A stretch of 52,614 nt of DNA from an uncultured Bacilli bacterium. GTDB taxonomy: Bacteria > Bacillota_I > Bacilli_A > RF39 > UBA660. A program made the position numbers and the translations under genes. Below, one piece after another: positions 1-52,614 of this stretch (position 1 is the first letter of the stretch; the number at the start of each line of letters is the position of its first letter). The notes under the pieces are model-generated. The model ran no database searches, had not been told where the DNA came from, and worked only from the letters and a program-made list of their open reading frames with translations. The stretch is taken from contig CALVSO010000010.1 of the NCBI GenBank assembly GCA_944359055.1, positions 1 through 52,614 on the forward strand. Reading direction: 5' to 3'.

Positions 1-32
1 AATGAAATTTCTTCTTTAATAATATTTACCAT
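1..32 (-). CDS. 5' end of an unidentified gene running off the left edge
   Basis: An ATG on the minus strand (position 32 downwards) is preceded by a good GAAAGGA Shine-Dalgarno with about 8 nt spacing and opens an uninterrupted frame beginning MVNIIKEEIS to the window edge. Only about ten codons are visible, so no function can be given. It lies downstream of tRNA-His on the same strand but beyond that gene's terminator, so it probably has its own promoter. Confidence 0.5.
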   Translation of the reverse strand, partial: MVNIIKEEIS

Positions 33-75
33 TGTTTCAATCCTTTCTTTTTAAAGTAGGATAGTTTTTAACAAC

Positions 76-104
76 AAAAAAACTAACCCAAATTTGGATT
101 AGTT
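76..104 (-). terminator. intrinsic terminator after tRNA-His
   Basis: On the minus strand AACUAAUCCAAA pairs with UUUGGGUUAGUU (one G-U pair) and is followed by a run of U. A second small hairpin (CTCGAA/TTCGAG) lies between the tRNA and this one. The pair ends the tRNA-His transcript. Confidence 0.75.
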
Positions 105-142
105 ATTTATCTTAACTCGAAAAGTTCGAGCAGATTTCACAA

Positions 143-219
143 TGGGGCGCAATAAGGGATTCGAACCCTTGCATAACGGAACCACAATCCGCCGTGTTAA
201 CCCCTTCACCAATTGCGCC
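143..219 (-). tRNA. tRNA-His (GTG)
   Basis: A full cloverleaf can be folded on the minus strand. The anticodon loop TTGTGGT gives GTG, and the T-loop GGTTCGAATCC is present. The acceptor is GCGCAAT/ATTGCGC. The histidine identity pair is visible: an encoded extra G (G-1) opposite discriminator C73. The CCA end is encoded. End positions could be off by one base. Confidence 0.95.
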
Positions 220-364
220 ATATATCAACAAAAATAGTTGACACATATAATATTAACAAATTTTTCATACTTTTGCAACACTTTTTAATTATTTTGTTTA
301 AATATAGTTATTTTACCCAAACTAAATGCCTATATACACATAATATAAATTGGGAGGAAAAACT

Positions 365-796
365 ATGTACAATTATAATTATCCACCAAATTTTTACTTT
401 GATGGAAATAATTTAAGAAATTATCAAAAAAATAATTATTATCAAAATGATAATTTATTTAATCCTTATGAAGGATTAATACGAGGAAATTTATTCAAAA
501 ATATATATAATCCATATAAAAATCAAAAACCATATGCTATAAAACCTATGAATGATCAAGCTAAAATGTTAACTGATATTGATAGTTTAGAATTTGCTTT
601 AATTGATTTAAATCTTTATTTGGATGTTTATCCAGATGATAAAAATGCAATTGAATTATTTAATAAATATCGTAATGAGCAAAATGAATTATTACATGCC
701 TATCAAAATGAATTTGGACCAATTTTATTAAATAGTGATTCTTTAAACAATATGCCTTGGATGTGGGATAACAAACCATGGCCATGGGAAAATTAA
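365..796 (+). CDS. cotJB: spore coat protein, probable CotJA-CotJB fusion
   Basis: The protein has 143 residues. The C-terminal half is CotJB: it has the pattern DIDSLEFALIDLNLYLDVYPDD and the tryptophan-rich tail MPWMWDNKPWPWEN. The first ~65 residues are Asn/Tyr-rich and contain YEGLIRGNLFKNIYNPYK, which resembles the core of CotJA (aL..GtlFp.L..PY). CotJA is normally a separate small protein encoded just upstream; none is present here. The ATG at 365 has GGGAGGA 6 nt upstream. It is followed 10 bp later by cotJC. In Bacillus the CotJ proteins assemble on the spore coat during mother-cell (sigma-E) expression. The CotJB assignment is firm; the CotJA part is my inference from a short motif. 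Confidence 0.85.
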   Translation: MYNYNYPPNFYFDGNNLRNYQKNNYYQNDNLFNPYEGLIRGNLFKNIYNPYKNQKPYAIKPMNDQAKMLTDIDSLEFALIDLNLYLDVYPDDKNAIELFNKYRNEQNELLHAYQNEFGPILLNSDSLNNMPWMWDNKPWPWEN

Positions 797-806
797 GGAG
801 GATTTT

Positions 807-1367
807 ATGTGGAAATATGAAAAAAAATTAGAATACCCTATAAATATTAATAAAAAAGATTTAAGTCTAGCTAAAAGTATGATGGCTCAATATGGTGGAC
901 CTGATTCTGAATTAGGAGCTGCTTTAAGGTATTTAAATCAAAGATATACAATGCCTGATGAAAAAGGATTTGCTTTATTAACTGATATAGGAACTGAGGA
1001 ATTAGCTCATTTTGAAATGATAGCTACTATGATTCAACAATTAATGAAAGGTGCTACATTAAATGAATTAAAAGAAAATGGATTAATAGGTTATTATACA
1101 CAACATAAAGATGCTAATTTCCCAATAGATACTAGTGGTGTTCCTTTTACTAGTGCATACATTGAAGCTACAGGTGATTACTGGGCAGATTTAGAAAGTG
1201 ATATGGCTGCTGAACAACGTGCACGAGTAACTTATGAAAAATTAATGAATCAAACTAATGATCCAGATGTTTTAGGTCCTTTATCATTTTTAAGGCAAAG
1301 AGAAGTTGTGCATTATAATAGATTTAAAGAATTAAGAGATTATTATCTAAATAAATTTAATAATTAA
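807..1367 (+). CDS. cotJC: CotJC, manganese-catalase-family spore coat protein
   Basis: The protein has 186 residues and is a di-manganese catalase family member. It carries the ferritin-like metal motif EELAHFEM and a second ExxR/H set (REVVHYNRF), plus the family N-terminus (MWKYEKKLEYPI, KSMMAQYGGPDSELGAALRYLNQRYTMPD). It is the usual last gene of the cotJ operon and is preceded by AAGGAGG. Its role is the spore coat, possibly peroxide protection. The operon ends in a bidirectional terminator that overlaps the stop codon. Confidence 0.93.
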   Translation: MWKYEKKLEYPININKKDLSLAKSMMAQYGGPDSELGAALRYLNQRYTMPDEKGFALLTDIGTEELAHFEMIATMIQQLMKGATLNELKENGLIGYYTQHKDANFPIDTSGVPFTSAYIEATGDYWADLESDMAAEQRARVTYEKLMNQTNDPDVLGPLSFLRQREVVHYNRFKELRDYYLNKFNN

Positions 1368-1393
1368 AAAGACATCAATTATGATATCTTTTT
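1366..1393. terminator. bidirectional terminator between convergent genes
   Basis: AAAAAGACATC pairs with GATATCTTTTT around a 6-nt loop and is followed by T-runs. On the minus strand the single mismatch becomes a G-U pair. It overlaps the stop codons of cotJC and the convergent gene at 1375-2379. Confidence 0.7.
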
Positions 1394-2379
1394 CTTTTTT
1401 CAAAAATTTTTTCTTCTTCATCGTAAAATGGATTTAAACTTTTTAATAAACTAATATTTCCTATTGATTTAAAATAACTTCTTCTTTCAATCAAGTCATT
1501 TTCTAACAAATCATCATTAGCAGTTAAAAAAAGATTAATTAAGTCATCTGCAAATTTATAATCATTTAAAAATTTATCATATAAATCATTAAAACTTATA
1601 TCATTTTTTAAAAATTCTTGAATTAAATATTTATATCGACGTTTAAATGGAGCGTTGTCCTTACATTTGGTAATAATAATTTCGTATACATTTGAAAAAA
1701 TGTATTTATAAAAAATTATCTTTTTTTCATTATTATAAAAATGTTCATCAATTTTTTCTTTAAAAATATCTATTACTTCATATTCATCTTCACAACCACT
1801 ATTTTGTGAACAATCATACAAATCAATAAAATCTTGTATCATTTTTTCAGTTTCTAACAACATATTAGGATTAATACAATTTGTAAAATTTAATATTTCA
1901 AATGGATTTATTTCCATAATTATATTTAATTTATCTTGAGCAATAATTTCTTCCATACAATTATTTTTTAAAATATAGCTTCTATTTAAAAATTCACAAA
2001 AGCAAGCAATTGCTTGGAATATATATGGATTATCTTCTGAATCTCTAAAATCGTCAATTATTTCATTATAATTCTTTTCTTCTAGTAAAGATTGTTCTTC
2101 GTAATCAAGATCCATTCCTTTTTCTGTATAGTACAAATTTACCTTATAAAAAGTACTAACAATAATTAACATCATAATTTTTTTATAATATGATTTATTT
2201 TCTAATAAATTTGTATAGTTTATTTGATCAAATAATTCTTCATATCTACTTAAATCAGTAGTTAAAAAAATCAATAATTCATCAGTTATCTTATTTATAT
2301 CTTCTCCATAAATATTTTCTATTGTATTTATTGTTAATTCTAAAACATCATAACATGCATCATATATAGTATTTACCAT
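1375..2379 (-). CDS. hypothetical protein, acidic and helical
   Basis: A 334-residue protein I do not recognise. It is acidic, rich in Asn/Asp/Glu/Ile/Leu/Tyr, predicted to be almost entirely alpha-helical and soluble. It has no signal peptide or membrane segment, and the C-terminus is basic (KRKRYHN). Cysteines are scattered (CFCEF, CSQNSGC) but form no standard zinc motif. The ATG follows AAAGGAG by 11 nt and lies 15 nt after the Nudix stop, so the two are co-transcribed. No function is proposed. Confidence 0.75.
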   Translation of the reverse strand: MVNTIYDACYDVLELTINTIENIYGEDINKITDELLIFLTTDLSRYEELFDQINYTNLLENKSYYKKIMMLIIVSTFYKVNLYYTEKGMDLDYEEQSLLEEKNYNEIIDDFRDSEDNPYIFQAIACFCEFLNRSYILKNNCMEEIIAQDKLNIIMEINPFEILNFTNCINPNMLLETEKMIQDFIDLYDCSQNSGCEDEYEVIDIFKEKIDEHFYNNEKKIIFYKYIFSNVYEIIITKCKDNAPFKRRYKYLIQEFLKNDISFNDLYDKFLNDYKFADDLINLFLTANDDLLENDLIERRSYFKSIGNISLLKSLNPFYDEEEKIFEKRKRYHN

Positions 2380-2394
2380 CCCCCATAAGCTCCT

Positions 2395-2826
2395 TTACTT
2401 AAGTATATTATTTAATATATGGTTAAAACTAATTTTGATATCAGGAAATACTTCGATATCATTTAGTTCATCAAATGAAAACCAAGCACAACGATCTATT
2501 TCATCATCTTCGATTACATTATCTTGATTTAAAGGAATTCCAACATAAGTAATATCTACATGTAATGATCCATCTTTACCTCTATTGCGTTGAATTCCTA
2601 AGGGTCTTATATAATCATCTTCTCTAGGAAATCTATCACCAATTAATTTAACTCTAACACCTGTTTCTTCATAAGTTTCTCTTAAAGCAGTTTCTTCTGG
2701 TGTTTCATTTTTTTCTATATGGCCACCTGGTTGAACCCAACGATTAAATTTTTTATGATGGCATAATAAAATTTTAGAATCTACTGGATTTATAACAAAT
2801 ACAGAAGCACAAAATTCTCTTTCCAT
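2395..2826 (-). CDS. Nudix hydrolase
   Basis: The protein has 143 residues. A perfect Nudix box GX5EX7REUXEEXGU runs from G35 to V57 (GHIEKN-E-TPEETAL-RETYEETGV). The Nudix fold hydrolyses nucleoside diphosphates linked to another moiety, using Mg2+ held by the box glutamates. The substrate cannot be told from sequence; housecleaning of oxidised nucleotides is one possibility. It is the first gene of a two-gene unit with the hypothetical protein at 1375-2379. Confidence 0.9.
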   Translation of the reverse strand: MEREFCASVFVINPVDSKILLCHHKKFNRWVQPGGHIEKNETPEETALRETYEETGVRVKLIGDRFPREDDYIRPLGIQRNRGKDGSLHVDITYVGIPLNQDNVIEDDEIDRCAWFSFDELNDIEVFPDIKISFNHILNNILK

Positions 2827-2891
2827 AACTTCACATCCTTACAAAACAATTATAACATATTTTATAAAAAAATATTCATTTATTTTTGTAC

Positions 2892-2910
2892 ACTTATCGC
2901 CTACATAAGT
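2892..2910. promoter_or_regulatory. inverted repeat upstream of the XRE regulator
   Basis: ACTTAT and ATAAGT flank a 7-nt centre in the divergent region between the Nudix and XRE genes. XRE-family repressors commonly bind such short dyads near their own promoters, so this is a candidate operator. Only the dyad is seen; regulation is inferred. Confidence 0.4.
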
Positions 2911-2976
2911 TATTACGTGAGATAAAAAATATAATTACTTTTGTGTTATTTTAATTATAAAGATGGAGGTAGTAGT

Positions 2977-3198
2977 ATGTATTTTAAAAGATTGAAAGAT
3001 TTAAGAATCGATAATGATTATTTGCAAAAAGATATTGCAAATATATTAAATATATCACAACAATATTATTCAAAATACGAATTAGGTAATTTTACAATTC
3101 CAACTGAACATCTTATTACATTAGCTAAATTTTATAATGTAAGCATTGATTATATTGTTGGTTTATCAGATGAAAAAAAATCACGAAAGAAATCGTGA
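2977..3198 (+). CDS. small XRE-family transcriptional regulator
   Basis: A 73-residue protein that is essentially one Cro/C1-type helix-turn-helix: FKRLKDLRIDNDYLQKDIANIL, then SQQYYSKYELGNFTIP and LAKFYNVSIDYIVGLSD. The ATG at 2977 follows ATGGAGG; an in-frame upstream extension lacks a start with a binding site. The stop lies within the terminator hairpin shared with convergent mbl. It stands alone, divergent from the Nudix gene. Its targets are unknown; autoregulation through the dyad at 2892-2910 is plausible. Confidence 0.85.
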   Translation: MYFKRLKDLRIDNDYLQKDIANILNISQQYYSKYELGNFTIPTEHLITLAKFYNVSIDYIVGLSDEKKSRKKS

Positions 3199-3203
3199 TT
3201 TTA
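3176..3203. terminator. bidirectional terminator, XRE gene / mbl
   Basis: AAAATCACGA pairs with TCGTGATTTT around a 6-nt loop, with A and T runs on the outer sides. It serves both convergent genes and overlaps both stop regions. Confidence 0.8.
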
Positions 3204-4190
3204 TTTATCTATTAAATGAATATTATCTAATAATACCCCAGTACCTTCAACAACACAAGTTAAAGGACTTTCAGCTACAAATACTGGAACTTTTAATTCA
3301 TGAGATAATAATTGATCAAATCCATCGATTAATGCTCCACCACCAGTTATAACAATACCTTTATCAATAATATCAGCTGCTAATTCTGGTGGAGTTTGCT
3401 CTAATACATTTTTAGCAGTATGAATTATAATATAAACACTTTCTCTTAACGCTTCTTCTACTTCATCTGAACACATTGTAATTGTATGAGGTAATCCTGT
3501 TACTAAATCTCTTCCTCTTACTTCCATTTTATCATTTTTATTACCGCTATAAACTGTACCTATACTCATTTTAATTTCTTCAGCAGTTCTATCGCCTATT
3601 AATAATTTATATTTATCTTTAATATATTTCATAATATCGCTATCAAATACATTACCTGCTATTTTAATTGAAGAACTTGTAACAATACCACCTAATGATA
3701 AAACAGCTATATCAGTAGTTCCTCCACCAATATCGATTACCATATTTCCACTTGGTTTAGATATATCCATACCAGCTCCAACTGCTGCAACTTTAGGTTC
3801 TTCTTCAATAAATACTTTTTTAGCTCCAGTTCTTTCGGCTGCTTCTTTAATTGCATTTTTTTCTACCTGAGTAATATTTGAAGGGCAACATATTAATATT
3901 CTAGGACGTGATAAAAAACTTTTTCCATTTATTTTTCTTATAAAATGATTTAGCATGATTTCTGTTATTTCAAAATCTGCAATAACACCATCTTTCATTG
4001 GTCTTATGGCAACTACTGATCCAGGGGTTCTTCCTAACATTTCTCTTGCTTCGCTACCAACAGCAAGAGGTTTTTTAGTTTCTGAATCCATAGCAACAAC
4101 AGATGGTTCATTTAATACTATACCTTGTCCTTTAACATATATTAATACATTAGCTGTTCCTAAATCTATTCCAATATCTTTTGCAAACAT
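3201..4190 (-). CDS. mbl: MreB-like actin Mbl, cell-shape determinant
   Basis: The protein has 329 residues and the actin-fold motifs of MreB/Mbl: phosphate 1 IGIDLGTANVLIY, phosphate 2 VIDIGGGTTDIAVLSLGG and the adenosine loop GIVITGGGALI. It polymerises under the membrane and guides lateral-wall synthesis. The name Mbl rather than MreB rests on synteny: B. subtilis also has mbl directly after spoIIID, downstream of spoIIQ and spoIID, and there is no mreC or mreD here. The start follows GAGAGTG. Function is firm; the paralogue name is a context call. Confidence 0.9.
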   Translation of the reverse strand: MFAKDIGIDLGTANVLIYVKGQGIVLNEPSVVAMDSETKKPLAVGSEAREMLGRTPGSVVAIRPMKDGVIADFEITEIMLNHFIRKINGKSFLSRPRILICCPSNITQVEKNAIKEAAERTGAKKVFIEEEPKVAAVGAGMDISKPSGNMVIDIGGGTTDIAVLSLGGIVTSSSIKIAGNVFDSDIMKYIKDKYKLLIGDRTAEEIKMSIGTVYSGNKNDKMEVRGRDLVTGLPHTITMCSDEVEEALRESVYIIIHTAKNVLEQTPPELAADIIDKGIVITGGGALIDGFDQLLSHELKVPVFVAESPLTCVVEGTGVLLDNIHLIDK

Positions 4191-4239
4191 TTTATCACTC
4201 TCATTTCTTAATTTATTATATCATGTTTTTACCATTTTT

Positions 4240-4485
4240 TTACATTAAATACTTTCTTTTAGTTGATTGTCCACCTCTTATATGTCTAACATCTGTATGA
4301 TATTTTAATATCTTATCAACTTCTAAATAAAGACTATTATCTATATCTGATAAACGTTCGTGCAAATCTTTATGAACTGTACTTTTACTGACATTAAAAA
4401 TAAGTGCCATTTCTCTTACAGTACTACCTGTTTTGATCATATAATTAGCTTCCTCTAAAACTCTTTTTATAATGTTTTTATTCAA
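4240..4485 (-). CDS. spoIIID: SpoIIID, mother-cell sporulation transcription factor
   Basis: The protein has 81 residues. It matches SpoIIID in the helix-turn-helix (TVREMALIFNVSKSTVHKDL) and in the C-terminal basic motif YHTDVRHIRGGQSTKRKY. SpoIIID binds DNA as a monomer and switches mother-cell genes between the sigma-E and sigma-K stages. I chose the TTG at 4485 because AGAGGTG lies 6 nt upstream; a GTG at 4494 would lie inside that Shine-Dalgarno. It sits directly upstream of mbl, as in B. subtilis. Confidence 0.93.
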   Translation of the reverse strand: MNKNIIKRVLEEANYMIKTGSTVREMALIFNVSKSTVHKDLHERLSDIDNSLYLEVDKILKYHTDVRHIRGGQSTKRKYLM

Positions 4486-4532
4486 TATAAACACCTCTAA
4501 TTAAATATATCTATTAATTAAATAAATATACC

Positions 4533-4554
4533 TAAAAAAGAGTTGTTACAACTC
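4533..4554 (-). terminator. terminator after spoIIQ
   Basis: On the minus strand GAGTTGT pairs with AACTC around AAC, followed by TTTTTT. The spoIIQ stop is within the stem. This separates spoIID-spoIIQ from spoIIID-mbl transcription. Confidence 0.75.
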
Positions 4555-5169
4555 TCCTAATTGTTTATCATAATAATCTTCTGGATTAACATTTTTACTA
4601 TTATGAATTAACTCAAAATGAAGATGGTTGCCTAAATCAGTCGAAATATTAGATTCACCACTTTTACCAATTATTTGACCTTGTAAAACATTATCGCCTT
4701 CAACTACTAATGTTTCACTTAAGCTTTGATAAACACTTATTAAATTGTTTTCATGTGTAACTTCGATAATTTTACCTAATAAATTATTTTCTTCTACTTT
4801 AGTTACTTTACCATCTAATATTGAAACAACATCAAATGATTCTTTACTTTGATAATCAACTCCACTATTTGGAATATAAGTATTTTCATAATAGATTAAT
4901 GAATTTTTTTGTTCTTCTTCTGTTCCTTGATAATCATAAAAATGTCTAGCAATAATAATATCATCAACCAAATAAGGACGAGATATAATGTTTCTTGTAT
5001 TAACAACTGGTACCTCATCTTCAATTATAACATCATCAACATAAATTGAATTATCATCTAATTTAGAAGGACTAGAAATCATTTCTAACATATAAATTGT
5101 TCCAATAATAGTTACAAAAGATAAAGCATATAAAGCGTAAATAACTGGTTTTTTTAATCTTCTTTTCAT
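4546..5169 (-). CDS. spoIIQ: SpoIIQ, forespore M23-fold protein of the SpoIIIA-IIQ channel
   Basis: The protein has 207 residues with one N-terminal membrane helix (residues ~8-27) and an extracellular LytM/M23 domain ending HLHFELIHNSKNVNPEDYY. SpoIIQ spans the forespore membrane and docks with SpoIIIAH of the engulfing mother cell. The first zinc-ligand motif of active M23 peptidases (HxGxD) reads NSGVD here, so the first His is Ser. B. subtilis SpoIIQ is likewise degenerate, so it probably lacks endopeptidase activity. The ATG at 5169 follows AGAGGTG; an upstream in-frame start has no ribosome site. It follows spoIID as in B. subtilis. Confidence 0.9.
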   Translation of the reverse strand: MKRRLKKPVIYALYALSFVTIIGTIYMLEMISSPSKLDDNSIYVDDVIIEDEVPVVNTRNIISRPYLVDDIIIARHFYDYQGTEEEQKNSLIYYENTYIPNSGVDYQSKESFDVVSILDGKVTKVEENNLLGKIIEVTHENNLISVYQSLSETLVVEGDNVLQGQIIGKSGESNISTDLGNHLHFELIHNSKNVNPEDYYDKQLGEL

Positions 5170-5217
5170 ATTTTTCACCTCTAAAATAAGTTTGCTCAAA
5201 TATGAAAATTTTATACA

Positions 5218-6123
5218 TTAAATTTTTTTAATTTCAACTCCTTGATAATAATATTTCAATATTTCATCATATTTATATCCTTTTAAAGCCATTGCTTGCG
5301 CTCCATATTGGCTCATTCCTACACCATGTCCATATCCTTTAGTTGTAATATAAATTTTATTATTATCTAATTTTATTGTAAAATGATTAGATTTTAATTT
5401 TAAATTAGTTACAACTGTATTACCTTCTAATGTAACACCATTTATTTTTAATTTTTTAACTCTTCCTGTACTAGTAGTATCTAATAATTCAATATTTAGT
5501 GTTTCACTATAATTTAAATTTAATTTGTTATAAAAGCCTTCTAAGCTAAATGTATAATTTACTTCATAAACTGGAGAAATTGAATCCCAAGTTGATTCTA
5601 CACTTCTTAAATAAGGTACTTTACTAGTAAATATTTCTTCACTATTTTCAGTAGCACCTACACTAGTTGAAAAAAACATTGCATCAACTACTTTACCATC
5701 ATATTCCAAATATTCATTAAATGTTTCCATAACAGCTTGTTTTATTTTATTAATATTATTAGTATAATCATCTTTCCATACTTCTTGTAAATGTTCATCA
5801 TCTAAATAAACTTGATTCATAACAGTATCTACAACATCATATTCCTTATCAATATTTGCTTGCATTTTTTTCATAACATAACTTCTAGCAGCAACTGCTT
5901 GAGCTTTTAAAGCTTCTAATTCAAATGATACTGGCATTTCACCAGCTAAAACACCTACAATATAATCTTCAAATGGCACTTTTACTATTTCATCATCTTG
6001 TTTTACTCTTACCATCATATTAGATGTATATTTAAATTTTATTTCTTCATCTTTTATAAATAAATTAACAATGATATAAGGAATAAAAATAATTATGCAT
6101 GTTAAAAGCAGTATTTTTTTCAT
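5218..6123 (-). CDS. spoIID: SpoIID, septal peptidoglycan lytic transglycosylase
   Basis: The protein has 301 residues with an N-terminal signal anchor (residues 3-19, TCIIIFIPYIIVNLF). The SpoIID/LytB domain is clear: FEDYIVGVLAGEMPVSFELEALKAQAVAARSY and the C-terminal GYGHGVGMSQYGAQAMA. The glutamate of GEMP is the expected catalytic residue. SpoIID thins septal peptidoglycan with SpoIIM and SpoIIP during engulfment. The start follows GGAGATG. It lies between the DUF1146 gene and spoIIQ, matching the Bacillus ywzB-ywmB-murAA-spoIID-spoIIQ order with ywmB and murAA missing from the interval. Confidence 0.95.
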   Translation of the reverse strand: MKKILLLTCIIIFIPYIIVNLFIKDEEIKFKYTSNMMVRVKQDDEIVKVPFEDYIVGVLAGEMPVSFELEALKAQAVAARSYVMKKMQANIDKEYDVVDTVMNQVYLDDEHLQEVWKDDYTNNINKIKQAVMETFNEYLEYDGKVVDAMFFSTSVGATENSEEIFTSKVPYLRSVESTWDSISPVYEVNYTFSLEGFYNKLNLNYSETLNIELLDTTSTGRVKKLKINGVTLEGNTVVTNLKLKSNHFTIKLDNNKIYITTKGYGHGVGMSQYGAQAMALKGYKYDEILKYYYQGVEIKKI

Positions 6124-6164
6124 AATATCATCTCCATTATTAAAATACTGCTATCTATATTAAA

Positions 6165-6356
6165 TTATACTACTGAAATAAAGAAATCGTAAAAAAAGTT
6201 AACGACTAAATACGACAAAGCCATTGCAAGAAACATATATAAAATTCTTGCTTGATAATATCTATTTTTTTTAAAAACATTATTTATATTAATACTATCT
6301 AAAGCAAGAATTGAAAATGGTAAAATAATTAAATATAAAATTATTTTAATTGTCAT
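6165..6356 (-). CDS. DUF1146 (YwzB-like) small membrane protein
   Basis: A 63-residue protein with two hydrophobic helices (about 3-20 and 38-60) separated by a basic loop (FKKNRYYQAR). Size, topology and position upstream of spoIID match the DUF1146/YwzB family, whose function is unknown. It overlaps the end of rpiB by 11 nt, so translation is probably coupled. The family call is moderately certain because such short membrane proteins carry few diagnostic residues. Confidence 0.7.
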   Translation of the reverse strand: MTIKIILYLIILPFSILALDSININNVFKKNRYYQARILYMFLAMALSYLVVNFFYDFFISVV

Positions 6357-6774
6357 AATTATCTATCATTTCTACTCTTCTTCTATGTTTTTCTTCATTT
6401 GAAAAATCAGTAGTTAAAAAAGTATCAATTATTTCTTTGTAATTAGTAACATTTTCACTTAATGCAATAACATTAGCATTATTATGAGATCTTGCTAAAA
6501 AAGCTTCTTCTTTAGTAGTTACCTTAGCACACCTTACTTTCTTTACCTTATTACAAGCTATACTCATACCTATTCCTGTTCCACAAATTAATATACCTAA
6601 ATCAATTTTATTATCTCTTACACTTTCACCTATTTTATAAGCATATTGTGGATAATCTACACTTTCTATTGAGTTAGTTCCATAATCTATTATTTGATAT
6701 CTATCATTTAAATAGTTTTTAATTTTTTCTTTTAAAATAACACCTCGATGATCACTTGCTATTCCTATTTTCAT
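6346..6774 (-). CDS. rpiB: ribose-5-phosphate isomerase B family
   Basis: The protein has 142 residues of the RpiB/LacA-LacB family: N-terminal IGIASDHRGVILKE, the active-site loop GILICGTGIGMSIACNK with its catalytic Cys, and the ARSHNNANVIAL motif. RpiB interconverts ribulose-5-phosphate and ribose-5-phosphate in the pentose phosphate pathway. A single copy and no lac genes nearby favour RpiB over galactose-6-phosphate isomerase. It overlaps the upstream Fic gene by an ATGA overlap and the downstream DUF1146 gene by 11 nt. Confidence 0.9.
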   Translation of the reverse strand: MKIGIASDHRGVILKEKIKNYLNDRYQIIDYGTNSIESVDYPQYAYKIGESVRDNKIDLGILICGTGIGMSIACNKVKKVRCAKVTTKEEAFLARSHNNANVIALSENVTNYKEIIDTFLTTDFSNEEKHRRRVEMIDNYDN

Positions 6775-7835
6775 TTTGAATCTTCCTCTCTATTTAACAC
6801 TATCCATTCTCCATTTCTTTTACCATTTTTTCGTACTATTAATCCTTTATTTTGCATATCAATCATTCGTGTTTTAATTGTTCTTAATGATTTATTAATC
6901 TTATCAGCAATTTCTTCTTGTTTAATTGTAGGATTACTTTTAATTATTTTTATAATAGCTAATTCCTCTAAAGTGCAATCATTATATTCCAATTCTTTTA
7001 AATTGTTATTTTTGTTATAGTCAATATGAGTAAATCGATTTTTTAATTCGTAATTTGTACTTGCTAGAAGATTGTAAAAGAATTTTTCTAAAAAAGAAAT
7101 ATCTTCAAAAATATTTTTTTCAAAGTTTTTGTAATTAGCTCTAACCAACGCATTTCTAAAATAAAATGAATTATTAGCAAAAACTTCATTGTTAATATTA
7201 AAGCCAAAAGTTCTTAAATATTTTATTATAAAAACAGCTGTTGTTCTTGTATTTCCTTCACCAAACGGATGAATTTGCCATATATTTGATGTAAAGTAAC
7301 ATAAATGTTTTATTGATTCTTCAAGAGACAAATTTTTATATAAGAAATTTTTTTCTTGCTCAAAGTCGAACTCTAAAACTGATTTTATAGAATCATATGA
7401 TGCATAAGTTACAGTATCTCCATTTAAAACCCATTCTTCTTTTGTTATATTATAATCCCTAAATTTTCCAGCATGATTATAAATACCATTAAACAATCTT
7501 TTATGAATATTTAATAATTCAATATAATTAAAATTAAAAGATTTTTCACTTAAAATTTCTGCTATTCTTACAGATACTTTATCTGCTTCCTCGTAATTTT
7601 CTTCATTTTTATTATTTTTAACTTTATAATATTGATTTATTCGATATTTTACTTCATTTATATCAATTTTACCCTCGATGTGTTCTCTAGCACTTTCAAT
7701 CAAATAATTTGAAGTTTTTAATCCATCGACATCTTGTAATCCAATTGCTGTTTCCCATGTTATAGTTTTTTCAACTTTACTAGGTTCTCCTTGTTTAATA
7801 TATTCTGAAAGACCTAAATTCCAATTTTTTTCCAT
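6771..7835 (-). CDS. Fic family protein with C-terminal winged helix
   Basis: The protein has 354 residues. The Fic catalytic loop is HPFGEGNTRT (189-198), which fits the HPFx[D/E]GNxR pattern for AMP transfer from ATP to a hydroxyl side chain. Residues ~30-70 (GLQDVDGLKTSNYLIESARE...) look like the antitoxin-like N-terminal helical segment of this subfamily. The last ~60 residues form a winged helix (NPTIKQEEIADKINKSLRTIKTRMIDMQNKGLI). The start at 7835 follows GGAGAGTG; further upstream Met codons lie in the promoter. The target is unknown. A DNA-binding domain plus the palindrome at 7892-7912 suggests autoregulation. Confidence 0.88.
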   Translation of the reverse strand: MEKNWNLGLSEYIKQGEPSKVEKTITWETAIGLQDVDGLKTSNYLIESAREHIEGKIDINEVKYRINQYYKVKNNKNEENYEEADKVSVRIAEILSEKSFNFNYIELLNIHKRLFNGIYNHAGKFRDYNITKEEWVLNGDTVTYASYDSIKSVLEFDFEQEKNFLYKNLSLEESIKHLCYFTSNIWQIHPFGEGNTRTTAVFIIKYLRTFGFNINNEVFANNSFYFRNALVRANYKNFEKNIFEDISFLEKFFYNLLASTNYELKNRFTHIDYNKNNNLKELEYNDCTLEELAIIKIIKSNPTIKQEEIADKINKSLRTIKTRMIDMQNKGLIVRKNGKRNGEWIVLNREEDSK

Positions 7836-7857
7836 ATTCACTCTCCAGACTATATTC

Positions 7858-7886
7858 ATTATACTATAAATCATTTTAAAAATCAA
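7858..7886 (-). promoter_or_regulatory. promoter of the Fic gene
   Basis: On the minus strand TTGATT (7881-7886) and TATAAT (7858-7863) are separated by exactly 17 nt, a good sigma-A promoter 23 bp before the Fic start codon. Confidence 0.65.
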
Positions 7887-7891
7887 ATTTC

Positions 7892-7925
7892 AAAGTGCAA
7901 AAATTGCACTTTAGAATTGCACTTT
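7892..7925. promoter_or_regulatory. palindrome plus third half-site, candidate operator
   Basis: AAAGTGCAA (7892-7900) and TTGCACTTT (7904-7912) form a perfect 9-bp inverted repeat. A further direct TTGCACTTT lies at 7917-7925, 13 bp from the right arm. The array is immediately upstream of the -35 of the Fic promoter. It looks like a binding site for the Fic protein's own winged helix, or for another regulator. Confidence 0.55.
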
Positions 7926-7928
7926 AAA

Positions 7929-7951
7929 CAAAAAAACTGCAATTAAGCAGC
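7929..7951 (-). terminator. terminator after rpmE
   Basis: On the minus strand CTGC pairs with GCAG around TTAATT and is followed by seven or more T. The rpmE stop codon is within the loop. Confidence 0.7.
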
Positions 7952-8158
7952 TTTATCTTGGTTAAGTCCATATTTACGATTGAATTTTTCAACTCTACCT
8001 GTTTTTGTAACAGTTCCTTGTTTACCTGTAAAGAATGGATGACATTTGTCACAAACTTCTAAATGTAATTCTTTTTTATTAGATCTTACTGTAAAAGTAT
8101 TACCACAAGCACAAGTAACTTTAGTTTCCATATATTCTGGATGAATACCTTTTTTCAT
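7943..8158 (-). CDS. rpmE: 50S ribosomal protein L31, zinc-binding form
   Basis: The protein has 71 residues: MKKGIHPEY start, CACGN and CDKC cysteine pairs (the zinc-binding C+ form) and the ending [12 protein letters not shown]. This is the form used when zinc is plentiful; a zinc-free paralogue may exist elsewhere. The ATG at 8158 follows GGAAGGAG; an in-frame start 12 codons upstream lies in the leader. Its location near murA and fbaA matches the B. subtilis rpmE-rho-glpX-murAB-fbaA region. Confidence 0.97.
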
Positions 8159-8243
8159 AATCTTTCTCCTTCCGCCATGACTAAAAAAAGTCATAGAAAT
8201 TTAATGCGTATATATTATAGCAAATAAATTTAAGAAAAATCAA
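8159..8243 (-). promoter_or_regulatory. rpmE promoter and leader hairpin
   Basis: TTGATT (8238-8243) and TATAAT (8214-8219) are 18 nt apart on the minus strand. The ~50-nt leader contains a perfect ATGACT/AGTCAT hairpin with a 6-nt loop at 8177-8194, just before the GGAAGGAG site. L31 leaders in Firmicutes are known autoregulatory elements; equivalence here is only suggested by position. Confidence 0.45.
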
Positions 8244-8935
8244 GCATTTTTGTTGTTTTTTTCAATAATTGTGTCAATTATTTTATTTGAAATCAATTTA
8301 TATCCATCTTTATTAGGAAAATAACTATTAGGATTATCAAAATAAGATGTATTATTGAAATCATTATATATATCTAAATAAGTTATTTTATAATTGTCAC
8401 ATAGTTTTTTTAATTGTTCATTAGCATATATAAAAAATTCATCTAAACTATTTTCTTTCAAACAATTATATATACCAATATATATTATATCTTCTTTAGA
8501 ATAAGTACGTAATAATTTAAATAAATTTTCTAAATCAACTGTTGCTTCTTCAAATTTTGTATATAAATCATTAACACTAAAATCATTATTAAAAGTTACA
8601 TTACTAAATAAATCATTCATTCCAACTGATAAAGTAATTATATCAGCTTTAATTAATATATTTTGAATATTTTTATTATCTATTTTTATATTATCTTCAA
8701 TATCTTTTACAAAATCAATACTTCTTTTATTATTATTAGTAAAACTAACATATTTTTTAACTTCTAAACTATCTTTAACATAATCAGCATAACCATAATC
8801 CTTAGCATTATAAGAATTTATTCCATTAGCAAGACTATCTCCCATTGAAAAATAATATATTTCTTTATCTTTAAAACCTAAATAAATTAAAAAAACAGAT
8901 AATAAAACGATAATTATAGTTAATATTTTTTTCAT
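8240..8935 (-). CDS. SGNH/GDSL-type hydrolase, membrane anchored
   Basis: The protein has 231 residues with an N-terminal membrane anchor (residues 4-20), then block I FSMGDSLANG (Ser34) and block III VGMND (105-108). The C-terminal block V, normally HPN..GY, reads YFPNKDGYKLI, so the catalytic His appears to be Phe. Family members are esterases or acyl hydrolases acting outside the membrane. Loss of the His would impair the usual Ser-His-Asp triad, unless another residue substitutes or the local alignment differs. The start follows AGGAGG. It lies downstream of murA behind a terminator. Confidence 0.8.
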   Translation of the reverse strand: MKKILTIIIVLLSVFLIYLGFKDKEIYYFSMGDSLANGINSYNAKDYGYADYVKDSLEVKKYVSFTNNNKRSIDFVKDIEDNIKIDNKNIQNILIKADIITLSVGMNDLFSNVTFNNDFSVNDLYTKFEEATVDLENLFKLLRTYSKEDIIYIGIYNCLKENSLDEFFIYANEQLKKLCDNYKITYLDIYNDFNNTSYFDNPNSYFPNKDGYKLISNKIIDTIIEKNNKNA

Positions 8936-8947
8936 AATTTTCCTCCT

Positions 8948-8970
8948 AAAAAAAGTAGATTGCTCTACTT
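8948..8970 (-). terminator. terminator after murA
   Basis: On the minus strand AAGTAGA pairs with TCTACTT around GCAA, followed by a T run. It separates fbaA-murA from the SGNH hydrolase gene. Confidence 0.8.
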
Positions 8971-8993
8971 AATTATATTATTTATTAACTAAA

Positions 8994-10247
8994 TTATTCA
9001 TCAACTAAAACAATATCTGCACCAACATTTTTAAGTTTTTCTATAATATTTTCATAACCCCTTAAAATGTGTTCAACATCTTTAATAATTGTTGTTCCAC
9101 TTGCTTTAAGCCCTGCTAAAACTAAACATGCTCCTGCTCTTAAATCAGTAGCAATAACTTCTTTACCTATTAAATCTTTTGGCCCATTTATATATATTTT
9201 TCTTTTATCAACAATTATATCTGCTCCCATTTCATTTAAAAATGGTACATTTTGAAATCTATTTTCATATATTGTTTCTTCTAAAGTTGATTTACCAGTA
9301 CAACCTATTAACAAAGTCGTCATAGGTTGTTGTAGATCAGTTGGAAACCCAGGGTAACCTAATGTTTTAACTGTTACATGGTTCATTTTTTCTGTTTTAG
9401 AAACAATTAAATAATCATCATGTATTTCTATTGGAACATTCATTTCTTTTAATTTTGATGTTAAAGACTCAATATGATCAGGTATTATATTTTCTATTTT
9501 TAATTTATTACCAACTAAAGCACCAGCTATAACATATGTTCCTGCTTCAATTCGATCAGGTATTACTTCAGCAAAACCATCACCTAATTTAGAAACACCT
9601 TTGATAGTTATTTCACTAGTTCCAGCTCCACTTATTTTAGCCCCCATATTATTTAAAAAAGTAGCAACATTTACAATTTCAGGTTCTTTAGCTGCATTTA
9701 AGATAGTTGTTGTTCCCTTTGCTTTTACTGCAGCTAAAATAGTATTGATTGTAGCTCCTACACTTGGCATATCAAGACTAACTTCATTACCAATCAATTC
9801 TTTAGCTGTAATTATAAATTTATTACCTTCTTCAACTACTTCTGCTCCTAATGCACGATATCCTTTTAAAGTTTGATCAATTGGTCTTGCCCCAATTGAA
9901 CAACCACCAGGAAAATACATTTCAACATGTTTATATTTTCCTAATAAAGCTGACATAAAATAATATGATGCTCTTAATTTTTTTGCTTTTGTTTCAGGTA
10001 TTTCTTTATTTTCTATATTAGTTTGATTGATAATCATCTTATTATCTTCTCTTTTAACTTTTGCTCCTAAATATTCTAATATTTCATTTAAAGCATCGAT
10101 ATCAGATATATTAGGAACATTATCTATTGTTACAATACCATCAGACAAAAGTGAAGCAGGAACTAAAGCAACTGCACTATTTTTAGCTCCACTTATTTTT
10201 ATTGTCCCTTTTAATTCTTTGCCTCCATTTATTTTAATTTTTTTCAT
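8994..10247 (-). CDS. murA: UDP-N-acetylglucosamine 1-carboxyvinyltransferase
   Basis: The protein has 417 residues. The PEP-reacting cysteine is in FPGGCSIGARPID (Cys116), the N-terminus GGKELKGTIKISGAKNSAVALVPA is typical, and DLRAGACLVLAGLKASG is near the end. MurA makes UDP-GlcNAc-enolpyruvate, the first committed step of peptidoglycan synthesis. Location beside fbaA and close to rpmE corresponds to the second Bacillus copy (MurAB/MurZ), not to the spoIID-linked murAA. The ATG at 10247 follows GGAGG; a GTG four codons earlier lies within that site. It is cotranscribed with fbaA. Confidence 0.95.
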   Translation of the reverse strand: MKKIKINGGKELKGTIKISGAKNSAVALVPASLLSDGIVTIDNVPNISDIDALNEILEYLGAKVKREDNKMIINQTNIENKEIPETKAKKLRASYYFMSALLGKYKHVEMYFPGGCSIGARPIDQTLKGYRALGAEVVEEGNKFIITAKELIGNEVSLDMPSVGATINTILAAVKAKGTTTILNAAKEPEIVNVATFLNNMGAKISGAGTSEITIKGVSKLGDGFAEVIPDRIEAGTYVIAGALVGNKLKIENIIPDHIESLTSKLKEMNVPIEIHDDYLIVSKTEKMNHVTVKTLGYPGFPTDLQQPMTTLLIGCTGKSTLEETIYENRFQNVPFLNEMGADIIVDKRKIYINGPKDLIGKEVIATDLRAGACLVLAGLKASGTTIIKDVEHILRGYENIIEKLKNVGADIVLVDE

Positions 10248-10278
10248 AACTTCCTCCACTATATTTGTATGTAATTAA

Positions 10279-11130
10279 TTAGGCTTTGTTATTGCTTCCA
10301 AATAATAATACTTTTTCTTTAATCATTTCTTTCATAGCAACTTCTCCACCTTTAATTATTTTACGTGGGTCATATACTTTATCATTTTCATTTAAAAAAC
10401 TTCTTACGGCTTTTGACCAAGCAATTTGTAATTCGGTATTAATATTTATTTTAGTAATGCCACAACTAATTGCTTTTTTTATTAATTCATCAGGTATTCC
10501 TGAACCACCATGTAACACTAAAGGTAATTTAACTAAATCGTGAATTTTAACCATTCTTTTAAAATCTAATTTTGGTTCACCTTTATATATTCCATGAACA
10601 CTTCCTAAAGCAGGTGCTAAAAAATCAATATTAGTTTCACTTACTAATTTTACCGCATCTTCTACTTTAGCATAAGCTAGTTCATTAGCAACACCATCTT
10701 CTTCTCCTCCAACAGCTCCTATTTCTGCTTCAACTGTTACATTTTTGTCTTTTGCATATAAGACTACTTGTTTAGTTATATTTATATTTTCTTCTAAAGG
10801 ATATTTTGAAGCATCAATCATAACTGAAGTAAAACCATTATCAATAGCTTTAGCACAAGTTTCATAACTACTTCCATGATCTAAATGCAAAGCAACTGGA
10901 ATTGTTATATTTAAATCACTAATTAAAGACCTAACTAAATTAGATACAGTTTTATATCCACCCATATATTTAACAGCGCCTTCACTAACACCTAATATAA
11001 CTGGACTATTTAATTCTTGACATTCTTCTAAAATAAATCTTGTCCATTCTAAATTATTTATATTAAATTGTGGTACAGCATATTTACCACTATCTGCTTT
11101 ATTAAGCATATCTTTCATATTTTCTAACAT
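10279..11130 (-). CDS. fbaA: class II fructose-1,6-bisphosphate aldolase
   Basis: The protein has 283 residues. Class II metal and substrate motifs are present: HLDHGSSYE, EAEIGAVGGEEDG, LAPALGSVHGIYKGEP and VLHGGSGIPDE. It cleaves fructose-1,6-bisphosphate to glyceraldehyde-3-phosphate and DHAP in glycolysis with a divalent metal. Tagatose-bisphosphate aldolase is a close relative, but the context (fba-murA as in Bacillus) favours FbaA. It precedes murA by 31 bp. Confidence 0.93.
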   Translation of the reverse strand: MLENMKDMLNKADSGKYAVPQFNINNLEWTRFILEECQELNSPVILGVSEGAVKYMGGYKTVSNLVRSLISDLNITIPVALHLDHGSSYETCAKAIDNGFTSVMIDASKYPLEENINITKQVVLYAKDKNVTVEAEIGAVGGEEDGVANELAYAKVEDAVKLVSETNIDFLAPALGSVHGIYKGEPKLDFKRMVKIHDLVKLPLVLHGGSGIPDELIKKAISCGITKININTELQIAWSKAVRSFLNENDKVYDPRKIIKGGEVAMKEMIKEKVLLFGSNNKA

Positions 11131-11235
11131 TCTATCACCAATTTAATTATATATATTTTTTATAATAAAATCAAGGTTATTTGTATTACATATGTCAAAA
11201 ATATGTTATAATTTCTAAATCAAAAGGAGAAATTT

Positions 11236-11307
11236 ATGACAAGAAATAATTTAAAAGTATGGCTTGAATATGAAATAGGAATAAGAAAAAAATTCAAAAA
11301 AGAATAA
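11236..11307 (+). CDS. possible 23-residue peptide
   Basis: An ATG with a strong AAAGGAG site 6-7 nt upstream opens a 23-codon frame (MTRNNLKVWLEYEIGIRKKF, ending KKE), basic at both ends. A TATAAT-like -10 (ATGTTATAATTTC) lies about 25 bp before the Shine-Dalgarno. It stands alone and divergent from fbaA in a 200-bp gap. The signal set is good for a gene this short, but I know no homologue and it could be chance. Confidence 0.4.
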   Translation: MTRNNLKVWLEYEIGIRKKFKKE

Positions 11308-11329
11308 TAACAAGAAAAAACTAAATAAT

Positions 11330-11848
11330 TTAAATTAAATACATCAATCCAATAATTATTAACACCAATCCTCCTATAATAGTGGAAGTTTTACCAATAA
11401 TATTATTTATTTTTTTACCTAATATTAAACCTAAATAAGTAAAAGATAAACTAAATAAAGAAAAAAGAGTTGAACAATATAAGTAATTATTACTAATTAC
11501 ATTTAACCCAATACCTACTGAAAAGCTATCAATACTTACAGCTAAACCAAATAACAGTATTTGTTTAAAACTAACTATATTTTTAATATCTTCTTCTTTA
11601 AAAGTCTCATAAACCATTTCAATACCAATTATAAACAAGATCAAAAAAACTATTATATTAGGATTACTTACATATTTTAATATAAAGTTACCTAAAAATA
11701 AACCTAATAATGGCATAACAAAATGATAAATACCTACTACTAAAGACAATTTATAAATATCTTTTTTATTTAAATTTAAAGTACCATACGCTAAAGCTAA
11801 AGAAAAAGCATCCATACTAAGACTTATCGCAATAATAATTACTAACAT
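11330..11848 (-). CDS. MntP/YtaF-family membrane protein, probable Mn2+ exporter
   Basis: A 172-residue polytopic protein with about six helices and the internal duplication of the DUF204 family: LSMDAFSLALAYG near the start and AVSIDSFSVGIG in the second half, each with the conserved Asp. MntP members export manganese; YtaF members are sporulation-linked. HFVMPLLG fits MntP slightly better. A manganese exporter would suit an organism with a Mn-catalase coat protein. Start follows AGGAGG. Confidence 0.75.
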   Translation of the reverse strand: MLVIIIAISLSMDAFSLALAYGTLNLNKKDIYKLSLVVGIYHFVMPLLGLFLGNFILKYVSNPNIIVFLILFIIGIEMVYETFKEEDIKNIVSFKQILLFGLAVSIDSFSVGIGLNVISNNYLYCSTLFSLFSLSFTYLGLILGKKINNIIGKTSTIIGGLVLIIIGLMYLI

Positions 11849-11893
11849 AAAAAATCCTCCTACAAAAATATATTTGTAAAAGAATTTTTTAGA

Positions 11894-12550
11894 CTACTTA
11901 CTCCAATCAATTGGTATAATATTTTTACTTATTAAAAAATTATTAGTTTTAGAAAAAGGTTTACTTCCAAAAAATCCATTATAAGCAGAAAGTGGTGAAG
12001 GATGAACTGATTCAACAATATAATGGTTTTTATTAGTTATTAATTTTTTCTTACTCCTTGCATATCCTCCCCATAAAATAAACACAATTGGTTGTTCTCT
12101 TTCGTTTAGCAATTTTATAATATTATCTGTAAATATTTCCCATCCTTTTTCTTTATGAGATAAAGGAGTATCCTTTACTACACTCATAATACTATTTAAT
12201 AATAATACACCTTGTTTAGCCCAATTAGTTAAATCATTGTTAGTTTTTTTTATACCTAAATCGCTTTCTAATTCTTTAAAAATATTATTTAATGATGGTG
12301 GTCTTTTTACATCATCTCTAACTGAAAACGATAAACCATGAGCTTCATTTTCCCCATGATAAGGATCTTGGCCTAATATAACTACTTTTACTTCATCATA
12401 GTCAGTATATCTTAAAGCATTAAAAATATCTTTATACTGTGGATAACATATTTTATTTTTATATTCATTTTTTACAAAAACACCTAGTTTTTTAAAATAA
12501 TCTTTATTTAATTCTTCTTTTAAAACTATATCCCAATTTTTATTTATCAT
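11894..12550 (-). CDS. ung: uracil-DNA glycosylase, family 1
   Basis: The protein has 218 residues: the water-activating motif GQDPYHGENEAHGLSFSV, the NWAKQGVLLLNS motif and the HPSPLSAYNGFFGSKPF leucine loop with its catalytic His. It removes uracil from DNA, the first step of base-excision repair. The ATG at 12550 follows AGGTG; an earlier in-frame GTG lies inside that site. It overlaps no gene but starts 10 bp after the AGCS symporter stop, so it is probably co-transcribed. Confidence 0.97.
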   Translation of the reverse strand: MINKNWDIVLKEELNKDYFKKLGVFVKNEYKNKICYPQYKDIFNALRYTDYDEVKVVILGQDPYHGENEAHGLSFSVRDDVKRPPSLNNIFKELESDLGIKKTNNDLTNWAKQGVLLLNSIMSVVKDTPLSHKEKGWEIFTDNIIKLLNEREQPIVFILWGGYARSKKKLITNKNHYIVESVHPSPLSAYNGFFGSKPFSKTNNFLISKNIIPIDWSK

Positions 12551-12559
12551 AACTAACAC

Positions 12560-13834
12560 CTACTTCATTTTACCACATTCTTTATATCTTCTCAATTCAA
12601 ATATAACATCTTTCTTTAATTGAATTATTGCATATATATTTATAATAGCTAATAAAGCAGTTAAAATATTTATTATTTCCCAAATTGTTTTAGCTGGTAT
12701 AATTGAACTTATAAATAAAATAACACATATAACTATTTTTAAATAATTTGTTTTATTTGTTAAATACTTTAAATTAGATTCCGCATCATAAAATCCAGCT
12801 AAAATAGTTGAAAAAGCAAATAGAATTATTGATAAAATAACTATTATATTTCCTATATTTCCCAAATGATATATAAATGCATTTTGAGTTATTTCAATAC
12901 CATTTAAATTATTTCCTAGGAAATTTATATCGCTAGTTAAAATTACTAAAGATGTTGCTGTACAAACTAAAAAAGTAGTTATATAAATACCTAATATTTG
13001 AACATAACCTTGATTAGCGGGAAATTTTGTTTTAACAGTTGAAGCAGCTATAGCTCCTGTTCCTAATCCTGCTTCATTAGAAAATATTCCTCTTTGAATA
13101 CCTACTATAAAAGATGACAATACTCCAAAACCTAATGACTTAAAATTAAAAGCCTCAAATATTATACTTTTAAACAAATTTGGTATTTGGTCAATATTAT
13201 TTATTATTATAAATATAGAAGCTAATATATATATTAAAGTCATAATAGGCACTAATTTAGAAGATATTTTAAATAATTGTTTAGTACTTTTATTTATGAT
13301 TATAAAAGAAATTAAAGTAATTATCAAACCACTTATAATAGGATTAATATTTATGGAATTAGTTATTGTATTAGCTTGAATACTTAAAAAACCAAATACT
13401 TGACTAATAACAATAATGAATGCATATAATCTACCTAATTTTTTATTTTTTAAACCATTTTTAATATAATAACTAGGGCCACCTTTATATAGCTTATTAT
13501 CCTTTTCTTGATATTTAACGCCTAAAGTTGTTTCAGCAAAACTATTAGCAGCAGATATAAAACCGATTATCCACATCCAAAAAATTGAACCTATTCCCCC
13601 TAAATAGATAGCTAACGCAATACCAGCAATACTTCCTACACCAATTCTTCCGCCTAATACCATCATTAAAGATTCGAAAGGAGATATTGAATCATTTTCT
13701 TTTTTTATTATATTTCTAAACATTTCTTTAAAATTAAATTGTACAAATTTTAATTTACATGTAAAATAAATACCAGAATATACCATTAGGGTTGTTGCTA
13801 TTGCCCATAAAATACTATCCATTATTTTAAGCAT
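12560..13834 (-). CDS. AGCS family sodium:amino-acid symporter
   Basis: The protein has 424 residues and about ten hydrophobic segments. The AGCS signature is clear: SPFESLMMVLGGRIGVGSIAG, GFISAANSFAETTLGVKYQ, GGPSYYIKNGL and GIQRGIFSNEAGLGTGAIA. It imports alanine or glycine (possibly glutamine) with Na+ or H+; substrate choice is not visible. The start follows TTAGGTG. A perfect palindrome ATTTCCTAGGAAAT lies within it at 12911-12924. Confidence 0.9.
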   Translation of the reverse strand: MLKIMDSILWAIATTLMVYSGIYFTCKLKFVQFNFKEMFRNIIKKENDSISPFESLMMVLGGRIGVGSIAGIALAIYLGGIGSIFWMWIIGFISAANSFAETTLGVKYQEKDNKLYKGGPSYYIKNGLKNKKLGRLYAFIIVISQVFGFLSIQANTITNSININPIISGLIITLISFIIINKSTKQLFKISSKLVPIMTLIYILASIFIIINNIDQIPNLFKSIIFEAFNFKSLGFGVLSSFIVGIQRGIFSNEAGLGTGAIAASTVKTKFPANQGYVQILGIYITTFLVCTATSLVILTSDINFLGNNLNGIEITQNAFIYHLGNIGNIIVILSIILFAFSTILAGFYDAESNLKYLTNKTNYLKIVICVILFISSIIPAKTIWEIINILTALLAIINIYAIIQLKKDVIFELRRYKECGKMK

Positions 13835-13870
13835 TTAATCACCTAATTAAGTATATTAATTTAAAAAAGT

Positions 13871-14683
13871 TTAATTTCTTAAACTTTCAATTTGTTCTTT
13901 AGCTAATTTAGTTACTTTACTTATTGCATCTAAATCCATATTTAATTCTAACATTTCCTTTGCTACATCTATTTTATTTTGTTCTTTTCCTTGAATTAGT
14001 CCTTTTTCATACATTACTTCTTCATATTGTTTTTGCTCTTCTTCTTTACTTATCCAATCCACTACAAATTGATCATTGTTAGCTTTTATTACTTCTTCTT
14101 TAAAATTACTCACTATCTCACTCTTTTCCGATAATTCTTCTAATCCTTGCTTACCCAAATCTAACATAATTAATGCTTCTTCACCTTTGGTAAACTTCTT
14201 ATCATTATTATAATAGTTTTTTATGTATTTGTCTATACCTACATTATATATTTTTATATAATCAGTTAACTCTATTTTGTTTATTCTATCATATAATGTG
14301 TATATACTTTTTTCATATTTACTATTATAAAAATTTAAATTTACTTGAATTATCGAATGACCTACTTTGTATTTATTTCCTCTTTCTGTATTTTCACTTG
14401 CTAACTTAAAAATGTAATGTAGATTTCTAATTTTTATTTCTTCACTATAATTTGTATTTAATTCAACATTAATTATTTTATCCTTTATTTTTACTAACAA
14501 ATCTAATCTTTGACCACGTATTTTATAATAATCTTGAATTAAATTAGGATTTAGTATTTGTAAATCTTCAATTTTTTTATCTATGATTGGTTCTAAAATA
14601 GCTATTAAAAATTCTTTTTTAACAGCAGCATACATGAAAACGGGTTCATGTCTTGCAGTGTAAAATTTTTTTATATAAATCAC
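13871..14683 (-). CDS. Rpn/PD-(D/E)XK nuclease-family transposase-like protein
   Basis: About 270 residues. It has the Rpn (YhgA-like) family features: FYTARHEPVF near the start, the catalytic strand pair QRLDLLVKIKDKIINVELN and a C-terminal charged tail with KGLIQGKEQNKIDVAKEML. These proteins have an endonuclease fold and promote RecA-independent recombination in E. coli. The start is unclear. The only in-frame start near the ribosome site is a GTG inside AGGAGGTG; the expected MKKFYT start reads ATA (14674-14672), as if ATG had mutated. It is a stand-alone gene between AGCS and ksgA. Confidence 0.75.
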   Translation of the reverse strand: MIYIKKFYTARHEPVFMYAAVKKEFLIAILEPIIDKKIEDLQILNPNLIQDYYKIRGQRLDLLVKIKDKIINVELNTNYSEEIKIRNLHYIFKLASENTERGNKYKVGHSIIQVNLNFYNSKYEKSIYTLYDRINKIELTDYIKIYNVGIDKYIKNYYNNDKKFTKGEEALIMLDLGKQGLEELSEKSEIVSNFKEEVIKANNDQFVVDWISKEEEQKQYEEVMYEKGLIQGKEQNKIDVAKEMLELNMDLDAISKVTKLAKEQIESLRN

Positions 14684-14732
14684 CTCCTATTAGTTTTATT
14701 AGCCAAAAGTGTGGTGATTTCCTGCATGATTT

Positions 14733-14763
14733 TAAAAAAAATTGCTTTTTTTAGAGCAATTTT
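14733..14763 (-). terminator. terminator after ksgA
   Basis: On the minus strand AAATTGCT pairs with AGCAATTT around a short A-rich loop and is followed by a T run, directly after the ksgA stop. Confidence 0.8.
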
Positions 14764-15588
14764 CTATAAATTATTAGCAATATCAATAAATATATTAATA
14801 TCTAACTGTTCAGCTCGTACAGTTAAATCAAAATTATATTTATTTAAAATATTATTTATTCTTTCTAAATCATATCCTTTTAAATTATTTCTCAAATTTT
14901 TCCTTTTTTGTTTAAATGAATCTCTTACTAATTTAAAAAATAATTGTTCGTTTTTTAAATTAACTCTTTCTTTTTTACTAAATTCTACTACGATACTATC
15001 AACATTAGGTTTAGGCATAAATACATTTCTACTAACATCTAATATTTTTTTTACATCAAAATAATAATTTAAATAAACTGATAAAGAACTATAATCTTTA
15101 CTATTAGGTTTAGCTTTAAATCTATCTCCAACTTCCTTTTGCACCATTACAACTATTTTATCAACAGCAATACTATCTTCAATTATTTTTATTAAAATAG
15201 GGGTAGTTATATAGTATGGTAAATTAGCGACAACATATAATTTATCATAATTATATTTTTTTATATCTTCTTTTATATTTTGTTTTAAAAAATCATTATA
15301 TATAATATCAACATTATCAAATTCTTTTAAATTATTCTTTAATATATCTTTTAAAGTTGTATCTATTTCATAACATATAACATTTTTAGCGTTTTTAGCC
15401 AGTTTATAGGTTAATGATCCTGCTCCTGGACCTATTTCTATTACTAATGTATTTTTATCAATATCAGCCTTATTTATGATAGAATCAATAATATTTTCAT
15501 CAATTATAAAATTCTGACCAAATTTCTTTTTAAAATTAAAATTATTTAATTCCATTATTTCTTTTATTTTTTTTGGTGAATATTCCAT
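14764..15588 (-). CDS. rsmA: 16S rRNA (A1518/A1519-N6) dimethyltransferase KsgA
   Basis: The protein has 274 residues: KKKFGQNFIIDENI at the N-terminus, SAM site VIEIGPGAGSLT, the catalytic NLPYY and the C-terminal helical KQKRKNLRNNL region. It dimethylates two adjacent adenines in helix 45 of 16S rRNA at a late step of 30S assembly. In Bacillus ksgA follows tatD-yabE-rnmV; here a Fic gene occupies the rnmV position. The Shine-Dalgarno AAAGGAG follows directly after a run of 11-bp tandem repeats. Confidence 0.97.
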   Translation of the reverse strand: MEYSPKKIKEIMELNNFNFKKKFGQNFIIDENIIDSIINKADIDKNTLVIEIGPGAGSLTYKLAKNAKNVICYEIDTTLKDILKNNLKEFDNVDIIYNDFLKQNIKEDIKKYNYDKLYVVANLPYYITTPILIKIIEDSIAVDKIVVMVQKEVGDRFKAKPNSKDYSSLSVYLNYYFDVKKILDVSRNVFMPKPNVDSIVVEFSKKERVNLKNEQLFFKLVRDSFKQKRKNLRNNLKGYDLERINNILNKYNFDLTVRAEQLDINIFIDIANNL

Positions 15589-15601
15589 ATTTTACTCCTT
15601 T

Positions 15602-15656
15602 CGGCTTATTTTCGGTTTATTTTCGGCTTATTTTCGGCTTATTTTCGGCTTATTTT
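15602..15656. repeat. five tandem 11-bp repeats upstream of ksgA
   Basis: CGGCTTATTTT occurs five times head to tail (starts 15602, 15613, 15624, 15635, 15646), with one T/C change in the second copy. The array fills the gap between the Fic stop codon, which lies in the rightmost unit, and the ksgA ribosome-binding site. It is a minisatellite that can change length by slippage. Confidence 0.95.
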
Positions 15657-16726
15657 AAATTATTTCTATATTTTTCTGTTAGTATATAATCTATATTTCT
15701 TTTTTGAATATCATTATATCTTTCTAAAAAACCTTTATCTATCCATTTTTTTATCCAATTATTGGCAGTATCTAAATTTATTCTAAAATGAGTGGCAATA
15801 TCTTTTGCTTTTATTTTTCCATTATTTTTAATAAAATTAGCAACCAATCTTTCCATTTTATTTAAAGTATCAACTATACTAATTTCTTCCTTAGTATTAA
15901 TATATATTTCTTTAACTCTATTACCAACTAATTCAAAAGTATCTGCCATTATTGAAATAAAATATTCTAACCATTCTGTTATATCGGCATCATTTCTTCC
16001 AAAATAAAAATTATGATTTAATCCCATTTGTAATGAATTGTAATATTTGTTTATATCTTTATCATAACATTCTTCCATAACATAAAATCCTTTTAAATCA
16101 TAATCATATGACTTTAAAATAAAATTAGCTAATAATCTTGCACATCTACCATTTCCATCCCAAAATGGATGTATAGTAACAAATTCATAAGCAAAAATAC
16201 CAGCTTTAATTGGAATTGGAATGTCATCATCTAAATTAAATCTATTAATCATTTGTATAATTAGAGATTTAACATCTTTTGCTTCAGGTGGCATATATAC
16301 TATTTTTCCTGATATTGAATCAGCTACTACATTTTGACCATCTCGATAATCATTTTTATGATTTATCTTTTTTCCTTCTACTAAATTATGCACTTTCAAT
16401 ATTAATTCTTCAGTTATATCAACATTTATTTCAGATTTATCATTTAAAAATATTAAGGCATTATAATAATTTCTAACTTCTAAAGCATTCCATTCTCTTA
16501 ATTCTTTTGGTTTTTCAATAACTTCTTTTACTTCTTTTAAATTTAAACTATTTCCTTCAATTTTTGTAGAATAATGAACCCTTTTAATTATTATTTCTTT
16601 TTTTATTTCTTCTTCAACTGATATAGGAATTTCTAATAAATCAACTATTTCTTTAGCTTTATTTATCCTTATTAAATTATTAACAATACTATTAGTATAA
16701 CTCCACTTAATATTAATTTTTTCCAA
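15650..16726 (-). CDS. class II Fic family protein
   Basis: The protein has 358 residues. The inhibitory motif STKIEGN (53-59) matches [S/T]xxxE[G/N], with Glu57 expected to block ATP's gamma-phosphate. The active loop is HPFWDGNGRCAR (186-197), complete for adenylyl transfer. The C-terminal ~80 residues are a winged helix (KIKAKDIATHFRINLDTANNWIKKWIDKGF). The TTG start at 16726 follows AAAGGAGG. It is unlike the Fic protein at 6771-7835, which lacks this N-terminal class II motif. It is inserted between yabE-like and ksgA, where Bacillus has rnmV. Confidence 0.92.
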   Translation of the reverse strand: MEKINIKWSYTNSIVNNLIRINKAKEIVDLLEIPISVEEEIKKEIIIKRVHYSTKIEGNSLNLKEVKEVIEKPKELREWNALEVRNYYNALIFLNDKSEINVDITEELILKVHNLVEGKKINHKNDYRDGQNVVADSISGKIVYMPPEAKDVKSLIIQMINRFNLDDDIPIPIKAGIFAYEFVTIHPFWDGNGRCARLLANFILKSYDYDLKGFYVMEECYDKDINKYYNSLQMGLNHNFYFGRNDADITEWLEYFISIMADTFELVGNRVKEIYINTKEEISIVDTLNKMERLVANFIKNNGKIKAKDIATHFRINLDTANNWIKKWIDKGFLERYNDIQKRNIDYILTEKYRNNLK

Positions 16727-16745
16727 ATATAAACCTCCTTTACTA

Positions 16746-16779
16746 ATTATATCATTTTTAACCGTGTCGAATTAGACAC
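16746..16779 (-). promoter_or_regulatory. Fic promoter with overlapping dyad
   Basis: A TATAAT -10 (16746-16751, minus strand) lies 19 bp before the Fic start. A perfect inverted repeat GTGTC/GACAC with a 6-nt centre (16764-16779) covers the -35 position, as an operator for a repressor would. The Fic protein's winged helix is a candidate binder. Confidence 0.5.
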
Positions 16780-16844
16780 CTTTTAAATTTACTTATTATT
16801 ATAACATTATTTTATACTTTTTTATTCATTAAATTTACGAATAT

Positions 16845-16872
16845 AAAAAGATGGTTTACCATCCCCATCTTT
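16845..16872 (-). terminator. terminator after the 3D-domain gene
   Basis: On the minus strand AAAGATGG pairs with CCATCTTT and runs into TTTTTAT; the stop codon lies in the loop. Confidence 0.7.
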
Positions 16873-17560
16873 GAACATTAAATTCAACATTACCACTCAT
16901 GTTAGTAGCAAATCTAATATTTTCGTCTTTTTCTGTCTGATAAGCAACATCAAAATGATATATGCCATTTTTTAATTGCTCACGCATTGTATAACCAGTA
17001 TCCATTACAATACCCATAAAATCACCTAAATTAGAACTTTTAACTTCGATAATAGTCCCACAAGGAAATTCCGATAAAGCAGCAGCAAGTACTCTTACTT
17101 CACCAAATTCATCATCATTATAATATACACCATCATTAATTAAATTAAATTTTTTCTTATCTTCTGTTTTACAAGAAACATTACCAACACCAGAACAAGT
17201 ACTGCAATCTGGACCATATCCCGTCATAACACCTTTATATTTCCCATATTTTCCAGTACCTACCACTACTTCTTCATTAACTACTTCTTCTAAAACTATT
17301 TCTTCATTATTTGTACCAACAAATACTAATCCATTTTTACCTTCAACTACAACATTAGTTATATTACTAGGAATAGAACTATCATAAGTCTTAATTGTTT
17401 CATATTCAATAACTTTAGAAACAACATTGACATTTTTATTAATATTATCATTATTCACTTCTTTTTTAGTTTCATTTACTTCAAAACCAAATAAAGATAT
17501 AATTGAAAGCATTCCCAAACTCACCCATTTACCAAATAAACTTAGTAAATAAAAATTCAT
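16856..17560 (-). CDS. YabE-like exported 3D-domain protein
   Basis: The protein has 234 residues: a short N-terminal membrane segment, a linker with repeated Val/Glu stretches resembling a G5-type region, and a C-terminal 3D domain. That domain has RVLAAALSEFPCGTIIEVKS and GIVMDTG with its Asp. 3D domains occur in lytic transglycosylases such as YabE/RpfB and MltA. Position between tatD and ksgA is the same as B. subtilis yabE. It has four Cys (CSTC, C, C) that could form disulfides. It probably acts on peptidoglycan outside the membrane. Confidence 0.75.
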   Translation of the reverse strand: MNFYLLSLFGKWVSLGMLSIISLFGFEVNETKKEVNNDNINKNVNVVSKVIEYETIKTYDSSIPSNITNVVVEGKNGLVFVGTNNEEIVLEEVVNEEVVVGTGKYGKYKGVMTGYGPDCSTCSGVGNVSCKTEDKKKFNLINDGVYYNDDEFGEVRVLAAALSEFPCGTIIEVKSSNLGDFMGIVMDTGYTMREQLKNGIYHFDVAYQTEKDENIRFATNMSGNVEFNVQRWGW

Positions 17561-17605
17561 GGTTCACCTCTTACTATCCATAATTTAAGTTTATCATAAA
17601 TATAA

Positions 17606-18325
17606 CTACAAGTCAAATTGATCTTTAGCATTTAAAGTTGTTACTTCTAACACTTCTTCTAATGAAATATTTTTAATTTCAGCTATTTTCTTAGCTACAT
17701 ATATTATATTATAAGGTTCATTTTTAGTACCTCTATATGGTTCTGGCGTTAAAAAGGGACTATCAGTTTCTAGTAATAAATATTTTAAATCTATTTCTTT
17801 TATAACATCTTTTAATTTACTATTTTTAAAAGTTAATACCCCACCAATACCTAATCTACAACCTATTTTAATAAATTCTTTAGCCATTTCTAAACTACCA
17901 CTATAACAATGAATAACTTTTTTTAAATCCTTATAATTTTTTAATATATCATAAGTATCTTGCATTGCTTCTCTAGTATGTATTACAACTGTTTTATTAT
18001 ATTTTCTAGCTAAATCTAACTGCTTAATAAATTTATTAATTTGTTCTTCTTTATTATGTTCTAAATGATAATCTAATCCTATTTCACCTATACCTACTAT
18101 TTTTTTATTATTGATATTATCTTCAATTATTTTTAAATCTAATTCTTCAGTAGGGTATATACCAATAGTACCATAAACATTTTTATAATTGCATAAATTA
18201 ATTACTTCTTTAATATCATCCTTATTAGTACCACTTACTATAATTATATTATCTTTCATTTTATTTATAACTTCATCAATGTTATCATAATATTCACTTG
18301 TTATATGACAATGTGTATCAACCAT
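17606..18325 (-). CDS. tatD: TatD family metal-dependent deoxyribonuclease
   Basis: The protein has 239 residues: MVDTHCHI metal motif, GIGEIGLDYH, VVIHTREA, VIHCYSGS and the terminal LLLETDSPFLTPEPYRG. These ligands build the two-metal TIM barrel of TatD nucleases. The ATG at 18325 follows AGGAGG, so the eight in-frame codons upstream are leader. Synteny equals B. subtilis yabD. Confidence 0.95.
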   Translation of the reverse strand: MVDTHCHITSEYYDNIDEVINKMKDNIIIVSGTNKDDIKEVINLCNYKNVYGTIGIYPTEELDLKIIEDNINNKKIVGIGEIGLDYHLEHNKEEQINKFIKQLDLARKYNKTVVIHTREAMQDTYDILKNYKDLKKVIHCYSGSLEMAKEFIKIGCRLGIGGVLTFKNSKLKDVIKEIDLKYLLLETDSPFLTPEPYRGTKNEPYNIIYVAKKIAEIKNISLEEVLEVTTLNAKDQFDL

Positions 18326-18353
18326 TACTTTACCTCCTAAAAAAAACAAAAAA

Positions 18354-18521
18354 TTAATTTTGTTTTCTTGTTACTATAAAATATCTTAAGAATAAAATAC
18401 CTACTAATACTACATAAACAAAATCTACTACATTAAAATCTATTATTACACTTATTACAGCTATTACAACAGGAAGAAATAATAAAGCTAACGGCGTAAT
18501 ATCTATTAATTTTTGTTCCAT
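18354..18521 (-). CDS. 55-residue small membrane protein
   Basis: An ATG with GAAGGG about 8 nt upstream opens a 55-codon frame (MEQKLIDITPLALLFLPVVI...TRKQN). It has two hydrophobic segments (about 10-27 and 33-50) and a positively charged C-terminus, the look of a small double-pass membrane protein. It lies between spoVT and tatD on the same strand and ends in a small hairpin with a T run. I know no family for it, but codon use and signals are like its neighbours. Confidence 0.65.
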   Translation of the reverse strand: MEQKLIDITPLALLFLPVVIAVISVIIDFNVVDFVYVVLVGILFLRYFIVTRKQN

Positions 18522-18618
18522 AGTAATATTCCCTTCTATGTTAATAATATATCATAGATATTTGTTACATAACAATATTTTTAATATTCAAATAACGACA
18601 TTTTACGCAATTTTACAT

Positions 18619-19131
18619 TTATTCTAAATGATTAGTTAAAAATTTAGAAGCTATTTGAGTTAATTTTAAATCTGTTTCATCAACTTCATCACCTAAAATC
18701 ATTACTAAACCAATGACATCACTATTAACAATAATAGGACTAACTGCATAACAACATTCCATTTCATCACTTATTTTGATTGATTTTTTATGTTTTTCTA
18801 ACATTTCTTCTCTTCTATTTAATTTAACTTCTAAATCACTACCTATTTTTTTATTTAATAATTGTTTTTTTAAATCACCAGATACTGCAATTATACTATC
18901 AGTATCACATATTAAAACACTATTATTAATAAAAGATTTAATTGAATCAGTTATATTTTGAGCAAAATCATTTAAATTTTTTATTAAAGAATATTTTTTT
19001 AAAATAATATTTTCATTATCAACTAATATTTCTAAACTTTCCCCTTCTTTTATTCTTAAACTTCTTCTTATTTCTTTAGGTATAACTATTCTTCCTAACT
19101 CATCGATTCTTCTAATTACTCCTGTTTTCAT
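18619..19131 (-). CDS. spoVT: SpoVT, AbrB-type stage V sporulation regulator
   Basis: The protein has 170 residues. The swapped-hairpin AbrB domain is at the N-terminus (MKTGVIRRIDELGRIVIPKEIRRSLRIKEGE) and a GAF-like domain fills residues ~56-170. This two-domain form is SpoVT, not AbrB (~95 residues). SpoVT tunes sigma-G genes in the forespore. The ATG at 19131 follows AGGTGG; upstream in-frame codons lack a site. It follows mfd exactly as in B. subtilis. Confidence 0.93.
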   Translation of the reverse strand: MKTGVIRRIDELGRIVIPKEIRRSLRIKEGESLEILVDNENIILKKYSLIKNLNDFAQNITDSIKSFINNSVLICDTDSIIAVSGDLKKQLLNKKIGSDLEVKLNRREEMLEKHKKSIKISDEMECCYAVSPIIVNSDVIGLVMILGDEVDETDLKLTQIASKFLTNHLE

Positions 19132-19176
19132 TATCCACCTCAAAGTTAGTTTAAACAATATATTCAATAATATACT

Positions 19177-22100
19177 TTATTTTTTTGCTTTTTCAATTAC
19201 AAACAATAAATCAATTAAATAATATATAAAATGTTTTTCTAATCCTTGTAATTTTAATGTAATAATTAAATTTTTACCACGGGTTCCAAATCTAAAATTA
19301 TTGCTTATTTTAAATGTTTCTAAGAATAATTTCTCACCATCTATATTAGAATCAATTGTTAATTCTATTTCTTTTGAATTTTGTTTAATACTTATAATAT
19401 TTAATTTAGAAGCTAATGATTCAAACCATTCTTGATACATATAAACAATTAATTTATCATCTAATTTACCAAATCTATCTTCTAATTCTTTTTGAACTAA
19501 AATTAATTTATCATAAGAATCTATTTCATTAATTTTTTTATGTATTTCTATTTTTAAATCCATTTCTTTAACATATGAATCTGATATATAAGTATCTACT
19601 TCAATTAATGGTTGAGTATCTTCTGCTTCTTTAACATATACTCCTTTTAATTTATCTATTTCTTGTTTTAATAATTGAGTAAATAATTCTATACCTATTG
19701 AATCAATAAATCCTGATTGTTCATCTCCTAAAAAATCTCCTGCCCCTCTTAAAGACAAATCTCTTCTTGCTATAGATAATCCACTACCTAATTCGGTAAA
19801 TTCTTTAATTGCATTTAATCTTTTAGTAGCTATTTCGGATAGTATTTTACTATACATTAAATAACAATAAGCTATTTTATTAGTACGACCAACTCTACCT
19901 CTTAATTGATATAATTGTGATAAACCTAATCTATCAGCTTCTAATATAATTAATGTATTAACATTAGGGATATCTATTCCTGTTTCAATTATAGTTGTAC
20001 AAACTAAAACATCATATTCTTTATTTATAAATTTAAGCATTATATCTTCAATATCTGTTTTATTCATTCGACCATGAGCATAAACTACTTTTGCATCTTT
20101 AACTAAATCTTGAATTTCTTTAGTCTTAGAAGCAATACTATCAACATGATTATACAAAATAAAACATTGACCTGATCTTGATAATTCTTTATAAATAGCA
20201 TCTTTAATTATTTTAGTATTGTAGTTTAAGACATAAGTTTGAACAGGATATCTATTAGATGGTGGTGTTTCAATAGTTGATAATCCTTTAATACCAGATA
20301 AAGACATTTGTAAGGTACGAGGAATAGGTGTAGCTGATAAGGTTAAAACATCAATATTAGTTTTTAATTTTTTAATTTTCTCTTTATGCGTTACTCCAAA
20401 ACGTTGTTCTTCATCTATTATTAATAATCCTAAGTCTTTATACTTAATTTCATCATTTAACAATCTATGTGTACCAATTACAAAATCGATAGAACCTTCT
20501 TGAAGTTTTAACAATGTATCTTTATATACTTTAGGTGTAGTAAATCTATTTAATAATCTAATATTAACTGGAAATTCTTTAAATCTATCTAAAGCATTAA
20601 GAAAATGCTGGTTAGATAATATTGTAGTTGGGCATAATAAAGCTACTTGTTTTCCAGATAATATAGCTTTAAAAGCAGCTCTAAAGGCTATTTCAGTTTT
20701 ACCATAACCAACATCACCACATAATAATCTATCCATAGGATGAATACTTTCCATATCTTTTTTTATCTCATCTAATACTTTTAATTGATCAGGTGTTTCT
20801 TGATATGGAAATTGTTTTTCAAATAATATTTGTGTTTCATCATCTTCTTTAAATTTAAATCCTTTATTTACTTCTCTTAAGGCAAAAGTTTTAAGTAATT
20901 CTTGAGCTATATCATGAGCTTTAGCGCGAGCCCTCATTTTAACTTTAGACCATTCAGATGAACCTAGTTTATTTATTTTAGGTACATAACCATCTTTAGA
21001 AGAATATTTACTAATTAAATCAATTTTTTCCACAGGAATATATAATTTATCACCATCTTTATATTCTAGTTGTAAATAATCTTTGATTAAGCCATTTTTA
21101 TTCATTGTTTTAAGGCCTAAATATCTACCTATACCATGAACATTATGAACAATATAATCGCCTATTTCTAGTTTTGATATATCTTTTATTTTTGTACCAT
21201 ATTTAAAGTTAGTTTTATAAGGGATAGTATTTTTTTTATTAAATATTTCATTTTCAGATATAAATACATAATCATTAAAAATAAATCCTTCGTTAATATT
21301 AAATATTACAACATTTATTTTTTTATCAAATATTTGATTTATATTAGTAAATACACAATCTATTTCATCAATTATTTTATTAGCTTGATATCGATTAGAA
21401 ACACATATAATTATTGTTTTATCTTTATATTTCAAGATATCTTTAATATTAGTAAATCTATCTTCTATTTTAAAAGAATTATAATTAAATTCGCCATAAT
21501 TATTTGATAGTTTAATAGAATCATATTCTTTAAAATCAAAGAAGTATTTTTTACTAGCATCATACTCTAATACTTCATTTATTAGTTGTTCATAACCTGT
21601 TTTAATATCTTCAAATTCATTATAATAAACTTTACCATTTAAATAACTATAGATATCAACATATTCACTAGATAAATTTTCAGTATTAGGTATTATTTCA
21701 ACTTCATTAATTGTTTCAATAGTTAATTGGGTATTGATATCAAATTTTCTAATTGATTCAATAGTGTCACCCCAAAATTCTATTCTAATTGGATTATCAT
21801 AGTTAATAGGAAATACATCAATTACATAACCTCTAATTGCCATATCACCAGATTTATTAATTACAATATCTTTTTCATATCCAATATCATATAGTTTGGT
21901 AGCTAAATCTTTAATATCATCATTTACTTTTAATTTAATAAAACTTTTTTTAAATACATCTTTTGGAGGTAAAAATCTTAAATATCCCATTAAATTAGTC
22001 ACAACGATACATTTATCATCAATATTATTTAATGTTTCTAATCTGGTCATTTTAAAATCAGGAGAAATAGCTAACAACTCACTAGTCATAAAATCATCCA

Positions 22101-22290
22101 TTGGAAAAAAGTAGACATTGTCTACATAGTTTTTTAAAGTTTGATAAAATTTATTGGCTTCATATAAACTATTACAAACAACTAAAGTATTTTCTTTAAA
22201 GTTATTAGCAATATAAATACATTTTAATTCATCCGTTAATCCACCAATATTGTTATTACTATAATCATCAAATAGTTTATTAAATACCAT
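19177..22290 (-). CDS. mfd: transcription-repair coupling factor Mfd
   Basis: The protein has 1037 residues, a little shorter than B. subtilis Mfd (1177). In order: a degenerate UvrB-like N-terminus (SGDMAIRGYVIDVFP, RIEFWGDTIESIRKFD), the RNA-polymerase-interacting domain (IGDYIVHNVHGIGRYLGL), a RecG-like translocase with GDVGYGKTE (Walker A), IIDEEQRFGV (DEEQ) and QLRGRVGR, and the C-terminal TRCF domain. It removes stalled RNA polymerase and recruits UvrA. The ATG at 22290 follows TGGAGG. It lies between pth and spoVT as in Bacillus. Confidence 0.97.
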   Translation of the reverse strand: MVFNKLFDDYSNNNIGGLTDELKCIYIANNFKENTLVVCNSLYEANKFYQTLKNYVDNVYFFPMDDFMTSELLAISPDFKMTRLETLNNIDDKCIVVTNLMGYLRFLPPKDVFKKSFIKLKVNDDIKDLATKLYDIGYEKDIVINKSGDMAIRGYVIDVFPINYDNPIRIEFWGDTIESIRKFDINTQLTIETINEVEIIPNTENLSSEYVDIYSYLNGKVYYNEFEDIKTGYEQLINEVLEYDASKKYFFDFKEYDSIKLSNNYGEFNYNSFKIEDRFTNIKDILKYKDKTIIICVSNRYQANKIIDEIDCVFTNINQIFDKKINVVIFNINEGFIFNDYVFISENEIFNKKNTIPYKTNFKYGTKIKDISKLEIGDYIVHNVHGIGRYLGLKTMNKNGLIKDYLQLEYKDGDKLYIPVEKIDLISKYSSKDGYVPKINKLGSSEWSKVKMRARAKAHDIAQELLKTFALREVNKGFKFKEDDETQILFEKQFPYQETPDQLKVLDEIKKDMESIHPMDRLLCGDVGYGKTEIAFRAAFKAILSGKQVALLCPTTILSNQHFLNALDRFKEFPVNIRLLNRFTTPKVYKDTLLKLQEGSIDFVIGTHRLLNDEIKYKDLGLLIIDEEQRFGVTHKEKIKKLKTNIDVLTLSATPIPRTLQMSLSGIKGLSTIETPPSNRYPVQTYVLNYNTKIIKDAIYKELSRSGQCFILYNHVDSIASKTKEIQDLVKDAKVVYAHGRMNKTDIEDIMLKFINKEYDVLVCTTIIETGIDIPNVNTLIILEADRLGLSQLYQLRGRVGRTNKIAYCYLMYSKILSEIATKRLNAIKEFTELGSGLSIARRDLSLRGAGDFLGDEQSGFIDSIGIELFTQLLKQEIDKLKGVYVKEAEDTQPLIEVDTYISDSYVKEMDLKIEIHKKINEIDSYDKLILVQKELEDRFGKLDDKLIVYMYQEWFESLASKLNIISIKQNSKEIELTIDSNIDGEKLFLETFKISNNFRFGTRGKNLIITLKLQGLEKHFIYYLIDLLFVIEKAKK

Positions 22291-22311
22291 AATAACCTCC
22301 AAAAAGGATAC

Positions 22312-22869
22312 TTAGTTGTATCCATTATATTTGTTCATTAAATTTTCAAATGATAAAGAGACAAAATCTTCAATTATATTATAAGTAATATCTATAACTT
22401 TATTTAATTTACTTAATTCTGTTGAGCTAAACTTACCTAAAACATAATCAACTTTATCTATATTATTTTTAGATATACCTATTTTTATTCTTTTATATTC
22501 ATTAGTTTTTAAATTTGCTTCAATATTCTTTAAACCATTATGACCAGCAGATCCACCTTTATATCTTATTTTAAAAGTCCCTATTTCTAAATCCATATCA
22601 TCATGAATAACTAGTATATCTTTAATATCTATTTTAAAATATTTAATATATTTATTAATAACGTCACCTGATAAATTAATATAATTTTGTGGTTTTAAAA
22701 ATATTACTTTTTCACCATTAATTATAGTTTCTGCATATAAACCATCTAATTTAGATTTTAAAGTTAAATTATTTTTATTAATATAATTATCAACTACCAT
22801 AAATCCAACATTGTGGCGAGTATTATTATATTCATTTCCTTTATTTCCCAAACCTACTATTAATTTCAT
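22312..22869 (-). CDS. pth: peptidyl-tRNA hydrolase
   Basis: The protein has 185 residues: MKLIVGLGNKGNEYNNTRHNVGF with the catalytic His, FLKPQNYINLSG, VIHDDMDLEIG and GGSAGHNGLKNIE. It recycles peptidyl-tRNA that drops off ribosomes and is essential in bacteria. It starts after AGGTG, 10 bp beyond rsmI, and precedes mfd by 21 bp in one operon. Confidence 0.97.
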   Translation of the reverse strand: MKLIVGLGNKGNEYNNTRHNVGFMVVDNYINKNNLTLKSKLDGLYAETIINGEKVIFLKPQNYINLSGDVINKYIKYFKIDIKDILVIHDDMDLEIGTFKIRYKGGSAGHNGLKNIEANLKTNEYKRIKIGISKNNIDKVDYVLGKFSSTELSKLNKVIDITYNIIEDFVSLSFENLMNKYNGYN

Positions 22870-22879
22870 TTTTAATCAC

Positions 22880-23713
22880 CTACTTATGATATTCTCTATA
22901 CACTTCATTTTTATTTAGTTTTCGTTCATGAGCAACTTTTTTTATTGCTTCTTTTGAATCTAATCCGTTTTCTATATATAAATTAACGTGATCTAAGATT
23001 GACAGCTTACTAAAATCATTTACATCTTTATTACCTTCAACAACTATTACAAATTCGCCTTTTAACACGTCTAATTCATTAATTACATCACTTATGGTAC
23101 CTCTATATATCTCTTCAAATTTCTTTGTTATTTCCCGGGAAATTGAGATATTTCTATTTCCCAATATTTTTAACATATCATTTAAAGTATCAATTAAACG
23201 ATGAGGTGACTCATAAAATATTAAAGTATATTTATTATTTTTTAATTCTTCTAATTCTTTTCTTCTTTTACTAGATTTACTATTTAAAAAGCCAAAAAAA
23301 GTAAAAGGTTGTGCATCAATATTAGAAGTTATTAAAGCGGATACAAAAGCAGTAGCTCCTGGTATTGATACCACATTATAATTATTATTAATAGCTGCTT
23401 TTGCCAAATAATACCCTGGATCACTTATAATAGGTGTTCCTCTATCAGTAACTAATCCTACATCTTGTCCATCATTTAAATATTTTAATAATTTATCTAT
23501 ATTATCTTTTTCATTATATTGATGAGAAGATATTAATTTATTTTTAATATTATAATAACTTAATAATTGATTAGTTACTCTTGTATCTTCTGAAAATATA
23601 ATTGATACATTCTTTAATACTTTAATAGCTCTATAAGTAATATCTTCCATATTACCAATGGGGGTTGCTATTAAATATAAAGTTGGTTTATTATCATAAC
23701 TTTTTTGCGACAT
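22880..23713 (-). CDS. rsmI: 16S rRNA (cytidine1402-2'-O)-methyltransferase RsmI
   Basis: The protein has 277 residues: TLYLIATPIGNMEDITYRAIKVL, SEDTR, VTDRGTPIISDPGYYLA, SIPGATAFVSAL and FYESPHR, all canonical for RsmI. It methylates the ribose of C1402 in the 30S decoding centre. The ATG at 23713 follows GAGGTG; a GTG three codons earlier lies in the site. In Bacillus it follows trmN6(yabB)-yazA; here a rhuM gene sits in between. A perfect ATTTCCCGGGAAAT palindrome lies inside the gene. Confidence 0.96.
   Translation of the reverse strand: MSQKSYDNKPTLYLIATPIGNMEDITYRAIKVLKNVSIIFSEDTRVTNQLLSYYNIKNKLISSHQYNEKDNIDKLLKYLNDGQDVGLVTDRGTPIISDPGYYLAKAAINNNYNVVSIPGATAFVSALITSNIDAQPFTFFGFLNSKSSKRRKELEELKNNKYTLIFYESPHRLIDTLNDMLKILGNRNISISREITKKFEEIYRGTISDVINELDVLKGEFVIVVEGNKDVNDFSKLSILDHVNLYIENGLDSKEAIKKVAHERKLNKNEVYREYHK
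23130..23143. promoter_or_regulatory. perfect Noc-type palindrome inside rsmI
   Basis: ATTTCCCGGGAAAT is a perfect 14-bp palindrome identical to the known B. subtilis Noc binding sequence (NBS). It is inside coding sequence, as many NBS are. A Noc-like protein is encoded at 51316 onward, so binding is plausible; it has not been shown. Confidence 0.65.
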
Positions 23714-23714
23714 T

Positions 23715-24740
23715 TTAATCACCTCTATTCAAATCTTCCTCTAATAATAAATCAAAATCAGATTTATATAATTTATCTTGTTTTATTCTATATTTTTCAA
23801 ATTCAGTCAATGCTTTATCACAAGCAATTTCATGAGATATTTCTCCTGCATCTTTTAATATATCTCTATCATCAGCTAATAAAAATTTATCAATTCTATT
23901 TGACCAATCTTCCATTGTCATTGGTATATGTCCTTTAGCTCTTGCTTCGGCTAAATCTAAAAAAGCAGATACAATTCGTCCTAATTGTTCTAATTCTTCT
24001 TTAGATAAATAGTTTTTAGCAACAACCACATCTGTTTCTAATATTTTACCATTAGGCGAATTTTTCCATGAAGTAAGTCCCATATGTTTCTTATCTGAAT
24101 TTGCTCGATTATAAATAATTTCTGCAGCTGTTTGATGAGATACAGCAAAATGCATTTTATTTTGAACTTTTTTAAAAAACTTAATTGTAGTAGGTGATTT
24201 TCTATCATAATCAATACTTGTTGCATATATATCAGTAATTTTTTGATAAAATCTTCTTTCAGATAATCTTATTTCTCTTATTTCAGCAAGAACAGTTTCA
24301 AAATAATCTTCATCAAAAAATACTCCATTTTCCATTCTTTTTTTGTCTAATAAATATCCTTTTTTAGAAAATACTTTTAAAACATATACTGCCCATCTTC
24401 TAAATTGAATAGCTCTATCCGAATTAATTCTAAATCCTAAAGAAATTGCAACATCAAGATTATAATATCTAACCATTCTCTTTACTTCTCTACTACCTTC
24501 TTTTTGAACTGTCAAATAATTTTTGACAGTTAAATTTTCTTCTAATTCAAATGTTTCAAAAATATTTTTTAAATGATAACTAACATCTTGCTTACTTGTA
24601 TCATAAAGTTCAGTCATAGCGCTTTGTGATAACCATAAATCACCATCTTCAAAACGTACAGAAACACCTTTTTGTCCTTTTTGGCTTTCGAATATTAAAA
24701 ATTCAGCACTACTACTTCTTATAATTAAATCTTTTGCCAT
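23715..24740 (-). CDS. RhuM family (virulence-associated) protein
   Basis: The protein has 341 residues of the RhuM family: an N-terminal domain with DGDLWLSQSAMTELYDTSKQDVSYHLKNIFE, then REVKRMVRYYNLDVAISLGFRINSDRAIQFRRWA, and a C-terminal cell-filamentation-like region (HFAVSHQTAAEIIYNRANSDKKHMGL). Family members are found in pathogenicity islands and beside restriction or toxin genes; biochemical function is unknown. The ATG follows AAGGTG. It fits between trmN6 and rsmI with 1-bp gaps, so it uses the operon's transcript. It is absent from this place in Bacillus. Confidence 0.88.
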   Translation of the reverse strand: MAKDLIIRSSSAEFLIFESQKGQKGVSVRFEDGDLWLSQSAMTELYDTSKQDVSYHLKNIFETFELEENLTVKNYLTVQKEGSREVKRMVRYYNLDVAISLGFRINSDRAIQFRRWAVYVLKVFSKKGYLLDKKRMENGVFFDEDYFETVLAEIREIRLSERRFYQKITDIYATSIDYDRKSPTTIKFFKKVQNKMHFAVSHQTAAEIIYNRANSDKKHMGLTSWKNSPNGKILETDVVVAKNYLSKEELEQLGRIVSAFLDLAEARAKGHIPMTMEDWSNRIDKFLLADDRDILKDAGEISHEIACDKALTEFEKYRIKQDKLYKSDFDLLLEEDLNRGD

Positions 24741-24741
24741 T

Positions 24742-25467
24742 TTAATCACCTTCAAAATATTTTTTTATTTGTTCTGTATATTCTCCATTTTCTAAATGGG
24801 TATAAATAGGTGGTAATATTTTTAATCCTTTATTACCATTTTTCTTTCCTTCAACCAACAATATATTAGATTCCATATTAGTTTTAGGATAAATAAATTG
24901 AATTTTTTTAGGTTCAATATTATATTTTTTCATACTTTCTAATATATCCAATAATCTTTCTGGACGATGAACAATAGCAACATAACCATTATTTTTAAGT
25001 AATTTTTTAGATATTTTAAATATATCATCTAAATTTAATTTAACTTCATGACGAGCAATAGTTTTATAATCAGATTTATTTAAATTAGATTGTTCACTCA
25101 CTTTAAAAAATGGTGGATTACAAGTTATTACATCAAAAGATTCGGTTTCAAATTTATTATATAATTCATTTATATCAGCATTTATAATATTTATTTGATT
25201 TTCTAAATTATTTATTTTAACTGATTTAACCGCTAAATCATAAACCTCTTTTTGGATTTCTACGCCTGTTATTAAAGCGTTTGTTTTAGTGGATAAAATT
25301 AAAGGTATTGGTGCATTACCACATCCAATATCTAATATATTTTTAATATTTTTATTTAAGGTTACAAAATTAGGTAATAGAACAGAATCTAAAGAAAAAT
25401 TAAACATTTGTGTATTTTGAACAATATATTTATCTTTATATCCTAACAAATAATTAGTTACTTCCAT
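24742..25467 (-). CDS. tRNA1(Val) A37 N6-methyltransferase family (YabB)
   Basis: The protein has 241 residues with a Rossmann SAM domain: ILDIGCGNAPIPLIL (motif I), GVEIQKEVYDLAVKSV, and DVITCNPPFF (the NPPF motif of N6-adenine methyltransferases). It is the orthologue of B. subtilis YabB by position after ricT. The enzyme methylates A37 of a tRNA. The start overlaps ricT by 14 nt. The following yazA (GIY-YIG) gene of Bacillus is missing. Confidence 0.92.
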   Translation of the reverse strand: MEVTNYLLGYKDKYIVQNTQMFNFSLDSVLLPNFVTLNKNIKNILDIGCGNAPIPLILSTKTNALITGVEIQKEVYDLAVKSVKINNLENQINIINADINELYNKFETESFDVITCNPPFFKVSEQSNLNKSDYKTIARHEVKLNLDDIFKISKKLLKNNGYVAIVHRPERLLDILESMKKYNIEPKKIQFIYPKTNMESNILLVEGKKNGNKGLKILPPIYTHLENGEYTEQIKKYFEGD

Positions 25468-26236
25468 CTATCTCAACAATCCCTACATCTTTAATATCAA
25501 CGCTATATTTTTTATTTAGAATATCGATACTAACAACTTTACCTCTTCCTTTATCAGTATCAACAATATTACCTACTTTAGGTAAATCTTTTTTATATTC
25601 TTTATATGTTTCATCTTCATATTTTAAGCAACATAAAAGTCTTCCACAAACACCATTAATTTTATTTGGATTTAAAGATATATTTTGATTTTTAGCCATA
25701 TTAATTGATACTGAAGACATATCTGAATTAAATCGTGCACAACAAAGTTGTCTACCGCATAATCCACAGCCACCTATTTCTTTGGCTTTATCCCTAACTC
25801 CAACTTGTCTTAATTCAATTCTTGTTTTATAAATATTGGCTAATTCTTTGGCAAGCTGTCTAAAATCTACTCTATTATCTGATAAAAATCTAAATAATAA
25901 TTGTGATCTATCAAAAGTAAAATTTGCATCCATAACTTGCATATTAAGTTCTAATTTTTCAATTAATTTTTTACATTTAACTAAAGCTGTTTCAGCATCT
26001 CTTAAATTTTTTTTGTATTCTAAATAATCTTTTTTAGTAGATATTCTAATTACATCTTTTAATATTGATTTAATTTTATCTTCTTCTATTTCAAAAGGAG
26101 GTAAAATAACTTTACCAAATTGTAATCCTCTTTCAGTTTCTACTATTACTGTTACATTTCTTCTTAAATCAAATGTTTTAGGATTAAAATAATATATTTG
26201 TTTATTATTATCAAACGCTATTCCTACTACTTTCAT
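25454..26236 (-). CDS. ricT: RicT (YaaT), PSP1-domain regulator
   Basis: The protein has 260 residues. The PSP1 domain holds the cysteine sets GGCGLCGRQLCCARF and NGVCGRLLCCLKYE, which in B. subtilis bind Fe-S clusters. RicT works with RicA and RicF on mRNA maturation by RNase Y and is needed for sporulation and competence. The start shares an ATGA overlap with holB, as in the Bacillus tmk-holB-ricT order. Confidence 0.95.
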   Translation of the reverse strand: MKVVGIAFDNNKQIYYFNPKTFDLRRNVTVIVETERGLQFGKVILPPFEIEEDKIKSILKDVIRISTKKDYLEYKKNLRDAETALVKCKKLIEKLELNMQVMDANFTFDRSQLLFRFLSDNRVDFRQLAKELANIYKTRIELRQVGVRDKAKEIGGCGLCGRQLCCARFNSDMSSVSINMAKNQNISLNPNKINGVCGRLLCCLKYEDETYKEYKKDLPKVGNIVDTDKGRGKVVSIDILNKKYSVDIKDVGIVEIDGSN

Positions 26237-27180
26237 CTTACACCACTTTCTAATTCAATTATAATTTTATCCATTAATAAATTTAAATTGGCATTGTATT
26301 CTAAATATGTTCTATGTTCATTTATAACAGTTATTTTATTAACTAAGTTATCCACAGTATTTTTATTAGCTATATCTTCTATCAAATCTAAATAATCATT
26401 AAATATTTCAATATTACAATTTATTTTATAATTTAAAACATCCTTATAAAAATAAATCATTATTAATATATATTTACTCATTTCTTGTTTGTCATTAAAA
26501 TAATTAAACCAATAATCATTCATATATAACAATATTTTTTTATGATTATTTTCATAATACTTAATAAATTTTAATAATGCTTCTAGTTTTTCTTTATTAC
26601 TTTCATCATTAATAAAATTATTATAATCTTCATTATTATCAGTTAATAATTGAGCTATTTTATTAAATGTATTTTTATTTTCTAAATCAACTTGTCCATT
26701 TAAAGAAATAATTTGACACCTTGAAATAATAGTATCTAATAATTGATAAATATTATTAGTTATCAAAATAGCTATTATTCCTTCTTGTGGTTCTTCTAAA
26801 AACTTTAAAATTGTATTAGCTGAATTAACATTTAACTTTTCTGCTTTATTTATAATATAAACTTTTTTATTTCCCACAATTGATTTTTTATTGAATTCTT
26901 CTTGTAATTCAGTTAGTTGTTCTTTTTTAATACCATTACCATCAGGATTAATTATTTTTAATTCAGGAAAGTTATTATCATCAATCATCTTACATTGCAT
27001 ACAATTAATACATTTTTCATAAGGACATAATAACAATTTAGCAAATGTTAAAGCAAAATCAAAACCTTTGTCATATCCATTTGTATCAATTAAATAAGCA
27101 TGCGCAAAATGTTTTTTATTTAAAGTATTTTTTATTATTTGATAAGCAATTGGTTGATTATTTTGATATTGTTCTAACAT
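26233..27180 (-). CDS. holB: DNA polymerase III delta' subunit
   Basis: The protein has 315 residues. It has the AAA+ clamp-loader fold without a Walker A lysine loop, a zinc module (CPYEKCINCMQC) and the helical sensor region FLEEPQEGIIAILITNN...ISRCQII with the SRC motif. Delta' is the stator of the clamp loader and acts with DnaX. The start follows AAGGTG. A perfect DnaA box TTATCCACA lies near its 3' end (26348-26356). Confidence 0.93.
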   Translation of the reverse strand: MLEQYQNNQPIAYQIIKNTLNKKHFAHAYLIDTNGYDKGFDFALTFAKLLLCPYEKCINCMQCKMIDDNNFPELKIINPDGNGIKKEQLTELQEEFNKKSIVGNKKVYIINKAEKLNVNSANTILKFLEEPQEGIIAILITNNIYQLLDTIISRCQIISLNGQVDLENKNTFNKIAQLLTDNNEDYNNFINDESNKEKLEALLKFIKYYENNHKKILLYMNDYWFNYFNDKQEMSKYILIMIYFYKDVLNYKINCNIEIFNDYLDLIEDIANKNTVDNLVNKITVINEHRTYLEYNANLNLLMDKIIIELESGVR

Positions 27181-27192
27181 ACTAACACCTTC

Positions 27193-27381
27193 CTAAAAAA
27201 CAACAATTAATATAATAATTAACGAAAATAAAGCTGGCAAGCCAAATATTGTTAATAAAGATACTGTAACTATATTAATTGGTATTATTAAATTTATTGG
27301 TGTAACTAATAAATTATATCCATATAATACAAAAGCACTAATAACAATTCTTTTGATTAGATTAAATAATTTTTTTAACAT
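27193..27381 (-). CDS. bofA: BofA, pro-sigma-K processing inhibitor
   Basis: A 62-residue protein with two hydrophobic segments and the BofA C-terminal motif INIVTVSLLTIFGLPALFSLIIIL. BofA holds the SpoIVFB protease inactive in the outer forespore membrane. B. subtilis has dnaX-yaaK-recR-yaaL-bofA; here yaaL is absent and bofA lies just after recR, before holB. The ATG at 27381 follows GGTGAAG. Confidence 0.88.
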   Translation of the reverse strand: MLKKLFNLIKRIVISAFVLYGYNLLVTPINLIIPINIVTVSLLTIFGLPALFSLIIILIVVF

Positions 27382-27412
27382 ATTCTTCACCAATAAAAAT
27401 TATGAATTAATA

Positions 27413-28024
27413 TTATTCAGTATGACTAGTTATATTTTTTCTTTCTTGTAACGCTAATTCTAAAGTTAATGCATCAACATAATCCATATCAGCTCCCATA
27501 GGCACACCATGAGCTATTTTAGATATTATTACATTTTTATCTTCTAATATTTTTGAAATATATAATGCAGTTGTTTCACCTTCAACACTAGGTTTAACAG
27601 CGATTATTACTTCTTCAATATTATCATTTTTAATTCTATCTAATAAACTATCTAAGTTTATATCTTCTGGATTAACATCATCTAATGGAGAAATTAAACC
27701 ATCTAATACATGATACAATCCATTGTATGAACCTATTTTTTCAAATTGAAAAACATTTTTTGGTTCTTCAACAACACATATAATCTTTTTATCTCTTGTA
27801 TCACTATTACAAATAGGACAAATATCTGTTTCTGATAAATTATTGCATTTTTTGCATCTTCTAATGTTCTTTTTAGAATCTTTTAAAGATTGCGCAAAAA
27901 GATCAATTATTTCTTGATCTAGTTCTAACGTACATAATGCCATTCGTTCAGCTGATTTTTCGCCAACTCCTGGAAATTTTTTATAACACTCAATTAAATT
28001 ATTAATTGTTTCAGGATATAACAT
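27413..28024 (-). CDS. recR: recombination protein RecR
   Basis: The protein has 203 residues: helix-hairpin-helix FPGVGEKSAERMA, zinc finger CKKCNNLSETDICPIC and a Toprim domain (ICVVEEPKNVFQFE, HVLDGLISPLDDV). RecR clamps on DNA with RecO to load RecA. Its ATG shares one base with the ybaB stop (TAATG), so translation is coupled. Confidence 0.97.
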   Translation of the reverse strand: MLYPETINNLIECYKKFPGVGEKSAERMALCTLELDQEIIDLFAQSLKDSKKNIRRCKKCNNLSETDICPICNSDTRDKKIICVVEEPKNVFQFEKIGSYNGLYHVLDGLISPLDDVNPEDINLDSLLDRIKNDNIEEVIIAVKPSVEGETTALYISKILEDKNVIISKIAHGVPMGADMDYVDALTLELALQERKNITSHTE

Positions 28025-28320
28025 TAGAATAACCCCGGCATTCCTTGAGTGTATTTACCCATCTTCTTTTCAGTTTCTTTGTCTATTTTATCCATTAATT
28101 CATTAACCGCAACTAACATTAAGTCTTCAACCATTTCTATTTCATCTTTAGAAATACTTTCCATATCTATTTTGATAGATTTAATTTTTTTATTTCCCAT
28201 AGCTTTAACTGTTATAAATGATTTAGTACATTCAAATTCAGTTTCATCTATCTCCTTTTTAGCATTCATCATATCCTTTTGTAATTTTTGTGCTTGTTTC
28301 ATCATAGCTTGTATATTCAT
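28024..28320 (-). CDS. YbaB/EbfC nucleoid-associated protein
   Basis: The protein has 98 residues: MNIQAMMKQAQKLQKDMMNAKKEI, then the beta region and LMLVAVNELMDKIDKETEKKMG. It binds DNA as a dimer. The position between dnaX and recR is near-universal (yaaK in B. subtilis). Start follows AAGGAGG. Confidence 0.95.
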   Translation of the reverse strand: MNIQAMMKQAQKLQKDMMNAKKEIDETEFECTKSFITVKAMGNKKIKSIKIDMESISKDEIEMVEDLMLVAVNELMDKIDKETEKKMGKYTQGMPGLF

Positions 28321-28332
28321 ATTTATTCCTCC

Positions 28333-30051
28333 TTAATTATACTCTACTATATCTCCAAACAATGATTTTATATCATCTTCTGGTTCGTTATTTATTTTGC
28401 TTAATATTTCTTCAATTGAATATATTTCATCTTGATATTCAAATTTTTGTTTTTTACTATTAAAATTATCTTTAATAATATTCCATTTATCAATATCAAC
28501 AGCGACAACTTTATATGGTTTATTAAAAACTTCTTTAATTAAATTTTGAATATTAATTATATTTTCATTAAATAAATTTGATAAGTGTTCAGTTTTATAA
28601 GTGAATATAGCATATTCATCACTTACTGCTTTTAATTCGCCATCTAATACCATTGTAGCATAGACATTATATTTTTCATCCATTACATAATCCATAACTC
28701 TACTTAAATCATTTTTCAACTCAATAGTATCCTTTTTTGAAAATTTTGAAAGTGTATTATTTACTCTTATGTCAACAAATTTATTAAGTTTTTCTAACAA
28801 TTCATTATCCACAGTTTTTTTAGTTATTTCCCTGGAAATATTTTTATTATCCACAGTATTACTAGTTTCAACTTCTACTTTTATTTCCTGGGTAATTTTT
28901 TCTGGTTGTTTTATTTCTTGGGTAATAATATTTGATTCGATACTAGGTTTCTCAATTATTACTTTTTCAATAACTTTTTCAGTTGATATTTGTTTATTAG
29001 AATTATTCATCATTTTTATAAAAGCAAGTTCTAAAATCATTTTAGGATTAGAAAACTTTTTCATATCCAATAGTGATTCATTTAGAATACTAATATAATT
29101 TAACATACCATCTGTACTAAAATGATTATTTATTTCCTGGTAAATATTTTTATCTTCCAAAGTAGTTGTATTAGCTAAAATAGCATTTCTTAAAAATAAT
29201 ATTATTTCTTCCGTTATTTTAATTATACTTTTACCTTTATTACTGTAATCAGTTATTGTGTTAATAACCGCAGTTAAATTATTATTAACTACATTTTTCA
29301 TTAAATTAAACACATTTTCCTGGGAAATAGTACCGTTTACTTCATGAACATCATTTAAAGTAACAGTGTCAACAGCATATGATACTACTTGATCTAATAT
29401 GCCAATGGCATCTCTTAATCCACCATCGCCTAATCTGGCTATTTCCCAAATAGCATCGTCTTCTATTCTAATATTTTCATTATCGCAAATATATTTTAAA
29501 CGATTATAAATATTTTCCACAGGAATTTTTTTTAAATCGAATCTTTGGCATCTTGATAATATTGTTATTGGAACTTTATGCGGATCAGTTGTAGCTAAAA
29601 TAAATATAACATGAGATGGTGGTTCTTCTAATGTTTTTAATAAAGCATTAAAAGCACCAATCGTCAACATATGAACTTCGTCGATAATATATATCTTATA
29701 TTTTCCTAATGATGGGACCAAATTAACCTTATTATTTATTTCCCTTATTTCGTCAACCCCATTATTAGATGCAGCATCCATTTCAATAACATCCATGTTT
29801 TGCTCGTTACTTTGTGTACAACAAACACACTTATTGCATGGTATTCCTTCTACACAATCTTTACAATTTACTAGTTTAGCAAAGATTTTAGCAATAGATG
29901 TTTTACCACAACCACGAGGACCAGCAAATAAATAAGCATGACTTATTTTATCGTTTATAACAGCATTTTTTAATGTCCTGATTATTACTTCTTGCCCTGC
30001 TACATCATCAAATGTTTTAGGTCGATATTTTCTATATAAAGCTTGATACAT
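28333..30051 (-). CDS. dnaX: DNA polymerase III subunits gamma/tau
   Basis: The protein has 572 residues: MYQALYRKYRPKTFDDVAGQ, Walker A GPRGCGKTS, a four-Cys zinc site, DEVHML and SRCQRFDL. Residues ~350-450 are a low-complexity linker with repeated ITQEIK/ISREITKK, and the tail is the tau-type C-terminal domain. It forms the clamp loader motor. The ATG at 30051 follows GAGGTG. The linker DNA contains two perfect DnaA boxes (28805-28813, 28847-28855) and NBS-like palindromes. Confidence 0.95.
   Translation of the reverse strand: MYQALYRKYRPKTFDDVAGQEVIIRTLKNAVINDKISHAYLFAGPRGCGKTSIAKIFAKLVNCKDCVEGIPCNKCVCCTQSNEQNMDVIEMDAASNNGVDEIREINNKVNLVPSLGKYKIYIIDEVHMLTIGAFNALLKTLEEPPSHVIFILATTDPHKVPITILSRCQRFDLKKIPVENIYNRLKYICDNENIRIEDDAIWEIARLGDGGLRDAIGILDQVVSYAVDTVTLNDVHEVNGTISQENVFNLMKNVVNNNLTAVINTITDYSNKGKSIIKITEEIILFLRNAILANTTTLEDKNIYQEINNHFSTDGMLNYISILNESLLDMKKFSNPKMILELAFIKMMNNSNKQISTEKVIEKVIIEKPSIESNIITQEIKQPEKITQEIKVEVETSNTVDNKNISREITKKTVDNELLEKLNKFVDIRVNNTLSKFSKKDTIELKNDLSRVMDYVMDEKYNVYATMVLDGELKAVSDEYAIFTYKTEHLSNLFNENIINIQNLIKEVFNKPYKVVAVDIDKWNIIKDNFNSKKQKFEYQDEIYSIEEILSKINNEPEDDIKSLFGDIVEYN
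28826..29328. repeat. cluster of NBS-like sites within dnaX
   Basis: Five near-palindromes resembling ATTTCCCGGGAAAT lie here: ATTTCCCTGGAAAT (28826-28839), ATTTCCTGGGTAAT (28883), ATTTCTTGGGTAAT (28913), ATTTCCTGGTAAAT (29132) and TTTTCCTGGGAAAT (29315). They encode short recurring peptides (SREIT, TQEIK). They may be Noc sites carried in a tolerant linker, or by-products of a peptide repeat. Confidence 0.45.
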
Positions 30052-30104
30052 ATTACTCACCTCGACTTTATAATTATATCATTTTTATTAATAATATTAA
30101 ATAC

Positions 30105-30533
30105 TTATCTTCTTTTTTTAAAGAATTCTTTCAATATATACGAACATTTGTTTTGTAGAATATTATTTTCAACTTCAATATTATATTTTTTTAATGTATT
30201 ATCTATGCTTTCAACAGCGCCATAATATTCATTAGGGGTTCCATATACTACTTTTTTTATTCTAGATTGTATAATAGCTCCACAACACATTAAACATGGT
30301 TCAACAGTAACGTATAATGTACAGTCTAATAATCTCCAATTATTTAATTTTTTACATGCTTTATTGATAGCTAATATTTCAGCATGTGAAGTTGCTAAAT
30401 TGCTAGATTCTTTTTTATTAAAAGCTCGTGAAATAATTTTACCATCTTTAACTATTACAGCACCTATGGGAACTTCACCTAATTCAAATGCTTTATTAGC
30501 TTCTTTTAAAGCTTCTAACATATATTTTTCCAT
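30105..30533 (-). CDS. tadA: tRNA-specific adenosine deaminase
   Basis: The protein has 142 residues: zinc motifs HAE (SHAEILAI) and PCLMCCGAI, plus GEVPIGAVIV. TadA deaminates A34 of tRNA-Arg(ACG) to inosine. I chose the second of two adjacent ATGs (30533), 6 nt from AGGTG. It is upstream of dnaX with the SRP RNA gene on its other side, as in Bacillus (tadA-scr-dnaX). Confidence 0.95.
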   Translation of the reverse strand: MEKYMLEALKEANKAFELGEVPIGAVIVKDGKIISRAFNKKESSNLATSHAEILAINKACKKLNNWRLLDCTLYVTVEPCLMCCGAIIQSRIKKVVYGTPNEYYGAVESIDNTLKKYNIEVENNILQNKCSYILKEFFKKRR

Positions 30534-30553
30534 CATAATCACCTACAAAAAAA

Positions 30554-30627
30554 AGCACACACATTTAGAGGATCTTATGGCTGCTGTCTTCCGACTCTGA
30601 CCAGATTCAAACATAAATGTTGTGCAT
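30554..30627 (-). ncRNA. ffs: small signal recognition particle RNA (4.5S type)
   Basis: The minus strand contains the conserved SRP helix-8 core: GGTCAG on one side and GGAAGACAGCAGCC with the GNAR-type tip on the other. GCACAACATTT pairs with AAATGTGTGTGC at the base. A T run follows at once as terminator. About 74 nt, so it is the short form without an Alu domain. Ends are approximate. Confidence 0.9.
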
Positions 30628-30867
30628 ATATAATATACAATATTATTATTATAAAATCAATTGTTTTATTTAATTTTTTTATTTTAAAATGTTTTATGTA
30701 TTAAATACATATATATTTTTCCAATTAATCATATGTGTTTCAATGACATTTTCCATTTTCAAATTTATAAATCAGAAATAATATATCTTTAGAAATTTAA
30801 AATTATATTAAAATATTTATCTAATTTTTAATATTGGTTTTATTATCCACAATAATTTAAACAATAA
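30628..30867. other. AT-rich spacer with one DnaA box
   Basis: No coding frame is seen here. It has the SRP RNA promoter region at its left end (TATATT/TATTAT elements) and a perfect DnaA box TTATCCACA at 30843-30851, 17 bp before the first parS-type site. Otherwise it is AT-rich sequence with long A and T runs. Confidence 0.6.
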
Positions 30868-31548
30868 GTTTCACGTGAAACATTGATATACTTTATTACT
30901 TATAGTTCCACGTGAAACATTATGTTATTTTATTATTCATAGTTACACGTGAAACATTGGTTTATTCTATTAATATAGTTACACGTGAAACATTGGTTTA
31001 TTCTATTATTATAGTTTCACGTGAAACATTGAGTTATTTTATTATTTATAGTTCCACGTGAAACATTGAGCTTATTCTATTATTTATAGTTTCACGTGAA
31101 ACATTGAGTTATTTTATTATTTATAGTTTCACGTGAAACATTGAATTATTCTTTTATTTATAGTTCCACGTGAAACATTCAGTTATTTTATTATTTATAG
31201 TTTCACGTGAAACATTGAATTGTTTTATTATTTATAGTTTCACGTGAAACATTAGGTTATTTTGTTATTCATAGTTCCACGTGAAACATTGAGTTTATTT
31301 TGTTACTTATAGTTCCACGTGAAACATTGAGTTTATTTTATTATTCATAGTTCCACGTGAAACATTATGTTATTTTATTATTCATAGTTTCACGTGAAAC
31401 ATTGATTTATTCTATTATTTATAGTTTCACGTGAAACATTGATATACTTTATTACTTATAGTTTCACGTGAAACATTGATATACTTTATTACTTATAGTT
31501 TCACGTGAAACATTGGGTTGTTATATTACTTATAGTTCCACGTGAAAC
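30868..31548. repeat. tandem array of 19 parS-type sites
   Basis: GTTNCACGTGAAAC occurs 19 times in the same orientation. Starts: 30868, 30905, 30942, 30978, 31014, 31051, 31089, 31126, 31163, 31200, 31237, 31274, 31312, 31350, 31387, 31424, 31461, 31498, 31535. Ten copies are perfect palindromes (N=T); seven have C and two have A. The period is 36-38 bp, mostly 37, with 22-24 bp of related AT-rich spacer (often ATTGAGTTATTTTATTATTT). The core equals the Bacillus parS TGTTNCACGTGAAACA except for its first base. Chromosomal ParB (Spo0J) should load here. Confidence 0.93.
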
Positions 31549-31729
31549 TATAAGCATTTGATAATAAATAAATTACTCCTAATTTTGAAAATTAGAAGAG
31601 AGTTATGTCCTTATTACACATAGATTTATAATTTAAACTATATGTGTTAATGTTACGATTAATATTTTTAATTTTAAAAATTAACTTAAAAAATATTAAT
31701 GTTTTTTTAGTTTTAATTATTTAATTACA
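31549..31729. other. gene-free spacer with inverted repeats
   Basis: No gene is seen. Two dyads are present: CTAATTTT/AAAATTAG near 31578 and ACACATAG/CTATATGTGT near 31616-31650, followed by A/T-rich sequence. They could be terminator remnants or protein sites; nothing more can be said. Confidence 0.4.
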
Positions 31730-31756
31730 AAAAAAGAAGAATTATTATTCTTCTGA
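31730..31756 (-). terminator. terminator after gyrA
   Basis: On the minus strand GAAGAAT pairs with ATTCTTC around a short loop and is followed by TTTTTTT; the gyrA stop is inside the stem. It insulates the parS array from gyrA transcription. Confidence 0.8.
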
Positions 31757-34180
31757 TATATCATTTGATTCTTCTTTTTTTATCATTGCTACTGTTGAAA
31801 CTTTTTGATCATCTTTAAGATTAATTAATTTAACACCTTGCGCAACTCTACCTGTAGTAGAAACTTGTTCAATTGGTAATCTAATTATTATTCCATTATT
31901 AGTTATAATCATTAAATCTTCATCACCATGAACAGTTTTAAATGATACAATATTACCATTTTTTTCGGTAACATTTAATCCTTTAACTCCTTTACTGCCA
32001 CGATGTGTCATACGATATTCTTCAACACCAGTTCTCTTACCATAACCTTTTTCAGTAACAACTAATATTTCTTGATTTGGTGCAGCTATTTCACATCCTA
32101 CTGCTACACCATCACCAATATCTATTCCTCGAACACCTGAAGCAGATCTACCCATAACTCTAATTTCTTTTTCATCAAATCTGATCATTCGTCCATTAGA
32201 TGCCGCCATAATAATTTCATTTTCACCAGTTGTCTTCTTAACAGCTATTAATTCATCATCTTCTTTTAATGTAATAGCAATCTTTCCATTAGCTCTTATA
32301 TTTTCAAATTCACTAATGTTTGTCCTTTTAATTAAGCCTTTTTGTGTACAAAATACAAGATAATTATTATCGTCATTATTGCTTACTTTAAGCATAACTT
32401 TAACTACTTCATCTTTATCTAAAGATAGTAAATTAATAATAGGTAATCCTTTAGATTGACGAGAATAAAGTGGTACTTCATAACCTTTAATACGATATAC
32501 TTTTCCTTTATTTGTAAAGAATAACAAATAATCATGAGTAGTCATTGAAATGATATTTTCTACAAAATCATCTTCATTTGTAGTCATACCTTTAACTCCT
32601 ACACCACCTCTATTTTGTGTACGATATGTTTCTGTAGTAATACGTTTAATATATCCTTTATTTGTTAAAGTTATTACTATATCTTCAACAGGAATTAAAG
32701 ATTCATCTTCAATATATTCAACAGCTGTCATATCAATATAAGTTCTTCTTTCATCACTATATTTTTCTTTAATAGCAATTAATTCTTCTTTTATTATATT
32801 TAAAATCTTTTCATCACTTGCTAAAATAGATTTAAGTTCATCAATTAATGCTAATAATTCTTTTAATTCTTCTTCTATTTTACTTCTTTCTAATCCAGTT
32901 AATCTTCTTAACTTCATTTCTAAAATAGCGTCAGATTGAATATCAGTTAAATTAAATCTACTCATTAATTGTTGTTTAGCAATAACATCACTTTCAGCAT
33001 TTTTAATGATTTTAATAACTTCATCGATATTATCTAAAGCAATTTTATATCCTTCTAAGATATGAACTCTTTTTTCTGCTTTATCTAATTCAAATTTTGT
33101 TCTTCGAATAATTATTATTTTTTGATAATCAACATATTTTGAGATTATTTCTTTTAAATTTAAGATTTTTGGTTGTCCTTCATCTAACATTAAGAATATA
33201 ATACCAAAACTTGTTTGTAATTGAGTATGTTTAAATAAATTATTTAATACTACGTTAGCATTAGCTTCTTTTTTAAGTGTTATAACTAATTTTATACCAT
33301 TTTTTAAATTAGTTTCATCATGTAGATCACTAATACCATCAATTATTTTATCTCTTACTAATTCAGCAATTCTTTCTTGTAATGCTTTTTTATTTACTTG
33401 GTAAGGTAATTCAGTAACAACAATTTGTGTTTTATTGTTATTTTCTACTATTTCTACTTTACTTCGAATAGTAATTGTACCTTTTCCTGTCTCATAAGCC
33501 TTTTTAATACCGCTATTTCCCAAGATTGTAGCTGCGGTTGGAAAATCTGGACCTTTAATATATTCCATTAATTCTGGTATTGTTATGTCATTATTATCGA
33601 TATAAGCAACGCAACCATCAACTACTTCTCCCAAATTATGTGGTGGGATATTTGTTGCCATACCAACAGCAATACCCATTGTACCACTTACTAAAATATT
33701 AGGAAATCTACTTGGTAATACTACTGGTTCTTTAGTTGTATTATCAAAGTTTGGCATAAAATCAATAGTATTTTTATTAATATCTCTTAATAATTCTAAT
33801 GATAATTTAGATAATCTTGCTTCAGTATAACGATAAGCAGCTGCTCCATCACCATCGATTGATCCAAAGTTACCATGTCCTTCTACTAAAACATAACGAT
33901 AACTAAAATCTTGCGCCATACGAACCATTGCATCATAAACAGATGTATCACCATGTGGATGGTATCTACCTAAAACAGCACCGACTGTAGTAGCACTTTT
34001 TCTAAATGGTTTATCTGGCGTTAAATTATCTTCAAACATTGTATATAAAATACGTCTATGAACTGGTTTTAATCCATCTCTTAAATCAGGTAAAGCACGA
34101 GATACTATAACACTCATTGAATATTCAAGAAAAGATTTTTCTACTTCATTTACTATATTTCTTTGCTCTAATTTATCCAT
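31745..34180 (-). CDS. gyrA: DNA gyrase subunit A
   Basis: The protein has 811 residues. The catalytic tyrosine lies in [10 protein letters not shown]; the quinolone region reads [22 protein letters not shown], so the residue equivalent to E. coli Ser83 is Thr and Asp87 is kept. The C-terminal beta-pinwheel has a slightly degenerate GyrA box ([10 protein letters not shown]). It introduces negative supercoils with GyrB. The start follows GGAGG, 9 bp after gyrB. Gyrase rather than topoisomerase IV is indicated by the oriC-adjacent gyrB-gyrA order. Confidence 0.96.
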
Positions 34181-34189
34181 AACTACCTC

Positions 34190-37220
<3,031 letters not shown>

Positions 37221-37324
37221 AAAGTCACCTCTTTTTTAATAAATGTCCAAATTTTCGTATTTTATGTATTTATGTACACCCATACTCATATATATATTAT
37301 ATCATAAATAAGCATAAAAAAATC

Positions 37325-37353
37325 AAAAAAATAGGTATTTAACCTATTTTTTT
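37325..37353. terminator. bidirectional terminator at the end of comK
   Basis: AAAAAATAGGT pairs with ACCTATTTTTT around a 5-nt loop, with A and T runs on the two sides. The comK stop codon lies in the loop. Confidence 0.85.
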
Positions 37354-37803
37354 AGGATGAGATTTTCTTTTTTTTAACTTCATCAATAACATTGTTGCTC
37401 TTAGAATTTGATTTTCTAAAACATTAATAGTAATATTGACATCATATGTTTTACCATTAATAAATTTAATAATAGAATTCTTCTTATTTTTGCTATAGTT
37501 TTCCACATTATTAACGCATATCCAAATACAATTATTCAATTTAGGTGAGCAAGTGGGAAATAAAACAACTTCTTTTACTTCATCAATTATAATTGGCAAT
37601 TTGTAATCCATATCTAATGTTTTTTTAGCACTTACATATCTACCATTGTAATTACTACCATAATATTGACAACTTTCATCAACAACATCAAATATATTTT
37701 TTTTAATAATATATTCACCATTAATATCATATATTTTAGTTGATTTTTTGTCTTTTGGTACTAATAATAATGTATCTTCGTTGATAAAATACTCTTCGAT
37801 CAT
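37339..37803 (-). CDS. comK: ComK family competence transcription factor
   Basis: The protein has 154 residues. It matches ComK in the central block: DESCQYYGSNYNGRYVSAKKTL, then KLPIIIDEVKEVVLFPTCSPKLNNCIWICVNNV. ComK binds A/T boxes in DNA-uptake gene promoters. It sits between dnaN and recF, where Bacillus has the S4-domain gene rlbA (yaaA). The start follows AGAGGGGG. The tail is very basic (MKLKKRKSHPKK). A regulatory role in competence is family knowledge; whether this organism is competent is unknown. Confidence 0.88.
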   Translation of the reverse strand: MIEEYFINEDTLLLVPKDKKSTKIYDINGEYIIKKNIFDVVDESCQYYGSNYNGRYVSAKKTLDMDYKLPIIIDEVKEVVLFPTCSPKLNNCIWICVNNVENYSKNKKNSIIKFINGKTYDVNITINVLENQILRATMLLMKLKKRKSHPKKIG

Positions 37804-37830
37804 AAAACACCCCCTCTAACCAAAATAAAT

Positions 37831-37885
37831 TGGTGTATCTCTTATACCACAAGGGATATGTCGAAATTTGTCGAATTGTGTCGAA
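37831..37885. promoter_or_regulatory. comK upstream repeats: dyad plus three TGTCGAA
   Basis: An inverted repeat TGGTGTA/TATACCA (37831-37849, one mismatch) is followed by three TGTCGAA copies at exactly 10-bp intervals (37859, 37869, 37879), one per helical turn. They lie between the dnaN terminator and the comK start. They look like stacked regulator sites on one face of the helix. Confidence 0.55.
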
Positions 37886-37890
37886 AATAT

Positions 37891-37917
37891 AAAAAAAATA
37901 CAATTTTATTGTATTTT
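37891..37917 (-). terminator. terminator after dnaN
   Basis: On the minus strand AAAATACAAT pairs with ATTGTATTTT around a 3-nt loop and is followed by TTTT. It overlaps the dnaN stop and separates dnaA-dnaN from comK. Confidence 0.85.
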
Positions 37918-39037
37918 AATATGTTTTGATAGGTACAATCAATTGAATTAAATTTTCATCTTCTGGATTTTTAATTATTATTGGTTTTATTTCCCCATTG
38001 AAAGCTAATTCAATTTTATCACAATCTAATACCTTAATTGCATCCATCATATATTTAGATGAAAAAGCAATTTTAATATTTTCTTCATTATTTTTTTCTA
38101 CTTCTATCTTTTCCACAACATTTCCTATTTCTGGAATATTAGAAGTTACCACTACAGTATTATCAGTACACTCTAATTTAACAGTATTTTTTTCTTCTTC
38201 TGTGGAAAATAATGAAACACGATCTAATAATGAATAAAAATCATGCATATCCACAGTTATTTTTAATAAGAAATCTGTTGGAATTAATCTAGAAACATCT
38301 GGATAAGTACCATTTATTAATCTTGATAACATAATTATTGTTCCAAATTTAAAGATTATTTTATTATTAAATATGTGGATTTCTACATTTTCTTCTTCAT
38401 CACTAAACATTCTTGATAATTCAATTAAATTTTTTGTTGGAATAATGATATTTATATCTTCATCCACAGTATTTTCTAAATTTATTGTTTTTTTAGCTAA
38501 TCTATAAGAATCAGTAGCAGTACATTCTAATATATTTTTAGATATTTTAAAATTCATACCTGTAATTGCTGGACGAGATTCTTGAGTAGATGCTGCAAAA
38601 GTAGTTTGATTAAATATATTTTTTAATACTTTATTACTTAATATAATAGGATTTTTACAATCTTCTAATTCTAAATCAGGAAATTCATTAACATTATTAC
38701 AATTTAATGAAAATGAACTATTTGCTGTGGAAATAAATATTTTTGAATCCATAACTTCTTCAATACTTATAATTTCATTAGGAAGTTTTCTTATAATATC
38801 ATATATATATTTCCCAAATACTACAAATTTTCCACAGCTATAATCTTCTTCTATCTCATTTTTATTAATAAATGTTTTAATAGCTATATCATTATCAGTA
38901 CTTGATAAATATAATCCTTCATTTGTTAATTCAAATTTTATGCAATTTAATATTGGTCTAATATTTTTATTAGATATACCTTTAATAACATAATTTAAAT
39001 GTTTTATTAAGTGTTCTTTTTTTATTTTAAAGTTCAT
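37916..39037 (-). CDS. dnaN: DNA polymerase III beta sliding clamp
   Basis: The protein has 373 residues with three repeated clamp domains; MNFKIKKEHLIKHLNYVIKG, RPILNCIKFE, RPAITGMNF and the C-terminal LIQLIVPIKTY are typical. It is the ring that tethers polymerase III and also the target of Hda/YabA-type regulators of DnaA. The start follows AAAGGAGC. Several near-DnaA-box sequences (TCCACAG variants) lie within the gene. Confidence 0.97.
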   Translation of the reverse strand: MNFKIKKEHLIKHLNYVIKGISNKNIRPILNCIKFELTNEGLYLSSTDNDIAIKTFINKNEIEEDYSCGKFVVFGKYIYDIIRKLPNEIISIEEVMDSKIFISTANSSFSLNCNNVNEFPDLELEDCKNPIILSNKVLKNIFNQTTFAASTQESRPAITGMNFKISKNILECTATDSYRLAKKTINLENTVDEDINIIIPTKNLIELSRMFSDEEENVEIHIFNNKIIFKFGTIIMLSRLINGTYPDVSRLIPTDFLLKITVDMHDFYSLLDRVSLFSTEEEKNTVKLECTDNTVVVTSNIPEIGNVVEKIEVEKNNEENIKIAFSSKYMMDAIKVLDCDKIELAFNGEIKPIIIKNPEDENLIQLIVPIKTY

Positions 39038-39180
39038 AACTTTCAGCTCCTTTTTTTATTATTTATATTATATATATTATTATTATTGATGTGGATAATG
39101 TGGATAACTTTCTTAAACCCTTATAAAATCTATTGTTTTATAAGGTGGATAACTATGTTGAAATCATTGAGTTATCCACG
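39038..39180. other. oriC unwinding region between dnaA and dnaN
   Basis: Two perfect DnaA boxes TGTGGATAA abut at 39090-39098 and 39099-39107. A one-mismatch box is at 39144-39152, and TTATCCACG lies at 39172-39180 inside the dnaA 3' end. Beyond the paired boxes, reading toward dnaN on the minus strand, the sequence is TAATAATAATA followed by ~40 bp of pure A/T. This fits the DnaA-trio and unwinding element that B. subtilis has at the same place. Inferred from layout. Confidence 0.75.
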
Positions 39181-40525
39181 GTAGTTGGGAAATAACTTTG
39201 TTGATTTCAATATTTAATTCATCGTTAGTTTCAACTTCTTTTTTAATTTTATTCACAGCATGCATAACTGTAGTATGATCTTTTCCACCAAATTCAGCTC
39301 CAATTTTAGGTAAAGATTCCTTTAGATATATTCTACATATATACATAGCTATTTGTCTTGGTATTGTAATATCATTTGATTTTCTTTTTCCTCTTAAATC
39401 TTCTATACTTATGTTATAGTTATTAGCTATTATTTGTTGAACTTGTTCTATTTTATTTTTAGATATAACACTACCACCAAAATAATCTTTTAAAGCATCC
39501 ATCGCAAGTTCTAGTGTAATATCTGAACCATTCATAATGGCAGCATATGCAATCGTTCTAGTAATAGCACCTTCTAATTTTCTAATATCAGTAGTACAAT
39601 TATTAGCTATATATTCCTTAACATCCTGTGGAAAAAATGTATTTAAATTATTGCTATCTATCTTTCTATCAATAATATCTATTCTTAATTGATAATCTGG
39701 TGGAAGAATATTAACAATTAATCCCCAAACAAATCTTGTTCTTAATCTTTCTTCTAATTTTTTTAAATCATCAGGAGATCTATCAGATGCAATGATAATT
39801 TGTTTATTATTAGTATATAAATCATTAAAAGTGTTGAAAAATTCTTGTTGAGTTTTATGAGCAATTTCTAAATATTGAATATCATCAATCATTAAAACAT
39901 CAACATTACGATATTTTTCTTTAAAACAGTCAATATTATCAAAATTACTATCATTATCTTTTCTATATATTTTTAAAAAATCATTAACAAATGTATCTGC
40001 TGTAACATATAATACCTTTTTTCTACTATTTTCTTTTATATAATTACCAATAGCATGCATTAAATGAGTTTTTCCTAATCCACTTTTTCCATATATAAAT
40101 AAAGGATTATACATACTGCCAGGTTGTTCAGCTACTGCTAAGGCAGAAGCTTTAGCAAATTTATTACTGCTACCAGAGACAAAAGATTCAAAAGTATACT
40201 TTGGATCTAAATTAGATTGGAAAATAGCAGATTCAGGAACACCAATTTCATCTACATCGATAATACTTTCACTATTTAATTCATCTTCAGTTACAAATTC
40301 AAATTTAAAAATAGATCCAGTAACATCAGTAAATGTTTTTTCAATTAAATCAATATAATTTTCTTTTAAATGTTTTTTATGCACAGGCATAGGAACTAAT
40401 ATTTTAGCGTATTCTTCATTTAATTCAACTAATTTAGTTTCAGAAAACCACATATCATATAATACTGGTGTTAAATTTTGTTCCATCTTTTCTAAAAAGG
40501 AATTCCATATATTGTTGATATCCAT
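39164..40525 (-). CDS. dnaA: chromosomal replication initiator DnaA
   Basis: The protein has 453 residues: domain I (1-80), a short linker, AAA+ domain with Walker A YGKSGLGKTH (145-153) and Walker B VLMIDDIQYL, and domain IV with RGKRKSNDITIPRQIAMYI and the GGKDHTTVMHA box-recognition helix. It binds TTATCCACA boxes and melts oriC. The start follows GGGTG. Boxes lie both upstream and downstream of the gene, the bipartite oriC arrangement of Bacillus. Confidence 0.98.
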   Translation of the reverse strand: MDINNIWNSFLEKMEQNLTPVLYDMWFSETKLVELNEEYAKILVPMPVHKKHLKENYIDLIEKTFTDVTGSIFKFEFVTEDELNSESIIDVDEIGVPESAIFQSNLDPKYTFESFVSGSSNKFAKASALAVAEQPGSMYNPLFIYGKSGLGKTHLMHAIGNYIKENSRKKVLYVTADTFVNDFLKIYRKDNDSNFDNIDCFKEKYRNVDVLMIDDIQYLEIAHKTQQEFFNTFNDLYTNNKQIIIASDRSPDDLKKLEERLRTRFVWGLIVNILPPDYQLRIDIIDRKIDSNNLNTFFPQDVKEYIANNCTTDIRKLEGAITRTIAYAAIMNGSDITLELAMDALKDYFGGSVISKNKIEQVQQIIANNYNISIEDLRGKRKSNDITIPRQIAMYICRIYLKESLPKIGAEFGGKDHTTVMHAVNKIKKEVETNDELNIEINKVISQLPWITQ

Positions 40526-41013
40526 AAACTATCACCCACTTTATACACATATATTCTACACTATTTTAAATAAAAACGCTATAAAAAAATAAAAAAAAAC
40601 ATATTTTCCACACAATAAAGTACTTGAAATTGTTGGGAAATAATAGTTATACACATATATGTGGAAAACTAAATCCACATGTCAAAAGATATGTTAATAA
40701 AATATTCCACAATTGTTAATAAAAATGTGGATAACTTAATAAAATGTGGAAAACTACTAAAATTTTATCAAGAAATTGTTAATATATAGTATATAAAAAA
40801 TATTCAATGTTGACATAAAAATTTTAATTTATTACTATTCCACAGGATTATATTTTTAGTTGGGAAATAAGAAATTATGAAATTATAAAAAATCAAACTT
40901 TATTTATGATTGAAAAAATCAAAAAAAACATTAAAATATGCTTCTAATAATTAATTAAAAATTAATCTTAATACTTTATAAATACTTATATTTAAAAAAA
41001 ATAATAAAAATAT
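40526..41013. other. oriC upstream box cluster between dnaA and rpmH
   Basis: A ~490-bp gene-free, very AT-rich stretch. DnaA boxes and near-boxes: TTTTCCACA 40604, TTATACACA 40647, TGTGGAAAA 40660, AATCCACAT 40672, TATTCCACA 40703, TGTGGATAA 40726 (perfect), TGTGGAAAA 40745, TATTCCACA 40836. Two TTGGGAAATA motifs lie at 40633 and 40860. The dnaA promoter region, with a possible TAGAAT -10, is at the left end. Genes diverge from here, so replication should start in this interval or at 39038-39180. Confidence 0.8.
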
Positions 41014-41042
41014 TTGACAAAATTAACTTTTATCTATATAAT
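41014..41042 (+). promoter_or_regulatory. rpmH operon promoter
   Basis: TTGACA (41014-41019) and TATAAT (41037-41042) are exact consensus with a 17-nt spacer, 45 bp before the rpmH start. This should be one of the strongest promoters in the window. Confidence 0.9.
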
Positions 41043-41086
41043 TAATAAAGCAATCAAAAAAACGAAATTTTGGAGGTGGATTATAA

Positions 41087-41209
41087 ATGAAAAGAACTTA
41101 TCAACCAAATAATAGAAAAAGAAGTAAAAAAATGGGTTTCTTAGCACGTGTTAAAACTAAGGTAGTAAGTAATCGTCGTAAAAAAGGACGCAAAGTTTTA
41201 GCTCATTAA
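41087..41209 (+). CDS. rpmH: 50S ribosomal protein L34
   Basis: The protein has 40 residues: [20 protein letters not shown] at the start and [11 protein letters not shown] at the end. L34 is usually 44 residues; compared with STKNGRKVLAARRRKG the middle here is [12 protein letters not shown], so about four residues are missing. The ATG follows GGAGGTG. It heads the rpmH-rnpA-yidC-khpB operon. Confidence 0.97.
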
Positions 41210-41210
41210 T

Positions 41211-41236
41211 ACACCACTGATACACAGTGGTGTTTT
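41211..41236 (+). terminator. hairpin between rpmH and rnpA
   Basis: ACACCACTG pairs with CAGTGGTGT around a 5-nt loop, followed by TTTT. As it lies inside the operon it probably acts as a partial terminator, giving more L34 than RNase P protein. Confidence 0.75.
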
Positions 41237-41256
41237 CTTAATGTAGGAGTGAAGTT

Positions 41257-41601
41257 ATGAATAAAGAACATATTGTCAAAAAAAATTTAGATTTTCAAAG
41301 TATAATTAAAAATAATAAACCATATAAATATAAAGATTATATATTATATATAGAAAGAAATAAAGAAAATAATTATCGATTTGGTTTTTCTGTTGGTAAA
41401 AAAATTGGTAAAGCCTTTATGAGAAATAAAGTAAAAAGACAATTAAGGCATATTATTGCTAAAAAAGACTACCAAAATGGCTTTAATTGTATTATAATAG
41501 TAGGTAGTAATATTTTAAATAAATCTTATAATGAAATGGAACAAAATTTATTAGAAGTATTATCAAGAAATAATTTAATTAAAGGAGATAAAGATGAATA
41601 A
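41257..41601 (+). CDS. rnpA: ribonuclease P protein component
   Basis: The protein has 114 residues: FSVGKKIGKAFMRNKVKRQLRHII contains the RNase P RNR motif. It binds the catalytic RNA and the 5' leader of pre-tRNA. Start follows TAGGAG; the end overlaps yidC by 8 nt. Confidence 0.96.
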   Translation: MNKEHIVKKNLDFQSIIKNNKPYKYKDYILYIERNKENNYRFGFSVGKKIGKAFMRNKVKRQLRHIIAKKDYQNGFNCIIIVGSNILNKSYNEMEQNLLEVLSRNNLIKGDKDE

Positions 41602-42601
41602 AAAAATTATATTAATTTTAACTGCAATTTTATTACTAACAGGATGTACTAAGTATAAAACTTATGATAAACAGCCAGTCGTAATTGAATCAACAGGTCA
41701 AAGAGTTGTTGAAAATATTTTGTGTAAGACTGAAGCAACAGAAGAAGAGTTTAATAAGCTAAAAGAACAAAATAAGGATAAATTGGATGAACAATTAAAT
41801 AATTCAAGTATTACTCAAGAAGAATATGATAAAAAAATAGAAGAATTAAATAAAACATTTGATATATCAGATGTTGCATATTGTACTGAATTTCAAGTTT
41901 TTGCTGAAAATGAAGGATTATGGACTACTTTATTTGTTAAAACCCTAGCTTGGTTAATTATTAAAATAGGGACATTTACTAAAAATTATGGTTGGGCTAT
42001 TATATTAGTTACAATATTAATTAGATTAGTATTATTCCCTTTAACACAAAAAACAGCAATGCAATCAGAAAACTTAAATGCAGCTAAATCAAAACTAGAT
42101 AAATTAGAATTAAAATATAAAAATAGAAACGATCAACAATCTCAAATGTTAAAAGCACAAGAAATGATGAAAATATATAAAGATTATAATATTAATCCAA
42201 TGTCTGGATGTCTATTTGCTTTAATTCAAATTCCATTATTCTTTGCTTTCTACGAAGCATTATATAGATTACCAGTTGTTTTAGAAGAAAACTTCTATGG
42301 TATTAATTTAGGTTTAACACCTCTTAATGCATTATCAAATGGACAATTTTATTATTTAATTTTTAGTGCATTAGTTATCGCTGCTACTTATTTCTCATTT
42401 AAATTAAATTCATCAATGAATCCATCTGGTGAACAAGCTAATCAAATGAAGATGATGATGAACATAAGTATTGTAATGATTTCAATAGCATCATTTACAA
42501 TATCTACTGGTATTGCTTTATATTGGATTGTTAATAGTAGTTTTACAATAGTTCAAAATTTATTAGTTAAAAGGAGAAAGAAAAATGATCACATTGCATA
42601 A
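41594..42601 (+). CDS. yidC: YidC/OxaA membrane protein insertase
   Basis: The protein has 335 residues: a lipoprotein signal with lipobox LLTGC (Cys18), a lysine/glutamate-rich extracellular linker and then the five-helix insertase core. It includes ILIRLVLFPLTQKTAMQSE with its conserved hydrophilic-groove Arg, and PMSGCLFALIQIPLFFAFYEAL. It inserts membrane proteins with or without SecYEG. In spore formers the SpoIIIJ copy is in this location and is required for sigma-G activation. It overlaps khpB by 17 nt. Confidence 0.95.
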   Translation: MNKKIILILTAILLLTGCTKYKTYDKQPVVIESTGQRVVENILCKTEATEEEFNKLKEQNKDKLDEQLNNSSITQEEYDKKIEELNKTFDISDVAYCTEFQVFAENEGLWTTLFVKTLAWLIIKIGTFTKNYGWAIILVTILIRLVLFPLTQKTAMQSENLNAAKSKLDKLELKYKNRNDQQSQMLKAQEMMKIYKDYNINPMSGCLFALIQIPLFFAFYEALYRLPVVLEENFYGINLGLTPLNALSNGQFYYLIFSALVIAATYFSFKLNSSMNPSGEQANQMKMMMNISIVMISIASFTISTGIALYWIVNSSFTIVQNLLVKRRKKNDHIA

Positions 42602-43184
42602 ATATGAAGGAAAAAATGTTGATTTATTAAAAGAACAATGTTTAAATGAATTAGAAGATGCCTATATGGTAACAAAAGAATTAGAAAGTGGTTTATTTAA
42701 AGGTAAAAAATATCAATTAGAAGCAATAACAAAAGAAGAAATTATATCTTCAATAAAATCATTTATTAATGAATTAAGTAAAAATATGAATTTAGAAATT
42801 AATTCAGAAATAAGAATTGAAGAAAATAATATTAATATTTTATTAGTGAGTGATAACAATAATATTCTAATAGGTAAAGATGGTAAAACATTAAATGCAA
42901 TTCAATTAATTTTAAGACAATCTTTTAAAGAATTAAATCAATTTAATTTAAGAATTATAGTTGATGTAAGTAATTATAAAGCTAAAAAAATAAAAAATTT
43001 AGAGTATGAAGTTAAAAAAATTTGTAAAGAAGTTTTAAAAACTAAAGTTGAAGTTAAATTAGACCCAATGAATTCTTATGAAAGAAGAAAAGTTCATTCA
43101 GTTGTAGCAGAATTTGAAGGATTACAATCTATTAGTTATGGAGAAACTCCTAATAGATATACAGTTATAAAAATTAAAGACTAA
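42585..43184 (+). CDS. khpB: KhpB (Jag), KH-R3H RNA-binding protein
   Basis: The protein has 199 residues: Jag-N domain, a KH domain with IGKDGKTLNAIQLIL (~97-111), and an R3H domain with YERRKVHSVVAEFEG. It binds small and messenger RNAs, usually with KhpA. Start follows AAAGGAG. The position after yidC is conserved in Firmicutes. Confidence 0.95.
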   Translation: MITLHKYEGKNVDLLKEQCLNELEDAYMVTKELESGLFKGKKYQLEAITKEEIISSIKSFINELSKNMNLEINSEIRIEENNINILLVSDNNNILIGKDGKTLNAIQLILRQSFKELNQFNLRIIVDVSNYKAKKIKNLEYEVKKICKEVLKTKVEVKLDPMNSYERRKVHSVVAEFEGLQSISYGETPNRYTVIKIKD

Positions 43185-43196
43185 TAGTCTTTTTTT
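43175..43196 (+). terminator. terminator after khpB
   Basis: AAAGAC pairs with GTCTTT around TAATA and is followed by TTTTT. It includes the khpB stop codon and closes the rpmH operon. Confidence 0.85.
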
Positions 43197-43197
43197 A

Positions 43198-43284
43198 GTC
43201 CAATAAAAAATAAAAAAATGGTCCAATAAAAATATTGAAAACGGTCCAATGAATATTGACTTTTTTTAAAATAATATATATAAT
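43198..43284 (+). promoter_or_regulatory. promoter with three GTCCAAT direct repeats
   Basis: GTCCAAT occurs at 43198, 43221 and 43244, exactly 23 bp apart. Five bp after the third copy comes TTGACT (43256-43261), then 17 nt, then TATAAT (43279-43284), 26 bp before the ATPase start. Sites placed upstream of a -35 at about two-turn spacing look like an activator or cooperative regulator array. Confidence 0.65.
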
Positions 43285-43309
43285 TTAAATTAATGAGAGG
43301 TGAAATATT

Positions 43310-44587
43310 ATGGACATAATTAATTATAAAAAAAGAATTGCAGATAAACAAGTAGAAGAATATTTAAAATTATTTGGAGCTGTCGTAATAGAAGGTCCAA
43401 AATATTGTGGTAAGACTTGGCTTGGAAGATATCATGCTAAAAGTGAAACAACATTATATAATGAAACAGGTATGGATTCAAAAAATATTAATATTGCTAA
43501 AATCTCTCCTGAAATAATTATGGAAGGAGAAAAACCAAAACTTATTGATGAATGGCAAGGAGCAACTAATTTATGGGATGCAATAAGAAATGATGTTGAC
43601 AAAACAGGTTTGAGAGGTCAATATATATTAACCGGTTCATCTACTCCTAACCGCGAAGGAATATTACATAGTGGTGCAGGAAGATTTGGTAAAATTTATT
43701 TAAGAACAATGTCATTATATGAATCAGGTGATTCAACAGGTGTAGTTTCTCTTAAAGATATATGCGCTGGTAAAAAAATAGCTAAAGCTAACAAAAAAAT
43801 AACATTAAAAAAATTAGCAGAATTAGTAATTCGTGGTGGTTGGCCAGCTAATATTAATGATACTTGTGAAGATTCACAAAAAAAAATAAAACAATATATA
43901 AAGTTAATTATTGATAATGATTTGTATAAATTAGATGGTATTGAAAGAGATAAACATAAAATAAATTTATTATTGAAATCATTAGCTAGAAATGAATCAA
44001 CTACTGCTTCTAACAATACGATTATAAATGACATTTTAGATAATGATAATGAAAATATTGATAAAAAAACTATTTCATCATATTTAAACACATTAGATAA
44101 AATATTTTTAATTGATAATGATGAACCATATTCTTTAAACATAAGATCTAAAATAAGACTAAAACAATCTGAAAAAAGACATTTTGTGGACCCATCAATA
44201 TCATGTGCAATTTTAAATTTGACAGTTGATAAATTAATAAATGACCTTAATACTTTTGGCTTTATGTTTGAAGCAATGGTTGAAAGGGATTTAAAAATAT
44301 ACGCAGAAGCAATTGATGCTAAATGTTATCATTATCAAGATTATAATGATAATGAAATTGATTCAATAATTGAGTTAAATGATGGTGAATGGTGTGCTTT
44401 TGAAATAAAACTTGGTGCATATCAAGTAGAAGAGGCGGCTAAAAAATTAATAGAAATTAAAGAAAAAATAAAAGAAAATGGTGGAAAAGAACCAAAATCT
44501 TTATGTGTTATTTGTGGAGTAATCGATGCAGCATATCAAAGGGAAGATGGAGTTTACGTTATCCCTATAACAGCACTTAAAGATTAA
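43310..44587 (+). CDS. AAA ATPase with C-terminal DUF4143 nuclease-like domain
   Basis: The protein has 425 residues. Walker A GPKYCGKTWLG (~30-40), Walker B KLIDEWQ, a sensor-like YILTGSSTP, and a winged-helix region around residues 220-270. The C-terminal DUF4143 domain has a PD-(D/E)XK-like core: NEIDSIIEL followed by WCAFEIKLG. The AAA_14/DUF4143 family is common in gut anaerobes and archaea; its function is not established. It has its own regulated promoter and interrupts the conserved khpB-mnmE order. Confidence 0.9.
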   Translation: MDIINYKKRIADKQVEEYLKLFGAVVIEGPKYCGKTWLGRYHAKSETTLYNETGMDSKNINIAKISPEIIMEGEKPKLIDEWQGATNLWDAIRNDVDKTGLRGQYILTGSSTPNREGILHSGAGRFGKIYLRTMSLYESGDSTGVVSLKDICAGKKIAKANKKITLKKLAELVIRGGWPANINDTCEDSQKKIKQYIKLIIDNDLYKLDGIERDKHKINLLLKSLARNESTTASNNTIINDILDNDNENIDKKTISSYLNTLDKIFLIDNDEPYSLNIRSKIRLKQSEKRHFVDPSISCAILNLTVDKLINDLNTFGFMFEAMVERDLKIYAEAIDAKCYHYQDYNDNEIDSIIELNDGEWCAFEIKLGAYQVEEAAKKLIEIKEKIKENGGKEPKSLCVICGVIDAAYQREDGVYVIPITALKD

Positions 44588-44603
44588 TAGAAAGGGTTAA
44601 AAT

Positions 44604-45119
44604 ATGTCTGAACAATTACCTAGTAAAATATTAGATGAATTAGATGATGAATATTTAAGTATTATAAATCCAATTATATCCAATGAAGAATTTATAAGAA
44701 GAAAAACATTTAATCATCATGAACATAGATCAGTTTATGGTCATAGTTTAATGGTTTCGGTAAAATCTTACCATTTAGCTAAAAAATTAGGACTTGATTA
44801 CAAAGCTGCAGCTATTGGCGGATTATTACATGATTTTTATTATAAAGATTGGCAATTAAATAAAAAAAAGCAACCATTAAGAAAACAACATGGTTTTGTT
44901 CATGCAAGAGAAGCTGTAGAAAATTCAAAAACATTATTCCCAGAATTAATTGATAAAAAAGTAGAAAATATAATAAAAAGACATATGTTTCCTTTAAACT
45001 TTATTCCCCCATTATATTATGAAAGTTGGTTAATATGTTTTGTTGATAAATATTGTTCTTTAGAAGTATTTAAAGAACCTAAAGAATGGTATAAATATAT
45101 AGGTTTAAGAAAGAAGTGA
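44604..45119 (+). CDS. HD-domain phosphohydrolase
   Basis: The protein has 171 residues. HD-domain ligands are present: HEHRSVYGHSLMV (first His), GGLLHDFYYKD (HD pair), HGFVHAREAVE and the late Asp in CFVDKY. Such proteins cleave phosphoester bonds in nucleotides or nucleic acids; the substrate is not visible. Start follows AAAGGG. It sits between the ATPase and mnmE with a 4-bp gap before the latter. Confidence 0.85.
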   Translation: MSEQLPSKILDELDDEYLSIINPIISNEEFIRRKTFNHHEHRSVYGHSLMVSVKSYHLAKKLGLDYKAAAIGGLLHDFYYKDWQLNKKKQPLRKQHGFVHAREAVENSKTLFPELIDKKVENIIKRHMFPLNFIPPLYYESWLICFVDKYCSLEVFKEPKEWYKYIGLRKK

Positions 45120-45123
45120 TAAA

Positions 45124-46479
45124 ATGGAAGATACAATAGCAGCCATTTCCACAGCATTAGGTGTTGGTGCAATATCAATAATAAGAGTAAGTGGTAATGA
45201 AGCAATAAATATAGTAAATAAAATAACTAAGTTTAAAAAATTAGATAAAGTAAATTCTCATACTATTAATTATGATTATATTGTGGAAAAAAATAAAATA
45301 ATAGATGAAGTTTTAATTTCTGTTATGAAAGCTCCTAAAACTTTTACTAAAGAAGATATAGTTGAAATTAATTGTCATGGTGGCATAGCAACAACTAATA
45401 AAGTTTTAGAATTATTATTAACTAATGGATGTAGATTAGCAGAACCAGGAGAATTTACAAAACGAGCTTTTTTAAATGGAAGAATCGATTTAATTGAAGC
45501 TGAAGGAATTATGGATTTAATTAATTCTAAAACAGAAATATCACGTAATTTAGCTATCAATCAAGTAAATGGTAGTACTTCACAATTAATTAAAGATTTA
45601 AGACAAAGTATTATTGAAATACTAGCTAACATTGAAGTTAATATTGATTATCCAGAATATGAAGATATTGAAGAAATGACTACTGAAATGTTAGATAAAA
45701 GAATAGTAGATATTGAAAATAATATTAAAACTATTCTTAATAAAAGTGAAAATGGTAAAATTGTTAAAGAAGGAATAAATGTTGCTTTAATAGGACGACC
45801 AAATGTTGGTAAAAGTAGCCTATTAAACTGTTTATTAGAGGATGAAAAAGCTATTGTAACTGATATTGCAGGTACTACTCGTGATTGTGTTGAAGGTACA
45901 ATAAGTATAGATGGAATAATAATTAATTTAATTGATACTGCTGGTATTAGAGAAACTAGTGATGTAGTTGAAAGTATAGGTGTTAATAAGAGTATAGATT
46001 TAATGAATAATTCTGATTTAGTATTATTATTACTTAACAATAATGAAGAATTAAATAACGAAGATTTAGAATTATTAGATAAAATTAAAAATAAAAATTA
46101 TTTAATAGTTATTAATAAAAATGATTTAGAAAATAAATTAGATATTAGTAAATTAGATAAAGATAAAATAATTAATATAAGTGCTTTAAATAATAATGGT
46201 ATTGATGAGTTAAAAAATAAAATTAAACAAATATTTAATTTAGATAAGATTGAAACATCTGATTTAACTTATTTAACTAATGCTAGATCTATCTCTTTAT
46301 TGAAGCAAGCACTTAATGCAATCACTGATATTAAAATGGGTATAGGTAATAATTTGCCTATAGATATGTTAGAAATAGATTTAAAAAATGTTTGGAATTT
46401 ATTAGGTAGCATTATTGGTGTTACATATGAAGAAGAATTAATTGATCAATTATTTAGTCAATTTTGTTTAGGAAAGTAG
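45124..46479 (+). CDS. mnmE: tRNA modification GTPase MnmE
   Basis: The protein has 451 residues: the tetrahydrofolate-binding N-terminal domain (DTIAAISTALGVGAISIIRVSG), G domain with GRPNVGKSSLLN, DIAGTTRD, DTAGIRET and NKND, and the C-terminal FCLGK with the catalytic Cys. With MnmG it makes the 5-carboxymethylaminomethyl group on wobble U34. Adjacent mnmG starts 8 bp after its stop. Confidence 0.97.
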   Translation: MEDTIAAISTALGVGAISIIRVSGNEAINIVNKITKFKKLDKVNSHTINYDYIVEKNKIIDEVLISVMKAPKTFTKEDIVEINCHGGIATTNKVLELLLTNGCRLAEPGEFTKRAFLNGRIDLIEAEGIMDLINSKTEISRNLAINQVNGSTSQLIKDLRQSIIEILANIEVNIDYPEYEDIEEMTTEMLDKRIVDIENNIKTILNKSENGKIVKEGINVALIGRPNVGKSSLLNCLLEDEKAIVTDIAGTTRDCVEGTISIDGIIINLIDTAGIRETSDVVESIGVNKSIDLMNNSDLVLLLLNNNEELNNEDLELLDKIKNKNYLIVINKNDLENKLDISKLDKDKIINISALNNNGIDELKNKIKQIFNLDKIETSDLTYLTNARSISLLKQALNAITDIKMGIGNNLPIDMLEIDLKNVWNLLGSIIGVTYEEELIDQLFSQFCLGK

Positions 46480-46487
46480 GTGTTAAA

Positions 46488-48347
46488 ATGGAATATGAAG
46501 TAATCGTTGTTGGTGGTGGTCACGCAGGTTGTGAAGCTGCTTTAGCTTGTGCTAATAAAAATCATAAAACTTTATTAGTAACAGGTCGTATTAATAATAT
46601 TGCTACCATGCCATGTAATCCATCAATTGGTGGTTCAGCAAAAGGTATTGTTGTAAGAGAAATAGATGCTTTAGGTGGTGCTATGGGTAAAATAGCCGAC
46701 CAAAGCTTATTACAAATCAAAATGTTAAATTATGCAAAAGGACCTGCAGTAAGAGCACTTCGTGCCCAAGCCGATAAAATAACTTATCCACAGCAAATGT
46801 TAAAATTGTTAAATGAAACACCTAATCTAACTTTAAAAGAAGCAATAATTGAAGATTTAATAATAGATGAAGGTAAGATTTTTGGTGTTATAACTGAAAA
46901 TGGTGAAAAAATATTTGCAAAAGCAGTTATATTAACAACAGGAACATATTTAAAATCTGATATATTAATTGGTGATACTAGAACAAGGCAAGGACCTCAT
47001 GGAGAAAAACCAAGTAATTTTTTAAGTGATAATTTAAAAAAATATGGTTTTAAAATAATTAGACTTAAAACAGGTACCCCTCAAAGAATAGCTAAAGATA
47101 GTATTGATTTTTCAAAAACACAAATTGAAAATGGTGATTCAGTATATCATACGTTTAGTTTTGATAATAATCCACAGTATAAAATAGAAGATCAAATTCC
47201 ATGTCATTTAATATATACAACTCCCCTAACCCATAAAATAATTTTAGATAATTTAAATAAATCAAGTATGTATGGTGGATTAGATGATATAACTGGAATT
47301 GGTCCAAGATATTGCCCTTCTATTGAAGATAAAATAGTTAGATTTAAAGATAAAGAAAGACATCAATTGTTTTTAGAACCAGAAAGTTTATATTATGATG
47401 ATATTTATTTACAAGGCTTTTCAACTAGTATGCCTAAAGATGTTCAAGAACAAATGGTTCATAGCTTACCAGGTTTAGAACATGCAGTAATTAATAAGTA
47501 TGCATACGCTATTGAATATGATGCTATCTACCCTACTCAAATAAAAAGATCATTAGAAACAAAAATAATTGAAAACTTATATACTGCTGGTCAAATAAAT
47601 GGTACTAGTGGATATGAAGAAGCAGCTTGCCAAGGATTAATGGCAGGTATAAATGCTAGTTTAAAAATAGAAAATAAAGAACCATTAATATTAAAAAGAA
47701 ATGAAGCTTATATTGGAGTTTTAATTGATGATTTAGTTACTAAAGGTGTAAGAGATCCTTATCGATTATTAACATCTCGTGCTGAATATCGTTTATTATT
47801 AAGACATGATAATGCAGATTTAAGATTAAGAGAATATGGATATCAAGTTGGTTTAATTGATGAAGAAAGACATAATAAATTAGTTGATAAAATCAATAAA
47901 ATCAAAGAATTAAAAGATAGATTAAAAAGTGTCAAAATTACGCCTTCTTCCAATGATTTATTGATTAGTTTAGGTAGTACACCATTAAAAGATGGAATCA
48001 GTTTATATGATTTATTAAGAAGACCAGAAATAACTTTATCTAAAATGAATTATACTTTTGATTATGATTTAGAAATAATTGAACAAGTTGAATTAAATAT
48101 TAAATATGAAGGTTATATTAATAAAGCTACTAAAGAAGCTCAAAAATTAATTAATTTAGAAAATAAAATAATACCAGAAGATATTGATTATAATAAAATA
48201 ACTAATTTAGCTTCAGAAGCTCGTCAAAAATTAAATGAAGTTCGCCCTACTTCAATTGGTCAAGCTATTAGAATAAGTGGTGTTAATCCTGCCGATATAT
48301 CAATATTAAGTGTTTATTTAAAAAAGGAGTATCATGAATCAAGATAA
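46488..48347 (+). CDS. mnmG: tRNA uridine-5-carboxymethylaminomethyl modification enzyme MnmG
   Basis: The protein has 619 residues: the FAD-binding site VIVVGGGHAGCEAALA, ATMPCNPSIGGSAKG, TGTYLKS and GQINGTSGYEEAACQGL. It is the FAD/NADH partner of MnmE. The ATG at 46488 follows TAGGTG; an in-frame start inside mnmE is less likely. A perfect DnaA box lies at 46784-46792. It overlaps rsmG by 14 nt. Confidence 0.97.
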   Translation: MEYEVIVVGGGHAGCEAALACANKNHKTLLVTGRINNIATMPCNPSIGGSAKGIVVREIDALGGAMGKIADQSLLQIKMLNYAKGPAVRALRAQADKITYPQQMLKLLNETPNLTLKEAIIEDLIIDEGKIFGVITENGEKIFAKAVILTTGTYLKSDILIGDTRTRQGPHGEKPSNFLSDNLKKYGFKIIRLKTGTPQRIAKDSIDFSKTQIENGDSVYHTFSFDNNPQYKIEDQIPCHLIYTTPLTHKIILDNLNKSSMYGGLDDITGIGPRYCPSIEDKIVRFKDKERHQLFLEPESLYYDDIYLQGFSTSMPKDVQEQMVHSLPGLEHAVINKYAYAIEYDAIYPTQIKRSLETKIIENLYTAGQINGTSGYEEAACQGLMAGINASLKIENKEPLILKRNEAYIGVLIDDLVTKGVRDPYRLLTSRAEYRLLLRHDNADLRLREYGYQVGLIDEERHNKLVDKINKIKELKDRLKSVKITPSSNDLLISLGSTPLKDGISLYDLLRRPEITLSKMNYTFDYDLEIIEQVELNIKYEGYINKATKEAQKLINLENKIIPEDIDYNKITNLASEARQKLNEVRPTSIGQAIRISGVNPADISILSVYLKKEYHESR

Positions 48348-49014
48348 TTTTATATTAGAATTAAAAAAATTAAATATTAATATAACTGAATTACAACTTA
48401 AACAATTAGAAAGATATTATGAATTATTAGTTGAATATAACAAAGTTATGAATTTAACAGGTATTACTATTAAAGAAGAAGTTTATTTAAAACATTTTTA
48501 TGATAGTTTAACTATTGCTAAAGTAATTGATTTAAATAATTATGAAACTTTATGTGATGTTGGAACAGGAGCAGGTTTTCCAGGTTTAGTTCTTAAAATT
48601 ATATATCCTAATTTAAAAGTAACATTATTAGATTCTTTAAATAAAAGATTAAACTTTTTAAATGTAGTTATCAAAGAATTAAATTTAAAAGATATAGAAA
48701 CAGTTCATTCAAGAGCAGAAGAATATAATAAAAAATTTGATATTACTGTAGCTCGTGCAGTAGCTCCTTTAAATATCTTATTAGAATACTGTATTCCACT
48801 TACTAAAGTTAATGGTTATTTCATTGCTATGAAAGGTAAAAATGAAGAAGCTACTAATGCTTTAAAAGAATTAAATAGTGAAATAATTCAAACTAATTCA
48901 TTTTTATTACCTATTGAACAAAGTAATCGAACAATAATTAAGATAAAAAAAATAAAAGAAACAAATAAAAAATTTCCTAGAAAATATAGTGAAATTAAGA
49001 AAAAGCCTTTATAA
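48334..49014 (+). CDS. rsmG: 16S rRNA (G527-N7)-methyltransferase
   Basis: The protein has 226 residues: KVMNLTGITIKEEVYLKHFYDSL, SAM motif LCDVGTGAGFPGLVL, DSLNKRLNFL and VARAVAPL. It methylates G527 in the 530 loop; loss gives low-level streptomycin resistance. Start follows AAAGGAG. In Bacillus noc comes directly next; here a 2.3-kb variable locus is between. Confidence 0.96.
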   Translation: MNQDNFILELKKLNINITELQLKQLERYYELLVEYNKVMNLTGITIKEEVYLKHFYDSLTIAKVIDLNNYETLCDVGTGAGFPGLVLKIIYPNLKVTLLDSLNKRLNFLNVVIKELNLKDIETVHSRAEEYNKKFDITVARAVAPLNILLEYCIPLTKVNGYFIAMKGKNEEATNALKELNSEIIQTNSFLLPIEQSNRTIIKIKKIKETNKKFPRKYSEIKKKPL

Positions 49015-49027
49015 AATAGCTTTTTTT
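48999..49027 (+). terminator. terminator after rsmG
   Basis: AAAAAGC pairs with GCTTTTT around a 12-nt loop and runs into TTTATTT. It ends the mnmE-mnmG-rsmG transcript. Confidence 0.65.
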
Positions 49028-49064
49028 ATTTAAAAAAATTTTCTTTACACGCGTAATTATGGTA

Positions 49065-49093
49065 TTGAAAATAATAAAAAAATACTGTATACT
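49065..49093 (+). promoter_or_regulatory. promoter of the pilin-like variable gene
   Basis: TTGAAA (49065-49070), a 17-nt spacer and TATACT (49088-49093) give a good sigma-A promoter 48 bp before the start codon. A Shine-Dalgarno AAGGAG is at 49129-49134. Confidence 0.75.
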
Positions 49094-49141
49094 TGTATTA
49101 AGTTAAAGATAATAGTCTTTAAATATGGAAGGAGAATATAT

Positions 49142-50857
49142 ATGTATGAAAAACACAAAGGATTTACTTTAATTGAATTACTAGCAGTTATTATTATATT
49201 AGCCATAGTAGCACTTATTGCAACACCCATTATATTAGATGTGGTGGAAGATGCAAGAATATCAGCAGGAAGATCAGAAGTAAATATGATATTAAGTGGA
49301 ATAAATAATTATTGTGCTACTGAAGATGTAAAATATCAGTTAGATAATAGTTATACAAAAATATGTACAACAGATATGGACATAAATGATGTACCAACAA
49401 TGGTTAATTTAGGAAATGCTGATATTAAAAGTATTAAATATAATGGAACTAAATTAACTGAATTAGTTATAGAAAGTAATAACCACAAATTTACATTATG
49501 TCCAAGTGGAACATTTGCTATGGATAATGAAGAATGTGATGGTGAAGTAGCACAATCGGGTAATTTAATATCAACATTATTAGGACAATATCAAGAAGAA
49601 AATGAAACAGGATTAGTAAAAGATAGTACAAATCCTAATTTATATTATTATACTGGGACTAATGAAGAAGTTGGTAATAACTTTTTATGGTATGGAGGAC
49701 ATCAATGGAGAGTATTAGAATTTGATATAGAAGCAAAAACATTAACACTAATAACACAACAACCATTAACATCAATTCAACCAGCAAGTGCAGTATGGAC
49801 AACAAAAGAAGAATATGAATCAAGTTATATAAAAACTTGGTTAAATGACTATTTTTGGAATAGTTTAAATAGTAGTATACAGGCAACTATTCAAGATTCA
49901 ACATTTAATATAGGGATATATACTGATGTAGATGAAATAACAACAACACAAAAAGTAGGATTATTAGATGAAGAGCAATATAAAAGAGCAGGAATGGCTG
50001 ATTCTTTCTTAGATATAAAAGATTATTTTTGGTTAGGAAATAGAGAAAGTTCGTCTGACGTTCGCCTCGTGCACTACAGTGGCTACCTCGACGACATTGG
50101 TCCTACGAATGCGTATGGCGTGCGTGCAGTAATAAAAATTTCTGATATAACCATCACCGGAGGGGATGGTACTCTTGCGAGCAATTATCAAGTAGCAAAT
50201 AAAGCGACAAATACAGATAATGTTCAAGTAGGAGAATATATCAATGTACCATATAGTGGAAATGATAATGCTTGTGGAAGCGATAATATGTGTACATTTA
50301 GAGTGGTAAGTAAAGATGATGATAGTATCAAAGTAGTACTAAATGGATTACTTCCAGATACAAGTATATACGGAAGTTCATCAACAATAGGTACAAGTCA
50401 TACAATATATACACCACTGAATACATTTGCTGAAGGAATAAGTGACACATATCGATATACCGGAACTAAAACATTCTATATAGGAAATTATCCATATGTA
50501 TCAGGAATAGGTCAAAATTATAAAGATGTTCTAAATGAAATGTTGGAAGCAAGTATAGGATTACCAACAGTAGGAGAAATGTTCAGTGGAAACGACATTG
50601 ATTTAAGTACATCAAGTACTAAAACGTTTGTAGATGTAGGTACAATAGAAAACCCAACAGTATCAATTTACTATTGGACAATGAATAGATATAATTCGTC
50701 TAACATTCGCAACGTGAACTACGATGGCCTCCTCAACAGCAATAGTCCTACGTATGCGGCTGGTGTGCGTGCAGTTATATATCTGAAGTCAGGGACTTCA
50801 GCCATAACCTTTGCTGGAGGCGAAGGCACTCCAAACTCACCGTATATCTTGCAATAA
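49142..50857 (+). CDS. type IV pilin-like protein with two DGR-type variable modules
   Basis: The protein has 571 residues. The N-terminus is a class III prepilin signal: HKG then FTLIELLAVIIILAIVAL, with cleavage expected after Gly7 and Glu at +5. Two similar lectin-like modules (DUF6273-type) follow: WRVLEFDIEAKTLTLIT...YIKTWLNDYFWN, and CTFRVVSKDDDSIKVVL.... Each ends in an 82-bp variable repeat (residues ~303-330 and ~518-545) reading ...VR.V...G....N...GVRAVI, then GG.GT. The repeats are about 57% G+C in an AT-rich gene. I infer a surface-displayed binding protein whose two contact faces are diversified by retrohoming. Confidence 0.85.
   Translation: MYEKHKGFTLIELLAVIIILAIVALIATPIILDVVEDARISAGRSEVNMILSGINNYCATEDVKYQLDNSYTKICTTDMDINDVPTMVNLGNADIKSIKYNGTKLTELVIESNNHKFTLCPSGTFAMDNEECDGEVAQSGNLISTLLGQYQEENETGLVKDSTNPNLYYYTGTNEEVGNNFLWYGGHQWRVLEFDIEAKTLTLITQQPLTSIQPASAVWTTKEEYESSYIKTWLNDYFWNSLNSSIQATIQDSTFNIGIYTDVDEITTTQKVGLLDEEQYKRAGMADSFLDIKDYFWLGNRESSSDVRLVHYSGYLDDIGPTNAYGVRAVIKISDITITGGDGTLASNYQVANKATNTDNVQVGEYINVPYSGNDNACGSDNMCTFRVVSKDDDSIKVVLNGLLPDTSIYGSSSTIGTSHTIYTPLNTFAEGISDTYRYTGTKTFYIGNYPYVSGIGQNYKDVLNEMLEASIGLPTVGEMFSGNDIDLSTSSTKTFVDVGTIENPTVSIYYWTMNRYNSSNIRNVNYDGLLNSNSPTYAAGVRAVIYLKSGTSAITFAGGEGTPNSPYILQ
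50048..50129 (+). repeat. variable repeat 1 (VR1)
   Basis: This 82-bp repeat matches VR2 and the non-coding copy at 50952-51033 with no gaps. By my count it differs from the non-coding copy at 18 positions, 11 of them where that copy has A. Codons at the changed sites are His, Tyr, Ser, Tyr, Leu, Asp, Asp, Ile, Gly and Tyr, against mostly Asn in the A-rich copy. Confidence 0.85.
50693..50774 (+). repeat. variable repeat 2 (VR2)
   Basis: The second 82-bp copy, at the C-terminal module. By my count it differs from VR1 at 19 positions, and in 18 of these at least one of the three copies has A. The remaining one is C/T at position 72. It keeps invariant segments such as AGTCCTACG and GTGCGTGCAG. 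Confidence 0.85.
50783..50801 (+). repeat. perfect hairpin 8 bp after VR2
   Basis: CTGAAGTC and GACTTCAG are an exact 8-bp inverted repeat around AGG. A short hairpin or cruciform just downstream of the VR is a known element needed for efficient target use in the Bordetella phage DGR. A weaker ACCATC/GATGGT dyad lies at the same relative place after VR1 (about 50148-50169). Confidence 0.6.
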
Positions 50858-50889
50858 GCAAATATAGTATAAGAGAAAGTATAAACGAA

Positions 50890-50906
50890 GCAAAGCTGCA
50901 CTTTGC
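50890..50906 (+). repeat. small hairpin between pilin-like gene and A-rich repeat
   Basis: GCAAAG and CTTTGC flank CTGCA. There is no T run, so it is not a typical terminator. It may be a structural element of a template RNA, or chance. Confidence 0.35.
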
Positions 50907-50951
50907 CAATAAAAAATAGCAGGTATGTCAAATTTGGGTGTAAGGCTATAT

Positions 50952-51033
50952 AGTTCGTCTAACGTTCGTATCGTGAACAACAATGGTAATGCCAACAACA
51001 ATAGTCCTACGAATGCGAACGGCGTTCGTGCAG
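50952..51033 (+). repeat. non-coding A-rich copy, candidate DGR template repeat
   Basis: An 82-bp copy of the VRs lies 94 bp after the pilin-like stop, outside any convincing gene. It has 25 A against 14 in VR1 and 20 in VR2, concentrated in AAC/AAT codons at the variable sites, the hallmark of a template repeat. Against this, seven non-A positions are shared by VR1 and VR2 but differ here, and at positions 2, 13 and 20 VR2 has the A. So it may be a diverged template or a third, stranded variable copy. Confidence 0.65.
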
Positions 51034-51236
51034 ATTCCTTTTAAACTGAGATTTATATGACTAAGGTTGTATAAAGAGAAACATTAGGAAACAATTCTTA
51101 TTCCCTAGGTATAGAACCTAAAAATATTAGTGATAAATTAACTGTTTAAAAGTGGTTTAGTAGAGTAAAATCGAAAAATCGCTTTTTTGTTTTTAAAAAT
51201 ATCTATGATTAATAATAATTTTTATTAAAAATAAAT
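51034..51236. other. gene-free stretch after the A-rich repeat
   Basis: No reverse transcriptase, Avd-like gene or other frame is seen. A weak CGA/TCG hairpin followed by TTTTTT (about 51168-51188) could end a transcript covering the A-rich repeat, so a template RNA of ~250-300 nt is possible. The rest is A/T-rich. Confidence 0.5.
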
Positions 51237-51281
51237 TATTTCCCAAAAACTATTGCATTATTTCCCAAAATATAGTATTAT
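51237..51281 (+). promoter_or_regulatory. noc promoter with two TATTTCCCAA motifs
   Basis: TTGCAT (51253-51258), a 17-nt spacer and TATTAT (51276-51281) form the promoter. One TATTTCCCAA lies just upstream (51237-51246); the other is exactly between -35 and -10 (51259-51268). A protein bound there would block RNA polymerase. ATTTCCC is half of the Noc palindrome, so autorepression is a natural hypothesis. Confidence 0.65.
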
Positions 51282-51315
51282 TATTTTATAAAAGAATTAG
51301 GAAGGGGTTTTTTCT

Positions 51316-52614
51316 GTGCAAAACGAAAGAAAAGTTGTTGAATTGAATCTATCAGATGTATTACCAAATAGATTCCAACCCCGTATTAAATTTGATGAAA
51401 ATGCTATCAATGAATTAGCTTTATCAATTCAAAAATATGGAGTAATTCAACCAATAGTAGTTAGACAAATTGGTAATAAATATGAAATAATAGCTGGTGA
51501 ACGTAGGTATAAAGCAAGCAAAGTTGCTGGTAAACAGACTATACCTGCAATTATATCAGAATTAAATGATAAAGATAGTGTTGAAATAGCATTAATAGAA
51601 AATGTTCAAAGAGAAGATTTGACTCCAATTGAAAAAGCTGTATCTTATAAAAAAATATTAGATATGGGATATATTAATCAAGAAGAATTAGCTAAAAAAG
51701 TTGGTAAATCACAATCAGCTATAGCTAACACATTAAGACTTCTTAACTTATCAGATGATGTTCAAGAAGCATTATTAGAAAATAAGATATCTGAAAGACA
51801 TGCTAGATCATTATTAAAAATAAAAAATGAGAAACAACAAGTACAAATGTTAAATAGAATAATAAACGAAAGATTAACTGTTAGAAAAACAGATGAGGAG
51901 ATTGATAAAATGCAAAATGAAAATAATCAAATTATAAATGAAGTACCAGAAGAAATTGTTCAAATTCCTGATACGGCAATGAGTGCACCAGGATTTATGG
52001 ATATAGATGCAATAGAAAATAGTGCTAAGGATATTATTCAACCACAAAAACCAGTAGCTAATATTGATATGTTAATGAAATCAAATGTTGAACCAACACC
52101 GGTTCCTGAAACTATCCCTACAAGTAAGTTTTTCAATTTATTTGATGAAAATGAATCATCATCAAATGCTGAAGATGATGGAAGTCAATTTAAGTTGGAA
52201 AATTCATTTAATAATATGTCTTTGCATAATGATTTTTTATCAAATAATAATGAAAATAATAATGTGACACCAACATTTGAAATACCAACAAATCCAGTAG
52301 AACCACAACCAGTACAACCAACATTTGAAATACCAACAAATCCAATAGAACAACAACCAGTACAACCAACATTTGAAATACCAACAAATCCAGTAGAACC
52401 ACAACCAGCACAACCAACATTTGAAATACCAACAAATCCAGTAGAACCACAACCAGTACAACCAACATTTGAAATACCAGCAAATCCGGTAGAACCACAA
52501 CCAGTACAACCAACATTTGAAATACCAACAAATCCAATAGAACCACAACCAGTACAACCAACATTTGAAATACCAGCAAATCCGGTAGAACCACAACCAG
52601 TACAACAAACAATT
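51316..52614 (+). CDS. noc: Noc/ParB-family CTPase DNA-binding protein, 3' truncated by window edge
   Basis: At least 433 residues. ParB N-domain (LPNRFQPR, IAGERRYKASKVAG, ALIENVQREDLTPIEKA) gives the CTP-binding motifs. The DNA-binding helix-turn-helix reads GKSQSAIANTLRLLNL. The Q-S-x-IAN and ERHARSLL patterns fit Noc (GQSTIAN, ERHARAL) better than Spo0J (SRPHIAN, MGHGRTL). It lies after rsmG as noc does. It lacks the N-terminal membrane-binding helix of B. subtilis Noc, starting almost at the ParB fold. After residue ~200 comes a long acidic and Pro/Gln-rich tail. The GTG start follows GGAAGGGG. Confidence 0.88.
   Translation, partial: MQNERKVVELNLSDVLPNRFQPRIKFDENAINELALSIQKYGVIQPIVVRQIGNKYEIIAGERRYKASKVAGKQTIPAIISELNDKDSVEIALIENVQREDLTPIEKAVSYKKILDMGYINQEELAKKVGKSQSAIANTLRLLNLSDDVQEALLENKISERHARSLLKIKNEKQQVQMLNRIINERLTVRKTDEEIDKMQNENNQIINEVPEEIVQIPDTAMSAPGFMDIDAIENSAKDIIQPQKPVANIDMLMKSNVEPTPVPETIPTSKFFNLFDENESSSNAEDDGSQFKLENSFNNMSLHNDFLSNNNENNNVTPTFEIPTNPVEPQPVQPTFEIPTNPIEQQPVQPTFEIPTNPVEPQPAQPTFEIPTNPVEPQPVQPTFEIPANPVEPQPVQPTFEIPTNPIEPQPVQPTFEIPANPVEPQPVQQTI
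52270..52614 (+). repeat. in-frame 48-bp tandem repeats in the noc tail
   Basis: Seven full 48-bp units start at 52270, 52318, 52366, 52414, 52462, 52510 and 52558; an eighth is cut by the edge. Each codes for a 16-residue unit of the form TFEIPTNPVEPQPVQP with V/I, T/A and P/Q changes. The protein repeat is extended and proline-rich. Confidence 0.95.

Follow-up and report, generated by a model that had tools for sequence, protein, structure and literature searches.

A Noc variant with a long internal linker, no N-terminal membrane helix and predicted boxes concentrated in the origin region

The window, that is, the whole 52,614-nt stretch of DNA analysed here, is one complete contig (C10) of a 1.34 Mb genome and ends inside a gene of the ParB/Noc type. 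This noc-variant gene (51316–52614, plus strand) starts with GTG, encodes 433 residues up to the contig end and follows a pilin-like ORF and three genes that we take to be mnmE (45124), mnmG (46464) and rsmG (48334), in this order; the position near rsmG and the origin region is that of canonical Noc. The missing 3′ part lies at positions 1–482 of contig C2 (G000:C2:1-482), whose first 77 bases equal the last 77 of the window, exactly and in frame, and which opens with the same repeat in which the window ends. By arithmetic on this overlap, the product has at least 567 residues, and additional repeat copies may have collapsed at the junction. The gene 3′ of the noc end on C2 is presumably uvrB; the start of this UvrB-like gene was found downstream of noc in 5 of 8 complete genus relatives, and the patterns used gave no match in the other three stretches.

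Other features of the window deserve a brief description. The pilin-like gene (MYEKHKGFTLIELLAVIIILAIVALIATP, 49142–50857) separates rsmG from noc here, and in several genus members the end of rsmG directly precedes noc without it. A 112-nt stretch occurs in three copies (50023–50134, 50668–50779 and 50927–51038, the latter two 74% and 65% identical to the first), two inside this ORF and one downstream of it. In the core, the second copy differs from the first at 9 of 27 A positions vs 14 of 63 others, and the third at 12 of 27 vs 13 of 63; we presume a resemblance to the variable and template repeats of a diversity-generating retroelement. Finally, 5.3 copies of the 11-mer TTTCGGCTTAT (15599–15656, 95% matches) lie between two ORFs and touch the end of one.

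The first-pass annotation had described a Noc-like protein that starts almost at the ParB fold and lacks the N-terminal amphipathic helix. This description holds: the GTG at 51316 is preceded by a ribosome-binding-site-like AGGAAGGGG (51299–51307, plus strand), the ParB_N domain begins at residue 6, and, since a TAG stop stands in frame at 51298–51300, 18 nt (six codons) before the GTG, there is neither an upstream start nor an added N-terminal helix. An upstream start supplying the usual helix is hence ruled out for the window. GTG or ATG starts with similar upstream sequence were seen in the 17 genus noc loci that we read. For the wider comparison we collected 112 distinct sequences from 126 loci, the window's own included (2 loci gave no such ORF), by requiring PNR[FYN]QPR and de-duplicating on 130 residues; this set consists mostly of best matches to the genus Noc and is not random, and 16 of its members come from named contigs with no family given, six of which equal a family genome over that stretch. 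One of the underlying searches matched 191 of 193 genomes, a figure that includes plain ParB matches and is not a Noc count. When starts were chosen by the quality of their ribosome-binding site, the predicted start fell 14–21 residues before PNR-QPR in 112/112 sequences. Furthermore, 20 held-out loci gave 19 ORFs, 18 of them complete; their predicted starts fall in the same range in 19/19, and in each the farthest start codon is at most 21 residues upstream of PNR-QPR.

A mis-called start, a frameshift or an assembly error could also produce such a gene model, considering that the contig ends in a repeat, that 9 of the 112 ORFs run off a contig end and that 13 have an in-frame upstream start adding at least 8 residues. 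Yet several of these 13 extensions read YFPKYS or YFPSYS, as a translated promoter stretch containing TATTTCCC would, the C10/C2 overlap is exact, and 103 complete relatives as well as the 18 complete held-out ORFs show a similar start, linker and ending. Because the relatives share all three, we regard this explanation as refuted and leave it next to no probability.

Loss of the helix is not unique to the window's family, since 12 of 30 class-level Noc loci inspected by eye also have an N-terminus that is not hydrophobic; it is hydrophobic in 17 (MFNIF, MNIF or MGLF type) and unclear in one. Section 6 of the B. subtilis study describes the N-terminal motif as highly conserved, with an amphipathic helix predicted in all Noc homologues examined there (PMC4331003). 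One class-level Noc (L204) begins MALFNRKDKEE in a 681-residue open frame that is lengthened behind the Noc domains, the added part ending in GFWNLFK; it is a different way of extending Noc. Given the absent N-terminal amphipathic helix, it follows, as had been proposed from the window, that tethering, if any, must differ from that of B. subtilis.

The encoded protein carries a Pfam ParB_N CTP-binding domain (51331–51609, plus strand, residues 6–98), for which relatives match Noc structures, with the boxes GERRYKAS (51496–51519) and ENVQRED (51598–51618), followed by the DNA-binding domain HTH_ParB (51613–51915, plus strand, residues 100–200). The best NCBIfam model for the incomplete ORF is TIGR04285 (nucleoid_noc) at 271 bits, below the cut-off of 315; four full-length relatives also stay below it with 289–297 bits, and the genome's own ParB reaches 233 bits. 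On contig C2 the frame (L006) ends in KAAVPNIRVALNTIRECQNTLEKYGFMVDVEEIDFEDSYQVIFKIEK, a match to the last part of the Noc model; its residues 101–159 match positions 197–255 of TIGR04285 (E 1.5e-5), the Noc C-terminal domain. In AlphaFold models of two relatives, a low-confidence linker connects the folded ParB part with a C-terminal domain of the alpha-beta-beta type. The claim of more than 230 extra residues is borne out in number, as 233 remain in the window after HTH_ParB, but not in position: they are not C-terminal. Since the usual Noc end is present on C2, the apparent tail is a linker between the DNA-binding and the dimerisation domains. A terminal domain at the 3′ end of the gene, raised in the first-pass annotation, is indeed there; the other suggestion, a terminal amphipathic helix behind the repeats, was rejected, as the protein ends in the Noc C-terminal domain.

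The base-reading residues in the window are Q, T, N and R (Q..T..N..R), including the equivalents of the Noc-type Q173 and R201. Both Q and R are found in 69 of the 70 relatives that could be parsed by pattern (42 of the 112 were unparsed), the remaining one reading RKNG. The window has T179 and N184 and is without the permissive lysine at either position; both lysines are missing in 16 of the 70 parsed sequences, with K179 present in the remaining 54. Noc-box binding by a ParB scaffold from Caulobacter is reported to need these lysines (PMC7383237). Within 51703–51813, T179 and N184 of the genus replace the usual Noc lysines even though the box in rsmI is conserved, and another residue may compensate. 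The ParA-binding motif LG[KR]GL is absent from the 433 residues encoded in the window; the genome has three other ParB_N genes, with a ParA–ParB pair at C2:29428-31075, away from noc. Altogether, the predicted protein gives good support to an architecture and a DNA recognition of the Noc type.

The linker, taken to begin at a fixed position behind the helix-turn-helix and to exclude the last 50 residues, spans 72–533 residues in the 103 complete relatives (median 270), and several hundred residues of it are probably disordered. In the window it contains an array of 16-residue Pro/Gln repeats (52269–52611, plus strand; 7.1 copies of 48 nt, 94% matches) that goes on in C2, in agreement with the seven or more copies counted earlier. 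Repeat units of the genus measure 15–20 residues, the unit itself differing between species. Arrays scoring at least 350 were detected in 13 of 16 genus genomes, one of the others having a weak array and two none, all three being cut by contig ends; the scan covered 16 of the 17 genus loci, L032 ending before the linker. The suggestion that the repeat is expandable is supported at species level only, as the comparison used one genome per species. Complete noc ORFs, present in 8 of the 17 loci, encode 533–629 residues, and the others reach contig ends. All 18 genus genomes gave a search match and 17 a Noc start; in G009 (68% complete) the best match is ParB, and noc is suggested only by a fragment, a 134-residue frame that matches the linker.

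Short motifs recur within the linker. We chose the patterns by inspecting the 112 linkers and then applied them to the 19 held-out ones, where the rates were lower but still clear. The first motif of the window, APGFMDIDAIENSAKDI (51985–52035, plus strand), fits the pattern I..(.)A.DI, found in 62/112 linkers (shuffled mean 0.7) and 8/19 held-out ones (0.08). The second, NIDMLMK (52060–52080, plus strand), is of the D-x-D-x-LL type (50/112, shuffled mean 1.3; held-out 5/19, 0.26). The third, TSKFFNLFDEN (52120–52152, plus strand), contains [KR]FF, which occurs in 77/112 linkers (shuffled mean 3.0, largest 8) and 9/19 held-out ones (mean 0.32, largest 3), and which is missing from 35 and 10, respectively. 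Around KFF, the commonest context is G or N before it and N after it, then two hydrophobic residues and acids. We treat KFF as a candidate binding motif.

KFF could be a relocated membrane anchor. In such a case the protein would be a normal nucleoid-occlusion Noc whose anchor moved from the N-terminus into the linker, and origin-proximal boxes would suffice in a genome of ~1 Mb. The anchor of B. subtilis Noc includes R7, F8 and F9 according to section 6 and a figure legend of PMC4331003, a core that resembles [KR]FF; N-termini such as MFNIF and MNIF in some class-level outgroups fit as well. SepF of the genus begins MNLKKWFSTDEND, a similar aromatic-then-acidic pattern, in the 3 loci, out of 18, that passed the filter used, and L033 has GHHGLFGLFGKKKEE late in its linker. 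However, KFF is weakly amphipathic and acidic in its flanks, the N that follows FF in 52 of the 77 linkers looks like part of a protein-binding motif, and the boxes are not scattered round the chromosome. As a clear amphipathic helix, KFF was not convincing: its 11-mer ranks first by hydrophobic moment in only 10/77 linkers (3.6 expected), and the AlphaFold models of two relatives leave the motif unstructured. Owing to these two results and the acidic flank, a membrane role of KFF is weakly supported, and we consider a relocated anchor rather unlikely.

The placement of predicted boxes bears more on the function of this Noc than the repeat does. In the window, a perfect Noc box ATTTCCCGGGAAAT lies at 23130–23143 inside rsmI (22880–23722, minus strand), and four Noc-box-like sites lie within dnaX (28826–29328), the one at 28826 with 1 mismatch and those at 28883, 29132 and 29315 with 2. 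Between tadA and gyrA stand 19 parS-like palindromes (TTTCACGTGAAA, 0–1 mismatch; 30867–31548), ~37 bp apart. The box codons in rsmI, TCC CGG GAA, are invariant in 10/10 genus genes that were read; each of the other 8 invariant Arg columns uses more than one codon, and CGG accounts for 1 of 286 Arg codons in 22 ORFs of the window, this one being that of the rsmI box. As 50 of 169 invariant rsmI columns also show a single codon, the argument for a constraint at the DNA level rests on the rare CGG and TCC. A match to ATTTCCTAGGAAAT, seen at the rsmG end in many members of the genus, was discounted, as it probably reflects coding similarity (KFPRKY).

Among the matches listed for the genus, 12 of 13 genomes have exactly one perfect box, and 21 of 25 boxes with 0–1 mismatch lie on contigs that, in our own reading, carry rsmI, dnaX or parS; the remaining four are on contigs not tied to the origin (G002:C13, G006:C46, G009:C36 and G012:C53). 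Tandem parS-like matches to TTYCACGTGRAA occur in 17 of the 18 genus genomes, 3 to 26 in each, and none was found in G016; their spacing differs by species in the rows listed, e.g. 28, 35 or 37 bp. In the window's genus the boxes in rsmI and dnaX stand apart from the parS array and are not interleaved with it.

In nine family genomes, picked for few contigs, 22/22 boxes (0–1 mismatch, 1–4 per genome) lie within 25 kb of noc, the farthest at 24,516 bp; allowing 2 mismatches adds 12 matches, one of them within 25 kb, and a reversed control pattern gives 13 matches in all. By comparison, 1/29 boxes of eight class-level genomes (reversed control, 2 matches) lies within 25 kb of noc, where distance is to noc and not to the origin; the single near box is in G285, whose other box is ~35 kb away. 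Furthermore, in 20 further family genomes, chosen only because a long contig carried noc on its plus strand, boxes and parS both occur within the 20 kb examined in 19; the exception, G171, has neither in that stretch. These genomes hold 43 boxes vs 0 reversed-control matches (parS control, 1), and 21 of the 43 have a parS within 200 bp, in five cases, all from G126, at 28–29 bp start to start. Several genera show box-to-parS spacings of 24–37 bp, again counted from start to start. In L210, L211 and L212, parS and boxes are interleaved, alternating in L210 with a period of ~62 bp. With the patterns used, which would miss weak boxes or boxes of divergent sequence elsewhere, the chromosome-wide spread of canonical Noc boxes (terminus excepted) was found neither in the nine family genomes nor in the window's genus.

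Boxes are also met at the gene itself. What is presumably the noc promoter (51236–51270, plus strand) contains two direct copies of TTATTTCCCAAAA, each half a Noc box, at a distance of 22 bp; judged by eye, they flank the -35-like element; the window has 6 matches to TTATTTCCCAAAA at up to 1 mismatch (shuffles mean 0.8), and only the promoter pair is exact. Of 111 loci, 75 have TTTCCC or GGGAAA in the 200 bp upstream of noc, 61 of them at least twice (raw counts), and 11 have a box with 0–1 mismatch there. Autoregulation of noc via the half boxes is hence plausible from the promoter sequence. A protein acting as no more than a local transcriptional regulator of origin-region genes and its own promoter, by way of a KorB-like sliding clamp, would account for these promoter sites, yet the boxes of the window's genus sit inside the coding sequences of rsmI and dnaX, and many of those in other genera are near parS; we deem such a role improbable.

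Altogether, the sequences show this architecture and its family-wide spread, linker motifs that recur, and boxes that cluster in the origin region, about half of them near parS. This strongly suggests that Noc acts at the origin near ParB. Our preferred reading, to which we assign a probability of roughly 0.55, is that of a Noc variant that acts together with ParB in a composite centromere at the origin, with the linker tethering the origin complex. In this mechanism, the protein, a ParB paralogue that combines a CTP-binding domain with a helix-turn-helix that reads Noc boxes and the Noc C-terminal domain and is devoid of the N-terminal membrane helix, would load as CTP-bound clamps at the few predicted boxes and slide over origin-proximal DNA. 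Together with ParB on parS, these clamps would form a composite origin complex. The long linkers would project from the clamp ring, and their short motifs, foremost [GN][KR]FFN, may fasten the origin either to the membrane or to a protein of division or segregation; the repeats would set the length of the spacer. The more far-reaching proposal, that Noc of this family is now part of the centromere, with Noc and ParB clamps side by side, linkers tethering the complex and chromosome-wide nucleoid occlusion replaced, falls somewhat short of an even chance in our estimate.

A second origin adaptor, for segregation or replication control, would use the same sites in another manner: the linker motifs would bind protein (ParA, SMC, SepF, FtsZ or a replication protein) and make no membrane contact. 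The recurrence of specific residues in several separate linker motifs and the boxes near or between parS sites speak for it, as does the control of replication initiation by S. aureus Noc that is on record (PMC5540599). The partners named are candidates, and on balance we take this adaptor to be possible but doubtful.

Noc serves as the textbook case of a ParB copy that acquired a membrane helix together with chromosome-wide sites and so times division. If the composite-centromere reading is true, a nucleoid-occlusion factor can turn into part of the origin complex: across a large lineage, it would have kept its DNA code while losing the helix, acquiring a linker with motifs and gathering its boxes in the region of parS. 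The neighbouring boxes and parS sites make a cooperation between ParB and Noc clamps testable. In the literature that we consulted, titles and abstract beginnings mention neither boxes next to parS nor a linker of this kind for any Noc; phase separation of Noc is the subject of one of these papers (PMC9606368).

The closest known system is Noc of Bacillus subtilis and Geobacillus (TIGR04285; PDB 7nfu, 7ng0, 7ol9 and 6y93). In common with it, the protein described here has a CTP-binding ParB fold, a reading helix of the Q173/R201 type, the Noc C-terminal domain, no LG[KR]GL, ATTTCCCGGGAAAT boxes in its genome and a gene that follows what are presumably mnmE, mnmG and rsmG. Unlike it, the family protein is without the N-terminal amphipathic helix, has a linker of 72–533 residues before the C-terminal domain, scores below the TIGR04285 cut-off and has its boxes near noc and in the origin region. 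We call it a Noc variant because it departs from the canonical form in helix, permissive lysines, score and site distribution. S. aureus Noc shares the Noc box and has a recorded link to replication initiation (PMC5540599), yet its 41 ChIP loci contrast with the 1–4 near-perfect predicted boxes per family genome, all within 25 kb of noc. The restriction of sites to the origin region is, like the CTP clamp fold, rather a property of chromosomal ParB/Spo0J with parS. The genome's own ParA–ParB pair (L001) differs in having, by eye, R/G-type specificity residues and an LGRGL motif, neither of which is present in the noc product. KorB of plasmid RK2, a CTP-clamp relative for which a long-range regulatory role is reported (PMC11790492), is only distantly related to the family Noc in sequence and in fold ranking.
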